Shown here: positions 1 to 52,001 of the stretch, one piece after another
Numbering within the stretch: the first letter of the stretch is position 1
How the letters are laid out: each line of letters opens with the position of its first letter
Assembly: GCA_027622555.1 (NCBI GenBank)
Contig: JAQBYJ010000031.1
Location: 1 to 52,001 of the forward strand
Source: Verrucomicrobiota bacterium
Lineage (GTDB): Bacteria > Verrucomicrobiota > Verrucomicrobiia > Opitutales > UBA2995
Direction: 5' to 3'
DNA: 52,001 bases
Translations under genes and position numbers: made by a program
Notes under the pieces: model-generated
Seen by the model: only the letters and a program-made list of their open reading frames with translations
Told to the model about the DNA's origin: nothing
Databases searched by the model: none

Positions 1-88
1 TGTCCGAATCCACCAAGAACTTTTATTTGTCTCAACTAAAGAAAAACTGATTATTCAAAGTGCCCTAAACCTCAAATAAAAAAACATT

Positions 89-472
89 ATGGGAAAGCAT
101 GGATACAATCACGGAGATATCGGCTGGATGCAGCTCGGAACGTCAGAACCAACCTCAGCACTTCAGTTTTACAGTGATCTGGTAGGGTGGAGTAATAATG
201 GTGAACCGATGCCCGGCTATCATGTATTCGGGAGCGGTGGCGAAAACTTCGGCGGCATTATGGCTCTTGAAAAAGGTCAACCGGGCCCTGCCTGGGTTCC
301 GTTTATAACAGTCAACGACATCGAAGCATCAGTTGCCAAAGCTCAGGAATTGGGTGGATCTGTTGTTCAACCAGTTACATCTATTGGAGAGGCAGGCAGT
401 ATTGCTGTCATTGCTGACCCAACTGGAGCAGTAACCGGTCTTGCTCAATACACGACCGGACCGACCGAATAA
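89..472 (+). CDS. VOC (glyoxalase/bleomycin-resistance) family protein
   Basis: A 127-residue cytoplasmic protein with the layout of a single vicinal-oxygen-chelate domain. The N-terminal half has the usual opening (IGWMQLGTSEP) followed by the helix FYSDLVGW. The C-terminal half has WVPFITVNDIEASVAKAQELGG, written here only as the span 69-91, and then IADPTGAV near residues 108-115. This two-module beta-alpha-beta pattern is typical of the family. Related proteins are often annotated as glyoxalase-like or extradiol-like enzymes, but the substrate cannot be read from the sequence and not all members are enzymes. It is transcribed alone, ends just before a hairpin terminator, and converges on hrpB. 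Confidence 0.85.
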   Translation: MGKHGYNHGDIGWMQLGTSEPTSALQFYSDLVGWSNNGEPMPGYHVFGSGGENFGGIMALEKGQPGPAWVPFITVNDIEASVAKAQELGGSVVQPVTSIGEAGSIAVIADPTGAVTGLAQYTTGPTE

Positions 473-493
473 TTAAAACCATTGGTTTTATTC

Positions 494-523
494 AAGCCGT
501 CGGATGTTCTGGCGGCTTTTTTT
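494..523 (+). terminator. Rho-independent terminator after the VOC gene
   Basis: AAGCCGTC (494-501) and GGCGGCTT (511-518) form an 8-bp stem with one G-T pair and a 9-nt loop, followed by a run of T. It lies 22 bases after the VOC stop codon. The T run reaches into the stop codon of the convergent hrpB gene. Confidence 0.8.
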
Positions 524-3047
524 ATCGCCACTCATGTTTGGGATACCGACCTGCCAGCTCCTTCTTAATTGCCGGATAGGCGGAGGTCCAGAAGGTCTCT
601 AGGTTGTCCGTGATTTGTACGGGACGCTGATTCGGTGCAAGAATCTCCAGCCTTAACGGGATTTTCCCATCGGCCAACGAGGGGGTAGTTTTTACATCAT
701 AGAGCTCCTGTATTCTGGCCGCAATAACCGGTGAACCTTCTTCCAAATACCGTACTTTGCAGCTGCGCTTCTCGGAAATTTGGATGCGCTCTGGAGCGAA
801 GTAATCAAGTGCTGCTTTTTGTTCGGTGGATAGCCAGGCTTTTAGTGTGGGCCAGGGATCGCGATCCTTTATATCCTTGTAACCGAGACCGCCGAGGCAG
901 ATGTGTTCCAACAAGGTCAAACGATCTTCGTCCTTTATAGATGGCATCTCTAATTCCGGCATGGCCTTCGCAAGAAAGTTGAGACGCATGATCCAATTTT
1001 CGACCGAACTATCCCACTTTTTTAAGGTGAGTGTGCCGTCATAAACTTTTTGGGCCAGAAGCTCTGCCGCTTTTTCTTCAGGTGGTTCTTTGTCCGGAGA
1101 AGTGGTGAGTACGAGATCTCGAAACGTTTTCGTTCTTAGTCCTTCGACTCGTCGAATTGCAGGGTTGAATATGACTTCTGCCGATTCTTTCAAATCACCT
1201 GGAAAGAGTTCTTCTAGCCAACTCTCTTCCACGGCGGAAACTTGTCCAAGAAGAACCGAAACATCCTTACCTTGAATTTCGTTAATCTCCATTGCCACAA
1301 TCAAAGGCGATTCGATAACAACTGTGCTCCTGTGAAGTTCACCTCGACGATTGTGGACGAGAGCACATAGACGAGTGCCTTTGTCCAAACGCTTTGCCAA
1401 TTGATCGCTGAACCCTGCTAATATGGATTTTCGGAGTCCGGTCCCATCGGTGTTCTTTTGCTCAAGTGACAGTCCCTGCCTTTCTGCCAGCTTTAGGAGT
1501 TGTTGGCCTATTTGTCCTGCCTGGCGGGCCGAACCTGCGTGGATTGCGATGGCCCTGCAAGCATCGGTCTGGAAACGGTAGCCTTCCGCATAGTGGTAGG
1601 CTTGGATCTCCACTTGCAAATCCGAGGTGATTTCTTCGCCCCAAATCTTTTCCCTTTCGGTATCTATTCGTTTATCTTTGGATTGTAAAAGGAGACTCTT
1701 TCCCTGGCTTAATGCAACCGCCAGGCAAACTTCTGGAACGCAATGATATTGATCGGCCGTAATCAGCATCCGCGCGTGACGTGGATGCGCAGGAAAGGAG
1801 ACCATTTGCTTCCCGAGAGGTGTGATCCTTAAATGTTCGCGCTCCAAGGCGCCCAAATCTTTCAGCAGCTCAAGTGCACGGATGTAGCTTTTTTCGGTCG
1901 GTGCTTCTATCCAATCGAATTGCTCTAAATCCTTAGTTCCTGCTGCAGTTAGCATCAGCAAGGTCTCTGCGAGATCAATACGATGAATTTCCGCCGCTTC
2001 CTGATCCTGGCGAACTTCGTGGTCGGTTTTTGACCAGAGTCGCATGCAAATCCCCGGTTCTGTTCGCCCGGCACGACCAGCCCTTTGATCGGCTGAAGCC
2101 CGACTGATCTTTTCAATTAACAGGGTATTGATTCCTCGGTGTGGATCGAAATTCGCCGCACGAACCAAACCGGAGTCAATGACAGCCGTTACGCCATCAA
2201 TAGTGATCGAAGTTTCCGCAACATTCGTTGCCACAATGACCTTTCGTTCGGTATATTTATTTACTGCGGCGTCCTGCTGTTCGGGCGACAGATCTCCATA
2301 AAGGGGCAGGACTTTCCAGCCTCGCGTGCTGCGGTCATTTTTCAATTGATCGATAGTCTTACGAATCTCAAATGCGCCCGGCATGAATATAAGCGCATCC
2401 CCTGACTTCGATTCCTGGCTCCATTTTCTAAAGGCTTCGGTAGCCGCTTCCCATACGGGTCTCTGGTTGCCGGTTCCCAGTGGCTGGTAGGATATCTCAA
2501 CCGGGAAAGTACGTCCTTTTGTCGTGATGATATCACTGTCTGGTAAGTAATTTTTCAATATGCCCGTTTCCAACGTAGCCGACATGACAACAATAAGTAA
2601 ATCTGGCCGTTTTGTCGCCTGTAGTTGTTTTGCCAATGCCAGGGCGATGTCGCCCTCAATATGCCTTTCATGAAATTCATCAAACACCAACGCGGAGATT
2701 CCATTCAAATCCGGCTCACCCAACAGCTGACGAACGAGAACCCCTTCCGTGACCAGACGTATCCTCGTGCTCTTCGACGTCCGATTTTCAAAACGAATTT
2801 GGTAACCGACTTCTCCCCCAAGTTCGGTATTTCTCTCTTCCGCAATGCGTTTGGAGAGTAACCTTGTGGCAAGACGTCTTGGCTGAAGAACCACGCATTG
2901 GCCGGTTCCAAGACAGTCGTTGTCCAGAAGCATCTGGGGAATCTGAGTTGATTTTCCCGAACCAGTAGGTGCCTGAAGAATTATCTGTCGCTTATGGCCA
3001 GCAGAGGAAATTAACGCCTCTTCTATATCAAAAATCGGAAGTCTCAT
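522..3047 (-). CDS. hrpB: ATP-dependent helicase HrpB (DEAH/RHA family)
   Basis: A cytoplasmic superfamily 2 helicase of about 841 residues, close to the usual HrpB length. Visible motifs are the Walker A QAPTGSGKST near the N-terminus, the Walker B box DEFHERH, motif III MSATLE, and the C-terminal RecA motifs ATNVAETSITIDGV and QRAGRAGR. The long tail contains the HrpB-type C-terminal region. The family unwinds nucleic acid using ATP; its precise role in bacteria is poorly defined. I prefer the ATG at 3047 because it makes an ATGA overlap with the cupin stop codon; an ATG at 3065 is also in frame. It is the last gene of a minus-strand run. Confidence 0.93.
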   Translation of the reverse strand: MRLPIFDIEEALISSAGHKRQIILQAPTGSGKSTQIPQMLLDNDCLGTGQCVVLQPRRLATRLLSKRIAEERNTELGGEVGYQIRFENRTSKSTRIRLVTEGVLVRQLLGEPDLNGISALVFDEFHERHIEGDIALALAKQLQATKRPDLLIVVMSATLETGILKNYLPDSDIITTKGRTFPVEISYQPLGTGNQRPVWEAATEAFRKWSQESKSGDALIFMPGAFEIRKTIDQLKNDRSTRGWKVLPLYGDLSPEQQDAAVNKYTERKVIVATNVAETSITIDGVTAVIDSGLVRAANFDPHRGINTLLIEKISRASADQRAGRAGRTEPGICMRLWSKTDHEVRQDQEAAEIHRIDLAETLLMLTAAGTKDLEQFDWIEAPTEKSYIRALELLKDLGALEREHLRITPLGKQMVSFPAHPRHARMLITADQYHCVPEVCLAVALSQGKSLLLQSKDKRIDTEREKIWGEEITSDLQVEIQAYHYAEGYRFQTDACRAIAIHAGSARQAGQIGQQLLKLAERQGLSLEQKNTDGTGLRKSILAGFSDQLAKRLDKGTRLCALVHNRRGELHRSTVVIESPLIVAMEINEIQGKDVSVLLGQVSAVEESWLEELFPGDLKESAEVIFNPAIRRVEGLRTKTFRDLVLTTSPDKEPPEEKAAELLAQKVYDGTLTLKKWDSSVENWIMRLNFLAKAMPELEMPSIKDEDRLTLLEHICLGGLGYKDIKDRDPWPTLKAWLSTEQKAALDYFAPERIQISEKRSCKVRYLEEGSPVIAARIQELYDVKTTPSLADGKIPLRLEILAPNQRPVQITDNLETFWTSAYPAIKKELAGRYPKHEWR

Positions 3048-3415
3048 TCGAGATAAACCGAGCATTCAGGGTCCCACGAAGGTAAACAGATTGCCAGGAA
3101 AAGTACGTCCTCGTCCGACTCATTCCAGATTTTGTGAGGAACGCCCGTAGGTATCAAAACAGCGTCTCCCGCGACCAAGGTCGATTGCTCTTCTCCTAAA
3201 ATCATTTGAGCCGTGCCTGAGATCATGTAATAAGATTCCTCTGCCTTTGGGTGATAATGTTTGGCGGCACCTTTTCCCGGCGGAAGCGTGATTTGCGCAA
3301 CTCCGTGGCGCGGATTTTTCGGCTCCGAATAAAGGCCGATAAGTTCGTGAATGATCTCCCCTGTCGGTGTGATCATGGGTTCTGTTTCTGGGGTTACTCT
3401 GGCGGTATGCATCAT
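3044..3415 (-). CDS. Cupin-domain protein
   Basis: A 123-residue single-domain cupin, a small cytoplasmic beta-barrel. Cupin motif 1 is visible as KHYHPKAEESYYMISG, with the metal-ligand pattern H-x-H...E, and motif 2 as AGDAVLIPTGVPHKIWN, giving the last histidine. All four usual metal ligands therefore look present. The substrate is unknown. It starts one base after the stop of the large fusion gene and overlaps the hrpB start by ATGA, so it is probably co-translated with both. A second Met directly follows the first, so the start could be three bases further in. Confidence 0.87.
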   Translation of the reverse strand: MMHTARVTPETEPMITPTGEIIHELIGLYSEPKNPRHGVAQITLPPGKGAAKHYHPKAEESYYMISGTAQMILGEEQSTLVAGDAVLIPTGVPHKIWNESDEDVLFLAICLPSWDPECSVYLE

Positions 3416-3416
3416 T

Positions 3417-6026
3417 TTAAATTTCTATTTTTTCTCTGTTTCTATAATCAAGGTATTGCCTGAAAACCTGGGCAAAAGTCGCTGGTCGAATTCCATTCTC
3501 ACGGTGTAGCCTCACGATCTCCGATGCAATTCTCCATTGTTGGAACAAAATCCTGTAGGCGGTGAAAAGTCCATTCTTTGGATCATAAATCGAGGTTGCT
3601 TCCGATGAGATTCCATTGAGTTCGAGGACGCGAATATTTTCACCCTTTTTTAAGTCCTCGACAGTCGGGACTTTGACATCGAATCGACCAAAGTAAAATC
3701 CATCAAAAGTTTTTGATATCCGGTCAATCTCGGCTTCCAGATTTGGAGTTAGTAAATGGGTGCCATCAAGAAAGATGCTTCCTCTTGAGTGCGTACCAAT
3801 TTCGGTTAATTTTATCTCCTCACCCTTTGGCGGGATTTCAAATAGGCGCTTAACATATTTCCTGGTAAAAAAAGGAGCCATGGCCAACGCACGCTCGTTG
3901 TTCAGTATCAGTTCTTCCAAAGATTGTTTCCCGTCTCCGGTAACAGCTTTCAATCGTTTGTCTGTTATTGAGAAAATATGACCTGCTTCTTCATTGGGCA
4001 GCCTGTAATAAAAAATCCCATACTCAAGTCCGTCGACGAACTCCTGCACGATTATGTCCTCCTGACTTTTTTCGAAGTATGCTTCGGCTTCCTCCTCTGA
4101 ATGAATGATTGCAACGCCTAGTCCTCGTTCGCCTATGTCAGGTTTTAAAACCACTGGAAACTGAAGATTTAGCTTGCGCAATTGTTCCCTGAATCGTGCG
4201 CACCGTACTTCGATTTCAGTCGACTGAGTAATCAAGGCGAAACGGGGAATCACCGAGCCGGCAGGTGTTAAGGCAGTAAGAATTTCATGCTTGGACTCTA
4301 ACACTAATCCACTCATCGGCATACCTGGATTCGTTGCCGTAAACCAAGTAAAACAACGGTGCTTTATGCCGAGCCAAGCTACGTAAATAACGATGGGCGG
4401 ATAAAATTTCCAAAGCGGCCAGTATTCCCAGCGTGAAAAACGCAGCCATTTACCTTTAAGCAATCTACGTCCGCGATGGCTAAACAGTGGCACCACAATC
4501 TTGAGCAGCGTCAGCAATAAGAATACAACGCCGAGCAGCCCAGGGAGCGCGAAGTGTTGGTACACTTCAAACCATTCCAGCATGTGTCCACCGAGTACCG
4601 TACTGACTCCAACAAGAAGGGGTGTCCAAATTATAGCGGCAAAGAGAAAGTAGATTGTGAAACGCAGAAAACTTACCCCGAGAATGCCGGCGGTAAAATA
4701 GGTAGCCAAGCGTGTGCCGGGAAAAAAACGCGTTATGAAGATCAAAAAAAATCCTCGTTTTTCAAACCACTGGGAGCTGCGTACCATTTCCGCTTCTGAC
4801 ACGAACCATTTCAAAGGGGCACGTCTTACGAAATCTTTTCCAAGCCAACGGCCAGCCAGGTAGAGTAGCATGTCGCCGACAAAAATTCCCACCAAGCATG
4901 CTGAAGTAGCGGAAATAAACCCAATGACTCCCTTGGCCACCATGAGCCCTGCACTAATGGAAGTTAGGTCTTCACTGACGAAGGTAGCCACGGCTAGCAA
5001 TAACCAAAGAACTACCAGACCAATCCCGTCAGCGGATCGTGGGCGGTATTCAAAGACCTGTGTTGTTTCGGCTATTCTGACTGAGGATGCTTGGCTTTTG
5101 TTCAGAGCAGTTCCAGCTTCTGTACGGCGAATGAAATCTGCCATAGGTGGACCCGTTAGTTCCGGTTTTGAAATAATAAACATATGGCTTCCAGGAAGCA
5201 GAGCTAACTCACTTTGCGGAATGATGCGGTGATGTTCCACTGCTGCCTCGATGGGAACCAAAGGGTCATCCTCCGCATGCAGGATGAGCGTTGGCACGGT
5301 TACCTCTTCAAGGTAATCCCGTAGATTCCGCTGGTCGGTGTCAAAGAAGTTTCGTCCATAGGGAACATTGAGGATAGCATTATCCATCCAACCAAAGTGC
5401 GGTACGCATTCCTGCAGAAGCCAGAGCCCGGCCAGTTGAGCTCCATGGATTGCGTGGTTGATAAAGTAATCACCGAGTAGCTCAAGTTCCTGTACCCCAA
5501 TTGAAGATACCAATTGCAATGACTTAACTTTTTCTGGAAATGCATGGATATACTCGATCGAAACACCACCACCCATACTGTAGCCGGACAGGTGAAATTG
5601 TTCGATGCCTAACTCCACCATCAACTGATCCAAATAATATGCGTGAGCCAATATCGAGTAATCTTCAATGGTTCTATTTGATCCGCCAAAACCCGGAAGA
5701 TCGGGAACGATCAACCTGAATTGCCCTCGCAGATTTCGAATGATTGATCGGAGGGAAGACGATGCCACCGGGCTTCCATGAAGGATCACCAACGTGGGTG
5801 AGTTTGGTTCATCGGCAGGGATATCGAGATAGGCAAGGCTTATCTTATTCCCGAGCGGCCTGGAGCCATCCATTTCGAGCATCTCAATAAACGATTGCCC
5901 TTCGATATAGGGAAACTGGTCAGGTTGAAATAGTCGTGTCGTGTGTGAAGCAAGTAAAACGACGACATATACAAGGATTAGATACTTGGGTGAAAAGATC
6001 CTTCGGCGTTTTTGTTGAGCGCCCAT
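3417..6026 (-). CDS. Alpha/beta hydrolase - DedA (VTT) - ATP-grasp fusion protein
   Basis: An unusual 869-residue membrane protein made of three units. Residues about 14-30 form an N-terminal membrane segment. Residues about 75-300 are an alpha/beta hydrolase with oxyanion motif HGSP, nucleophile elbow GYSMGG (Ser150), acid in AEDDPLVP (Asp254) and His281. Residues about 335-515 are a DedA/SNARE-associated (VTT) membrane domain with GDMLLYLAGRWLG and the hallmark FFPGTRLATYFTAGILG; DedA proteins are linked to lipid scrambling or flipping. Residues about 570-850 resemble an ATP-grasp ligase, with KPDIGERGLGV (Lys628) and a final ELNG (Glu802, Asn804). The frame is open throughout. It sits between the NRDE-like gene (2-base gap) and the cupin. 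An inferred role is modification and movement of a lipid-linked or peptide-linked envelope compound; the substrate is unknown. Confidence 0.85.
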   Translation of the reverse strand: MGAQQKRRRIFSPKYLILVYVVVLLASHTTRLFQPDQFPYIEGQSFIEMLEMDGSRPLGNKISLAYLDIPADEPNSPTLVILHGSPVASSSLRSIIRNLRGQFRLIVPDLPGFGGSNRTIEDYSILAHAYYLDQLMVELGIEQFHLSGYSMGGGVSIEYIHAFPEKVKSLQLVSSIGVQELELLGDYFINHAIHGAQLAGLWLLQECVPHFGWMDNAILNVPYGRNFFDTDQRNLRDYLEEVTVPTLILHAEDDPLVPIEAAVEHHRIIPQSELALLPGSHMFIISKPELTGPPMADFIRRTEAGTALNKSQASSVRIAETTQVFEYRPRSADGIGLVVLWLLLAVATFVSEDLTSISAGLMVAKGVIGFISATSACLVGIFVGDMLLYLAGRWLGKDFVRRAPLKWFVSEAEMVRSSQWFEKRGFFLIFITRFFPGTRLATYFTAGILGVSFLRFTIYFLFAAIIWTPLLVGVSTVLGGHMLEWFEVYQHFALPGLLGVVFLLLTLLKIVVPLFSHRGRRLLKGKWLRFSRWEYWPLWKFYPPIVIYVAWLGIKHRCFTWFTATNPGMPMSGLVLESKHEILTALTPAGSVIPRFALITQSTEIEVRCARFREQLRKLNLQFPVVLKPDIGERGLGVAIIHSEEEAEAYFEKSQEDIIVQEFVDGLEYGIFYYRLPNEEAGHIFSITDKRLKAVTGDGKQSLEELILNNERALAMAPFFTRKYVKRLFEIPPKGEEIKLTEIGTHSRGSIFLDGTHLLTPNLEAEIDRISKTFDGFYFGRFDVKVPTVEDLKKGENIRVLELNGISSEATSIYDPKNGLFTAYRILFQQWRIASEIVRLHRENGIRPATFAQVFRQYLDYRNREKIEI

Positions 6027-6028
6027 AC

Positions 6029-6757
6029 TTAGGAACGTGGGAGGGTCACAATAATTGAAGGATTCAACTGAACCGTATCGTCTGGCCTTGCGCGATAGTC
6101 CATGCTTACCGTCGATTCACTCACATCAATCCTACAGACGCTGATGGTCCTGGCATCAGGCCTTGTCATTAATGCCGAGTGTGTCGAGGGTTCCGGTTGA
6201 GCGCTCATGTGAAACGTTTCCAGAGCACCAATTTGGTCTTCAGCTTCGGCAACGGTTTTGGCGAAATGACTTCTCCTGGCTGCAATGACTTCATCCGTTT
6301 TAAATGATGAAGTCGAAATTGGCAGATCGCTTGCCTTAAGGTAGGACGAATATGTTTCCTTACCATCCCAGGTTAGCAGCATGGCTTTGCCTGATGCTTC
6401 GATGCTGAGAAAGTGCAAGGGAGGGTAGGGAGAGAAATCCTCTTTATTTAATGCCATTTCAATCTCAGCCAAGGAGCTGCAGTTTGAAAACTTTAAGGGC
6501 AAATACCCTCTCGATTGGGGATGAGTAGGCTTGTAGAAAACTTCCGCATCGTAGTAGTTGAGCAGCCCCATCGAGATTCCGTGTTCATTAACCAGAAGCC
6601 AGGTTCCACCGCCCTGGGGATCTTTGGGACTTAGAAACTTTGTTTCTTTCGACTCTCCCTCCTTGGGTGGCTGAGCCAGTTCGCGTTGCCGGCTTTCGTC
6701 CCGGTTAAAAAACAATGTGTATCCGTTATCTTGAATACACCAACTTACTGTGCACAT
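6029..6757 (-). CDS. NRDE/TANGO2-family protein
   Basis: A 242-residue protein beginning MCTVSW and carrying FFNRDESRQRE, the NRDE signature of the family, followed by GGTWLLVNEHGISMGLLNY, matching the usual GGTWLAxNxxGxxAxLLN element. The Cys directly after the initiator Met resembles the N-terminal nucleophile arrangement of Ntn-hydrolases, to which this fold has been compared. The cellular function of bacterial members is not settled; eukaryotic TANGO2 has been linked to membrane or haem handling. The start overlaps the end of the DinB-like gene by 13 bases and the stop is two bases from the fusion gene, so the run is probably one operon. Confidence 0.85.
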   Translation of the reverse strand: MCTVSWCIQDNGYTLFFNRDESRQRELAQPPKEGESKETKFLSPKDPQGGGTWLLVNEHGISMGLLNYYDAEVFYKPTHPQSRGYLPLKFSNCSSLAEIEMALNKEDFSPYPPLHFLSIEASGKAMLLTWDGKETYSSYLKASDLPISTSSFKTDEVIAARRSHFAKTVAEAEDQIGALETFHMSAQPEPSTHSALMTRPDARTISVCRIDVSESTVSMDYRARPDDTVQLNPSIIVTLPRS

Positions 6758-7275
6758 TGAGCGTCGAGAGATTTTCTAAAACGCAAGGTGGATGGGGCTA
6801 CACCGAAATCGTTCGGAGGCTCGACCTTGTCTGCTGAGCACAAAGTCACTATCAGTGCGTAATGATGTATGGTGTGGCTAATTAGAAACTGCAATTCACG
6901 GCGTAAACTGGAGTCGCTCCATTTTTGAATTTCATCATGGTTGGCGTTGCTATCCATTTTAACCTTTAATGGTAGGTCTAAATTGCTTGTGGCCAGTGAA
7001 TTTAAAAATTCTACCAGCTCCGCCATTTTGTTTGCGGCGTAGTCAGGATTAGTTTCGAGAAACTCATTTCTGGGTCTGGCATCGTAGTCTACCCGGCCTG
7101 TTTTGACTCCTTCTTCCAAACAGATAAAGTGATCAAGGTTGTGCCTTACATGTCCACCGATGGTTGAGTTGTAACGGCAGGCCTGAGTCTTTGTATAGAG
7201 TTCAGCATTCAAAGAAGACATGAGCTGAATACCCTGCTTGAGACATTCTATTGTATCTTGTATAATGATCTCCAT
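6745..7275 (-). CDS. DinB-like four-helix protein
   Basis: A 176-residue protein, mostly helical, with the early histidine element GGHVRHNLDHF and a late helix HTIHHYALIV, matching the spaced histidines that bind metal in the DinB/YfiT superfamily. Some members are thiol-dependent S-transferases, but no specific activity can be assigned here. It is the first gene of the minus-strand run that continues through NRDE, the fusion protein, cupin and hrpB. Its end overlaps the next start by 13 bases, which suggests coupled expression. Confidence 0.75.
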   Translation of the reverse strand: MEIIIQDTIECLKQGIQLMSSLNAELYTKTQACRYNSTIGGHVRHNLDHFICLEEGVKTGRVDYDARPRNEFLETNPDYAANKMAELVEFLNSLATSNLDLPLKVKMDSNANHDEIQKWSDSSLRRELQFLISHTIHHYALIVTLCSADKVEPPNDFGVAPSTLRFRKSLDAQCAQ

Positions 7276-7493
7276 TGAATCAGGTCTTAGGCACCAAGAC
7301 AGATTTTTAAATGAGCATAGTGAAGGTAAACGCCGGGATTAATCAAGATTTCAATCGACGTTTCCTATCCTGAGGGATGAATGTAGTCAAAATTTCCGCC
7401 TTCACTTACGATTGTGTGATTTCTTTAAATGAAGGCAGAAGGATTGCCCTTGGTTGTATTCACCAATCCTGGCCCTAATTCCGGGACTTTCAG

Positions 7494-7817
7494 TCAATCC
7501 TCGTTTTCAATAACAACCGCGGTGCCGTATGCGACCATTTCGGCTGCCCCTTCCATCACCATGGAAGTGGCCATGCGAACACCCAGGACAGCGTTGGCTC
7601 CCATGCGCTCCGCATCATCTTTCATACGGTCGATCGATTGTTCGCGCACCTCTGCCATCAGCTTTGTGTATTCGTGAATTTCCCCTCCGACCATGTTTTT
7701 GAAAAATGCTCCAATGTCTTTGCCCAGGTGCCGGGCACGTATGGCATTGCCCCTGGCTATGCCTATAACCCTGACAATTTTTTTGCCCGGTATGTCATTT
7801 GTTGTAGCTGCAATCAT
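7494..7817 (-). CDS. YbjQ family (UPF0145) protein
   Basis: A 107-residue protein matching the YbjQ/UPF0145 family along its length: an opening TTNDIPGKKIVRVIGIARGN, given here as residues 5-24, then HLGKDIGAFFKNMVGGE and, near the end, GANAVLGVRM and VAYGTAVVI. The family is often annotated as a putative heavy-metal-binding domain and forms pentamers, but its function is unproven. The start codon overlaps the stop of the preceding putative anti-sigma gene by ATGA, so it is the third gene of the ECF sigma operon. Confidence 0.88.
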   Translation of the reverse strand: MIAATTNDIPGKKIVRVIGIARGNAIRARHLGKDIGAFFKNMVGGEIHEYTKLMAEVREQSIDRMKDDAERMGANAVLGVRMATSMVMEGAAEMVAYGTAVVIENED

Positions 7818-8254
7818 CGTTTAACTTCCTTGTAGGGATCAACTTTGTGGGTCGCGATTCGTTCGCGGATCATAAGCGTTAAATAAGTTAAGCCTCCAAT
7901 CACAATCGCCGCCAGGGGCAGCTTGAATTGCCAACCTCCGGAATTGCTGAAGAAAAATGAATAAAGGCCAATAAAAAACAGGATCGAATAACCACCTATA
8001 ATCATCCAGATCGCTGCTTCTTTTGCAAATCTTGAGTAGGGGCTTCTCCAAAGTTCTCTCAAGACTTTGTCTCCCGGTTCTTCAAAGGACAGGCCTTGAA
8101 GTGTAGTGTGCGCTTCAAGAAGGGAGTCATATTCATGCCTCCAACGTTCGTTTTTACGGAGCAAGTCGCTAATGTAATTGGCTTCTTCGGCGTTCAGCTC
8201 TCCGTCCAACAGGCCCATCAAAAGGCCTTGGATTTCGTCGTCTGATTTTTGCAT
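7814..8254 (-). CDS. Putative anti-sigma factor (membrane protein)
   Basis: About 146 residues from the ATG at 8254, chosen because a good ribosome-binding site (GAGAGG) precedes it and because it begins 14 bases after the sigma gene ends; an in-frame ATG at 8317 lies inside the sigma gene. The N-terminal part (DDEIQGLLMGLLDGELNAEEA) resembles the short helical start of anti-sigma domains. Two hydrophobic segments follow, around AIWMIIGGYSILFFIGLYSF and LPLAAIVIGGLTYLTLM. The zinc motif HxxxCxxC of ZAS anti-sigma factors is absent. The assignment to an anti-sigma role rests mainly on its position directly after the ECF sigma gene. Confidence 0.65.
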   Translation of the reverse strand: MQKSDDEIQGLLMGLLDGELNAEEANYISDLLRKNERWRHEYDSLLEAHTTLQGLSFEEPGDKVLRELWRSPYSRFAKEAAIWMIIGGYSILFFIGLYSFFFSNSGGWQFKLPLAAIVIGGLTYLTLMIRERIATHKVDPYKEVKR

Positions 8255-8267
8255 AACATGTACCTCT

Positions 8268-8828
8268 CTAGTTAGGAAAAGATTTTTCTGCTGCGTTGAA
8301 GGCATCTCGAAACGCACTTCGTGCGTGAAACAGGCGGCTCATAACGGTGCCGCGTGGAATTTCCAGTAACTCAGCGATCTCCTCATAACTTTTATCACCA
8401 AAATATTTCAAGGTGAGTATTTCTTTAAAAGTTGGGTTTAGGGTTTCGAGGACCTCGTGAATGGATTCACGCGTCTCTTTATTTACAAGTTCTTCGGAGG
8501 GATTTTCCGAATCAGCCTGCGGAATTTCGCCATCTATGGTGGCTTGTCGATATTTGTTGGCCGTGCGCTTTCTGGCCGACATATTGATACAATGGTTTTT
8601 CAAGATGCGGTAAAACCAAGGGTAAAAATTGTCCAGCGAGGCGAGCCGGGGCATCGCAGCAAATGCTTTTCTGAAAGCATCCTGACAGGCATCAGCCGCA
8701 TCCTCTTTGCTGTTCGTGAAAGAAAGTGCGTGGTAGTAAGCTTCGCGTTTATACTGCTCAACCAGGAACTCGAACCCAATGGGGTCCTTATCCTTTAAAC
8801 ACATTTCAATGGCCTTTGACTCGTTCAT
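8268..8828 (-). CDS. ECF RNA polymerase sigma factor (RpoE-like)
   Basis: A 186-residue sigma-70 family protein of ECF type. Region 2 is visible as FLVEQYKREAYYHALSFT, DAADACQDAFRKAF and LDNFYPWFYRILKNHCIN. Region 4 is visible as LNPTFKEILTLKYFGDKSYEEIA followed by the helix-turn-helix IPRGTVMSRLFHAR. It directs RNA polymerase to a regulon that cannot be deduced here. It heads an operon with a putative membrane anti-sigma factor and a YbjQ protein, and lies divergent from a dihydrofolate reductase gene and two DUF4252 genes. ECF genes near DUF4252 genes are a recurring arrangement in other phyla, so the neighbours could be targets; that is an inference. Confidence 0.93.
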   Translation of the reverse strand: MNESKAIEMCLKDKDPIGFEFLVEQYKREAYYHALSFTNSKEDAADACQDAFRKAFAAMPRLASLDNFYPWFYRILKNHCINMSARKRTANKYRQATIDGEIPQADSENPSEELVNKETRESIHEVLETLNPTFKEILTLKYFGDKSYEEIAELLEIPRGTVMSRLFHARSAFRDAFNAAEKSFPN

Positions 8829-8950
8829 GCTAAGATAGCGCTATCATTTAAACCTCAAGCTGGGCGTATTATTCAATAAAATCCGCACTTTCTTAAAAGA
8901 GGTATTATTAACCTTCATTTGTATCTCCGGCTCTGCTCTAGTCGCTGCTT

Positions 8951-9445
8951 ATGAAACCGATCTATATGATAGTGGCTTGCGCCGAGAACCGGGTCATTGG
9001 GAAAGAAGGAGGCGGACTTCCGTGGTCGATTCCAGAGGACACCGCTTATTGGAAGGAAAAGGTCACAGGAGGCGTCATGATCGAAGGTCGTCGCTGTTTC
9101 GAAGAGCTGGGTGGAGCATTTCCAGACACTGATACCATTGTCCTAAGCCGCGATCCCAATTTTTCGCCCGGCGCAGTTCTCTCCGCAGTTTCTCTGCCCC
9201 TGGCAATCGAGCTTGCTCAAGGCCTCGGTGGTGAGGGCCCGATTTGGCTTTGTGGCGGCCCGACCGTCTACCAGGAAGGAATGGAGTACGCCGAGCGATT
9301 ATACCTGACTCAGGTTCATACCGAAGCAGAAGGTGTCGCCTACTTCCCTGACTGGCGTTCCAATTTCACAGTCGAACTGGAAAGACGGGATAGTTCAAAT
9401 GCAGATTACTCTTATAGTTTCCTTGTGTTGGGCCGCGCTAAGTAA
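8951..9445 (+). CDS. folA: Dihydrofolate reductase
   Basis: A 164-residue protein of typical DHFR length. It has the N-terminal strand IYMIVACAENRVIG, then GGLPWSIPEDTAYWK carrying the LPW motif and the acidic residue that follows it in the active site, and IWLCGGPTVYQEGM, which corresponds to the NADPH-contacting GGxxxY element. The central cofactor element reads GGVMIEGRRCFEEL, diverging from the usual IMGRKTWE, so a RibD-C/DHFR-like reductase with another substrate is possible. The enzyme would reduce dihydrofolate with NADPH in the cytoplasm. Its start is 122 bases from the divergent sigma gene. Confidence 0.78.
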   Translation: MKPIYMIVACAENRVIGKEGGGLPWSIPEDTAYWKEKVTGGVMIEGRRCFEELGGAFPDTDTIVLSRDPNFSPGAVLSAVSLPLAIELAQGLGGEGPIWLCGGPTVYQEGMEYAERLYLTQVHTEAEGVAYFPDWRSNFTVELERRDSSNADYSYSFLVLGRAK

Positions 9446-9542
9446 AGGGTAGTCGAAGATTCAGTAAAAAACCTGCAACTGCCCGGACCATTGGTGGGTA
9501 TCTTAGTTATCTTAAGGATTTTAACACTTAAAAATAACTAAC

Positions 9543-10103
9543 ATGAAAAAACTTATATCACTATTCGGCGCCGCAGCCCTTCTGTGGGCAGTACCCGCTC
9601 AAGCTATCGAGTCGTTTGATTCGAATCCTGGCTATATCGACTTCTCAAAATATATCGGCGTGCATGCTGAGGATTCCAAAGTCGAGGTCCAATTAAAAGG
9701 GCCGCTTCTCAAGTTGGCCGCATCCATCATCGAAGCGCAAAACGAGGACCTCTCCGGTCTTATTGGCAGCGTCCAATTAGTCCGTGTTCATGTATACGAT
9801 GTGAACGAGGAGAATCGGGAGCAGTTTGCCAAAAGTGTTTCCGCTATCGCTAAAAACCTGACTGAAAAAAATTGGGAACAGTTGGTCACCGTTAAAGATG
9901 GAGATGAAAATGTGGCTGTGTTCGCCAACATGCCCTCGGACGATGCGATTGCAGGAATCGTCGTAAGTGTCTCTTCCGGCGACGAGGCGGTATTTATCAA
10001 CGTCGTCGGCAACGTTGCCATTGAAGCTCTGGCAGATCTGGGAAAGCAGCTCAACATACCTGAGCTCGATGAGGTCGGCAAAATGCTGAAGGAGAAGAGC
10101 TAG
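9543..10103 (+). CDS. DUF4252-type secreted protein
   Basis: A 186-residue protein with an N-terminal signal peptide (basic MKK, hydrophobic core, cleavage likely after PAQA). The mature part resembles DUF4252: a start about forming structures such as FSKYIG, a middle strand SVQLVRVHVYDV, and a late VFINVVGNVAIEALADLGKQLNI given here as residues about 150-172. Members are exported proteins of unknown function. Its stop is one base from the start of a lipoprotein that looks like a paralogue, so the two are probably expressed and act together. No catalytic residues are recognisable. Confidence 0.7.
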   Translation: MKKLISLFGAAALLWAVPAQAIESFDSNPGYIDFSKYIGVHAEDSKVEVQLKGPLLKLAASIIEAQNEDLSGLIGSVQLVRVHVYDVNEENREQFAKSVSAIAKNLTEKNWEQLVTVKDGDENVAVFANMPSDDAIAGIVVSVSSGDEAVFINVVGNVAIEALADLGKQLNIPELDEVGKMLKEKS

Positions 10104-10104
10104 A

Positions 10105-10674
10105 ATGAAACGCACTCTTTCAATAGTGGGGGCGATCTCCGTCCTCACCGCCCTTTTCGTGGGTTGCGGTCCGACAGACGCGCAATTTAAGGACGTTAAA
10201 TCAGCTTTGTTCTCCGGGAACGAAACACTCAATACGAATTTCGAGCTAAGTCTGGGAGCCGCTCCCATTTGGCTGGTGGGAACCATTGCCGGATTTTTGA
10301 ATGAACCCGAAGCAAAAGAAGCGAGTGAATACATCGACCACCTAAGCAAAATCGATATTGGTGTCTATGAGCTTCAAGATTCTCTGAAAGGACGATTCAA
10401 AGAAATTAGTAAACGCGTTCGTCTGGGTATGGAACCGCATGGATTTGAACCTATAGTTCTGGTCCATGAAAAGAACGAATGCGTGGGGGTTTACGCCCCA
10501 TTGGGAGGTGATAAACTCACACGAGAGTTTTTCGTCGTAGTAATGCAAAAAAAGGAAGTGGTGCTGGTGCGAGTAGAGGGAAATTTCGAGAAGTTGGCCA
10601 AAGCCGTTTTCCGGAATCATGGGCACGAGCTGCCAAACTTTCAGAAGGGTTCCACCGTTGAAATGGTGCTGTAG
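10105..10674 (+). CDS. DUF4252-like lipoprotein
   Basis: A 189-residue protein with a lipoprotein signal: MKR, a hydrophobic stretch and the lipobox LFVGC, giving a lipidated Cys21. The C-terminal strand pattern VVLVRVEGNFEKLAKAVF parallels the one in the preceding DUF4252 protein, and the lengths are nearly the same, so I read the two as diverged paralogues. It would be anchored in the inner or outer membrane facing the periplasm. Function unknown. It converges on the agmatine-deiminase-family gene, with only 57 bases between the two stops. Confidence 0.65.
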   Translation: MKRTLSIVGAISVLTALFVGCGPTDAQFKDVKSALFSGNETLNTNFELSLGAAPIWLVGTIAGFLNEPEAKEASEYIDHLSKIDIGVYELQDSLKGRFKEISKRVRLGMEPHGFEPIVLVHEKNECVGVYAPLGGDKLTREFFVVVMQKKEVVLVRVEGNFEKLAKAVFRNHGHELPNFQKGSTVEMVL

Positions 10675-10731
10675 CTACGTGTTTTTTAGTTAAACTACTG
10701 GCAACGATTTTAATATACGTTGACCACAGGT

Positions 10732-12405
10732 CTAATTCGTAATCCTCAACTTTTTGGCAGCGCTATTTTCAGAATTCACATGAGGAATTGAAATAGTGGT
10801 GCAATGGATTGCACCCAGTGTTTCAGCCATCACATCGGAATCCAACCAATGAATTTTAGCCTCTGGATTTAAAGATCGATACAGTTTCTCGACCGTTTTC
10901 TCATGGCTTTCAATGTCCTCGGCTGATTCTCCATTTCGAGCTCGGTAGCGCGGCAACAACCACGCGGTTTCGCCTTCTTTGTTTTTAATGAAAAGGCTGT
11001 TCAAATAGGACCGAAAAATGGTTTTCAGATCTGTATTGGTATCCATCAGCGTATTCAGATCTGCGTTCATGTAGGTACGAGTCACAAGATCGAGGTCAGC
11101 ATGTTTTATCAAATCGATGGGCTTTTGAAACTGCTTGTCCAAATAATCTGCCACTATTTTTTTGATCTCTAACCTGTCTGGATGATTCCTGCTCAATTGG
11201 TGATAGGTTAGGTAACTAATGCCGAGTTCATCGCAAACATAGGCAAATATTTGCGCCCGAATTTTATTCAGTATGGTATCAAAATCTTCTGATAACAGAG
11301 GCAGTATCGGCGCATGTAGAATTTTGCAATTTGGATGATATTTTCTGAGGTATGCTTCGTTGGACTTTTGGATAGCCGCGATCTCCGCATATAAACGGCG
11401 GTTATGCCTGCTCGTTCCGTTTGTGGTAACGGGAGGGGCAGCGAAAATTATCGTGTTTTCGTCTACAAGTTTCATCAGCAAATCCAAATGTTTTGCAGCT
11501 ATGCCTGGAAACGATTTGAGGACAAACAACTCGTCTGCACCGTAATAATCCCTAAACACCTTTTCGACGGTTTCCCTGTCGTCGGCATTGGCTAGAATCG
11601 TATCCTCTGAAATATAAAATCTGCCGTTTCCGTCGGTTATGTAGTCTCCTCCCTGTAAGTGAAGTGGAGGTCGCACCAGCACACTTGAATAATTGTAAGT
11701 TTGTCGGATGAATTTGGAAATATACAGCGGTGATGTCTCCAATCGTCGCTTTTCGTTTTTATAGTTCTCAAATCCTTTGTGATCCTGGGTCAAAGAGGGT
11801 GAATCGATGGACATCGGAGCCTGATTCCACGTTTCCAGCTCCGGTTCCAGGGGGCGGTACATATTGTCGAAAACCACCAGACCACCACCAGGGCCAAGTC
11901 CGAATACAGGACCATAGTCCCTGATCCAAAAATCAGACGCCTGGCTCTCTATGAAATGAATGTTTGCAAGTTCATCCCCCGTGAACCCTTCATCCTCCAA
12001 TCGTTTTATAAAGCGATCGACCGTTTTTGCATCGGATACGCCGTGCAAGATACCAACATCCACGTAGCTCACGGCTGCTTTGATCAGGGCCAGATAATAG
12101 TCAAAAAATGGAGGATTACTCAAGGTAGCTGCCAAGGGCATGCTTACCAATACTGCGCGGGTCGTTTCCCATTCTGCAATGGCTCTTTCGATAGGCACAG
12201 GCCTCATGGGAAGACTTTGGGGGCCAAAAAAATCAGGCAAAGTCTGGTTTATTAAGGAGATGTGGCCAGGCCAATCTGTATCCTTTGAATTTGACGCCTG
12301 ACCTGGCAAGGAGCTTGGGATGGTGGCAGAAAGAGTAATTAACAAAACCAGGCTGAGAGCGAAGGTGGATTTCATTTTGAGTGAAACGGAAAACTGTTCA
12401 AACAT
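10732..12405 (-). CDS. Secreted agmatine deiminase/PAD_porph family protein with an insertion
   Basis: A 557-residue member of the porphyromonas-type peptidylarginine deiminase/agmatine deiminase family. Family motifs in order are EWETTRAVLVSMP near 78-90, DFWIRDYGPVF near 158-168, HLQGGDYITD near 249-258, AAKHLDLLMKL near 303-313, and the catalytic Cys535 in TLGAIHC. An N-terminal hydrophobic segment (residues about 13-36) suggests export. Agmatine deiminases are usually near 350 residues and cytoplasmic; here an additional helical stretch of about 100 residues (roughly 370-475) interrupts the domain before the last motif. The family hydrolyses guanidino groups to ureido groups; the substrate here is unknown. 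A second in-frame ATG at 12375 would give a more standard signal peptide. Confidence 0.8.
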   Translation of the reverse strand: MFEQFSVSLKMKSTFALSLVLLITLSATIPSSLPGQASNSKDTDWPGHISLINQTLPDFFGPQSLPMRPVPIERAIAEWETTRAVLVSMPLAATLSNPPFFDYYLALIKAAVSYVDVGILHGVSDAKTVDRFIKRLEDEGFTGDELANIHFIESQASDFWIRDYGPVFGLGPGGGLVVFDNMYRPLEPELETWNQAPMSIDSPSLTQDHKGFENYKNEKRRLETSPLYISKFIRQTYNYSSVLVRPPLHLQGGDYITDGNGRFYISEDTILANADDRETVEKVFRDYYGADELFVLKSFPGIAAKHLDLLMKLVDENTIIFAAPPVTTNGTSRHNRRLYAEIAAIQKSNEAYLRKYHPNCKILHAPILPLLSEDFDTILNKIRAQIFAYVCDELGISYLTYHQLSRNHPDRLEIKKIVADYLDKQFQKPIDLIKHADLDLVTRTYMNADLNTLMDTNTDLKTIFRSYLNSLFIKNKEGETAWLLPRYRARNGESAEDIESHEKTVEKLYRSLNPEAKIHWLDSDVMAETLGAIHCTTISIPHVNSENSAAKKLRITN

Positions 12406-13033
12406 AGGAACGTGGGATGAACCAAGTTGGTGACAATAAATTAACCACTTATCCGCCGGTTGATAGAAAAATTATTGTTACATCCTCGGAAACATTGACA
12501 TTTTAGCTCATTGTCTGACTTAAAAGCTACTAGGTCATGGAACAGGTCGATCGTTGGGTTTTGGCGACCGTGAGAGGTCGCCAAGATCGTTTTCAAAGCT
12601 TCGGACAAGGGACTCGGGTTTCAGGACTTGCTGGTTGAAGTGGTGCTCAGTGAGTCGTTTCGGACGCGTTAATTTATACTGTCCAAGCCTACCTGATTGT
12701 CGAGGCAACAACATCGTTCGCGGACAGTTTTCGATGGGTTCAACCCTAAAGTGGGAAAGTCCGTCGGACTGACTCCTAATTATCATCAAAAAATGTAAAA
12801 ATGGGGACACAAAAAAGGTTGCTTTTTTATCGGTATCTCATCAACAAATTCAGCAGATTGAATTCCAGCTCCTCGGACAGAACTGACAGAGATTGGAACG
12901 AGATTGCTAACGGTTTCTGACACCAACTGTTAGTTTATAGTTTATAACCTATAGGCGCTTCCCATTGGATGACGAATATACTGAACACTGTAGCAATTCA
13001 ATCAATTACATCTATAACCCAAAGCTTAAACAA
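12406..13033. other. Long intergenic region with several short perfect hairpins
   Basis: No gene is supported in these 628 bases. The segment from about 12560 to 12770 is richer in G+C than its edges and contains perfect short inverted repeats: 12561-12584, GGGTT-C-AACCC at 12736-12746 and AGTCCG-T-CGGACT at 12758-12770. Short open frames on both strands there show no recognisable protein. The last part is AT-rich and probably holds the promoter of the TonB receptor, but no clear -35/-10 pair stands out. Confidence 0.5.
12561..12584. repeat. Perfect 9-bp inverted repeat
   Basis: TTGGCGACC (12561-12569) and GGTCGCCAA (12576-12584) pair perfectly around a 6-nt loop GTGAGA. There is no T run after it, so it does not look like a terminator. 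CGATC and GATCG flank it and could extend pairing across a bulge. Confidence 0.75.
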
Positions 13034-16000
13034 ATGATTAAACGACTTCTTATACTATTGTGCCCAATTTCCCTCGGTTTGTTAATTCCACTCGCTCAAG
13101 CCCAGGATGACGACGAGCAGGACAAGGAGGTTTTCGAACTTAACCCTTTCAATGTCGATGAATCGAGTGATTTAGGTTACACCGCGACCAATACCCTGTC
13201 AGGGACTCGCTTCAATTCCAGTCTTCGGGATACTTCAGCTTCGGTCTCCGTTTGGACGAAGGAGTTCATTGAAGATACCGGTCTCACTGAAATCGACGAG
13301 CTGATTGATTACTCCTTGAATACGGTGCTCGATACCAACGATCAGGATGGGGCTGGTGGCGGGTTTAATGTATTCACCAATGCAACGGCCGTTACGCAAA
13401 GAATCCGCACCCGCGGTGTGGAATCCACTCGTGGCATCGATTATTTCAAGGCTATTACACCCGATGATTCTTATAAGATTGGACGTTACGATGATTCCCG
13501 TGGTCCCAACGGGGTGCTATTCGGGGTGAGTGCTGCGGGAGGTATTATCAACCAAACTTCCCGCGTCGCGAACACTTACCAGGACAGTGGAGAGTTTCAG
13601 TATCGTTTCGGTTCATTCAGCCGTGACCGGGCTGAATTCAATTATAACAAGGTCATCATTGAGGACAAGTTGGCCATCCTCGTGGCGGGAGTATATCAGG
13701 ATAACGGACACTGGCGTGATTGGGTTTCGCAGGACAAGGAACGAGTTTACGGGGCTTTGACCTGGCGACCCACTGAGAAGATTACTTTACGAGCCAATTT
13801 TGAGGACGGGTGGGACCACCGGACATCCCTGCAACCAAGTACCGTTACTGACATGGTGTTACCCTGGTATGACAACTTTTTGGCGTCTGGGTTGTCTGCC
13901 GTTACTTTCAAGCCAACCCTTAGGGGCAATAAGGCGACCCAGGTTACTGCCGCCCAGCGATTGGTTGGAGTAACTGGCGCGGATGGGAATCCTTCGGGAT
14001 TCAGGCCACAGGGTGCGAACCGGTTCACGTATATTGAAAACGATGGCACTTTTTTCAACGCCGTTGGCACCTACACCACTGGAGGTTATGATGATGAACG
14101 GGTACGGCATCCGGATGGCTCCCCTGGCTTGGGAGATCGTCCCCACCGTATCAACGACAAGAGTTTCTTGCCTTACCACCTCAATCCCGGTGGTCCGGAT
14201 TTTTACCGTGAAACGGATTTTGACAGTTATTCATTATTCGCGGATATCCAGATAACGGATAATTGGTTTTTCAATATCCAATATGGCCATCAGTTTGCCG
14301 ACATTGATGTGCCCCAGCTCCAAGGAACCAGACCGGAATACCGTGCGGACCCGAACACAACCCAAGGTATCAGTGGTGTTTCCGGTAAGGCGGATGTCCC
14401 TAATCCCTATGTCGGACGTTTCTTCTTTGATGGAGATTATCGTAGGGACAAAAATATTTCCGAGTATGACGAAATTCGTGTATCGACCTCCTACACCCTC
14501 GATTTGGGTAGAATGTTTGGGCGTCACCGCGTCGCTATAGCCGCCTCGGAGGTTGATGAAACCTCCCATAGGGGAAATACTTGGCTGGCCCTCGGTGGTA
14601 ATCCTGCTGCGCGAGGCACCTTTACGGACCAGTTTGGTAATCAATATGCCAACTCTAGTTACCTTCATGCTGACAATCGGGTGACTGTTCGGAATTATTT
14701 TGACCCCGATGATTTCAGTACCTGGAAGGCCGGAACCTGGAAAAACCTTCCTGCAACGATCACTACAGATCGTTTTACAGGCTCACCTACCGAATATCCT
14801 GTCATTTGGGCAGAGGACACCCCGGGAAATATCAATTATAAGATTGGTCAAAAAACAGAATCGCAAATGGCTGTTTCTCAAAGTCACTTTTGGGATGACC
14901 GTTTTGTCCTAACCTTGGGTTTCCGGAAAGACAAGGTGCTTATCGATCGTGCTGGTCACAGAAGGGATCCGGTTATCGGTTGGATTCCTGATTTGGCAAT
15001 CAAGCCTGATACTCCTTCCACTGCTGATGTCATTCCGGGTTCACCGCAGACTGAATTCGATGCCGACGTACGAACCACCGGAGCAGTTTTTCATATTACA
15101 AATAACTTTTCCCTGGTGGCTAATGAGGCAACGAATATCGGAATCCCGGACTTTAGGCGCACGGTATTCCCGGTTGGTGCCACCTCACCGCCACCGGATG
15201 GAGATGGTAAGGATTTCGGAATTTCATTCAATCTTTTTGAGGGCATGATCAATGGTAGGTTTGTTTACTACGAAACGAATTCCAAACAGGAAGTAGTCGG
15301 AGGCAGCCAGGCTTCGGGTCCGATGGAGGCCATTTATTCGGCCTATGAGTTGGGGTTTGTGAATAATCCTACCGCCTTGAGTTCATTGTTGAGTAGAAGA
15401 CAAGAGCTCAGACCGGAGGTGAACGGGTATTTCCGGGACAATGTTTCGGACGGATTTGAATTAAGCCTCACAGCCAATTTCACGGATAATTGGCGTTTGA
15501 CATTCAATGCCTCCAAAACCGACCGCACAGTAACGCAATCTTACAGCGTAGCTGCTGATTTCTTGGGATTAACGGAAGGAGCGGACCTTCGATTTATTCA
15601 AGGTGCCACAGAAACCAGTTTTCCCGATCCTGAAAACGAAGGGGAAACCCTTGTCGGATACGTTGTTTCGGATGCGGGTGCTTATGCATCGGGCGGAGTC
15701 ATTTCTAAGTTTCTTGAACTCGGGAGTCAGCTTCCTGAAGGACAGACCATTAGCACTTTTCCTAGCGTTGAAAACAGCATTGCCGGTGAGATTTGGGGCC
15801 TGGTCGATTCGCTCAATGACCGCCGTGAGACGGATGAAAAGCGTTGGGGCCTTCGGCCGTACCGGGTAAATGTCTTCACCGCCTACGATTTCAAGGATGG
15901 AAAGTTGAAGGGCTGGACCGTTGGAGGAGGGTATCGCTGGTCAAGTGCCAACATTATTGGTGAAGAAAATGGTGTGGAGTTCGAAGGCGAGCCGATTTCA

Positions 16001-16246
16001 TACGGTGATATGTTTCTTCGCTACCGGACGGCCAGGAATAAAGGAGGATTTTTGGGTGATGGCCGTTGGACCTTCCAGATGAACATTAGCAATCTGTTTG
16101 ATAACAGGAATATCATTCCAGGTCGTTTGGCCATTGATGGTAATTTGGACTACGAAGTCCCGGGTGGTCGTGGAGGCCCCGCTTATGCCCGGTTTGATTT
16201 ACCAGAACCTCGCGAGTATCGGTTTACCGTATCTTACGAGTTCTAG
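13034..16246 (+). CDS. TonB-dependent receptor (verrucomicrobial type), intact copy
   Basis: A large outer-membrane receptor of about 1070 residues. The ATG at 13034 is preferred because it begins directly with a signal peptide (MIKRLLILL, cleavage likely after AQA); an upstream in-frame ATG at 12965 only adds a poor leader. After the signal come EVFELNPFNVDESSDLGY and NTLSGTRFNSSLRDTSASVSV, the N-terminal pattern common in verrucomicrobial receptors, then a plug domain (about residues 50-185, ending near the SAAGGIINQTS element) and a long beta-barrel with the terminal strand YRFTVSYEF ending in Phe. It would import a large or scarce ligand using energy from TonB. No SusD partner is adjacent. 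A closely similar but broken copy follows. Confidence 0.9.
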   Translation: MIKRLLILLCPISLGLLIPLAQAQDDDEQDKEVFELNPFNVDESSDLGYTATNTLSGTRFNSSLRDTSASVSVWTKEFIEDTGLTEIDELIDYSLNTVLDTNDQDGAGGGFNVFTNATAVTQRIRTRGVESTRGIDYFKAITPDDSYKIGRYDDSRGPNGVLFGVSAAGGIINQTSRVANTYQDSGEFQYRFGSFSRDRAEFNYNKVIIEDKLAILVAGVYQDNGHWRDWVSQDKERVYGALTWRPTEKITLRANFEDGWDHRTSLQPSTVTDMVLPWYDNFLASGLSAVTFKPTLRGNKATQVTAAQRLVGVTGADGNPSGFRPQGANRFTYIENDGTFFNAVGTYTTGGYDDERVRHPDGSPGLGDRPHRINDKSFLPYHLNPGGPDFYRETDFDSYSLFADIQITDNWFFNIQYGHQFADIDVPQLQGTRPEYRADPNTTQGISGVSGKADVPNPYVGRFFFDGDYRRDKNISEYDEIRVSTSYTLDLGRMFGRHRVAIAASEVDETSHRGNTWLALGGNPAARGTFTDQFGNQYANSSYLHADNRVTVRNYFDPDDFSTWKAGTWKNLPATITTDRFTGSPTEYPVIWAEDTPGNINYKIGQKTESQMAVSQSHFWDDRFVLTLGFRKDKVLIDRAGHRRDPVIGWIPDLAIKPDTPSTADVIPGSPQTEFDADVRTTGAVFHITNNFSLVANEATNIGIPDFRRTVFPVGATSPPPDGDGKDFGISFNLFEGMINGRFVYYETNSKQEVVGGSQASGPMEAIYSAYELGFVNNPTALSSLLSRRQELRPEVNGYFRDNVSDGFELSLTANFTDNWRLTFNASKTDRTVTQSYSVAADFLGLTEGADLRFIQGATETSFPDPENEGETLVGYVVSDAGAYASGGVISKFLELGSQLPEGQTISTFPSVENSIAGEIWGLVDSLNDRRETDEKRWGLRPYRVNVFTAYDFKDGKLKGWTVGGGYRWSSANIIGEENGVEFEGEPISYGDMFLRYRTARNKGGFLGDGRWTFQMNISNLFDNRNIIPGRLAIDGNLDYEVPGGRGGPAYARFDLPEPREYRFTVSYEF

Positions 16247-16553
16247 GTCTTCAATCATCAGAACGGTGTATCCTGAGTATGAGGTTTAAGAAATTATGCT
16301 GTTTGATTTCAGTGTGAGGGTAGTCGCAAACGGGTAATTAATTGCCGAATAAAAAAAGTTCTTCTAACCGTTCGTTTAAGTTATATCTACCAGATTTCTC
16401 CCTAAAAATGGGGGGAATGGACATTCTGGGCAAAAGATGCTTGCCGTACTTTTACCTTCGATTGTATATTAAAATTTCTTCTACAACCCCACACAAACCA
16501 GTTCCAGGGTTACTAAATCGTTAGCCCGGAACATCACTATAATTACTACTACT

Positions 16554-19428
16554 ATGAAAAGACGCTTTATCTATGCACTGCTGTGCCCGCTGTTTACCTT
16601 CGCCTTAGGTGGATTCGCTCAAGAAACCACGTCCAGTCGCACAGATGACAAGGAGGTATACGACCTTAACCCGTTCGAAGTCGACGAGTCTACGGATTTG
16701 GGCTACTTAGCCACCAACACCCTCTCTGGGACACGCTTTAACTCAAGCCTGCGGACGGATCCAATACAGCTTCGGTACTTCCAGTAGGGATCGAGCCTCT
16801 TTTCGCTATAACAAAGTTCTCATAGAAGATAAATTGGCTATTGTAGTAGCAGCGCTCAATCAGGACAACGGCCACTGGAGAGATTGGATTTCCCAGGACA
16901 AGGAACGTTACTATGCTGCGATCACCTGGCGACCTACTGAAAAAATTACATTCCGCGCCAATTACGAAGACGGTTTCGAACACCGCACCTCGATTCAGCA
17001 AAGTCCGATCGTAGACAGAGGATTGCCTTTCTTGGATAACCTGAACGCTATCGGATTAGACGGCATCCTCGATATTATCGGTAGTCCCTACAGGGGCAAT
17101 GGCCAGGGTGCAGCAATCAACAATGCCAAGCGAGCTGTTGGTGTAGGTGCCAGAGATGGAAATCCTCGTGGGTTTACAGCTGCTAACGGCCAAAACCGTT
17201 TTACCTTTATCGAAAATGACGGATCGTTTCACAATCTGTCAGGTAGTTATAATACGGTTGGTTACGATGAAGAAAGAGTGCGTCACCCGGACGGTTCCCC
17301 GGGATTGGGAGACCGCGCCCATCGGATAAACGATCAAAGCATTTTGCCATATCATTACAATCCTGGTGGCCCTGATTTTTATCGTGAAACGGATTTTGAT
17401 ATGTATTCCGCGTTTCTGGATGTTCAGATCACAGATAACTGGTTTTTCAACATACAGTTTGGCAAACAGGCAGCCGACATCGATGTGCCTCAGATTCAGG
17501 GTAGCCGGCCGAAGCTGCGTTGGGATCCTAATGTGGTTCAGGATGTGGTTGATCCCTACGCAACTCCTAATCCCTATGTGGGACGCCCGTATTTTGACGG
17601 GGATTATCGTCGTGATAAAAACATCTCCGACTATGAAGAGATTCGTGCGTCGACTTCCTATAATATTGATACGGGTAGCAACATTTTTGGACGTCATCGC
17701 ATTGCCGTCGCCGCTTCGGAAGTGGATGAAAACCAACGTCGAGGTAATACCTGGTTGGCCTTGGGAGGTAATCCTGCTGGACGAGGAAACTTTTTGGATA
17801 CACAGGGTAACACCTACTCAAATTCCCAGTACCTGCATGCTGATAATCGCGTAACGGTGCGGAATTATTTTGATTGGGATGACCGGTCTACTTGGAAAGC
17901 TGGTAGTTGGAGGAATGTTCCCTCGACGATTACTACCGACCGTTTTACACCGGGGGTGCAAACATCCTACCCGGTGATCTGGGCTGAAGATCAGCCCGGA
18001 AACATCAACTTTTTGATTAACCAGGTGACGGAATCAAAGATGGCCGTATCTCAGAGTCACTTTTGGGATGATCGTTTGGTTTTTACCTTTGGCTACCGGA
18101 AAGACGACGTAACGATTGACCGTGCGGGTCATTTTAGGGACCCTGTAATTGGATGGATTCCTGACCTAGACATAGGAGTGGATACTCCCTCAGATGATAA
18201 TACTATCCCAGGGGCACCACAAACTGACTTTAGTGGAACTGTCCGTACCTCTGGAGCCGTATTTCATTTGACCGACAATTTTTCCCTGGTTGCTAACACA
18301 GGAAGTAACATTGGTATTCCCGACTTTCGTCGGACGGTTTTTCCGGACGGTTCAACCTCACCTCCTCCGAGTGGAGATGGTAGCGATTTTGGAATAGATT
18401 TTTCCATGTTGAATAACCGCATAAGTGGTCGTCTCGTCTACTATGAAACCGAGGCTATTCAGGAGGTTGTTGGCGGTAGTCAAGCTTCTGCCCCAATGGA
18501 AGCCATCTATGGAGCCTACCTGGACGCTTTTGAGGGTACGGCCGCGGCAGATGCATTGCTGGCTCGTAGAGCGGAGTTAAGACCTGAGGTGAATGGTCGA
18601 TTCCGGGACAATGTGTCCGATGGTTACGAGTTACGGATCACTGCCAACATCACAGATAATTGGCGCTTGCAGCTCAACGCTTCCAAAACCGACCGGATTG
18701 TATCCAATTCGTTTAGTAAAGCCATTGACTTTCTTGGACTTACTAAAGATGCCGATGGTCGTTTGGTTCAGGGAGTTAGGGAAGCCGAGATTCAGGACCC
18801 AGACCCAGATGCTGAACCAGGAGACACTATTGTCTCTTACATTGTTGACAATCCTGGCGCTTACGAGTCCGGGAAGGTTATTTCCGAATTCCTGGCTTTG
18901 GAATCCCAATTACCTGAGGGCCAGACCATCAGTAATACTCCCGAGGTTACGGATAGTATCGCAGAGGAGCTTTTTAACCTGGTTGATAACGTCAACGATA
19001 ACATCGAAACCGCTGAGAAACGCTGGGGGCTTCGTCCTTATCGTGTGAATATCTTTTCTACCTACGATTTTAAGGAAGGGTTCCTAAAAGGTTGGTCCTT
19101 TATTAGTGGTTACCGCTGGCAGAGTGCGAACATCATCGGTGAAGAAAATGGCGTCGAGTTTGAAGGCGAGCCTTTCAGCATTGCCGACTTAGGATTGCGT
19201 TACCGTACCGCCAGAGGTGCTTTCTTCGGTGGCGATGGTCGTTGGACTTTTCAGTTAAACGTTCAAAACGCCTTGAATGATAGAAAAATCATTCCAAGTC
19301 GTCTGGCGATTGATGGTAATTTAGACTATATAGTCCCTGGAGGTCATAGTAGCGGAGGTCCTGCCTATGCCCGCTTTGACTTACAAACACCACGTGAGTA
19401 TCGATTCACCGTTACCTATGACTTCTAG
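16554..19428 (+). pseudogene. TonB-dependent receptor, second copy, plug domain deleted and frameshifted
   Basis: A tandem paralogue of the preceding receptor. The signal peptide and NTLSGTRFNSSLR element are intact, but at about 16750-16757 the sequence jumps to the part of the barrel that begins QYSFGTSSRDRA, equivalent to residue 189 onward of copy 1. Compared with copy 1 about 360 bases (residues 66-185) are missing and the frame changes, giving a stop at 16785-16787. From about 16757 the barrel continues without interruption in the new frame to a normal end (YRFTVTYDF, 19428). The only start for the second part would be weak (TTG at 16834) and lacks a signal peptide, so I call it a pseudogene. 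An assembly error is the main alternative. Confidence 0.85.
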
Positions 19429-19471
19429 TTCTTGGATCACTTAGTGGTTTGTTAGAGTTTATTCAAAACTT

Positions 19472-19506
19472 CGCACCACCTCTCCCGGGGTGGTGCGTTT
19501 GTTTTG
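19472..19506 (+). terminator. Rho-independent terminator after the TonB receptor pair
   Basis: CGCACCACC (19472-19480) pairs perfectly with GGTGGTGCG (19489-19497) around an 8-nt loop and is followed by TTTGTTTTG. It lies 43 bases after the stop codon of the second receptor. Confidence 0.85.
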
Positions 19507-19722
19507 TGAATAGACATTTATCCTTCTCAGGCCTCACCAATTGGAGCCTTAACTCATTCTGAAAGATGTTTAGTGATGAGTCCGGTTGGTTAGCCCCTAT
19601 CTGAATGTCTGAAGCATTCGGAACGGGAAACGACGACCGGGAATTTATTATTTCCTGGGATTTTTGCGCTAGTCGCCCACTTGTAGAATTGGCTAAACTC
19701 AATTGTGTGAGTTGATGGTATC

Positions 19723-19813
19723 GCGGTCATTTAGGAGGAAACCAACTAATCCATCCATGGTCTGCAGATGTAATGTCTATCAGCATACATTACATCCTGA
19801 TGTCTAGGACCGC
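19723..19813. repeat. Nested inverted repeats upstream of the triplicated gene family
   Basis: An inner perfect 10-bp pair, GATGTAATGT (19767-19776) and ACATTACATC (19787-19796), separated by 10 bases, sits inside an outer pair GCGGTC (19723-19728) and GACCGC (19808-19813). The region lies 95 bases before the first of three paralogous genes. It has no T run. It could be an operator, a structured 5' leader or a small RNA; the sequence does not decide. The rest of the gap from 19507 to 19907 shows no gene. Confidence 0.6.
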
Positions 19814-19907
19814 ACTAACTGAGGAAATTGGGGATTCCCATTTCCTTTTAACTTTGATACATCTAATTACGTTGTCATCCAAAACCCTTTGATACCGAAG
19901 AATCATC

Positions 19908-20756
19908 ATGAAAGCATACTCCCGAATTTCAGCCCTTCTTTTCTTTTTGGCGATTTTCCTATCTACCAGTCTGATTCAAGCGAAAAACGATCGAGTGGCA
20001 GTTAAAGCAGTTGCAACGGAAGAATACACTCTAGATCGAGCTCGAGGAGAGTCAAAAGTGCAAACCTATCACATAATGGAAGGTAAGTATTTCCCCGGGA
20101 ATACGGCCCGCCCCAGTATGGAAGAGATCAGTTTCATGGATATCGCTCAAGACCTGGCCCATAACCTGAAAAAGAATAGTTTCTTCTCTGAAACCAATCA
20201 GGAAAAAGGAGATTTGCTGATTTTGGTTCATTACGGTGTCACAGATTACGATGCGGACTATATGGAGCTAAATTCCATAGATTCCATAGATGATTTCGGT
20301 TACGGAGCGGTTGAAAGCAATGATCCATTGTTTGAAGCTTCTTTTCGGGAAGCATTTCAGAGCCAGCTGTTCGATATGCAGTCGGTCAATGATGGCGCAG
20401 CCCAAGCGTTGGGTCACAAGGCCCGTTTGCTAGGGATGGAAGAGCTCTTCTCTTCGTCCGCGACGGACATGCAAGTCCATGAAATGCGGCAGATTCTCGA
20501 GCAGGAGCGCTTTTTTATTGTTATGCAGGCATTCGATTTACCCGCCTACCGAAAGGGAGAGAAAAAGCTATTGTGGTCAACTCGTTACAGCATGAGTGCC
20601 AAGGGCAAGAACTTTGGTCAGTCCATCGCCGAGATGAATTTTGTGGCTGGTGAATATTTTGGTCAAAATCGTAAAGGAGTGAATCTAAAGCGCTCAACCG
20701 ACGATTCAGATGTGAAGCTTGGAGAGGTTGAAGTAATAAATATTTCAACTAATTAA
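19908..20756 (+). CDS. Secreted protein of an unnamed family, paralogue 1
   Basis: A 282-residue exported protein (signal peptide residues about 1-26, cleavage likely after IQA) that I do not recognise. It shares with the next two genes a mature N-terminus RVAVKA, then QTYHIMEGKYFPGN, MDIAQDLAHNLKK, KGDLLILVHYGVTDYDADY, LLGMEELFSSS, FDLPAYRKGEKKLLWSTRYSM and a final GEVEV. The KGDLLI-Y-G-T element and the RKGEKK-W-TRYS element are the strongest conserved blocks. Between them lies a variable acidic stretch. It looks soluble and periplasmic. Some features recall small DUF4136-like envelope proteins, but not enough to claim membership. Confidence 0.8.
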   Translation: MKAYSRISALLFFLAIFLSTSLIQAKNDRVAVKAVATEEYTLDRARGESKVQTYHIMEGKYFPGNTARPSMEEISFMDIAQDLAHNLKKNSFFSETNQEKGDLLILVHYGVTDYDADYMELNSIDSIDDFGYGAVESNDPLFEASFREAFQSQLFDMQSVNDGAAQALGHKARLLGMEELFSSSATDMQVHEMRQILEQERFFIVMQAFDLPAYRKGEKKLLWSTRYSMSAKGKNFGQSIAEMNFVAGEYFGQNRKGVNLKRSTDDSDVKLGEVEVINISTN

Positions 20757-20920
20757 ATCCCGCATAGCTCTCGAATTTAAATTCCTCCAAAATTGCGGCC
20801 GAATCGAGTATTGCTTCAAAAAAATAGTCAATTTAAACCCCGTTGTCCTTTCCCCTGGTCGTAACCTATTCAGCCGTTTTCACGTTATCGCCCAAACGCT
20901 TTAAATCCATAAAGAACGTC

Positions 20921-21781
20921 ATGATAGCTCATTTTAAGAAAACTTTCATCGTGGGAGCCTGCTTACTGATTGTCAGCGCTGTGTGGGCTTCGGCAAAAGA
21001 AAACCGCGTTGCAGTTAAGTCCATCGCCACTCCTGAATTTTCTAAAACTAGGGCTGGTAGCGGATCCAAAAAGATTCAGACCTATCATGTCACACAAGGG
21101 AAGTACTTCGGCGGAAACACGGCTGACAAAAGCATGGATGGTGTCACCTTTATGGATATTGCCGAAAACCTCGCCGCAAATTTAAAGCGTCAGGGTTTTT
21201 ATTCCGAGCCCGATGACGATAAGGGTGATTTGTTGATTGTTATCAACTATGGAGCTACTGATTACGACGCAGATTATCAGGAACTGATGGGGATCGATTC
21301 TCTGGATGACCTGGGATTTGGTGTCTCCAGCGAAGAAGGCCTAGATGAGTTTGAAGCCGCAGACGCCTTTGCTGCCGATTTTGAAAACATTCAGGCCATG
21401 AACGAAGCTGGACAAATGGATAAGATCTACAAAGCGAAATTGCTTGGAATGGAAGAGTTGTTCAACGACAGCGCTACCACCCAACAGGTTTTCGAGTTCG
21501 AGGACATGGTGAATGAGGAACGCTATTTTATCTACTTAATTGCCTTCGATCTTCCTTCCTACCGAAAGGGTGAGAAGAAGGTGATGTGGACTACGCGTTA
21601 CAGCATGCGGGCCATCGGACAACCGTTTGATGAAGCCATTGCCGAGCTGAACACGGTGGCCAGCCACTTTTTCGGTATGAATATGAAGGGGATGCAGAAC
21701 AGACGTGCTTCAGATGAATTCGAAGTGCAGATGGGCGACATCGAAGTCATTTCAGATGATGACCCTGAACCGGCGAACTAA
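20921..21781 (+). CDS. Secreted protein of an unnamed family, paralogue 2
   Basis: A 286-residue paralogue of the genes on either side. The ATG at 20921 is chosen because it begins a normal signal peptide (MIAHFKKTFIVGACLL, cleavage likely after ASA); an in-frame ATG at 20843 adds 26 residues of unlikely leader. Conserved blocks are RVAVKSIATPEF, QTYHVTQGKYFGGN, MDIAENLAANLKRQGFYSE, KGDLLIVINYGATDYDADY, LLGMEELFNDS, FDLPSYRKGEKKVMWTTRYSM and HFFGMNMKGMQNRRASDEF. It is closer to paralogue 3 at its C-terminus (IGQPFDEAI, FGMNMKG). The variable middle is rich in Asp and Glu. Function unknown. Confidence 0.8.
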   Translation: MIAHFKKTFIVGACLLIVSAVWASAKENRVAVKSIATPEFSKTRAGSGSKKIQTYHVTQGKYFGGNTADKSMDGVTFMDIAENLAANLKRQGFYSEPDDDKGDLLIVINYGATDYDADYQELMGIDSLDDLGFGVSSEEGLDEFEAADAFAADFENIQAMNEAGQMDKIYKAKLLGMEELFNDSATTQQVFEFEDMVNEERYFIYLIAFDLPSYRKGEKKVMWTTRYSMRAIGQPFDEAIAELNTVASHFFGMNMKGMQNRRASDEFEVQMGDIEVISDDDPEPAN

Positions 21782-21853
21782 ACGCGGGGAATGGGCGCAT
21801 CTTTCCCATTTGACCCTTCAAGCCTGAAAAGCTAGGTTTTCTCCGATTTCTTG

Positions 21854-22753
21854 ATGGAAGCAATGCTGATGCTCAGGCGAAACGTAAATAAGCGATTACT
21901 TTCAACCTCCGTCATTTTGGCCGTTGGATGCATTCTTATGCTTTGTGGCTGTGTTCACGGAAAGGCAAACCGTGTGGCTGTCAGGGCAGAAGCAAAAGAG
22001 GAATTCCTGCTGGATCGCTCGCGTAATGATGCCAAAAAATTTCAGAGCTATCACCTGCTTAAAGGTCGGTACTTTGGCGGAAATGTGGCAGATGAGAGTA
22101 TGGAAAACATGGATTTCCTGTTTCTTGCCGAGCACCTGGCCCAAAACCTAAAGCGGCAAAATTTCTATTCGGAAGACGATTCGGATAAGGGCGATTTGCT
22201 AATAATGGTTCGCTACGGGGCTACCAACTATGTGGAGGACGGCATCGACTCCGGTGTCTACGCAATCGATGACTTCTCCTCCGCTTATGGTGAACCTGAG
22301 GGCGGAATCTTCGATTCTGACCTTTCAAAGGTACCTACGCCCGACTTCTTACGTTCCGTTCTTCCTGAACAGCGCCGAATGTTAAAGGAACGTTACGCCA
22401 GGGCCAAGTTAGTAGGGATGGACGATATTTTCAGTTCCAAGGTAACGGATTATGAAGCCTATGTGCAAAGAGAGCTAGCCCGTGAGGGCCGCTACTTTAT
22501 AATCTTAACGGCCTTTGACCTTCCGCTCCTCAGACAGGGAGAAAAGAAAATTCACTGGAGCACCCGTTACAGCATCCGTACCATCGGCCAACCGTTTGAC
22601 CAAGCGATACAGGAATTGAATCACGTGGCCGGTGATTACTTCGGCAAGAATATGAAGGGCCTCATTTCCAAACGCGCCACTGATGATTCCAAAGTGGAAA
22701 TGGGCGACATCGAGGTGATCGAAGGAGGAGAACTGCCTTCCGGCCAGAACTGA
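21854..22753 (+). CDS. Putative lipoprotein of an unnamed family, paralogue 3
   Basis: A protein of about 299 residues in the same family as the two preceding genes, with RVAVRAEAKEEF, QSYHLLKGRYFGGN, FLAEHLAQNLKRQNFYSE, KGDLLIMVRYGATNY, LVGMDDIFSS, FDLPLLRQGEKKIHWSTRYSI and a final MGDIEVIEGG. It differs by an N-terminus ending MLCGCVHG, which could be a lipobox with Cys as the anchor, and by a longer variable middle (about residues 120-175). In-frame ATGs at 21854, 21863 and 21869 are all possible; the last has GGAAG seven bases upstream. It ends 75 bases from the convergent beta-barrel gene. Confidence 0.75.
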   Translation: MEAMLMLRRNVNKRLLSTSVILAVGCILMLCGCVHGKANRVAVRAEAKEEFLLDRSRNDAKKFQSYHLLKGRYFGGNVADESMENMDFLFLAEHLAQNLKRQNFYSEDDSDKGDLLIMVRYGATNYVEDGIDSGVYAIDDFSSAYGEPEGGIFDSDLSKVPTPDFLRSVLPEQRRMLKERYARAKLVGMDDIFSSKVTDYEAYVQRELAREGRYFIILTAFDLPLLRQGEKKIHWSTRYSIRTIGQPFDQAIQELNHVAGDYFGKNMKGLISKRATDDSKVEMGDIEVIEGGELPSGQN

Positions 22754-22828
22754 ATATGGTAGCCATGCCTCGTGAGAGCATGGACTTTACGCGAAAGAGA
22801 GCCTTTTGCGCTTTCTGTGGGTTCATCC

Positions 22829-24217
22829 TTAAAACCCATATCTGCCGAACAAATACCCGTTGGTGTTGTTCTCAAACTGACCAAAGAAGGTGGATTGCTC
22901 TTTACCAAAAAACAAATTCGCTCCACCACCTATTGACCAGTTGTCGTCGATTTTATAGAGTATGTTAGGACGGAGGTAACCGTCTCGATCGCTGGGAGAC
23001 CAAAAGGTAAAGAGGGATAGCTGGAGATTTTGCATCATCGCAAATTTTGTCAGACGCATGGTCAACAAATGGCGCGTGCGGTCCGGGGCGGTCGCTCCAT
23101 CCGGCAGTTGAGAAACAAATGCACTGTGACCAGATCGTTGTTCGGCATAGTATTGAAAGGACCCGGTCAGATCCTGCCCGAGCTCGCGCTCGTAGCCAAG
23201 TAGCCAGCGTGTTTCAGAATTCCGGATTAGCGAATTCGTTCCGTTGTGATCCTCCTTACTTGTGTAGTGCCCTATTTCTGAATACGCGATTCCGCCCAGG
23301 CTTGGTTGGCGCCAGCTGGCTCCGGTCACTTGAAGTTTTGGAAAGGTGGGGATCCCATCCATGGTTTGACCAGCCGGGCTTTTCCAGTAGCCGTCGTAGA
23401 AGTATAGCGCGACTTCTGCGTTTCCGATCAATCGATGGGCACGTAAGGCAAATTCACTACCCGTCGCAAATGTTGGATTCACTATAGCATTCTGTCCAAC
23501 CAGCTCACCAGAACCTGAATCAAAATAAGAAAGTCTTTCACCGGTAATGAAACGGTCGGGATCAAAGCGCGGCGACACGACCGCATCCAGATTGATCACA
23601 TCGGAAAAGAAATTGATGCGGGCGGAGTTGCCAGGTGCCTTCAAGTATTCCTCATCTCGGCCTAGCAGGAAAGACTGCCAGTCTTTTGGGAACAGGTCAT
23701 TTATAAAGAGCAGGTCCCCGGTTCCCCATGTAACGGTTTGGCGGCCCAGCTTCAAATCGAGATGATCATTTAACTGTCCACCGAGAGTTGCTTCACGCAG
23801 GTCCAACCAGCCTGTCCCGCTGCGGAAATCGATACTCTGGCTTTCAGCCTCGGAGTCGTAGAGAAGATCGCTGGTCAGTCGATAATTCCAATCGCCCATG
23901 CTACCTCGATTCTGAAGCTGCAATCTTACTTCACCCAAGGTTCCAATATCCGAGACTGGATCTTTTTGAAGGCGAGCTCCTGCCCTCATTTCTAGCGATC
24001 CGCTTATGTTTATTGAAGGTTTTGTCTTCCCAATTGAATCATCGTTTTCAGGTTTCGACGGTAACCTCAACCCCGGAGGTAGTTCAGGCGATTCTGAGGC
24101 TTCTTCCTTTAAGCCAGAAGGTAAGGGTGGATCTCCCAATCCGGGAGGCAAAGCTGGCTGGGCGAACAGAATACTCCCTGGCAACAGGATCGTGGCACAA
24201 TATTTCAGGTAGCGCAT
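22829..24217 (-). CDS. Outer-membrane beta-barrel protein of the MMPL export cluster
   Basis: A 462-residue protein from the ATG at 24217, chosen because it starts a signal peptide (MRYLKYCATILL, cleavage near LFAQ). A proline-rich stretch follows, with repeated LPPGL/LPSGL units at about residues 22-52. The rest has many short amphipathic strands with aromatic girdles (GDWNYRLTSDLLYD, LDLKLGRQTVTWGTGD, RTRHLLTMRLTKFA) and ends in GRYGF, a barrel-like terminus. GRQTVTWGxGD is a pattern seen in DUF1302-like and related porins found beside RND/MMPL pumps. It is the last gene of the minus-strand cluster with the LolA-like and MMPL genes and could provide the outer-membrane exit or receptor. Confidence 0.75.
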   Translation of the reverse strand: MRYLKYCATILLPGSILFAQPALPPGLGDPPLPSGLKEEASESPELPPGLRLPSKPENDDSIGKTKPSINISGSLEMRAGARLQKDPVSDIGTLGEVRLQLQNRGSMGDWNYRLTSDLLYDSEAESQSIDFRSGTGWLDLREATLGGQLNDHLDLKLGRQTVTWGTGDLLFINDLFPKDWQSFLLGRDEEYLKAPGNSARINFFSDVINLDAVVSPRFDPDRFITGERLSYFDSGSGELVGQNAIVNPTFATGSEFALRAHRLIGNAEVALYFYDGYWKSPAGQTMDGIPTFPKLQVTGASWRQPSLGGIAYSEIGHYTSKEDHNGTNSLIRNSETRWLLGYERELGQDLTGSFQYYAEQRSGHSAFVSQLPDGATAPDRTRHLLTMRLTKFAMMQNLQLSLFTFWSPSDRDGYLRPNILYKIDDNWSIGGGANLFFGKEQSTFFGQFENNTNGYLFGRYGF

Positions 24218-24370
24218 CAATATCGTTTGTATGTGAGTGGATCGTGTCTTTGGAATACTCAGGCGGCATAGCAGGGATGCTATGGCCCTACCTCTATTGA
24301 GTGATAAGGTAGGGCAAGTGCGTCCTCGTAGTGCCGTCATTTCTATCTGACCGCATTTCATTTGTGTAAA

Positions 24371-25165
24371 CTAAAACTCCAGGAATTCCATCGGCGGATT
24401 CCGTAAATACCGTTCTGCAAACATGCTCTCTTCAAGCCCTCTGTCGTAGGCGATATTCGAATATTTTAGCACGGTCGATCCTCCACGATCATTGTCCGTC
24501 ATTTTGGCCTGGATTACGGTGGGATGACCATCGATGGTTTCAACGCCCAGCGCTTCATACATGCGGTACACTTCGTTCTTGGAATTATAGAACTCCGTTT
24601 TCACCGCGATTCCGGTTGGCTTGTGAATCCAGCTTTTGAAGTAGGTGAACTCAACGGAACTCGAGTCTTTGGGAGTGCTCTTCAATTCGAAATAGTGTTC
24701 GGTCACCGCAACCAGCTCATGATTGTCTTCCACAGGTGATCGCCCCGAAACATCTTCATAAAAGAAATGAGATCCGACGAAGCTGGTTCGTTCGTCACTC
24801 GCTGCAATTCTCCTGACCAGATCCAACGCCGGTAGATATAGCCAACGGTCATCACTTGCTTGTGGATGTTTCCAAACGAGGAATGCCGTTTCGCTTACAT
24901 CTGCCGGAGCCTTGAAGTAAACATAGAACTGCTGGTCGCCGAGGTCCTCACCGACATCGCGACGGAGGATAACCAATTCCCGGCTTCTTTCCCGACCGCG
25001 AGCGTCAGTGATGGTCATGGATACCAGAGCCCCTCCATCCTTACCCTGATAATAGGCAGCGGTTGCCGCTTTGTTAGCGATGTCTTGAGCACTGGGAGTT
25101 TCCTCACCGCTTAGCGTGAATGCGCCGAGCAACAGTGTGGTTAAAATGAGTGTTAGCGCTTTCAT
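24371..25165 (-). CDS. LolA-like outer membrane lipoprotein-sorting protein
   Basis: A 264-residue exported protein (signal peptide about residues 1-20). The mature sequence has the features of the LolA-like group annotated as outer membrane lipoprotein-sorting protein: MTITDARGRERSRELVILRR, ETAFLVWKHP, DDRWLYLPALDLVRRI, FVGSHFFYEDVSGRSPVEDN and a final LRNPPMEF. Such proteins are usually encoded directly beside MMPL/RND pumps, as here, and are thought to carry a lipid or hydrophobic cargo across the periplasm; the cargo is not known. It begins 13 bases after the MMPL gene ends, so the two are surely one operon. Confidence 0.88.
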   Translation of the reverse strand: MKALTLILTTLLLGAFTLSGEETPSAQDIANKAATAAYYQGKDGGALVSMTITDARGRERSRELVILRRDVGEDLGDQQFYVYFKAPADVSETAFLVWKHPQASDDRWLYLPALDLVRRIAASDERTSFVGSHFFYEDVSGRSPVEDNHELVAVTEHYFELKSTPKDSSSVEFTYFKSWIHKPTGIAVKTEFYNSKNEVYRMYEALGVETIDGHPTVIQAKMTDNDRGGSTVLKYSNIAYDRGLEESMFAERYLRNPPMEFLEF

Positions 25166-25178
25166 TATTTTACAGGAG

Positions 25179-27536
25179 TTAAAGTGATTTCTTGAAAAGA
25201 TGCTTTTGAAATAGCGTTTGTAAGGCTGGGAGGATCAGAAGGGTGGCCACTCCCGCTATGATCAGAATCGCGGAGATGAGTACACCAACCGTTTTATACG
25301 GAACCAGGGGTGCAAGTAAGAGAGGCGAAAATCCTACACCAATCACAATCAGGTTGCGCACAATTGCTCTGGCGGGTTCTCCAAACATGATCTGCAACGT
25401 TTCAGCCCAGGTGGAGTATTTTTTCCGCAGTTCCTGACTCCGTGCCAGAAAGTGAATCGCGTAATCCACCGCCAGTCCGAGGCTTAACGAGGACAATACA
25501 GCGACCGGCATGTCGTACGGTTTTCCAACGATGCCAATCATGCCGTAGATTAGGCTGATCGTAATTGTCAGAGGGATCATGGACAACAATCCCCATGAAA
25601 TGGACCGAAATAGGACGGACATCAAAATGAGGACGATGACAAAGCTGGAAAGTAGGGCACTCAACATCCCTGCCACCATTTCATCCTGCCAGATCACGTT
25701 GATATAGGTTAATCCAAACCAGTCTGCTTTCACTGTTCCCGGGAAAGGGTTTTCAGCCAGGTAAGCTTCGACTTCGTCGACTACGGCATTCATTTCTCTA
25801 TTATCTCCACTGTTCAGCTGAACCCATATGACTGCCTTTTGATAGTCGGGAGTTATAAAATGCCAGAGGTCGTCCGGCCGGTGACTGCCTTCGTAGGTCA
25901 GCAACGTTTGTGCTACCCCGCGACTTGAGTCCGGTATTCTGTAATATTCGGGATTCCCTTCCAGAAGCTCGCGGTAAACCGTTTTGACGACTCCGGTTAT
26001 AGAGCTGGTTTTACCCACGTTCGAAAGGGTTTCCAGGTGGACTTGTAATTGATCTATGTGGCGCAGAACTTCCGGATCCTTGAATGCCTCCTCCGTGGAA
26101 GATTCCAGGGAGATGTATGCAGGATAGGTGCCAGCAAACCGTTCATTGAGGACGGAGTCGGCGATGCGTATCCGATGGTTTGGCTCGAACCATTTAACCG
26201 GGTTGTCGTTAATAACTATTTGGCTGATTCCATAACCGGAGATCGCCAATAGTACGAGAGTAGCTGACACGATTAGCTTGGGTTTGGATCCTGTAAATTT
26301 CGCGATGTTCGAAAGGATACCTCCTGTGTGAGGCTTTCCCTCAACACCTGATGTTGGTGCGTACCCAAAATTTTGTAACGACTTCTCAGGAAGTAAAGCA
26401 ATGTAAGCCGGAATAAAGACGATCGTGAAAAGCCAGGCCAGCATCACTCCTAACGCCACAAAAATGCCAAACACCTGCACTGGAGGAATCGGGGCCAACG
26501 CTAGAGATCCAAATCCCGCGGTGGTTGTCAAGGAGGTAAACAGCATGGGTCGCCACAACGTTTTAATAACGGCACTTGCGGTTTTCTTTTTGTCTTTGAA
26601 TTCCGGGTACCGGTCGTAGAACTCCGACAGGATATGCACCGCATCCAACACCGCGATAGGCATTATGAAGATCGGGATCATCGAACTCATGATGTGAATC
26701 GTATTCCCACTCAACACTAGGGCGGCCATGGTAACGATCACCGACATCATCGCCACGATCATAGGTGAGATGATCAGAGTCAGACGTTTAAAGAAGAACC
26801 ACATTAACACAAAAATAAGCGCCATCGCCATGGGTGCGGATATACCCATCTGGATAAACATTTGAACGCCGAACGTATCGTTCGCTACGGGAAGACCTGT
26901 TATGTGGTAGACTTCACCGGCGGACTCGAGGCTCTCAATCTTATCCAAAAGGGCTGCAGACACTTCGTGACTCCTGTCTTTCGATTCGAGCGGGATGAAT
27001 AGCAATAGCGATTTTCCCGCCTCATCAATTAACGATCCTTTCATCAAAGGAAGGTTGAGCATGGCATCTCTTAGTTGATGGGCTTCCTCTTCCGTTTCGG
27101 GAGGTTTCTCCATTAACCAATCAAACGACACCGTGCCGATTCCACCTTGTTCGATATTGTCGAGTGTCGAGGGAGAAAGAATCTCATAAGCGATGACCCC
27201 GTCCAGAGTCTTGGCGAACTCTGTTAACTCGAACACATTCGCCAGGGTATTTATGTTAAACACTCCGGCTTCATGTTGTTCGTTGACGACTCCCAGGACG
27301 ATTTGGTCATAGAGAGCGAATTCCGCCTTTTTCTCCCGATGGAGCATTCGATGGGGATTATCGGAGGCCAGCATGTTTTCCGGATCCGTATCGACTTTTA
27401 CACCTGGTAACGGGGCAAATACTTCCGGCCAGATGGTGGGCAATGCTGCAAGCAGGAGCATGAGCACCGTTAGGCCGGCGCTCAGCCATACAACCATTCG
27501 TGGATGTTTTAATCCTGTTTCAGCGATTGAGGCCAT
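25179..27536 (-). CDS. MMPL/RND family transporter
   Basis: A 785-residue inner-membrane pump with two similar halves, each a first membrane helix, a large periplasmic loop and five more helices. The N-terminal helix lies near residues 14-35. The halves carry IMPIAVLDAVHILSEFYDR and LGLAVDYAIHFLARSQELR, the matching helix-4 motifs with an Asp likely to take part in proton relay. The length fits HpnN-like and other MMPL exporters rather than tripartite drug pumps of about 1000 residues. The substrate is probably hydrophobic. Upstream is a DUF2892 gene two bases away, downstream the LolA-like gene, so these act as one unit. Confidence 0.92.
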   Translation of the reverse strand: MASIAETGLKHPRMVVWLSAGLTVLMLLLAALPTIWPEVFAPLPGVKVDTDPENMLASDNPHRMLHREKKAEFALYDQIVLGVVNEQHEAGVFNINTLANVFELTEFAKTLDGVIAYEILSPSTLDNIEQGGIGTVSFDWLMEKPPETEEEAHQLRDAMLNLPLMKGSLIDEAGKSLLLFIPLESKDRSHEVSAALLDKIESLESAGEVYHITGLPVANDTFGVQMFIQMGISAPMAMALIFVLMWFFFKRLTLIISPMIVAMMSVIVTMAALVLSGNTIHIMSSMIPIFIMPIAVLDAVHILSEFYDRYPEFKDKKKTASAVIKTLWRPMLFTSLTTTAGFGSLALAPIPPVQVFGIFVALGVMLAWLFTIVFIPAYIALLPEKSLQNFGYAPTSGVEGKPHTGGILSNIAKFTGSKPKLIVSATLVLLAISGYGISQIVINDNPVKWFEPNHRIRIADSVLNERFAGTYPAYISLESSTEEAFKDPEVLRHIDQLQVHLETLSNVGKTSSITGVVKTVYRELLEGNPEYYRIPDSSRGVAQTLLTYEGSHRPDDLWHFITPDYQKAVIWVQLNSGDNREMNAVVDEVEAYLAENPFPGTVKADWFGLTYINVIWQDEMVAGMLSALLSSFVIVLILMSVLFRSISWGLLSMIPLTITISLIYGMIGIVGKPYDMPVAVLSSLSLGLAVDYAIHFLARSQELRKKYSTWAETLQIMFGEPARAIVRNLIVIGVGFSPLLLAPLVPYKTVGVLISAILIIAGVATLLILPALQTLFQKHLFKKSL

Positions 27537-27538
27537 GA

Positions 27539-27757
27539 TTACTCTCCCTTTTTGTTCTCAAAGGCACATCCGCCTTTGAAGCCCATCGCCCGGAAGGCCA
27601 TTGCGGCGGGACAGAAACCTGTGAATGCCGATTGGATCATATTAAACCCGGCAAATGCAGTCAGGAAATGCCAGTAGGGATGGACCCAGATTCCAAGAGC
27701 TAAACTAACCAGGACCACAAATCCGGCCCATACTAAAACAGCGCGATCTATATTCAT
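27539..27757 (-). CDS. DUF2892 (YgaP-type) inner-membrane protein
   Basis: A 72-residue membrane protein with two hydrophobic segments (VLVWAGFVVLVSLALGIWV and the one ending at FAGFNMIQSAFTGFCP). It matches DUF2892: MNIDRAVLVWAG, then GFNMIQSAFTGFCPAAMAFRAMGFKG. The Cys in GFCP and the later GGCAF are typical. This domain forms the membrane part of the rhodanese protein YgaP, which handles sulfane sulfur, and it is often controlled by ArsR-type regulators. It is the first gene of the minus-strand export operon and is divergent from an ArsR regulator, from which it is separated by 83 bases containing two identical operator-like palindromes. Confidence 0.9.
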   Translation of the reverse strand: MNIDRAVLVWAGFVVLVSLALGIWVHPYWHFLTAFAGFNMIQSAFTGFCPAAMAFRAMGFKGGCAFENKKGE

Positions 27758-27788
27758 AATATTTTTGGGTTGATTTTGGAGTAAACAA

Positions 27789-27834
27789 ATTAGATAACTC
27801 TAATATAGTCAACGCTAAATTAGAGTTATCTAAT
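27789..27834. promoter_or_regulatory. Paired 16-bp operator sites between the ArsR gene and the export operon
   Basis: ATTAGATAACTCTAAT occurs at 27789-27804 and again, inverted, at 27819-27834. The two sites match exactly. Each is itself a near palindrome (TTAGA-N4-TCTAA), as expected for a dimeric winged-helix repressor. Their centres are 30 bases apart, close to three helical turns. The right-hand site ends 6 bases before the ArsR start codon, so binding should block the ArsR transcript as well as the divergent operon. Confidence 0.85.
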
Positions 27835-27840
27835 ATATTT

Positions 27841-28170
27841 ATGCCCGAAAGTTCCGCCAATCAAACCGGCACGCTGCCAAATCCTGAAGACATGGGGAAA
27901 GCGCTTCAGACACTTAGTGCCTTAGCTAACGAGCAACGCCTATTCATCCTTTGCATGCTTTCTCAAGAAGAAGAAATGTCAGTAGGCCAATTGAATGAGC
28001 AACTGGACCTGAGTCAGTCCGCCTTGTCCCAACATTTGAAAAAGCTAAAGGACCAAGGTTACGTCGAAAGTCGGAAGGATGGCTTGAACGTTTATTACCG
28101 TATCGCCAAGGAAGACGTCCTGGAAATCATTGGGCTGCTGCACAAGTTGTATTGCAACCCTGGTGGCTGA
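27841..28170 (+). CDS. ArsR-family regulator, SqrR/BigR-like thiol-switch type
   Basis: A 109-residue winged-helix repressor. The recognition helix is in LNEQLDLSQSALSQHLKKLK, followed by the wing YVESRKDGLNVYYRI. The metal-binding ELCVCDL motif of arsenic sensors is absent. Instead there are two cysteines, Cys38 in RLFILCML and Cys105 in LHKLYC, the positions used for the dithiol that reacts with per- or polysulfides in SqrR, BigR and YgaV. This suggests de-repression when sulfane sulfur rises. The paired palindromes just upstream indicate control of itself and of the divergent DUF2892-MMPL-LolA-like operon. The sensing chemistry is inferred from cysteine position only. Confidence 0.85.
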   Translation: MPESSANQTGTLPNPEDMGKALQTLSALANEQRLFILCMLSQEEEMSVGQLNEQLDLSQSALSQHLKKLKDQGYVESRKDGLNVYYRIAKEDVLEIIGLLHKLYCNPGG

Positions 28171-28245
28171 ATCAGGGTAGAGACCGATCGCCGAGCGGTC
28201 CGTCTGACTTAACCTTCGAAATAGATCGGATTACAAGCAGCGTTT

Positions 28246-29703
28246 TTACCCCTGCGGCTTATTGGAAAAATCATCCAGAACCGGTCCGGGGTTATTGATC
28301 TTGGCAGCCCCGGTAGCTTCGCCGGGAAGTTCTCCGCGCTTGTCACCGCCTTGGGGGCGTTTTGGACCGCGGTCGGGTGACGGGTTTTCCGGAATGGTGT
28401 CGCCGGTTTCCCGGGACCATTGGCTCAGCGCTTCTGCCAGCTTTCTTTCAATGGCTTTGAATTCCCGGTTTCCTGCCAAATTGATCATTTGGTGCTTATC
28501 CGCTTTCACGTTGTAGAGTTCAACTTGCGGACGCGGCGCCAATGGCACGTCCTCTTGCCAGGGTAAGGTTTCTCCGGCCCGGTATTTTTCCCAGAGTTCA
28601 AGAGCGGCTGGGAATTTGGAGTCGTCACTCTCTGTGCTCAGAGCGGCTTTGTTATTGAAAGCATTGCGAATGTAGAGCCAATCACCGAAACGCACGGCCC
28701 TTTCGTGGGCGGCGTAGACATGCCAGTTGTGCTCGGAAAACACATAATCTCGCACCTTGGTTTTGGGGTTCTTCAGGATGGGGGCAAGGCTCACGCCCAG
28801 AAAAGTCGGACCTGCCTTTACGCCGGCCAGATCCATGAAGGTAGAGGAAAAATCAATGGAGCTTACCAGCGCTTCTGTGCGACCCGGGTTGATGTTACCC
28901 GGACTCCAGATAATGAGAGGCGTTTTAACACCGCTGTCATACAGGCGTGTTTTGCAGCGAGGAAATGGCCTGCCGTTGTCTGCGGTATAGACGAAGTAAG
29001 TGTTGTCCGCTACCCCCTGACGTTTCAACTCCTCGACCAGCTTACCTGCATAATAATCGGACCGGCTGACTTCACTGAAATACTCGGCCAGATCCTTTCG
29101 GGTTTCCGGACCGTCATACAGATAGGGAGGTACCACGATGTCATCCGGATCGTAGGCGGGCGAAAATTCATCCAATTGCCAATCCCGGTGCGCGTCGTGA
29201 GAGCCGAACCAGGCAAAAAACGGTTTATCCTTGGGGCGTTCGCTGAGCAGCTGGACCCAGTCTTCGCTTCCAGACGGGTGTCCGCCATCGCTGTCCTTGA
29301 CGAACCCAATTTTCTCGGGGTCATTCATGTGGTTTTTCCCGGAAATCAAAGTGTAGTAACCAGCGTCTCTCAATTTTTGTGCCACTGTTACCTGATCTTC
29401 CGGCAAGACGAGGTGAAGTTCCGGCGCGCCGGTGTTGTGGGGGTAGCGTCCCGTAATGATGCTGCAACGGCTCGGACTACAGCTGCTTGTTGTCAGGTAA
29501 GCGTTATCAAATACCAGGCCTTCGGAAGCGATGCGGTCGAGATTCGGTGTCTTGACGAAAGTGTTTCCGTAGGCACCAATATCTTCTGCCGAGATATCAT
29601 CCGTGATGAAAAACACAAAATTCGGACGGTTCTGAGCTATGATTTGAGAGGCGACACCCGCCAGTGACCAAAGAGCAAAAAAGAGAAGGGTAGATTTTTT
29701 CAT
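28246..29703 (-). CDS. Secreted formylglycine sulfatase
   Basis: A 485-residue type I sulfatase with a signal peptide (about residues 1-24). The metal-binding start RPNFVFFITDDISAED gives the paired aspartates, and TTSSCSPSRCSIITGRYP holds the modification site C75-S-P-S-R, where Cys becomes formylglycine. SGKNHM and SHDAHRDW supply further active-site residues and YTADNGRP carries the later metal ligands. The C-terminal domain ends with a Gly/Pro-rich tail. It would remove sulfate esters from a polysaccharide or smaller substrate in the periplasm or outside; the pattern resembles the heparan-sulfamidase-like group, but specificity cannot be settled. The maturase gene is not in the window. 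Confidence 0.92.
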   Translation of the reverse strand: MKKSTLLFFALWSLAGVASQIIAQNRPNFVFFITDDISAEDIGAYGNTFVKTPNLDRIASEGLVFDNAYLTTSSCSPSRCSIITGRYPHNTGAPELHLVLPEDQVTVAQKLRDAGYYTLISGKNHMNDPEKIGFVKDSDGGHPSGSEDWVQLLSERPKDKPFFAWFGSHDAHRDWQLDEFSPAYDPDDIVVPPYLYDGPETRKDLAEYFSEVSRSDYYAGKLVEELKRQGVADNTYFVYTADNGRPFPRCKTRLYDSGVKTPLIIWSPGNINPGRTEALVSSIDFSSTFMDLAGVKAGPTFLGVSLAPILKNPKTKVRDYVFSEHNWHVYAAHERAVRFGDWLYIRNAFNNKAALSTESDDSKFPAALELWEKYRAGETLPWQEDVPLAPRPQVELYNVKADKHQMINLAGNREFKAIERKLAEALSQWSRETGDTIPENPSPDRGPKRPQGGDKRGELPGEATGAAKINNPGPVLDDFSNKPQG

Positions 29704-29907
29704 AGAACTGATGATTAAATAAGCCTGATGACCTAACAGCTTAGATTACGTTCTACAATCTCGCATCGTGACGATTTTGATTAATTTACCGATTAATCTA
29801 TCGTTGCCAAGTGAAGCTCCTATGGTTCAAATCTTTTCCAAGCTTTCTTTAGGCTCTTTGGCTAGAAATCGACTTTATCCCCAGTTCATTCATTTCCACC
29901 TATTTTT
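29704..29907. other. Divergent promoter region, sulfatase versus lar operon
   Basis: A 204-base gap between two divergent starts. It is AT-rich and must hold both promoters. I see no clear -35/-10 pair, operator or riboswitch in it. Confidence 0.4.
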
Positions 29908-30099
29908 ATGAAAAAAACTATCAGCACCGGCATCTTCCTTTTTCTTTCCCTCGCTCATACTGCAATGGGTCATTCCGCTAACATAGTTCACATGCATCCG
30001 CATGGTGAAAACGGCTTTCTGACTACTTGGATGATAGCCGCCGCAATTGGTTTGGCCTTTGGCGGACGATACCTGATTCAGCGTATTTGCCTGAAATAG
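29908..30099 (+). CDS. Small His-containing membrane peptide at the head of the lar operon
   Basis: A 63-residue peptide that I cannot assign to a named family. It has an N-terminal signal-like segment (MKKTISTGIFLFLSLAHTAMG), a short extracytoplasmic stretch with five histidines (HSANIVHMHPHGENG), one hydrophobic helix (MIAAAIGLAFGG) and a basic end RYLIQRICLK. The stop lies 4 bases before the larE start, so it is probably translated together with larE. Histidines next to nickel-cofactor genes suggest a metal-related role such as nickel capture at the membrane, but this is inference from context. Confidence 0.65.
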   Translation: MKKTISTGIFLFLSLAHTAMGHSANIVHMHPHGENGFLTTWMIAAAIGLAFGGRYLIQRICLK

Positions 30100-30103
30100 T
30101 TTT

Positions 30104-30916
30104 ATGCCCCACATTGAGGAGTTGCTGGGCAGGTTAAAAGCCTGGTTTAACCCAGTTGAAGGAACACTTACCGCCTTTTCCGGAGGCGTCGACTCCGCAT
30201 TGGTCCTGTTTCTCTCCCACAAGTTTCTTGGTGAAAAGGGAATCGGCGTCATTGCAGATTCTCCCAGCCTGAAGCGAAGAGACCTGAAAGTGGCCACCGA
30301 TTTTTGCGACCAGTTTGGTATCCAGCTCCGGATTATAAACACCGGCGAGTTGAATAATCCCAACTACGCGAGCAATCCCAGCAACCGTTGTTTCTTTTGC
30401 AAAGATACCCTGTATCGGACCTTGGAGGATATACGTCCGGAATATCCGGAGTACTATGTGCTAAACGGCACCAATTTAGATGACCATGGCGACTACCGTC
30501 CCGGGTTGCAGGCCGCTAACAATCACGGTGTCTATTCTCCCTTGTCCGATTGTGGAATCACCAAGAAAGACGTCCGGCTCCTGGCCAAGTACTTTGAGCT
30601 TCCTGTGTGGGACAAACCTGCCAGTCCCTGCCTCAGCTCCCGTATCCCTTATGGACAGGAAGTAACGGAAGAAAAACTTCGCCAGATCGAAGCCGCTGAG
30701 ACGATGCTCAATCAATTGGGTTTCGACGAAGTCCGCGTCCGACACTTTGGGTCAGAGGCACGTATCGAAGTGCCTTCCGATCTTCTCAATCAACTGCTTC
30801 CTTTCAAAACTCAGATTCAACAAGCCTTCAATGAAATTGGCTTTGAAACCGCGACCATCGATACCGAAGGATTGGTTAGTGGAAAATTGAATCGCGCGAT
30901 CGCAACTCATGGATGA
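30104..30916 (+). CDS. larE: LarE, ATP-dependent sulfur transferase for the nickel-pincer cofactor
   Basis: A 270-residue PP-loop ATP pyrophosphatase. The PP-loop FSGGVDSAL is at about residues 25-33, followed by the family block NPSNRCFFCKDTLY and KPASPCLSSRIPYG. LarE activates the carboxylates of pyridinium-3,5-biscarboxylate mononucleotide and supplies the sulfur atoms of the nickel-pincer nucleotide. Cys176 is placed like the sacrificial cysteine of the Lactobacillus enzyme; Cys96 and Cys99 could complete a three-cysteine site as in cluster-containing LarE proteins. It overlaps larB by 8 bases and follows the small membrane peptide closely. Confidence 0.93.
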   Translation: MPHIEELLGRLKAWFNPVEGTLTAFSGGVDSALVLFLSHKFLGEKGIGVIADSPSLKRRDLKVATDFCDQFGIQLRIINTGELNNPNYASNPSNRCFFCKDTLYRTLEDIRPEYPEYYVLNGTNLDDHGDYRPGLQAANNHGVYSPLSDCGITKKDVRLLAKYFELPVWDKPASPCLSSRIPYGQEVTEEKLRQIEAAETMLNQLGFDEVRVRHFGSEARIEVPSDLLNQLLPFKTQIQQAFNEIGFETATIDTEGLVSGKLNRAIATHG

Positions 30917-31568
30917 ATACAATCTGGATATGGACCGGGAAAGCCGCCTCGGTTTCCCGGAAGTCGTTTACGGTCAAACCAAATCGGTTGAGCTGCTGAC
31001 GAAGATTTTGGGGGACTACGAGCAGGCGGGCAAAAATGCTCTGGCTTCTCGTTTGCAACCGGAGAAGGGCATAGCGCTTCTAAAAACATTTCCCAACGCT
31101 TTCTTCGATCCGCTTTCCGGCTCCTTTCTTTTGAAGAAAAACCAGCTCGACGAAGCCAACGCCAAGGTAGGAATTCTTTGTGCAGGCAGCTCTGATCTCT
31201 ATGCGGTGAATGAAGCGCTCTATACGCTAAATCTTCTGGAGGAGTCTGCGGTCTGTATCAACGACGTCGGTGTGGCGGGTCTTCACCGCCTGCTCAATCG
31301 CCTGGATGATCTCAAAAAATTCAAAGTCCTTATTGTGGTTGCTGGATTTGAGGGAGCGTTACCTAGTGTGGTGGGAGGTTTGTTGAAACAGCCCATTATC
31401 GCCGTTCCAACGAGTATCGGTTATGGTGTGGCCCAAGGAGGGCATTCTGCGCTACATGCGATGCTTTCCAGTTGCGCGAATGGAATCACAGTCACCAACA
31501 TCGACAACGGTTATGGTGCAGCCATGGCGGCCTACCGCATCATTCAACTGTTACGTTCCCGTTCATGA
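30909..31568 (+). CDS. larB: LarB, P2CMN synthase (NaAD carboxylase/hydrolase)
   Basis: A 219-residue protein with the LarB layout: an N-terminal segment RLGFPEVVYGQTKS, which is a family marker, and a PurE-like domain from about residue 85 with VGILCAGSSDLYAVNEA, GVAGLHRLL, VVAGFEGALPSVVGGL and PIIAVPTSIGYG. LarB carboxylates the pyridinium ring of nicotinic acid adenine dinucleotide and releases AMP, the first step in making the nickel-pincer nucleotide. It overlaps larE by 8 bases and larC by an ATGA, so the three proteins are translationally coupled. Confidence 0.93.
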   Translation: MDEYNLDMDRESRLGFPEVVYGQTKSVELLTKILGDYEQAGKNALASRLQPEKGIALLKTFPNAFFDPLSGSFLLKKNQLDEANAKVGILCAGSSDLYAVNEALYTLNLLEESAVCINDVGVAGLHRLLNRLDDLKKFKVLIVVAGFEGALPSVVGGLLKQPIIAVPTSIGYGVAQGGHSALHAMLSSCANGITVTNIDNGYGAAMAAYRIIQLLRSRS

Positions 31569-32854
31569 GTACTCTTTATGTAGAACCATTTTCCGGCTTG
31601 GCTGGCGACATGTTACTCGGTGCCCTGTGTGGATTGACCGACGGGTATGACGAAATCAAGGCTTTGCCCGATAAGCTCCATTTGCACGATGGCAAGATCG
31701 AGATCAACGAAGTCGAGAAGAATGGAATCGTTTGCAAGCATGTCAAAGTAATCGACTTGAATGAGGGGAAGGAAACACACCACCATTCGCACGACGACGA
31801 GCACAGTCACGGGCATGATCATTCTCACGATCACGACCATGGGCATAGTCACGACCACTCGCACGACCATGATCACGGACACTCTCACAATCACAGCCAT
31901 GGCCGACACTTGAGTGATATTCTGCACCTGATTGACCACGGACACATTTCCGATGGAGCGAAAGAGATAGCCAAAGGCATTTTCCAACTGATCGGCGAGG
32001 CTGAGTCGAGTGTGCACGATATTCCGATCGAAAAAATTCACTTTCACGAGATCAGTGGCGTTGACTCGATTATCGACATTGTCGGTTGCGCGGTGCTTCT
32101 CGATAAGCTCGGTGTTGAAAAAACATTCGCCGATCCGATTTGCGTGGGATTCGGAATGGTGAAGACGCAACATGGCCTGCTTCCAGTTCCGGCCCCGGCC
32201 ACGGCCTTGCTTCTAGCAGGTATGCCAACTTACAAAGGCACCGAAGAAGGCGAGCGCGTGACGCCAACCGGTGCCGCCATCCTCCGCTACTTGAAACCCG
32301 AATTTTCAACTCCGACCCTCAATGTTTCCAAAATCGCCTATGGACCGGGTCAGAAAAACTTTATCGGTCCCAACGTGGTTCGTGTGTCTTTAGTGTCCGA
32401 GGTGACTCAATCGAAAAAGACGCTCTGCGTAGTGGAGACCAATTTGGATGACTGTTCACCCGAATTGCTGGGCGATTTTTTCCAAACCGGTTTATTGAAA
32501 GCCGGAGCTGTAGACTTTACGCTTTCCCCCGTGACCATGAAAAAAGGCCGTCCGGGGCTCAAACTCTCCGCTTTGACTTCGGACGAGAACCGTGAGTCGG
32601 TTTGTGATTTCATTCTGGAGAACACGACAACCATCGGAGTTCGCTTCTACTCGGTTGAACGGAAAGAACTCGATCGAGAGGCGGTGTCTTTAGAAACCAA
32701 ATATGGAACAATCAAGGCCAAGCAAGCAACGACTCCATCTGGAAAGACTCGTACAAAAGTGGAGTACGATGACCTGCAAAAGGTTGCCTCAGAAAAGGGG
32801 ATTTCCGTCCTTCAATTGAAGCAGGAGATCGAGGGAACCGATAAACCGGTATAG
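31565..32854 (+). CDS. larC: LarC, nickel insertion protein with a His-rich tract
   Basis: A 429-residue protein from the ATG at 31565, which overlaps the larB stop by ATGA; an in-frame ATG further up lies inside larB and is rejected. The N-terminus YVEPFSGLAGDM is the family signature. Residues about 72-115 are a long histidine/aspartate-rich tract of HSHDH-type units, typical of nickel-binding LarC proteins. Later blocks include FHEISGVDSIIDIVG, TPTGAAILRYL, ETNLDDCSPE and MKKGRPG. LarC inserts nickel into the dithio-carboxylated nucleotide in a CTP-dependent reaction. Both halves (LarC1 and LarC2) are in one uninterrupted frame here. No larA-type racemase gene follows. Confidence 0.93.
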   Translation: MSTLYVEPFSGLAGDMLLGALCGLTDGYDEIKALPDKLHLHDGKIEINEVEKNGIVCKHVKVIDLNEGKETHHHSHDDEHSHGHDHSHDHDHGHSHDHSHDHDHGHSHNHSHGRHLSDILHLIDHGHISDGAKEIAKGIFQLIGEAESSVHDIPIEKIHFHEISGVDSIIDIVGCAVLLDKLGVEKTFADPICVGFGMVKTQHGLLPVPAPATALLLAGMPTYKGTEEGERVTPTGAAILRYLKPEFSTPTLNVSKIAYGPGQKNFIGPNVVRVSLVSEVTQSKKTLCVVETNLDDCSPELLGDFFQTGLLKAGAVDFTLSPVTMKKGRPGLKLSALTSDENRESVCDFILENTTTIGVRFYSVERKELDREAVSLETKYGTIKAKQATTPSGKTRTKVEYDDLQKVASEKGISVLQLKQEIEGTDKPV

Positions 32855-32866
32855 CAGGCTTCTAGC

Positions 32867-32937
32867 TGTAGGAGGGGCTTTACGCCCCGATTGTTCGAAG
32901 AGCTACAAAGTGATCGCGGGATAAACCCGCTCCTACA
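32867..32937. repeat. REP-like palindromic element (two hairpins in an outer inverted repeat)
   Basis: TGTAGGAG (32867-32874) and CTCCTACA (32930-32937) bracket two hairpins, GGGGC-TTTAC-GCCCC (32874-32888) and GCGGG-ATAAA-CCCGC (32916-32930). The order TGTAGGAG then a G/C hairpin is the layout of REP elements arranged head to head. It lies between the convergent ends of larC and the DUF1592 gene and may also help end transcription or protect the mRNA end. Confidence 0.8.
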
Positions 32938-32966
32938 AAATTTAAAATAGATCGAAAAAAACGAAC

Positions 32967-35579
32967 CTACTTGGTCCTAAAACTTTCGGAATTCACCAGG
33001 GCCACAAACAGATCCTGAAAGCCACCTTGTCTATCCAGGTTCTCCCTAACCAATTCGCGAATCAGTTTCCGGTCGCTGTAATTCATTTCTCGGCCCGTGG
33101 CATAGGTCAGCAGTTTCTCCGAGATACATTCCGCGAAGGGAGTGATGTCATTCCTCAGATAGGCCTTCAGATCGGTGATATCGTTTAGGACGGTTCCGTC
33201 GGTTAACCTGCCGTCTGTTTCAACGGGTAGTCCGATTGCCTTCTCCTTTTTATTGGATGTTCTTTGGGAAGGGTATTCCGTTCGCCATCGGCCAACAGGG
33301 TCGAATGATTCCAAAACAAAACCTACGGGATCGATCTTCTTATGGCAACCTGCGCAAGATTCTTCAGCCATATGAGCCGCTAATATGTCGCGAGGTGAAA
33401 CTGCATCGCCGCTGCCCGGGGTCAGAGCCGGAACAGCATTAGGGGGTGGAGGGGGCGGGTCGCCCAGGATATTTTCCAATACCCATACACCGCGAAGTAC
33501 AGGCTGAGTATCAACGCCATTGGCTGTTGCGGTCATTACGCCAGCCATTCCGAGAAGTCCGCCAAATCGTCCTCCTTGCTCCAGAGCGACACGCACCATC
33601 TTCTTATTGTCGTTCTTCTTACTTTTATTGAATTCCGGAAGTCCATAAATATAGCGAGCAACGGCTCCTGTGGTGTAGGTGAAATCCGGATCAATAAAAT
33701 CCTCGAGAGGTCGGTTCTCTTCCAGAATCTCTTTAAAGACCATATGAGCTTCCTGAATGTAAGCTTCCTTTTCGGTGTCGGTGTATTTGAAGTCTTTGGG
33801 GCTTTCGAAAAGGTTGGCATCGGGCACCAGGTTTTCCAATTCGTCCAAATCCAGCCATTGGCCGAGAAAGCTATCAACAAACGTATTGGATTGGGAGGAA
33901 GCCATAAGTCGCCTGGTCTGCTCCGTAAGCACATCTGTCTCCGACAACGAACCATCCTCGGCTGCTTTAATCAATGCTTTGTCCGGCGGTCGAGAAGTGA
34001 GGAAGTAGGACAACCGTGTAGCCAGATCGAACCCATCCAATTGCCCGTCATCGAAACCTCGGTAGAGGAAGTAAGGGGAGGTTAGCGCAGTTCGGATTGC
34101 GAGGTGATAGCCATCTTCCATGCGTCCGCTCGTATTCTTTTCATTAAGCACCAGGCTCAGGTATTCCTCCACGATTTGATTACTTGCAGGGCGGCGAAAG
34201 GCTGCGGTGAGAAATTGTTTCAGGAATGCGCGGATATCAGATTCCTCGTCTTTCACGAATGCATTGCCCATTAAATGAGCCGCTCGCTCTTGCCAGTACA
34301 ATTCCTCCTCGGTGTCGGTTAAAGTCAATGGACCGGTAATGGTCGCATGCCTGATCTCCAGTGCCGGGCCTTCCTCAAACAATTTATAGGAGAAGGTTTC
34401 AGCGATCATGCGTTGGTCTTTAACAATTTTCTCTATCAACGCGTCCAGTTCCTCTCCTTCGGGAGGTGTTGGCAACTCGCCTAACTTTATCAGCTCGTAC
34501 AAATGATCCAGGCCTGACCGACCGCGCGACACTGGACCACCCACTTTTCTATAGGCCGCCGCTAAGGCTGGCTCTCGTTCAAAAAGAGGGTAGAGAAACG
34601 ACTTTAATTTTTCAGAATCCTCCTTGATCACCGCCGTCGGATAGTGGAACGCGATGGTCTCTCCTTTTTCGAGAACCACTTCCGTTTCAAAAGCCTGTCC
34701 GCTACTCTCAGTTATTTCGTAGCTCGCAAGTTTCCGGAGTTGGTTGATGTTTTCTTGAGATGCCTCAGTTGCGACTACCGCATAGATATCGGCCACTACC
34801 GGAACTCCGTCCCAAGGGTTCAGGGAGGATAGGTTCAGTGTTATTTTGTATGTCCCTGTTGCTGGAGCTTCGTAATGAGTGGGCCATGTCGAGCCGTGGC
34901 CCAAAGTTTCGGTGCTGCTGACCAAGCGCATGGCTCCATCGACCAGCAGGCCTGAGGAGTAAGCGTAAGTAAAATCTTGAGCCGGGATATCAAAGGTGTT
35001 GGCGGGGACTTCTTTTTTCAAAGGCGGGAACAGCTTTTCAGCCAAGTCGGTGGCAACCGTTGAGTAACTTTCCATCAATGCCCCTGACAGGGTTAGGGCT
35101 TCTGCCTGATTATCGAATCCATGGGCCTCGTTATCCTGAGGAAAGCCATTCGGGAGTTCAAAATGGATTCCAAACAATTGGCTGATGGTGTGTTGGTATT
35201 CTCGTCGATTCAGACGGCGAATCTCGGAGCCGCCTATGGGTTGATGCTGGGACAGGTTTGTATCCAACCATGCCGCCAGATCATTGCGTTCAGCCTGTGT
35301 GGGCTGTTTCTTTTTCTTGGGCGGCATTTCACCCTTCTCGACCATTTTGATGACGCGCTCCCAGAGGTGGATCTCTTCTGAATCGTTCCAATCGATGGTT
35401 TGAGTATCCAGATTAATTTCTCCCTTAAACTCTACCTCATCGTGGCAACCGAGACAGTAATTATCCAGGATCTGAAACGGGCGTTCGGGGATGGGCTCTG
35501 TCTTTGCCACTAACGGCCCAAAGATCAGAAAGCATCCAGTCGTACAAAATGCGACACTTCTCATTTTTAATGACGCCAT
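32967..35579 (-). CDS. DUF1592/DUF1588/DUF1585-type cytochrome-like secreted protein
   Basis: About 870 residues from the ATG at 35579, chosen because it begins a signal-like segment (MRSVAFCTTGCFLIFGPLVA); a longer in-frame leader to 35717 looks unreal. A c-type haem motif YCLGCH is at residues 41-46, followed by MPPKKKKQPTQAER, which often follows this domain. Then come the family blocks RRLNRREYQHTISQLFG, AFRRPASNQIVEEYL, ALTSPYFLYRG, RLSYFLTSRPPD, FLGQWLDLD, GLLGMAGVMTATANG and ESCAGCHKKIDPVGFVLESFDPVGRWR, given here as the span before the final YATGREMNYSD. Such proteins are frequent in Planctomycetes and Verrucomicrobia, are paired with DUF1552 proteins, and have no proven function. Confidence 0.9.
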   Translation of the reverse strand: MASLKMRSVAFCTTGCFLIFGPLVAKTEPIPERPFQILDNYCLGCHDEVEFKGEINLDTQTIDWNDSEEIHLWERVIKMVEKGEMPPKKKKQPTQAERNDLAAWLDTNLSQHQPIGGSEIRRLNRREYQHTISQLFGIHFELPNGFPQDNEAHGFDNQAEALTLSGALMESYSTVATDLAEKLFPPLKKEVPANTFDIPAQDFTYAYSSGLLVDGAMRLVSSTETLGHGSTWPTHYEAPATGTYKITLNLSSLNPWDGVPVVADIYAVVATEASQENINQLRKLASYEITESSGQAFETEVVLEKGETIAFHYPTAVIKEDSEKLKSFLYPLFEREPALAAAYRKVGGPVSRGRSGLDHLYELIKLGELPTPPEGEELDALIEKIVKDQRMIAETFSYKLFEEGPALEIRHATITGPLTLTDTEEELYWQERAAHLMGNAFVKDEESDIRAFLKQFLTAAFRRPASNQIVEEYLSLVLNEKNTSGRMEDGYHLAIRTALTSPYFLYRGFDDGQLDGFDLATRLSYFLTSRPPDKALIKAAEDGSLSETDVLTEQTRRLMASSQSNTFVDSFLGQWLDLDELENLVPDANLFESPKDFKYTDTEKEAYIQEAHMVFKEILEENRPLEDFIDPDFTYTTGAVARYIYGLPEFNKSKKNDNKKMVRVALEQGGRFGGLLGMAGVMTATANGVDTQPVLRGVWVLENILGDPPPPPPNAVPALTPGSGDAVSPRDILAAHMAEESCAGCHKKIDPVGFVLESFDPVGRWRTEYPSQRTSNKKEKAIGLPVETDGRLTDGTVLNDITDLKAYLRNDITPFAECISEKLLTYATGREMNYSDRKLIRELVRENLDRQGGFQDLFVALVNSESFRTK

Positions 35580-35861
35580 GTCTTTGTCTCTTTGCCTGCA
35601 TTTCTCATGGAATTGAGATGTCGGGCTTGACGACTGATTGGTGAGGGCGCGCACATCGGTGCGTAACCGAGCCAGGAAGAAGAAACAACCGGCATGTCGG
35701 TCCAAGGATGGGCTCAATTCGTTCCGAAAAAAGAATCGATGACAAGGTCAGATGCGAAGGAGACTGAAACATATCAACAGACTTCAATTTGCATACATTT
35801 CCCATAAATCCTTTTTCCCTTGTTTTAACTTTGTTTGAGCCAATCCGGTGAGAATTGCAGG

Positions 35862-37136
35862 CTAGACCAAGTACTGGTTCATGTTGTGTTTGGCATTCGA
35901 GAAACGGTCCGTTTCAAGGCCAAGCTGCTGCAACATAGTAATGTAAAGATCGCCGAGCAAGGGAGCGTTGGGAGCATCCCTGTCAAAGGCATGATGACTT
36001 CCATGCTTGAGGCCGCCGCCGGCCAGGAGGATAGGCAGGTTGGCGTTAGAGTGGCGGCTCGCATCACCCATGCCTGCGCCCCAAATAACAAGCGTGGAAT
36101 CGATGAGGGGATTTCCTTCAGTATCCGTCTTGGTCTTCAGTTGACCAATGAAACCGGCCAGCAGCTTCATATGCTGTTCCTCAATCTTAATCAGGTCCTT
36201 GATCATGTTGGAGTCATTTCTGTGGTGGGAAAGCGCGTGATAGCCAGCGGACAACATTTCTCCATTGATGGTGAAAACCTGTCCCAAGCCTGGCAGCATC
36301 ATGGTAATGACACGTGTCGAATCTGTCTCCAGAGCGAGCGCTATCAGATCATACATGAGCGCCTGGTTTTCCAGCATCAGGGTGGGAGCTATCGGGTCGA
36401 AGGCAGGTAGTTGGTAATCAACTTCGGGTCTCGGTTCGTGTAATCCCTTGAGCTGACGAGCCATCCGTTTTTCAAGATCGCGTACAGAGGAAAAGTACTC
36501 CTCCAGTTTACTTTTGTCTTCGTTACTTACTCGATTCTGCAACTGCTTTGCTTCACTGGTCACTTTATCGAGCGAGCTGTTTCCAGTCTTCAACAAGTAT
36601 TCGGTGCGGTCCACATCTGCTGGAAGTCCGAACAGCGTTTGATAAACAACACTGGGTCGTTCCATCATGGGCAAAGGGATGCCCTGCTCATTAAAGACCA
36701 TCTTTTGCTGATTACTCCCTCTTCCAGCACTTATTTGGAGCGATTCGAAACGGGTGTGAGCACCTATCTTTTTGGCGGCAATCTGATCGAGAGTCACATC
36801 TCCCGCGTTTCGTCCGCTCAAATAGTTGTCCCAGTTCTTGTGCCCATTGGGTGCACGGTGATCGAGACCTGAAAAAATCGAGAGCTTATCTTTATGGCGA
36901 ACGAGATCCTTGAGCAGCGGAGTAACCGTATACTCGCTCCCGGTTTCTTTGGGGAATAAAGCGGGGGCATGTAGTCCTAGGTTTGCCCCAATGCAAACCA
37001 GGCGCTTGGCCTTGGCTGCTTGGTTGGCGATGCCACTCGCCGCAGACAGCTTAGGCAATGAAGCGAGGGAAGGTAGGGCGAGTGAAACGCCTACTGCCCG
37101 CAAAAACTGACGACGATTTAGGGTATTATCTATCAT
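35862..37136 (-). CDS. DUF1552 family secreted protein
   Basis: A 424-residue protein with a Tat-like signal: NRRQFLRAVGVSLALPSLASL at the N-terminus. The mature part shows the DUF1552 pattern LVCIGANLGLHAPALFP, SIFSGLDHRAPNGHKNWDNYL (residues about 91-111), SLQISAGRG, TRVITMMLPGLGQVFTI, GYHALSHHRNDSN and VIWGAGMGDASRHSNANLPILLAGG. Several of these resemble alkaline-phosphatase-like (DUF1501) folds. The function is unknown. It is always or nearly always found beside a DUF1592 protein, as here: it precedes that gene on the same strand by 282 bases, so the pair is probably co-expressed and exported. Confidence 0.9.
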   Translation of the reverse strand: MIDNTLNRRQFLRAVGVSLALPSLASLPKLSAASGIANQAAKAKRLVCIGANLGLHAPALFPKETGSEYTVTPLLKDLVRHKDKLSIFSGLDHRAPNGHKNWDNYLSGRNAGDVTLDQIAAKKIGAHTRFESLQISAGRGSNQQKMVFNEQGIPLPMMERPSVVYQTLFGLPADVDRTEYLLKTGNSSLDKVTSEAKQLQNRVSNEDKSKLEEYFSSVRDLEKRMARQLKGLHEPRPEVDYQLPAFDPIAPTLMLENQALMYDLIALALETDSTRVITMMLPGLGQVFTINGEMLSAGYHALSHHRNDSNMIKDLIKIEEQHMKLLAGFIGQLKTKTDTEGNPLIDSTLVIWGAGMGDASRHSNANLPILLAGGGLKHGSHHAFDRDAPNAPLLGDLYITMLQQLGLETDRFSNAKHNMNQYLV

Positions 37137-37236
37137 AGGGTATCTTGGGAAAGATTTATAGTTCTAAACATTGCCTGATAAAATTGAAGCTTAAAAAGAT
37201 CGATAGATAAAGGCGGATTGCTATAAGTAGAAATTA

Positions 37237-37328
37237 AACTACGAAAAGCGCGAAAGTACGCGAAAAGGTTGTTGTAGCGGATTCTGGTTCGTTTACGTGT
37301 TTCGCGGCCTTTCGCGCTTTTCGTAGTT
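37237..37328. repeat. Large imperfect inverted repeat (29-bp arms)
   Basis: The arms 37237-37265 and 37300-37328 pair with only two mismatches around a 34-base loop. The core reads CTACGAAAAGCGCGAAAG on the left arm, and the loop side repeats CGCGAAA. The element sits between the start of the DUF1552 gene and the start of the second sulfatase, 26 bases before the latter, so it may affect both promoters. It looks like a mobile or REP-type palindrome more than an ordinary operator because of its size. Confidence 0.85.
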
Positions 37329-37354
37329 CTGAATTAAATTATTCTTTTCATACG

Positions 37355-38725
37355 ATGTTATATTTCAAGATCCCGGTAATAGCTCTTGGTTTGTTTTCTT
37401 GGTCGTTATTAGCGGACCAGCCCGATTTTCTTATTTTCACTGACGATGACTTGAGCCAGTTCGACATCACCCCTTACGGCGCGGAAGATGTCCGGACTCC
37501 CAACTTTCAAAAACTGGCTGATGAGGGGATGCGGTTTAATCGTGCCTTTACTGCGTCTCCAGCGTGTGCACCAAGTCGGGCAGCGATGCTTACCGGACTG
37601 ATGCCAGCACGGAATGGCGCTATGGCAAACCACACTTACAAAAGAGAGAACATCCCATCGCTGCCTCCCCTGCTGCACGCATTGGGGTATGAAATTGCTG
37701 CTTTCGGAAAGGTCGCTCACGGTAAGGATTCCGACCGTCACGGATTTGATTACATCAATGCCAAATATGATCGGGAGACAATAGAGACCTGGCTGAAGCA
37801 GCGGGATTCAAGCAAACCGCTTTGCCTCTTCTTTGGATCACGGTCGCCTCATGTTCCTTGGCCGGCGAATGACGGTTACGATCCGGATAAACTCCGCCTA
37901 CCACCCAACCACATCGATACTCCCCAGACCAGAGAGTTTAGGGCTCGATACTACACCGATATCGAGATTTCGGATACAGAGTATGGTTATGTAAGAGAGC
38001 TCGCGGCGAAGTACCTCAACAAAAACCTGCTTACCATTATGTCATCCGATCACGGATCGCAATGGCCGTTTGCTAAATGGAATCTTTATGATGCGGGAAT
38101 CCAGGTGCCGTTTCTTGTATCCTGGCCGGGACACATCAAGGCGGGAACGCAAACGGATGCCATGGTCTCCTGGATCGATATTCTTCCCACCCTTATTGAT
38201 ATTGCTGGTGGCAAAACCGATCCCGGAATCGACGGCCGTTCCTTCGCCAAGGTTTTGAGCAATCCAGAAGCCTCACATCGCGACCGTATCTTCACCATCC
38301 ACGACAACGACGGTCGCGCCAACGTATATCCTATCCGCTCCGTCCGCACAGACCGCTGGAAATACATCCGCAACCTCCAGCCCACCTGGATTCACAGCAC
38401 CCATTCCTACCGCTTTCGCAAAGACGACGCCGGTGCCTATTGGTGGAGCTGGGACCGGGCCGCCGAGAAAGATCCGGTCGCTGGGGCTATTGTGGCCAAG
38501 TATCACACCCGCCCCGAAGAAGAACTCTACGACCTCGACAGCGATCCTTGGGAACTGAACAACCTGGCCGCGTTACCGCAAATGGCCGACAAGCTTCTCC
38601 AACTTCGCGCCGAGTTGGATGACTGGTTAGTTAGTCAAACTGATCCAATGAAGGTCACGGTCGAACCCTGGCGTTTTGGTGACGCTGAGTTTCTTGAACC
38701 TGCTACCAAGGGTGAGGACTGGTAA
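37355..38725 (+). CDS. Secreted formylglycine sulfatase
   Basis: A 456-residue type I sulfatase with a signal peptide (residues about 1-20). DFLIFTDDDLSQFD supplies the first metal ligands, and SPACAPSRAAMLTGLMP holds the modification site C71-A-P-S-R, followed by GKVAHGKDSDRHGFD. SRSPHVPWP and MSSDHGSQWP give further active-site residues. It would cleave sulfate esters outside the cytoplasm; the exact substrate group cannot be assigned. The C-terminal end (PWRFGDAEF) is short. It is divergent from the DUF1552/DUF1592 pair, and such gene neighbourhoods are common in marine polysaccharide degraders. Confidence 0.9.
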   Translation: MLYFKIPVIALGLFSWSLLADQPDFLIFTDDDLSQFDITPYGAEDVRTPNFQKLADEGMRFNRAFTASPACAPSRAAMLTGLMPARNGAMANHTYKRENIPSLPPLLHALGYEIAAFGKVAHGKDSDRHGFDYINAKYDRETIETWLKQRDSSKPLCLFFGSRSPHVPWPANDGYDPDKLRLPPNHIDTPQTREFRARYYTDIEISDTEYGYVRELAAKYLNKNLLTIMSSDHGSQWPFAKWNLYDAGIQVPFLVSWPGHIKAGTQTDAMVSWIDILPTLIDIAGGKTDPGIDGRSFAKVLSNPEASHRDRIFTIHDNDGRANVYPIRSVRTDRWKYIRNLQPTWIHSTHSYRFRKDDAGAYWWSWDRAAEKDPVAGAIVAKYHTRPEEELYDLDSDPWELNNLAALPQMADKLLQLRAELDDWLVSQTDPMKVTVEPWRFGDAEFLEPATKGEDW

Positions 38726-38773
38726 GCTTCTGTTATAAATTTCAAAAGATTGAGGAAGGTGTGGAGAAACATT

Positions 38774-39640
38774 CTAATTTTCCTCCAGTGACAAGTCACC
38801 ACCCCATTCTAACCAGGATTTTTCAGCTCGTTCGTGCAGTATAAAGTTAGATGCGGGTTCGGCTATGGGACCTGCTTTGTCAGATTCGGGTGCGGCAAAG
38901 GCCACTCCTCCGCGAACGATGGTTTCGAGTGAGTCGGCTTGAATCTTCAGGCCGAGTAGATTCCCTTTCACATCAATGCCTCCCGCATTCCAGAACCTGG
39001 AGTTACTCCTTACCAGGTGGGAGTGGTGCGCTTGGATCCCTGCCTCAATTTGTACCAGGTCACCGTCTTCTGAAATTGCTACGGCGTTGATTTGACCTAC
39101 CTGCACATCGCGGAAAAAAACCGGAGATCCGGGTTGTATGGAGTAGGCCCGCTTGGCCTTTAACACAATCGACAACTCTTCGGCCCCGGGAATTACTGGT
39201 GGCTTTGCCAAGCCATTGAATGTTCTGGAGGATGGCCCATCCCCGGGTAGAACTTGAATGTAAACTCCCGAAAGAATGGTATCAAGGCCCCGAATACCTG
39301 TTAGGTCGATCTCAGGCCTGGCAATCCAGAACTTACTCCCTTCGACCGCGATTGGATTGGCGGCCTTATTCAATTGAACCGCTACGACTACTTGGGAAAG
39401 GTCTTCGTTGAGATGTGCCTCGACTACCTGCCCGATTTTTACGCCTCGGTACTGAAGCTCGGTTCTCCCGTCTATAATTCCCTGGCCGTTTTCAAAGGTG
39501 ATTTCAATGGTCTCTCCATTACCTGTTGTGGATTGGTAAGCCATCCACAAGACGAGCGCCAGAGCTGCTGCTGGCAACAGCCAGATGCCGAATGAAATCC
39601 AAAGATTTTTCTTTGAGGCTTGGTTTGCGGAATGGCTCAT
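38774..39640 (-). CDS. MCE (MlaD/PqiB-type) lipid transport protein
   Basis: A 288-residue protein with an N-terminal membrane anchor (IWLLPAAALALVLWMAY) and two MCE domains. The first (about residues 42-150) contains EITFENGQGIIDGRTELQYRGVKIGQV (span 46-72) and LDTILSGVYIQVLPG. The second (about 155-260) contains VLKAKRAYSIQPGSPVFFRDVQVGQI and NLLGLKIQADSLETIVRGGVAF, given here by its core SLETIVRGG. E. coli PqiB has three MCE domains, so this is a shorter form. MCE proteins form rings or tubes that move phospholipids across the periplasm. Its start overlaps the PqiA stop by ATGA. No PqiC-like lipoprotein follows. Confidence 0.9.
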   Translation of the reverse strand: MSHSANQASKKNLWISFGIWLLPAAALALVLWMAYQSTTGNGETIEITFENGQGIIDGRTELQYRGVKIGQVVEAHLNEDLSQVVVAVQLNKAANPIAVEGSKFWIARPEIDLTGIRGLDTILSGVYIQVLPGDGPSSRTFNGLAKPPVIPGAEELSIVLKAKRAYSIQPGSPVFFRDVQVGQINAVAISEDGDLVQIEAGIQAHHSHLVRSNSRFWNAGGIDVKGNLLGLKIQADSLETIVRGGVAFAAPESDKAGPIAEPASNFILHERAEKSWLEWGGDLSLEEN

Positions 39641-40674
39641 TGTGGTTCCTTGGCTGGGTTTAGAAGCAACTTGTGATTAAAATACTCTACGGCCAAGAGG
39701 GATGCTATCACCATTCCGCAGAACGAGTAGACGCCGGCTGGCTCAGCTTTTACCGAAGCGAGGGATCCGAAATCAACAACGCTTATTAAAATGGCCAGAA
39801 CAAATAAGTCGAGCCAGGCCCAACGGCCGGCTTTTTCTAAAATGCGGTAGATCCTGATTCGTGTTTGTTGCCGGCTTTTCCAATTATAACGAACGATTAG
39901 AAGCAGTGAAGCGAGCCCCGCCAGTTTCAGAAGCGGGATGGCTACGCTGGCGATAAAAACAATCATCGCCAGCAGCGGTTTGCCTTCTTCGAACAAACTC
40001 GCCACGCCACCCAGAATTGTCCGTGTTTCAGAACCACCATAGAAAGTAAAAGTGGCGATGGGGCAAAGCATGGCGGGAAGGTAAAGAAGCAGACTGGTTA
40101 AAATCAAAACCCACACCACCGACAGGTTTTGATAGTGGGCGGTTTGATTGGGGATAATCTCCTGATTGGCAATCCCTGGAGTGGATTTGGTCAGTTTGGA
40201 TTTTCTGCTAATTGCGATAACTAGGCTAAGCCCCAGTAATGAGTAGAAACCGGATCCAAGCCTGGCCGTCCCGAGATCAGTCAGGCTTAATGCTCCCACT
40301 GCCACAGCCAGGAGCGGGACTGTGGGGGCTTCCCACATGGATACAAAGCGGAGTAATTGAGGACGCGTCGGGTGGATCGCATTTTGCTGGGGTGGAAGGA
40401 GTGCCCTGCCAGCCAGACAAACGCTCATGAACAAGGTCGCGCCGACGGCGCACCAAACGAGTAGGGCCATCCATCCCAGATCTTGGGTGCCTGCGCCCGC
40501 CCACAAGATGAAGGCGTGCGTTTTTCCGTGAATACCAAAATGAATCAGAGGGAATGTGAGCACCGGGTAAATCAAGAGCAACGCCGTCAGGGCCAATGGC
40601 AAGTCGGATCCAACAGCTTGGGGAAAGCGCTTCACTGTCTCTCCCGATCTTTCGCCCGTTATACTTTTGCTCAT
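39637..40674 (-). CDS. PqiA-type inner-membrane protein
   Basis: A 345-residue protein with about eight hydrophobic segments in two similar halves. The second half carries the clear family pattern YLPAMLCPIATFTFYG, FIASVAIPLLKLAGL and WAWLDLFVLAILISVVDFG; the first half shows the matching LLLIYPVLTFPLIHFG and VPLLAVAVGAL. The N-terminal zinc-ribbon CxxC pairs found in E. coli PqiA are missing. PqiA proteins are the membrane partners of PqiB-type MCE proteins and are linked to lipid transport and envelope stress. It is the first gene of a two-gene operon with the MCE protein. Confidence 0.87.
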   Translation of the reverse strand: MSKSITGERSGETVKRFPQAVGSDLPLALTALLLIYPVLTFPLIHFGIHGKTHAFILWAGAGTQDLGWMALLVWCAVGATLFMSVCLAGRALLPPQQNAIHPTRPQLLRFVSMWEAPTVPLLAVAVGALSLTDLGTARLGSGFYSLLGLSLVIAISRKSKLTKSTPGIANQEIIPNQTAHYQNLSVVWVLILTSLLLYLPAMLCPIATFTFYGGSETRTILGGVASLFEEGKPLLAMIVFIASVAIPLLKLAGLASLLLIVRYNWKSRQQTRIRIYRILEKAGRWAWLDLFVLAILISVVDFGSLASVKAEPAGVYSFCGMVIASLLAVEYFNHKLLLNPAKEPQ

Positions 40675-40851
40675 GATGTGTCTATTTAATCAGTCCACCG
40701 GATGATAACCCTAATGTTTCAAACGCCTTCGATAGAGCAGGCTTTATCTCATTTAAAATCAGTGTGTTATGGATATTAGTATTAAACTTTATAGCCTCAC
40801 AACAAGTTACATTACAAAATTGCCCTATCGAAGCCTAAAATCAACATGCAC

Positions 40852-40983
40852 GAAGAACTGCGATGTTCCGGTCTCCTTCGGATCCGGTCTTGTCGGCTTT
40901 CGCCTCGGAACCAGCTCGCAACCCGCTTGGTTACGTAGAGTACTACGCTCCCGTGCTTACTTGCAAACTGCGTCTTGTTCTTC
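40852..40983. repeat. Candidate interspersed repeat with short inverted ends
   Basis: GAAGAAC (40852-40858) and GTTCTTC (40977-40983) bracket about 130 bases that are richer in G+C than their surroundings. Inside are a doubled CCGGTC and a hairpin CGTAG-AGTA-CTACG. No reading frame in it looks genuine. The composition and the inverted ends suggest a small repeated element, but only a search for other copies can show that. Confidence 0.4.
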
Positions 40984-41171
40984 ATCACATCTAGATTTTT
41001 TGAAACTATGAGGATAAGTCAGCGATTTTTCTTCGAGTATCCGATTGATTTACGATTTCACGTTTGCCGAGCGGCAGGAGTTGGCTTTCCCGAAAGTTTC
41101 TAGATCCGGCTCCGAAGTCTGCTAGAGCCAAGGGTGTATCGCGTGTTACTTTCGAACCGACCTTGCAAAAT

Positions 41172-41256
41172 GAAGGAGCTGCTGTAGCTGCGAATCGATT
41201 GAAAAAATGCCAAGCTGGGGCTTGGCGTTCCCAGGATTTTCGCAGCTACTTCTACC
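41172..41256. repeat. REP-like palindromic element with a central hairpin
   Basis: GTAGCTGCGAA (41184-41194) and TTCGCAGCTAC (41239-41249) pair perfectly. Between them GCCAAGC-TGGG-GCTTGGC (41209-41226) forms a second hairpin. The outer sequence GGAGCTGCTGTAGCTGCGAA resembles the GTAGGAG-type edge of the element downstream of larC. It lies about 40 bases after the end of the convergent-side beta-propeller gene and may serve as its transcript end. Confidence 0.75.
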
Positions 41257-41298
41257 CTCCAATATCCATTTGGATTTCCCTTTGGATTGCGAGCCAGC

Positions 41299-42606
41299 TT
41301 ACTCCTCCCCTATACAGTAGAGAAAATTGTCGCCCCGCAGAAACAGTTCTTTTCCCACCAGCGCGGCGGAAGCACTGAAACTGTCGTCCAGGGTGTTGAC
41401 GGAAAGGACTTCCGGATTCGGACCGGAAGTGAAGACGATGGTATTTCCTTCCAGAGAGGTGAGATAGATGCGGCCATCTGCCGCAACGGGTGAAGCGTAG
41501 ACACTTCCGATTCCGGGCAGTCGTGCGCGGGAATAAACTTCTTCTCCCGTCTTTGCATATAGGCACGTTAGGATCCCCTGATAGTGACGCAGATAGTAGA
41601 CGTGCCCCTGGTAAAGAAGGAGAGAAGGCACGTAGGGTGTGTCGTGGCGTTTGAACCAGGTAACATTGTCCGTATCAGTTATGTCGCCTACGGCACCTTC
41701 GAGTGAGATGCCCAGGATGGCCTGTTTCTCATAGCTTGAACCGCAAACAACGAAACCGTCCTCCGAGACGGGGCCGGCCACGACGTTATGGGAGAGACCT
41801 CCGCATTCCCAAATCAGTCTTCCGGTACCGAAATCGTAACTACGGATGCGATTTGCGGCGGAGATCACAACCTGCGGGTTGTCATTGTGCACTACTACGT
41901 GCGGTGTTGACCAGGACGTCGGTTCGTCGCGTTCATTTCTCCAAAGTTCCTTCCCGGTAAACTTGTCCAGGGCCACCACAAAAGACGGGCCTTCATGGTC
42001 CCAGTTGACGACCAGCGTTTCTTCATAAAGGGTAGGGGAGCTACCCTCACCGTGACCGTGCTTGGTGTGCATGTCTCCCAGATCTTTTTCCCAAATCACT
42101 TTTCCATCCCAATCGAGACAATACAAGCCATTCGAGCCGAAGAAGGCGTAGATATGTTCTCCGTCGGTGATAGGAGAAGCCGATGCGTAACTTCCCGTAT
42201 CGTGTCTGCTTTCATGTGGAACATCGTCGAGTACTGTGGTTTGCCAAAGAATATTTCCATTCTCCCTGTTAACAGCGAAAACAATGAACTCCGTTTTTTG
42301 CACTTTGAAGGTGTTGTCGTGCGCTCCCGGACGGATACCTGCACTCGGGTCAATCTCTTCGCCATGGGAAACAGCTGTAGTCAGGAAAATGCGGTCGTCC
42401 CAAACTACAGGCGATGAGGTTGCTTCTCCAAACAAAGGGATCTTCCACTTGATATTCTTGGTCTCACTCCATTCCACCGGAGGTTCGGCTTTTGTTGCCA
42501 CTCCAGTATCGAGTGGACCCCGCCATTGAGCCCAGTATCGCTCGTCCCGCGGACCCTCCGCAAACCCAATGAGCGGTAGCAGAAAAACAAGGAACCAGAT
42601 AAACAT
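41299..42606 (-). CDS. Secreted PQQ-like beta-propeller protein
   Basis: About 435 residues from the ATG at 42606, which starts a clear signal peptide (MFIWFLVFLLPLIGFAEG); an in-frame ATG at 42636 adds ten residues. The mature chain has repeated propeller blades with tryptophan docking patterns: WAQWRGPLDTGVA, GNILWQTTVLDD, DGKVIWEKDLGD, TGKELWRNER, TGRLIWECGGL, TGEEVYSRARLPG and GNTIVF. The opening WAQWRGP is common in verrucomicrobial and planctomycete proteins annotated as PQQ-binding-like or BamB-like. It is probably a periplasmic binding or scaffold protein; no PQQ-enzyme active site is recognisable. It stands alone. Confidence 0.88.
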   Translation of the reverse strand: MFIWFLVFLLPLIGFAEGPRDERYWAQWRGPLDTGVATKAEPPVEWSETKNIKWKIPLFGEATSSPVVWDDRIFLTTAVSHGEEIDPSAGIRPGAHDNTFKVQKTEFIVFAVNRENGNILWQTTVLDDVPHESRHDTGSYASASPITDGEHIYAFFGSNGLYCLDWDGKVIWEKDLGDMHTKHGHGEGSSPTLYEETLVVNWDHEGPSFVVALDKFTGKELWRNERDEPTSWSTPHVVVHNDNPQVVISAANRIRSYDFGTGRLIWECGGLSHNVVAGPVSEDGFVVCGSSYEKQAILGISLEGAVGDITDTDNVTWFKRHDTPYVPSLLLYQGHVYYLRHYQGILTCLYAKTGEEVYSRARLPGIGSVYASPVAADGRIYLTSLEGNTIVFTSGPNPEVLSVNTLDDSFSASAALVGKELFLRGDNFLYCIGEE

Positions 42607-42721
42607 CTTCACAACCTGATGAAAACAGGCGGGCAATGCAGGTGTCGATGCGGAAGGTGGTCCTTAACCCAAAATTACCTGATTGAATGGGAAATGTTTA
42701 GGTTTACTTAACTGCGTCACT

Positions 42722-43702
42722 TCAAACCGCCTTCGAGAATCCACCACCTGTTTTGTCAAAATAGGCGTCGAAAACGGTGGCGATATTGCGGATCAGCAAC
42801 CTGCCCAGAGTTGATACTTTGAGTGTCGTTTCTGTAAGTGAAACGAGACCGTCTTTTTCCAGGGGTTGAAGTTTTTGAAGTTCTTTATGGAAATGCTTTT
42901 TAAAATCGAAACCGAGTTCTTGACTGAGTTGTTCGAAGTCGAGGCCCATGTCGCACATGAGGCGCATGATGACCGTTCTTCGTGTTCTGTCCTCTTTGGA
43001 CATGAGGTAACCGCGTTCAACTGGACACTTTCCAGCGTCGAGGAATTCGTAGTAGGTCTCCAGGTCTTTAAAATTTTGCCGATAGCGTTTTCTGGATTGG
43101 CTGATGGCCGATATTCCAAATCCGCAGATCTGCGCGTCCTTGTGTAAACTATATCCCTGGAAGTTGCGTTGCAGCGTTTTTGATTTTTGGGCTCTAGCGA
43201 GCGTATCGGTCGGCTTCGTGAAATGGTCCATGCCGATATGGGAATAGCCTGCTTCAACAAACTGATTCAGGGACGTTTTCAGCATATCCATTTTCTCATC
43301 GGCGGTGGGGATCCCTGAGTTTTCGAGAATCTTCTGGGCAGGTTTACTCCAGGGGACGTGGGCATAGCTGAAAACGGCGAATCGATCGGCATCGTATTGC
43401 AAGACTTCTTCCAAGGTCCGGGAAAAGCTTTCTACGGTCTGCATGGGCAGGCCATAAATCAGGTCCACGTTCAGATTCGTGATTCCAACATCTCTCAACC
43501 ACTTGATAGCTTGTATGTTGGTTTCGGACGGTTGGATGCGGTGAATGGCAATCTGTACCTTTGGGTTTACATCCTGCACCCCGATCGAGGCCCGGTTAAC
43601 ACCCAGTCGACGAAATGCCTCCACCTTTTGTTTGGTTAATACCCTGGGATCTATTTCAACGCTGCATTCTGCATCTTCGGCGAAATCGAAGTTGGATATC
43701 CG
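42722..43702 (-). pseudogene. hemN: HemN (oxygen-independent coproporphyrinogen III oxidase), 5'-truncated
   Basis: Only the C-terminal two-thirds of HemN is present. The homology begins at FAEDAECSVEIDPR and runs on through GVNRASIGVQDVNP, NVDLIYGLPMQT, FSYAHVPW, GMDHFTKP, LQRNFQGYS and LLIRNIATVFDAYF to the natural C-terminus. The part that should carry the radical-SAM CxxxCxxC motif and the first glycine-rich element, about 135 residues in E. coli HemN, is missing; an in-frame TAG (43703-43705) lies right at the breakpoint and no HemN sequence is seen beyond it. A GTG at 43624 could start a 300-residue remnant but it would be inactive. The enzyme normally makes protoporphyrinogen IX without oxygen. 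Confidence 0.85.
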
Positions 43703-44131
43703 CTATTTCTTTCCAGCGGTCTCAGCATATATGGTCCTTTAATGGTCAGATTTTGACCTGACTTTGCTAAAGCTGAGTCTTTATAGTGAGGAAACGAAAA
43801 TTCACTCCACGGTTTTGTAGGCGAAGATTACAGGCTGCCGGAGAGCAATGGGATTTTGCATCGAGTCAATAGACGCTGCATTGCGCTGGCTCATGGTGAA
43901 TAAGAGGTCGCATTACTCACGTTGTTACTCGAGCGAATCTCATAGGTTAGTGATTTCGTGTGGATTCTTTTTCAGATCGGAAACCTCGCTGGGGTTTTGA
44001 GTGGGTGGCCAATAGTATATCTTCTTTTGATCGAATCATTGTCACGCAGGACTCCGGATTTCTATGGCAGCGTATAACATTACTCGGCTTGTAAGTCCGC
44101 ATGTGTTGGATTGATTTAGCAAAGCGGAACC

Positions 44132-44155
44132 TAAAATAGCGTCCCGTAGGGGATT
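44132..44155 (-). repeat. Partial copy of the tRNA-Glu 3' end (possible attachment-site repeat)
   Basis: The 24 bases at 44132-44155 match 44322-44345, which cover the tRNA-Glu 3' acceptor strand, CCA and part of the T arm, at 23 of 24 positions and in the same orientation; GCGTCCCGTAGGGGATT is identical. The copies are 190 bases apart. Direct repeats of a tRNA 3' end are what site-specific integration into a tRNA gene leaves behind. No integrase gene is present in between. Confidence 0.8.
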
Positions 44156-44292
44156 GGTTCGGCAGAGCCGAATCGCTTCGCGACCAACGACAAGCGTTGT
44201 CCCATCTCCAGTCGCTTTGCTCCTTTCGTCAAACCCCCAATAGGATTTATAGGGCAACAGGAGTTCAAATCTCATCCAGACCCCCATAAATA

Positions 44293-44322
44293 AAAAACCA
44301 CCGATTTGCATCGATGGTTTTT
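44293..44322 (-). terminator. Terminator of the tRNA-Glu transcript
   Basis: On the minus strand AAAAACCATCGAT pairs with ATCGGTGGTTTTT around GCAA, giving a 13-bp stem with one G-T pair ending in a T run. It starts five bases after the CCA end of the tRNA. The A and T runs on both sides would let it work in either direction. Confidence 0.85.
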
Positions 44323-44326
44323 AAAA

Positions 44327-44403
44327 TGGCGTCCCGTAGGGGATTCGAACCCCTGTTGCAGGGATGAAAACCCTGTGTCCTGACCGGGCTAGACGAACGG
44401 GAC
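44327..44403 (-). tRNA. tRNA-Glu (anticodon TTC)
   Basis: On the minus strand the acceptor arms GTCCCGT (44403-44397) and ACGGGAC (44337-44331) pair fully. The D arm TCGTCTAG...AGGACA is typical of tRNA-Glu. The anticodon stem-loop is CAGGG-TTTTCAT-CCCTG with anticodon TTC, and the T arm is GGGG-TTCGAAT-CCCC. The discriminator G and the CCA end are encoded. It is followed by a strong terminator and by a second partial copy of its own 3' end. Confidence 0.95.
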
Positions 44404-44501
44404 GTCTAACTAAGGAATTCGGAAAACTGGCGTTTTTAAGGGTTGGATCAAGCATTTTTTTGAAAAAAGTCTCCCCGGCTGCGAGTAGGCACTTTGGATA
44501 C

Positions 44502-44529
44502 TTGACAAGGAGGACATCAGACCTAGCGT
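44502..44529 (+). promoter_or_regulatory. Likely promoter of the rpmH operon
   Basis: A perfect TTGACA at 44502-44507 is followed after 16 bases by TAGCGT (44524-44529), a weak -10 match, 24 bases before the rpmH start. The -10 choice is uncertain. Confidence 0.5.
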
Positions 44530-44552
44530 ATGACTCCTTTTTTTACAATACA

Positions 44553-44687
44553 ATGCAACCGACATTTCGACCATCCAAACTTCGTAGAGCCCGTAAATTC
44601 GGGTTTCGCAAACGTATGTCCACCAAAGGTGGCCGTAAGGTAATAACTGCGCGTCGTCGTAAAGGTAGACAACGTTTGTCAGCCTAG
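44553..44687 (+). CDS. rpmH: Ribosomal protein bL34
   Basis: A 44-residue, very basic protein. [22 protein letters not shown] and [19 protein letters not shown] (spans 1-22 and 26-44) match bL34 throughout, including TFRPS near the start and the GFRKRM block. The ATG at 44553 is chosen because it gives the normal family length; the open frame reaches further up, into the tRNA gene, and that part is not protein. It binds 23S rRNA in the large subunit. It heads the conserved rpmH-rnpA-yidD-yidC order; dnaA, often upstream, is not here. Confidence 0.96.
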
Positions 44688-44709
44688 TCGTTAACTGCTC
44701 CCGTGCCGC

Positions 44710-45084
44710 ATGCGATTTAGACTGACGGCCCGGCAGCGCCTGCGAAATGCCCGAGATTTTGAAACAGTACGCCGACATGGCCGGGCCTTTCAGAGTGCGC
44801 CCTTTCTCTTTACCCTTTATAGTCCTGAGTTGGAAGAAGGTAGTGTCCCTGTTTGTAGAATGGGTGTTATCGCATCAAGGCGCGTGGGTAACGCGGTGGT
44901 TCGCAACCGATGCAAACGGATCTGTCGTGAACTCTTTCGCATACACCAACACTCGCTCCCTGCCCACTGTGATTGTGTTTTCCTCGTACGAAAAAAGTTT
45001 ACCAACTTTACTTTCGAAGATTTGGAGAAAAAGTTTGTTCAGGCCTATCAATATTTGACCCCTCCGAATCGACCCGCGCAATGA
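44710..45084 (+). CDS. rnpA: Ribonuclease P protein component
   Basis: A 124-residue basic protein. It has LTARQRLRNARDFETVRRHGRAF, given as residues about 5-27, and the RNR signature region VASRRVGNAVVRNRCKRICRELFR in the form IASRRVGNAVVRNRCKR, which binds the RNase P RNA and the pre-tRNA leader. The protein assists the catalytic RNA in tRNA 5' maturation. It is 22 bases from rpmH and overlaps yidD by ATGA, the common arrangement. Confidence 0.95.
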   Translation: MRFRLTARQRLRNARDFETVRRHGRAFQSAPFLFTLYSPELEEGSVPVCRMGVIASRRVGNAVVRNRCKRICRELFRIHQHSLPAHCDCVFLVRKKFTNFTFEDLEKKFVQAYQYLTPPNRPAQ

Positions 45085-45410
45085 ACCCCATCAACTTCCA
45101 TTCGATCCTCCGTTTTCCACGGTATATAGTCGTCGGATTGGTTTTCATCTATCAACACGTTCTGAGCCCGATCAAGAATGCGTTGTTAGGTCCGGGAGGT
45201 TGTTGTCGATTTCATCCTACTTGTTCTGAGTACACTCTCGAGAGTGTAAAAGCTCATGGGACAATAAAAGGCTTATATTTTTCTATCATCCGACTGAGTA
45301 AGTGTCAGCCCTTTCACGGAGGTGGCTATGACCCGGTCAAACCAGTGACATCCCGTTTTCAACCATTGCCTCAACCGGAATCTCTTCTGGATCTCCGAAG
45401 TAAAACTTAA
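45081..45410 (+). CDS. yidD: YidD, membrane protein insertion efficiency factor
   Basis: A 109-residue protein from the ATG at 45081, which overlaps the rnpA stop codon by ATGA. It has the full family pattern: IYQHVLSPIKNALLG, CRFHPTCSEYTLESVKAHG, LSKCQPFHGGGYDPV, with the three conserved cysteines. YidD sits at the cytoplasmic face of the inner membrane and helps YidC insert proteins. The next gene, yidC, begins 8 bases after its stop, so the pair is coupled. Confidence 0.95.
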   Translation: MNPINFHSILRFPRYIVVGLVFIYQHVLSPIKNALLGPGGCCRFHPTCSEYTLESVKAHGTIKGLYFSIIRLSKCQPFHGGGYDPVKPVTSRFQPLPQPESLLDLRSKT

Positions 45411-45418
45411 ACATTTAA

Positions 45419-47251
45419 ATGGATAAAAAGAACACACTTTTAGGAGTCTTATTTTTGCTCGCAGCCTTCGCCGTAATGGCGCTGATGAATAAAAATGCGA
45501 ACAATGCACCTCAACCCGAACCGCGTTCCGTCACCGATTCCCCGGGCTCAGAGACTAGTCCATCCGCCAGGGCGAACTCACCATCACCAGAGCCAATTGC
45601 CAAACAAGCGAATGCAACCGCGGCAGCAATCGCTGAGACTATTGAGGTAACTGAAGCAGCAATTGAAGAGCTTTCCTATTTGGAAAACGATTTGATAGAA
45701 GTTATTTTTACCAACCAGGGTGGGGCGATCAAAAAGGTCGCGATGAAGGAGTATGAGGCGGTGAAAAACTCTGAAGATCCGTATCTTTTTAATCATTTTG
45801 GCTATGCCCCGATGCTTGGCGTTTCGGTGGGTGATGGTGCATTCGACAAACCATTTACCAAAACTTTTCAGGATGGCGGTGAGATTCGGTTTGAACGTCA
45901 GGAAGCCAATGGCTTGTTGATTCGAAAAAATTTCTGGATCCACCGGAACGAAAGTGAAGGAGAACCTTACTCTATACGTCACAACATAGAGTTCGTAAAT
46001 ACGGGGGCCGAAAATCTACTTCTTAAAGATTATAGTCTCCATTTGGGAACGATCGAGCCAGCATTGATGGGGGGGGGAGCCTTATTGGGAGGCTATTTGA
46101 ATGCGGGCTACTACGAAGACGGTGATGAAGAGTTTATCACCTCGAGTAAATTTATTGCTTCCAACGGGTTTCTTGGAATTGGTGCGAATAAAAATCCACC
46201 ACCCTACATCACAGAATCCAGTCGATTTAGTTGGGCTAGTCTCAAAAACCAGTTTTTTGTTTCCATCCTGACTCCAGACTTACCTGGCAAGGGAATCACC
46301 GTTCGGCCTCAGCCTTTAGATCGCGTGAACGATAAGGGCGATCCGATGGTAGCTCTCAGCAGCAATGCTCAGTTCGAATTATCCGGTCTCGGTGCCAGCG
46401 AAAAGGTGATTGCGAATATGGATTTTTATGTGGGCCCCAAGGAGATCTTTCGTCTGCAAGCCATGGATCGTAATCAGGAAGCGGTTATGGAATTCGGTTG
46501 GTTTGGCGCAGTTAGCAAGGTCCTTTTGCTGGGGATGAAGCAAATTCACGCTGTTATCCCCAACTGGGGAATCGCGATTATCATTATTACCATCATCCTT
46601 AAGTTGGTCTTCTGGCCTCTGACTCAGATCTCTGCTCGTTCGGCTAAAAAGATGCAGAAGATCCAGGGCCCGATGAAGGAGCTCACCGAGAAGTATAAGG
46701 AAGATCCGAAGCGGAAAAACGAGGAGATGATGAAGCTCTACCGCAAGCATAAGGTAAACCCGGTTGGAGGATGCTTACCGATGATCGTTCAGATCCCTAT
46801 TTTCATCGGCTTTTTCTACATGCTGCGAACCTCTTCGGAGCTGCGTTTTGCAGAATTCTTGTGGATCTCCGATTTGTCTCAGCCAGAGAAGATTTTCTCT
46901 TGGGGGGTTAACCTTCCTATTTTGGGTCAATATTTCAATCTGCTTCCCTTTACGATGGGGCTAACCATGTTTTATCAGATGCGGATGACTCCGACTGCTG
47001 CCTCAGCGGAGCAACAGGCGATTTTCAAATTCATGCCGATCATGATGGTGGTGATGTTGTACAATTTTGGCTCCGGATTATGTCTTTACTGGACGATTCA
47101 GAATTTGATGACCATATTGCAGCAAACGATTACGAACAAACGCAAAGACAAGGAAGAAATTGCGGCCGAACTGGACTCAAATGACCCCAACAAGAAACTG
47201 GAAAATCCACTCATCCGCAAGAAACCCAAACGTAAACTGAAGAACCAGTAA
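45419..47251 (+). CDS. yidC: Membrane protein insertase YidC
   Basis: A 610-residue protein of Gram-negative YidC type. An N-terminal membrane helix (LLGVLFLLAAFAVMALM) is followed by a low-complexity linker rich in Pro/Ser, a large periplasmic beta domain (about residues 75-360) and a C-terminal insertase core. The core has GIAIIIITIILKLVFWPLTQIS, the basic loop SAKKMQKIQGPMKELTEKYK (residues about 410-429), then PVGGCLPMIVQIPIFIGFFYML and MPIMMVVMLYNFGSGLCLYW. The C-terminus is strongly basic (KKPKRKLKNQ). It inserts and folds inner-membrane proteins, alone or with SecYEG. Confidence 0.96.
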   Translation: MDKKNTLLGVLFLLAAFAVMALMNKNANNAPQPEPRSVTDSPGSETSPSARANSPSPEPIAKQANATAAAIAETIEVTEAAIEELSYLENDLIEVIFTNQGGAIKKVAMKEYEAVKNSEDPYLFNHFGYAPMLGVSVGDGAFDKPFTKTFQDGGEIRFERQEANGLLIRKNFWIHRNESEGEPYSIRHNIEFVNTGAENLLLKDYSLHLGTIEPALMGGGALLGGYLNAGYYEDGDEEFITSSKFIASNGFLGIGANKNPPPYITESSRFSWASLKNQFFVSILTPDLPGKGITVRPQPLDRVNDKGDPMVALSSNAQFELSGLGASEKVIANMDFYVGPKEIFRLQAMDRNQEAVMEFGWFGAVSKVLLLGMKQIHAVIPNWGIAIIIITIILKLVFWPLTQISARSAKKMQKIQGPMKELTEKYKEDPKRKNEEMMKLYRKHKVNPVGGCLPMIVQIPIFIGFFYMLRTSSELRFAEFLWISDLSQPEKIFSWGVNLPILGQYFNLLPFTMGLTMFYQMRMTPTAASAEQQAIFKFMPIMMVVMLYNFGSGLCLYWTIQNLMTILQQTITNKRKDKEEIAAELDSNDPNKKLENPLIRKKPKRKLKNQ

Positions 47252-47259
47252 TATTTCTC

Positions 47260-48012
47260 ATGTCAGGACATAGTAAATGGGCAACCACCAAACGTCATAA
47301 AGCAGCCATCGATGCGAAGCGGGGGAAGATTTTTAGTGTTTTAAGTAAAGAGCTGATAATGGCCGCGCGTGCTGGCGGAGGGGACGCGGATATGAATCCG
47401 CGGCTTCGCACAGTCCTTCAAAAAGCAAAGGCCGCCAATATGCCCAATGACAATGTGCAACGCGCTATTCAAAAGGGCACAGGCGAATTACCGGGAGTTA
47501 CCATTGAGGAGGTCCTCTATGAAGGTTATGGACCTGGTGGTGTTGCTTTGATGATTGAAGTCGCGACTGACAATACCAACCGGAGCGTGGGTGAAGTGCG
47601 GAGTACACTCACAAAAAATGGGGGGAACCTTGGTGGAAGTGGAGCTGTTGCCTATAATTTTTCCAGGATGGGGCAGTTTGTAATTGCTGCCGAAAAGACA
47701 GATGAAGAGACACTTATGGAATGTGCTCTTGAGGCTGGTGCGGAAGATATTCTGAGTGAAGCCGATCATTTTGAAGTTCGGTGCCCGATTACCGAATATG
47801 AGAAAGTGAGCCGCGCACTGGAAGAAGCGGGGATTGAACCGGATTCATCGGAATTAGCCTATATCCCCGAAAGTCTTGTTCCTGTGACAGAAGTTGAGGA
47901 TGCGAAACGTATTTTACGTGTTATCGACCTATTGGAGGAGCTCGAAGATGTGCAGAATGTCTATGCCAACTTTGACATGGCGGACTCCATATTAGAAGCC
48001 GCCGAGGAGTAA
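47260..48012 (+). CDS. yebC: YebC/PmpR family protein (TACO1-like)
   Basis: A 250-residue protein that matches the YebC family along its whole length: MSGHSKWATTKRHKAAIDAKRGK at the start (residues 1-23), FSVLSKELIMAARAGGGD, NMPNDNVQRAIQKGTGE, EGYGPGGVALMIEVATDNTNR and a C-terminal ELEDVQNVYANFDM. Members have been described as transcriptional regulators and, more recently, as translation factors that help ribosomes through difficult sequences. It begins 8 bases after yidC, so it is probably the last gene of the rpmH operon. Confidence 0.95.
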   Translation: MSGHSKWATTKRHKAAIDAKRGKIFSVLSKELIMAARAGGGDADMNPRLRTVLQKAKAANMPNDNVQRAIQKGTGELPGVTIEEVLYEGYGPGGVALMIEVATDNTNRSVGEVRSTLTKNGGNLGGSGAVAYNFSRMGQFVIAAEKTDEETLMECALEAGAEDILSEADHFEVRCPITEYEKVSRALEEAGIEPDSSELAYIPESLVPVTEVEDAKRILRVIDLLEELEDVQNVYANFDMADSILEAAEE

Positions 48013-48060
48013 GTGATTTGGTCTTTCAAAATCTTAAAGGATTACATACATTAAAAAACT

Positions 48061-48687
48061 GTGGCTAATTTTCTTCACAATTTAGGATTGTTTATCCTCC
48101 GGCTAGTGACCGGTAGTTTGGTAAGTTTTTTTGCTGCCCGCGAAATGGCCGGCCGCTCGGATATTATTCTGGAGACCTTGAAGTTTTTCGCCATTAGTGT
48201 GCCCGATATCGTAAAAGTTTTTGCCGGTTGCATGATACTCTTTTTTGGCGCGATGCTGGTGATTGGGTTTTGGACACGATTCATTGCATTGGTGCTGTTA
48301 CTTTTAATGGGTATCGGCGCCTATTGTTGGTCACCTCAGGCGAGTCAGCTCAATTTTCACATCGAAGCAATCTATGGGCTCCTTTTCTTTTACTTGATGT
48401 TGGTTGGCGGGGGGCAATGGGCGGTTTCGCGCAAGCATGTTCCCAAGGGGCACTCTGTTTTGGATAGCGAGCAATCCGTATTGGCAAGTGATGGACGTCC
48501 CTCGATATTCACCGAACACGCATCCCATGGATCGTCCACGTTAGTTCCTCCAGCGTTGGCGAACGAGTCGGATGACAGTTTTTTAGAAGAGACTTATCCT
48601 TCGAAACCCGATTTTTCAGATATTGATGATGATGATGACGATGACGATGAAGAAGAAAATGGTAGTTCTAAGAAACCGTTAGTCTGA
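48061..48687 (+). CDS. DoxX-family membrane protein with an acidic tail
   Basis: A 208-residue protein with a GTG start at 48061, four hydrophobic segments and the DoxX-like pattern LGLFILRLVTGSLV, GCMILFFGAMLVIGFWTRFIAL, LLLMGIGAY and AIYGLLFFYLMLVGGGQWAV (spans given by motif). After residue about 130 it has a hydrophilic tail containing a run of eight aspartates followed by glutamates, unusual for the family. Members are thought to act in redox or sulfur chemistry at the membrane, but the function here is not known. Its last 9 bases overlap the end of the convergent TPR-like gene. Confidence 0.75.
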   Translation: MANFLHNLGLFILRLVTGSLVSFFAAREMAGRSDIILETLKFFAISVPDIVKVFAGCMILFFGAMLVIGFWTRFIALVLLLLMGIGAYCWSPQASQLNFHIEAIYGLLFFYLMLVGGGQWAVSRKHVPKGHSVLDSEQSVLASDGRPSIFTEHASHGSSTLVPPALANESDDSFLEETYPSKPDFSDIDDDDDDDDEEENGSSKKPLV

Positions 48688-49527
48688 TTCTTCACGAAGC
48701 TCTTTCAGAAGTTTTTGCTTATTCTCTTCATACTTTGGATCTGTAATTTGATCCAGTAAGAAAGGGACCATTTCCTTGTGACCAAGAATTAGATTCACAT
48801 TGGCCTGATGAAGCCGGATAATTTGTTTATCGCCTTCGGAATAAGTGGAATTTTCGATATCATTCCACTCCTTTAACGCTTCTTCCATATCGGCATCAGG
48901 CAGGTCGTAAAACGCTTCTGCGTAGCGGTATCGGTAAGCTAGATTGTCTGACCCGAGTTCGGCTGCGTTTTTAAATGCATCGAACATCTGCTTGTTGAGA
49001 TGAGTTTCTGTTAAAATTCCGTCCTTAACAAATTGTTTCCGAAAATAGAATAACAGGTTTCCGAGTTGATAATGGTAAAGTGGTTCTTTTGGAGCTAGTT
49101 TGATTGCCCCGAGATAGTAGGGTAAGCCTAAGGCATAACTCGCTTCTTCGGTCATGAAGTTTCCCAATTGGTTCTTTACCTGGGGATTTGTCGGGTCCAA
49201 GGAATCGGCCTTTAGTAGTAATTTTAGTGAGTTTTCTCTTTGATCGATCTGGGCAAGGAAAAGGCCATATGTAACCAGGACAGCGATGTTGTCTTCATTT
49301 TTTGAAAACAGAGACTGATATTCGTCACGGATGGCGTATAGTCGTGATTCCATTGTACTTTTGTCTATGGGGTTTTGCTCCTTCGCGTAAGCCTCAAATA
49401 GACGGTTTTGCCTAACTTGCAGATTCTCCAAGATGATCTGTGCCTGTGTCTTGACCTGGGCTTCTGACACCAAGGGCACGAATGCCACTAAGCTGGAAAG
49501 AATTATTTTTTTATAAAGTGTGCCCAT
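48679..49527 (-). CDS. TPR-like secreted protein
   Basis: About 282 residues from the ATG at 49527, chosen because it begins a signal peptide (MGTLYKKIILSSLVAF, cleavage likely after SEA); an in-frame ATG at 49629 would add 34 unlikely residues. The mature chain is helical and has repeat units of TPR type: AVLVTYGLFLAQIDQ, SLKLLLKADSLDPTNPQV, ALGLPYYLGAIKLAPKEPLYHYQLG (residues about 135-160) and NLAYRYRYAEAFYD. Such proteins serve as protein-interaction scaffolds. A terminator separates it from the next gene upstream. The precise partner is unknown. Confidence 0.75.
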   Translation of the reverse strand: MGTLYKKIILSSLVAFVPLVSEAQVKTQAQIILENLQVRQNRLFEAYAKEQNPIDKSTMESRLYAIRDEYQSLFSKNEDNIAVLVTYGLFLAQIDQRENSLKLLLKADSLDPTNPQVKNQLGNFMTEEASYALGLPYYLGAIKLAPKEPLYHYQLGNLLFYFRKQFVKDGILTETHLNKQMFDAFKNAAELGSDNLAYRYRYAEAFYDLPDADMEEALKEWNDIENSTYSEGDKQIIRLHQANVNLILGHKEMVPFLLDQITDPKYEENKQKLLKELREESD

Positions 49528-49599
49528 TTTTTTATTCTGATCTGCAAGTGGATGAGGTCCAAGATGAAATGTTCCTTTTTTCCTGGCATTTCGTACATA

Positions 49600-49630
49600 A
49601 AAAAAAGGGCGGAGAGCTAGGCTCTCCACC
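49600..49630 (-). terminator. Rho-independent terminator of the small secreted protein gene
   Basis: On the minus strand GGGTGGAGAGC and GCTCTCCGCCC would pair around CTA, with a GGAGAGC/GCTCTCC core (49611-49627) and a run of eight T after it. It lies about 55 bases after the stop of the gene ending at 49684. Confidence 0.85.
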
Positions 49631-49683
49631 CCGGGTCATTTTCTTATTTCACTTTCTTAATGATGTCTTTTGTTCTGCAATAA

Positions 49684-49983
49684 CTATTCGGCAGCAGTAA
49701 CAAGTGGGACATCTGTAATCTCCTTCAAATAGAAGGCGATTATGGTTTTAATATGGAACTGTCGGGATTCTTCGGTGATATCCGCAACATCTTTGCGGAT
49801 AATCTCTTCGAAATCGACGGGTTCCAGGATCTGATCATTCAGCAGCTTTACCGTATTCGGATATACTTTATAGGTTTCAAGCGTGTGGATGGGACCTTTT
49901 GAGTCTTTCTCCTGCTCACTATAAACGGCATTTCCGGTGAGGAAAGCCAAGCTGAAGGCCAGGGCCATTATTTTTGTTTTCAT
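49684..49983 (-). CDS. Small secreted protein of unknown function
   Basis: A 99-residue protein from the ATG at 49983, chosen because it begins a normal signal peptide (MKTKIMALAFSLAFLTG, cleavage near VYS); the open frame reaches 50067 but without a plausible leader. I do not recognise a family. The mature part of about 77 residues is hydrophilic: KGPIHTLETYKVYPNTVKLL, ILEPVDFEEIIRKDVADI and a final IKTIIAFYLKEITDV. The sequence HTLETYKVYP resembles the small N-terminal segments seen on some verrucomicrobial surface proteins, but that is only an impression. It has its own terminator. Confidence 0.65.
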   Translation of the reverse strand: MKTKIMALAFSLAFLTGNAVYSEQEKDSKGPIHTLETYKVYPNTVKLLNDQILEPVDFEEIIRKDVADITEESRQFHIKTIIAFYLKEITDVPLVTAAE

Positions 49984-50176
49984 TGTTCGTTTTGGAAAAA
50001 TTATTTTCGGGGCAACGAACAGAAGAATATGTGAGCGCATGGCTCTATTTAAAAGAACAAATGTCACTATAAAAGCAACATTATGGATTGCAAGCCGGAT
50101 CTCACGATTTACTTTTTCGGCCCTTTTTTATCAATTTTTGTACTTTAGCCTCCTAGAATAACCTGGAGCCTTAAGG

Positions 50177-50869
50177 TCAGAAAAGCTCTTCTTGCTGTAG
50201 AATTTCCTGTCTTTTCAAGCACTCAGGACTCTTATTCTTTGGACTATTCACCAAATTTGAAACAGGGAAAGCCTCCATATCCTCCGCCGGGTAGGGTGTA
50301 GTAAGCCACAGTAGATGGTCTATTGTGCTATCCAGGTTTAGCCAGATATCCATTTTATCATGGTCCAGCATGACTGGCATCCTGTCGTGCAAGCCCTTCA
50401 TAAGTTCGTTGGGGGCTGTTGTCAGTATTGTGCAGGACTCTAAGCGATCTCCAGTCGAGCTTTCCCATTTCTCCCAAAGCCCAGCCATGGCGAAAGGTTC
50501 GCGTTCTTTTCTTTGAATAAAGTAAGGGATCCTATTTTTGCCATCTCGTTTCCATTCAAAAAACCCGTCCGCAGGGATCAGACAACGGCGGCTCTTAAAG
50601 GCTGATCTAAAGGCTGGCTTCTCCGTTAAGGTTTCAGATCTGGCGTTGATCAATCGGTTTCCAATGGTGGGGTCTTTTGCCCAAAAAGGGACCAGCCCCC
50701 ATCTTAACTTAACAATCTCCTTGTTGTTTGAAGCGTCCGAATTTCGCACCGCCCAGATGTCGACCCCAGGTGGAATGTTAAAATTGGGTTGCATTTCGGG
50801 AATGTCTTTAAAGACAAAAGCCCTTGAAAAGAACCTTTCTGGAACGGTCAGGCTAAATCGGCCACACAT
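50177..50869 (-). CDS. yedK: SOS response-associated peptidase (SRAP/YedK, HMCES-like)
   Basis: A 230-residue protein from the ATG at 50869. The start is fixed by the family: Cys2 in MCGRFSLT is the catalytic nucleophile after Met removal. Other signature parts are PNFNIPPG, LRWGLVPFWAKDP, LINARSETLTEKPAF, RCLIPADGFFEWKRDG with the active-site Glu, and LHDRMPVML with the His. The enzyme forms a stable thiazolidine link to abasic sites in single-stranded DNA and protects them. An in-frame ATG at 50911 is too early. It lies alone between two other minus-strand genes. Confidence 0.94.
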   Translation of the reverse strand: MCGRFSLTVPERFFSRAFVFKDIPEMQPNFNIPPGVDIWAVRNSDASNNKEIVKLRWGLVPFWAKDPTIGNRLINARSETLTEKPAFRSAFKSRRCLIPADGFFEWKRDGKNRIPYFIQRKEREPFAMAGLWEKWESSTGDRLESCTILTTAPNELMKGLHDRMPVMLDHDKMDIWLNLDSTIDHLLWLTTPYPAEDMEAFPVSNLVNSPKNKSPECLKRQEILQQEELF

Positions 50870-50910
50870 GGACAAAGGGTTTAAAAGATTTTGGATTGAA
50901 GCAATATACA

Positions 50911-50939
50911 AAAAAAGCCGCCCTTTTGGACGGCTTTTA
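50911..50939 (-). terminator. Rho-independent terminator after the FKBP gene
   Basis: On the minus strand AAAAGCCGTC and GGCGGCTTTT pair around a short loop with one T-G pair, with T after it, about 20 bases after the FKBP stop. The A and T runs on both sides mean it could act in both directions. Confidence 0.8.
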
Positions 50940-50958
50940 GAAATCTTTAGGGGCTGAA

Positions 50959-51843
50959 CTAAGGTTGGTCGGTGGTCAGAGTTGTTTCGGTTGCCAGAAT
51001 TTCGTGGACCGTAAACTCGAACATCAAGGCTGAATCAGGCGGTATTCCGTTTCCAGACTCGCTGCTGAAGCCGAGGGAAGCAGGGACCCAAAGGTGAATG
51101 ATTCCACCTTCGCGCACGTATTGGAGACCTTCACGAACACCCGGTACCATATTGGGCAAGATTACGGGGACAGGGCCTCCGTCTCCTTTATTTGCTGTGG
51201 AATCAATAATAGTCCCATCAATTAGGTAGGCAGTGTATTCAGCACTTACGACGGAATCGCCATTGGGTGGAAACTTTCCAGTTCCTTCACTGATGAGCTC
51301 ATAGAACAGACCTGTGCTGGTTTTTGTAACGTTTTCTTTTTTCGCCAATTCCGCAAAAAACTCAATAGTCTGTTCCTTTCTTTCTCGATCCATACGCTCT
51401 TGTACGGGAGCCCAACGTTCGTCTATAAGTTTTGCAACCGCTGGTCGTTTCTCCTCCCAACCTTCGATGATTCGATTGTTAATTGAAGCGTGAATACCCG
51501 TTCGAAAAGCCAGTTTTTCTCTTTCGGATAGCTCGAGCAAATGGACTTGGTTGTTTCTCACCATTAACCATCCATATATGGCAAAAAGCTCCTCTATCTC
51601 AGCAAATTTCGTTGGAGCCTCTTTTGCTGCATCTGCTTCCGGGCTAGCCTGGTTCGTGCCGGTCGTTGCTGTAGGAGCTGAAGCTGGAGTAGCTTGTGTT
51701 GTCGGTACTTTTTCTTCTTCGTCACCAAATGAAATTGAGATTTTCGGGGCAGCTTCCTTTTCTTGGCCAAACAAGGTTGAGGAAAGATTCAAGGTTATAG
51801 CCAAGAGTAAGCTAACTGAAAAATAGATGGTTTTTTTAAGCAT
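50959..51843 (-). CDS. Secreted FKBP-type peptidyl-prolyl isomerase
   Basis: A 294-residue exported protein with a signal peptide (about residues 1-26), an acidic/Ala/Thr-rich linker (about 40-75), a helical N-terminal domain (about 78-170) as in FkpA/Mip proteins, and a C-terminal FKBP domain (about 172-285). The FKBP part has TSTGLFYELISEGTG, DSVVSAEYTAYLIDGTIIDST, GVREGLQYVREGGIIHLWVPASLGFS (span 235-260) and GIPPDSALMFEFTVHEI. The normal FDSS element reads IDST. It should assist folding of periplasmic proteins. The 158 bases after its start to the window end contain no gene I can support. Confidence 0.92.
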   Translation of the reverse strand: MLKKTIYFSVSLLLAITLNLSSTLFGQEKEAAPKISISFGDEEEKVPTTQATPASAPTATTGTNQASPEADAAKEAPTKFAEIEELFAIYGWLMVRNNQVHLLELSEREKLAFRTGIHASINNRIIEGWEEKRPAVAKLIDERWAPVQERMDRERKEQTIEFFAELAKKENVTKTSTGLFYELISEGTGKFPPNGDSVVSAEYTAYLIDGTIIDSTANKGDGGPVPVILPNMVPGVREGLQYVREGGIIHLWVPASLGFSSESGNGIPPDSALMFEFTVHEILATETTLTTDQP

Positions 51844-52001
51844 TGTGCTGATTGGTTTAAAAAATTGAACCTTCCGAAATAAAGGAGTCGGAGATCATAG
51901 CCAGCTTTTTCTGACTTCAAGCACCATTTGAACACGGTATTTTTATTTGGCCCGGTGATTGACGATCATTTGGAACGGGATGCCTGGATCATGCTGGGAT
52001 T

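Follow-up and report, generated by a model that had tools for sequence, protein, structure and literature searches.

On balance, the genes at positions 22829–28170 of the window, the 52,001-nucleotide stretch of Verrucomicrobiota DNA analyzed here, are best read as a route from the inner to the outer membrane for a hydrophobic or amphiphilic molecule, controlled by an ArsR-family repressor that would be switched by persulfides. According to the open reading frames and the family matches, the ArsR gene is divergent from a minus-strand run encoding a YgaP-like transmembrane protein (YgaP-TM), an MMPL pump, a LolA-like carrier, and an outer-membrane barrel. The features are the following.

27841–28170, plus strand: ArsR-family repressor, 109 aa (HTH_5 match, Cys38 and Cys105)
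27819–27834, no strand: putative operator 2, palindrome ATTAGAGTTATCTAAT (sequence)
27807–27812, minus strand: −35-like hexamer TTGACT of the operon promoter (consensus match only)
27789–27804, no strand: putative operator 1, palindrome ATTAGATAACTCTAAT (sequence)
27539–27757, minus strand: YgaP-like transmembrane protein (PF11127), 72 aa (profile match)
25179–27536, minus strand: MMPL/HAE3-type RND transporter, 785 aa, zero cysteines (profile match)
24371–25165, minus strand: LolA-like periplasmic carrier (PF17131), 264 aa (profile match and solved relatives)
22829–24217, minus strand: outer-membrane β-barrel with a predicted OprD/OccK- and AlgE-like fold (structure model; conserved TWGTGD..FINDLFPKD region)
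24032–24160, minus strand: N-terminal tail of the barrel, predicted to be disordered, approximately precursor residues 20–62, with three LPxGL repeats (ALPPGLG, PLPSGL, ELPPGL)

These calls agree with the earlier note on this DNA, which described the same five-gene cluster with its divergent ArsR; the DUF2892 domain named there corresponds to PF11127 (YgaP-like_TM). The segment 25179–27757 that the note singled out is indeed part of the operon, but the full operon extends over 22829–27757. For the barrel, the start is very likely 24217 and not the upstream ATG at 24361: the former yields a signal peptide followed by QPALPPGLG, while the latter would place some 48 more residues in front. The parts of the system, the operators, the conservation of the cysteines, and the sulfur-gene neighborhoods are established at the level of sequence. 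The arrangement is beyond chance, because the gene order recurs across many phyla and the genome holds no further copy of the promoter palindromes.

The regulator has the winged-helix fold, with 60 bits to HTH_5 and 95 bits to HTH_metalloreg (NF033788, cut-off 55). Its only cysteines are Cys38 in α2 (RLFILC) and Cys105 in α5 (LYC), which align with those of HlyU, and α3 carries no CxC motif. Among solved structures, three HlyU proteins come closest in sequence (82 bits), followed by NolR, YgaV, the SqrR-type entries 6o8k–6o8o, and BigR, and the recognition helix, SQSALSQHL, is identical to that of HlyU. Against the BigR equivalog model (NF040642) the score is 70.3 bits, below the cut-off of 155. 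The positions of the two cysteines thus support a dithiol repressor of the persulfide-sensor class (SqrR/BigR/HlyU/YgaV), in line with the placement proposed in the earlier note. In HlyU, persulfides generate a tetrasulfide between the two cysteines and the DNA is released, while the protein is unreactive to H2O2 (PMC10509353). The wider induction by hypochlorite, nitroxyl, or other electrophiles that the earlier note had envisaged is not supported by this behavior of HlyU. By analogy, we infer the same tetrasulfide chemistry and DNA release for the ArsR of the window.

The two promoter palindromes lie between the divergent starts, are both of the form ATTAGA-N4-TCTAAT, and constitute the arms of a 27-nt inverted repeat with a 6-nt gap. 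The pattern TTAGANNNNTCTAA has two sites in the whole 6.0-Mb genome, both in this promoter, as against 9 sites for the reversed control pattern; the regulator therefore probably has this one target. Among the relatives, ATTAG-N6-CTAAT with at most one mismatch is present in 11/11 dithiol loci (those whose ArsR has both cysteines) with the HlyU-type helix QSALSQHL, as compared to 1/16 dithiol loci with other recognition helices. A TTGAC hexamer is located between the two operators in the window (TTGACT) and in L041 (TTGACG), and TTGACA directly precedes the operator in L046 and L047. Given this position, a repressor bound at the predicted operators would block the polymerase. The Vibrio cholerae HlyU shares with the ArsR of the window the cysteine pair and the recognition helix and is its best solved relative, but its footprinted palindrome, TAATTCAGACTAAATTA, has a spacing unlike that of ATTAG-N6-CTAAT (PMC4330345), and HlyU activates a hemolysin gene, whereas the ArsR of the window is divergent from a transport operon.

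To place the cluster among its relatives, 130 loci were oriented and annotated in total. They derive from a scan across 85,000 species genomes with tblastn confirmation, from which the best 80 of 577 pump relatives were kept, and from further searches within taxonomic ranks. Gene calls in the loci relied on ORF length and similarity instead of a gene finder, and many of the loci belong to metagenome-assembled genomes whose taxonomy is uncertain. The pump, the LolA-like protein, and the barrel occur together in nearly all of the 130 loci, and this core is found in more than 100 loci from many phyla. The genome search for the same neighborhood, which the earlier note had called for, thus recovered the gene order in many phyla. 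Closer to the window the cassette is patchy: a pump is present in 5/373 genomes of the window's own order and in 0/5 further species of its genus, while a LolA-like match is found in 35/388 genomes of the phylum Verrucomicrobiota, about 25 of them strong.

The control of these loci varies. Most loci of the wider family have non-dithiol control, in which the ArsR is absent, of another type, or replaced by an ECF sigma pair; the upstream slot can be occupied by an ECF sigma factor with a zinc-finger anti-sigma factor (Zixibacteria type) or by an ArsR whose cysteines cluster at the C-terminus. Both cysteines are retained in 18/21 divergent ArsR proteins as compared to 8/30 co-directional ones, and in 18/19 loci where YgaP-TM lies between the ArsR and the pump (Fisher p = 2e-6, kinship ignored); the loci share descent, which bears on all cross-locus counts given here. 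In the pump tree, the 28 dithiol loci are all confined to a single region, a group of 50 rows with support 83; the majority belong to a 42-row subgroup (support 99) that covers Verrucomicrobiota, Alpha- and Gammaproteobacteria, and Desulfobacterales. Independent-pairs tests on the tree, with few informative pairs, did not reach significance for the association of the dithiol ArsR with either the YgaP-TM position or the barrel tail described below. The conservation of the cysteines among orthologues, on which the earlier note had staked its proposal, is seen in most divergent regulators but not in the nearest relative (L039/G134, 67% pump identity), which has a co-directional, different ArsR without the two cysteines. 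The sensor is therefore a swappable element rather than an invariable component of the transporter.

The products of the operon resemble the components of an envelope-spanning system. YgaP-TM matches PF11127 with 40.1 bits (cut-off 25.3), and the cysteine of its CP motif, Cys49, is invariant in 75/75 relatives. The full YgaP architecture, a rhodanese joined to the transmembrane domain, is absent, the 72-residue protein of the window being the transmembrane domain only. The pump matches Pfam MMPL with 107 bits (cut-off 20.5), and its best NCBIfam family is HAE3 (TIGR00921), although the 224.7 bits are below the cut-off of 351.9. The HpnN model gives 66 bits (cut-off 752). The hopanoid transporter HpnN is likewise an RND protein of the MMPL/HAE3 type, but it functions with neither a LolA-like carrier nor a barrel encoded alongside (PMC6394551), unlike the pump of the window. 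The carrier matches PF17131 with 177.9 bits (cut-off 30) and has the solved relatives 9tp6, 4z48, and 3bk5.

For the barrel, DUF1302 scores 16.0 bits, below its cut-off of 23.2, and a profile search against the PDB sequences gave zero matches; a fold model was therefore used. The AlphaFold model has a mean pLDDT of 88, and its best structural matches are the OprD/OccK channels (Z of about 22) and the alginate exporter AlgE (Z of 21.7). Residues 1–62 are of low confidence, and we read this stretch as disordered. The tail carries a tandem repeat, EP[AS]LPxGLG, which is present in 1 to 5 copies in 27/109 barrels (1.1 expected from shuffled sequences), namely in 18/24 dithiol loci vs 9/85 others. 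A search with the repeat peptide in six genomes returned the barrels themselves as the clear matches and one other, weak match (E of 0.5). We propose that the tail may dock the barrel to the carrier or the pump. To our knowledge, a tandem tail of this kind on a barrel is without precedent. Together, the parts and the barrel model support a predicted route from the inner to the outer membrane, and in this respect the proposal of the earlier note fits well.

The link to sulfane sulfur comes from the relatives. In L047, the order is YgaP-TM, SQR-like, pump, LolA, barrel, and rhodanese, with a divergent ArsR, and L046 and L048 have the same rhodanese directly after the barrel. In L227, an ArsR–SQR–YgaP-TM run is divergent from the pump, in L224 and L225 an SQR gene adjoins the pump, and in the deep branch of the family (L221 and L222) the order is rhodanese, SQR, pump, LolA, and barrel. 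In L161, which belongs to the window's order, the barrel gene is followed on the opposite strand by one for a rhodanese-thioredoxin protein, and L054, L057, and L138 have CoA-disulfide-reductase-type proteins, with the rhodanese domain confirmed for L057 and L138. The SQR calls are based on Pyr_redox_2 and on below-cut-off scores with the type III SQR model, as well as on identity to the L047 protein (64–67% for L224, L227, and L215, and 39% for L222).

These neighborhoods are enriched relative to genome-wide counts; a comparison with 40 random regions was dropped because seeds taken from the neighborhoods overstated the effect. Of 194 rhodanese domains in 27 genomes (92 Mb), 8 are within 8 kb of the pump, with 0.94 expected (5 independent cases, p = 0.003). 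The same genomes have 9 SQR matches, 5 of them near the pump; with the query removed, 4/8 are within 8 kb, with 0.04 expected. The window itself has zero sulfur enzymes beside the operon, the YgaP-TM gene being the sole sulfur-linked neighbor, and the SQR type of the relatives is absent from its genome, whose 7 rhodanese domains all lie away from the operon. The sulfane-sulfur connection suggested in the earlier note is accordingly borne out in the relatives, where SQR and rhodanese genes inside or beside the operon support a tie to sulfane sulfur.

Known systems resemble the cluster in parts. The Escherichia coli ygaVP operon also links a dithiol ArsR to a YgaP-type transmembrane domain, and YgaV represses this operon, its own, until released by sulfide (PMC9774250). 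A pump, a carrier, and a barrel are absent from ygaVP, unlike in the window, and YgaP joins a rhodanese to the transmembrane domain, which stands alone in the window, while in L046–L048 a separate rhodanese ends the operon. BigR and SqrR share the α2 and α5 cysteine pair, and their regulons have sulfur-gene neighbors as do the window's relatives, but they control sulfide oxidation enzymes. AmeABCD of Castellaniella defragrans, which confers tolerance to apolar monoterpenes (PMC6394551), encodes an HAE3-type RND pump together with a LolA-fold protein and a barrel (DUF1302 in AmeABCD), as does the window. The LolA-fold part is DUF1329 in AmeABCD and PF17131 in the window, where DUF1329 reaches 19.1 bits, below the cut-off of 23.1. 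The window operon has no YCF48-like gene (AmeC) and thus differs from the AmeABCD cassette, for which, unlike the window with its dithiol ArsR, a thiol-switch regulator is not described. The nearest known systems are therefore HlyU/YgaV for the regulator and AmeABCD for the transporter.

In the proposed mechanism, the ArsR repressor would occupy the two palindromes overlapping the divergent promoter and hold down the expression of its own gene as well as that of the operon. A rise in sulfane sulfur (persulfide, polysulfide) would cross-link Cys38 and Cys105, and the cross-linked repressor would leave the operator DNA, such that the operon is induced; persulfide as the signal and the derepression are here inferred from the class of the regulator and its neighborhoods. 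The Cys-bearing YgaP-type membrane protein, the RND (MMPL) pump, the LolA-like carrier, and the OprD/AlgE-like barrel would then be made together. The pump would lift a hydrophobic or amphiphilic molecule out of the inner membrane, the LolA-like protein would ferry it across, and the barrel would pass it outward. The direction of export is presumed from RND proteins in general, and the hydrophobic class of substrate is plausible because AmeABCD protects against apolar monoterpenes.

We have also considered alternative explanations, which differ in the substrate; not all of them exclude the one above. The one with the best, albeit below-even, prospects is envelope lipid remodeling, in which a lipid of the membrane, be it hopanoid-like, a phospholipid, or damaged, would be moved to or from the outer membrane, the thiol switch reporting nothing more than redox stress. 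This would suit the presence of HpnN and of sterol/hopanoid RND proteins among the pump relatives, the thioredoxin, peroxiredoxin, or AhpCF genes that adjoin several loci, and the ECF sigma and zinc-finger anti-sigma pair ahead of the operon in the Zixibacteria-type loci, such pairs being a common form of envelope-stress control. However, a recurrent lipid-synthesis gene is not seen in the neighborhoods, and the SQR and rhodanese genes are inside the operons of relatives, which points to sulfur and not to redox stress alone.

The same SQR/rhodanese linkage would be unexpected for a solvent or xenobiotic pump, an explanation that we regard as rather unlikely, in which apolar or organometallic compounds would be expelled as by AmeABCD and the ArsR would respond to toxicants that react with thiols, for example organotin. 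Recurrent hydrocarbon-degradation genes are likewise not seen in the neighborhoods. In its favor, besides the monoterpene tolerance, an MMPL-LolA fusion and a porin are up on C28 alkane in Thalassolituus (PMC6304351), and tributyltin also derepresses the YgaV operon (stated in PMC9774250).

More doubtful still is a dedicated, persulfide-induced exporter that would carry hydrophobic sulfane sulfur produced by SQR and rhodanese (S8, long organic polysulfanes) from the inner membrane to the outside by means of the RND pump, a cysteine-free LolA shuttle, and a barrel recruited through the EP[AS]LPxGLG tail. In L047 an SQR gene separates YgaP-TM from the pump, and in L221 and L222 one immediately precedes the pump, which would suit such an exporter. 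The pump has a family mean of 0.59 cysteines in dithiol loci vs 3.1 in other members, and the LolA-like proteins of the family are almost always without cysteine, which would suit a thiol-reactive cargo. However, no more than 1–4 cysteines are present in the other RND proteins encoded by this genome, and the cysteine poverty of the pump is therefore weak evidence for such a cargo; in addition, the window genome is without such an SQR and many family members are without sulfur neighbors. Finally, a metal-stress pump with a metal- or metalloid-sensing ArsR is very improbable in spite of the ArsR family membership and of the co-directional ArsR proteins elsewhere whose C-terminal cysteine cluster resembles atypical As(III) sensors, since metal sensing by the ArsR of the window is rejected on its cysteine positions (the persulfide-class pair only, with no CxC in α3) and the pump is of the MMPL/HAE3 and not the CusA/CzcA type.

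Known persulfide sensors control sulfide-oxidizing enzymes, toxins, or respiration. Among open-licence papers, we found none that joins a persulfide sensor to an RND-LolA-barrel route, and none on a system of MMPL, LolA, and DUF1302, of BigR, YgaP, and MMPL, or of RND, SQR, LolA, and rhodanese. The hosts include named strains (Marinobacter, Amphritea, Pontibacterium), which makes the persulfide-controlled route testable. If the sulfur link is true, it would provide a clue to the cargo of the widespread MMPL-LolA-barrel cassettes, and to how hydrophobic sulfur, or the membrane damage that it causes, may be removed through the envelope.

The operon of the YgaP-like transmembrane protein, pump, LolA-like carrier and outer-membrane β-barrel is accompanied in the window by the following features.

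19908-22753, + strand: three tandem paralogues of ~285 aa each, apparently secreted
24032-24160, − strand: EP[AS]LPxGLG tandem repeat; it lies in the barrel's N-terminal tail, a disordered segment
28246-29703, − strand: gene for a sulfatase, oriented convergently to that of the ArsR regulator
30104-32854, + strand: LarE-like, LarB-like and LarC-like genes

The paralogue trio, for which a confident Pfam match was not found, is convergent with the barrel gene. The Lar-like genes point to nickel-pincer cofactor synthesis, and the LarC-like protein strongly matches PF01969 (Ni_insertion).

The tail repeat occurs in 1-5 copies per barrel across phyla, for example at L039, L042, L047, L217, L224, L230 and other loci with relatives of the pump, and looks like a candidate short docking motif.

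At locus L054, the gene immediately 5' of the ArsR-pump pair (4109-6553) encodes a protein of 815 aa, in which a CoA-disulfide reductase part is followed by a DsrE2-like part at the C-terminus. The L041 contig carries a second ATTAG-N6-CTAAT palindrome (G707:C279:6788-6803, genome:contig:positions), immediately 5' of a short pump-like fragment; this site is perhaps a further target of the L041 regulator.

Co-directional ArsR genes precede the pump operon at L125, L131, L133, L136, L138, L139 and several Omnitrophota loci. In these regulators the position of Cys38, one of the two cysteines of the window ArsR, is occupied by D/E or another residue, and a C-terminal cysteine cluster similar to that of atypical As(III) sensors is present. 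At Zixibacteria-type loci (L089, L093-L097, L104-L109 and similar), where the YgaP-like gene is often the last of the operon, an ECF sigma/zinc-finger anti-sigma gene pair stands before the pump-carrier-barrel operon; here the same cassette is under another kind of regulation.
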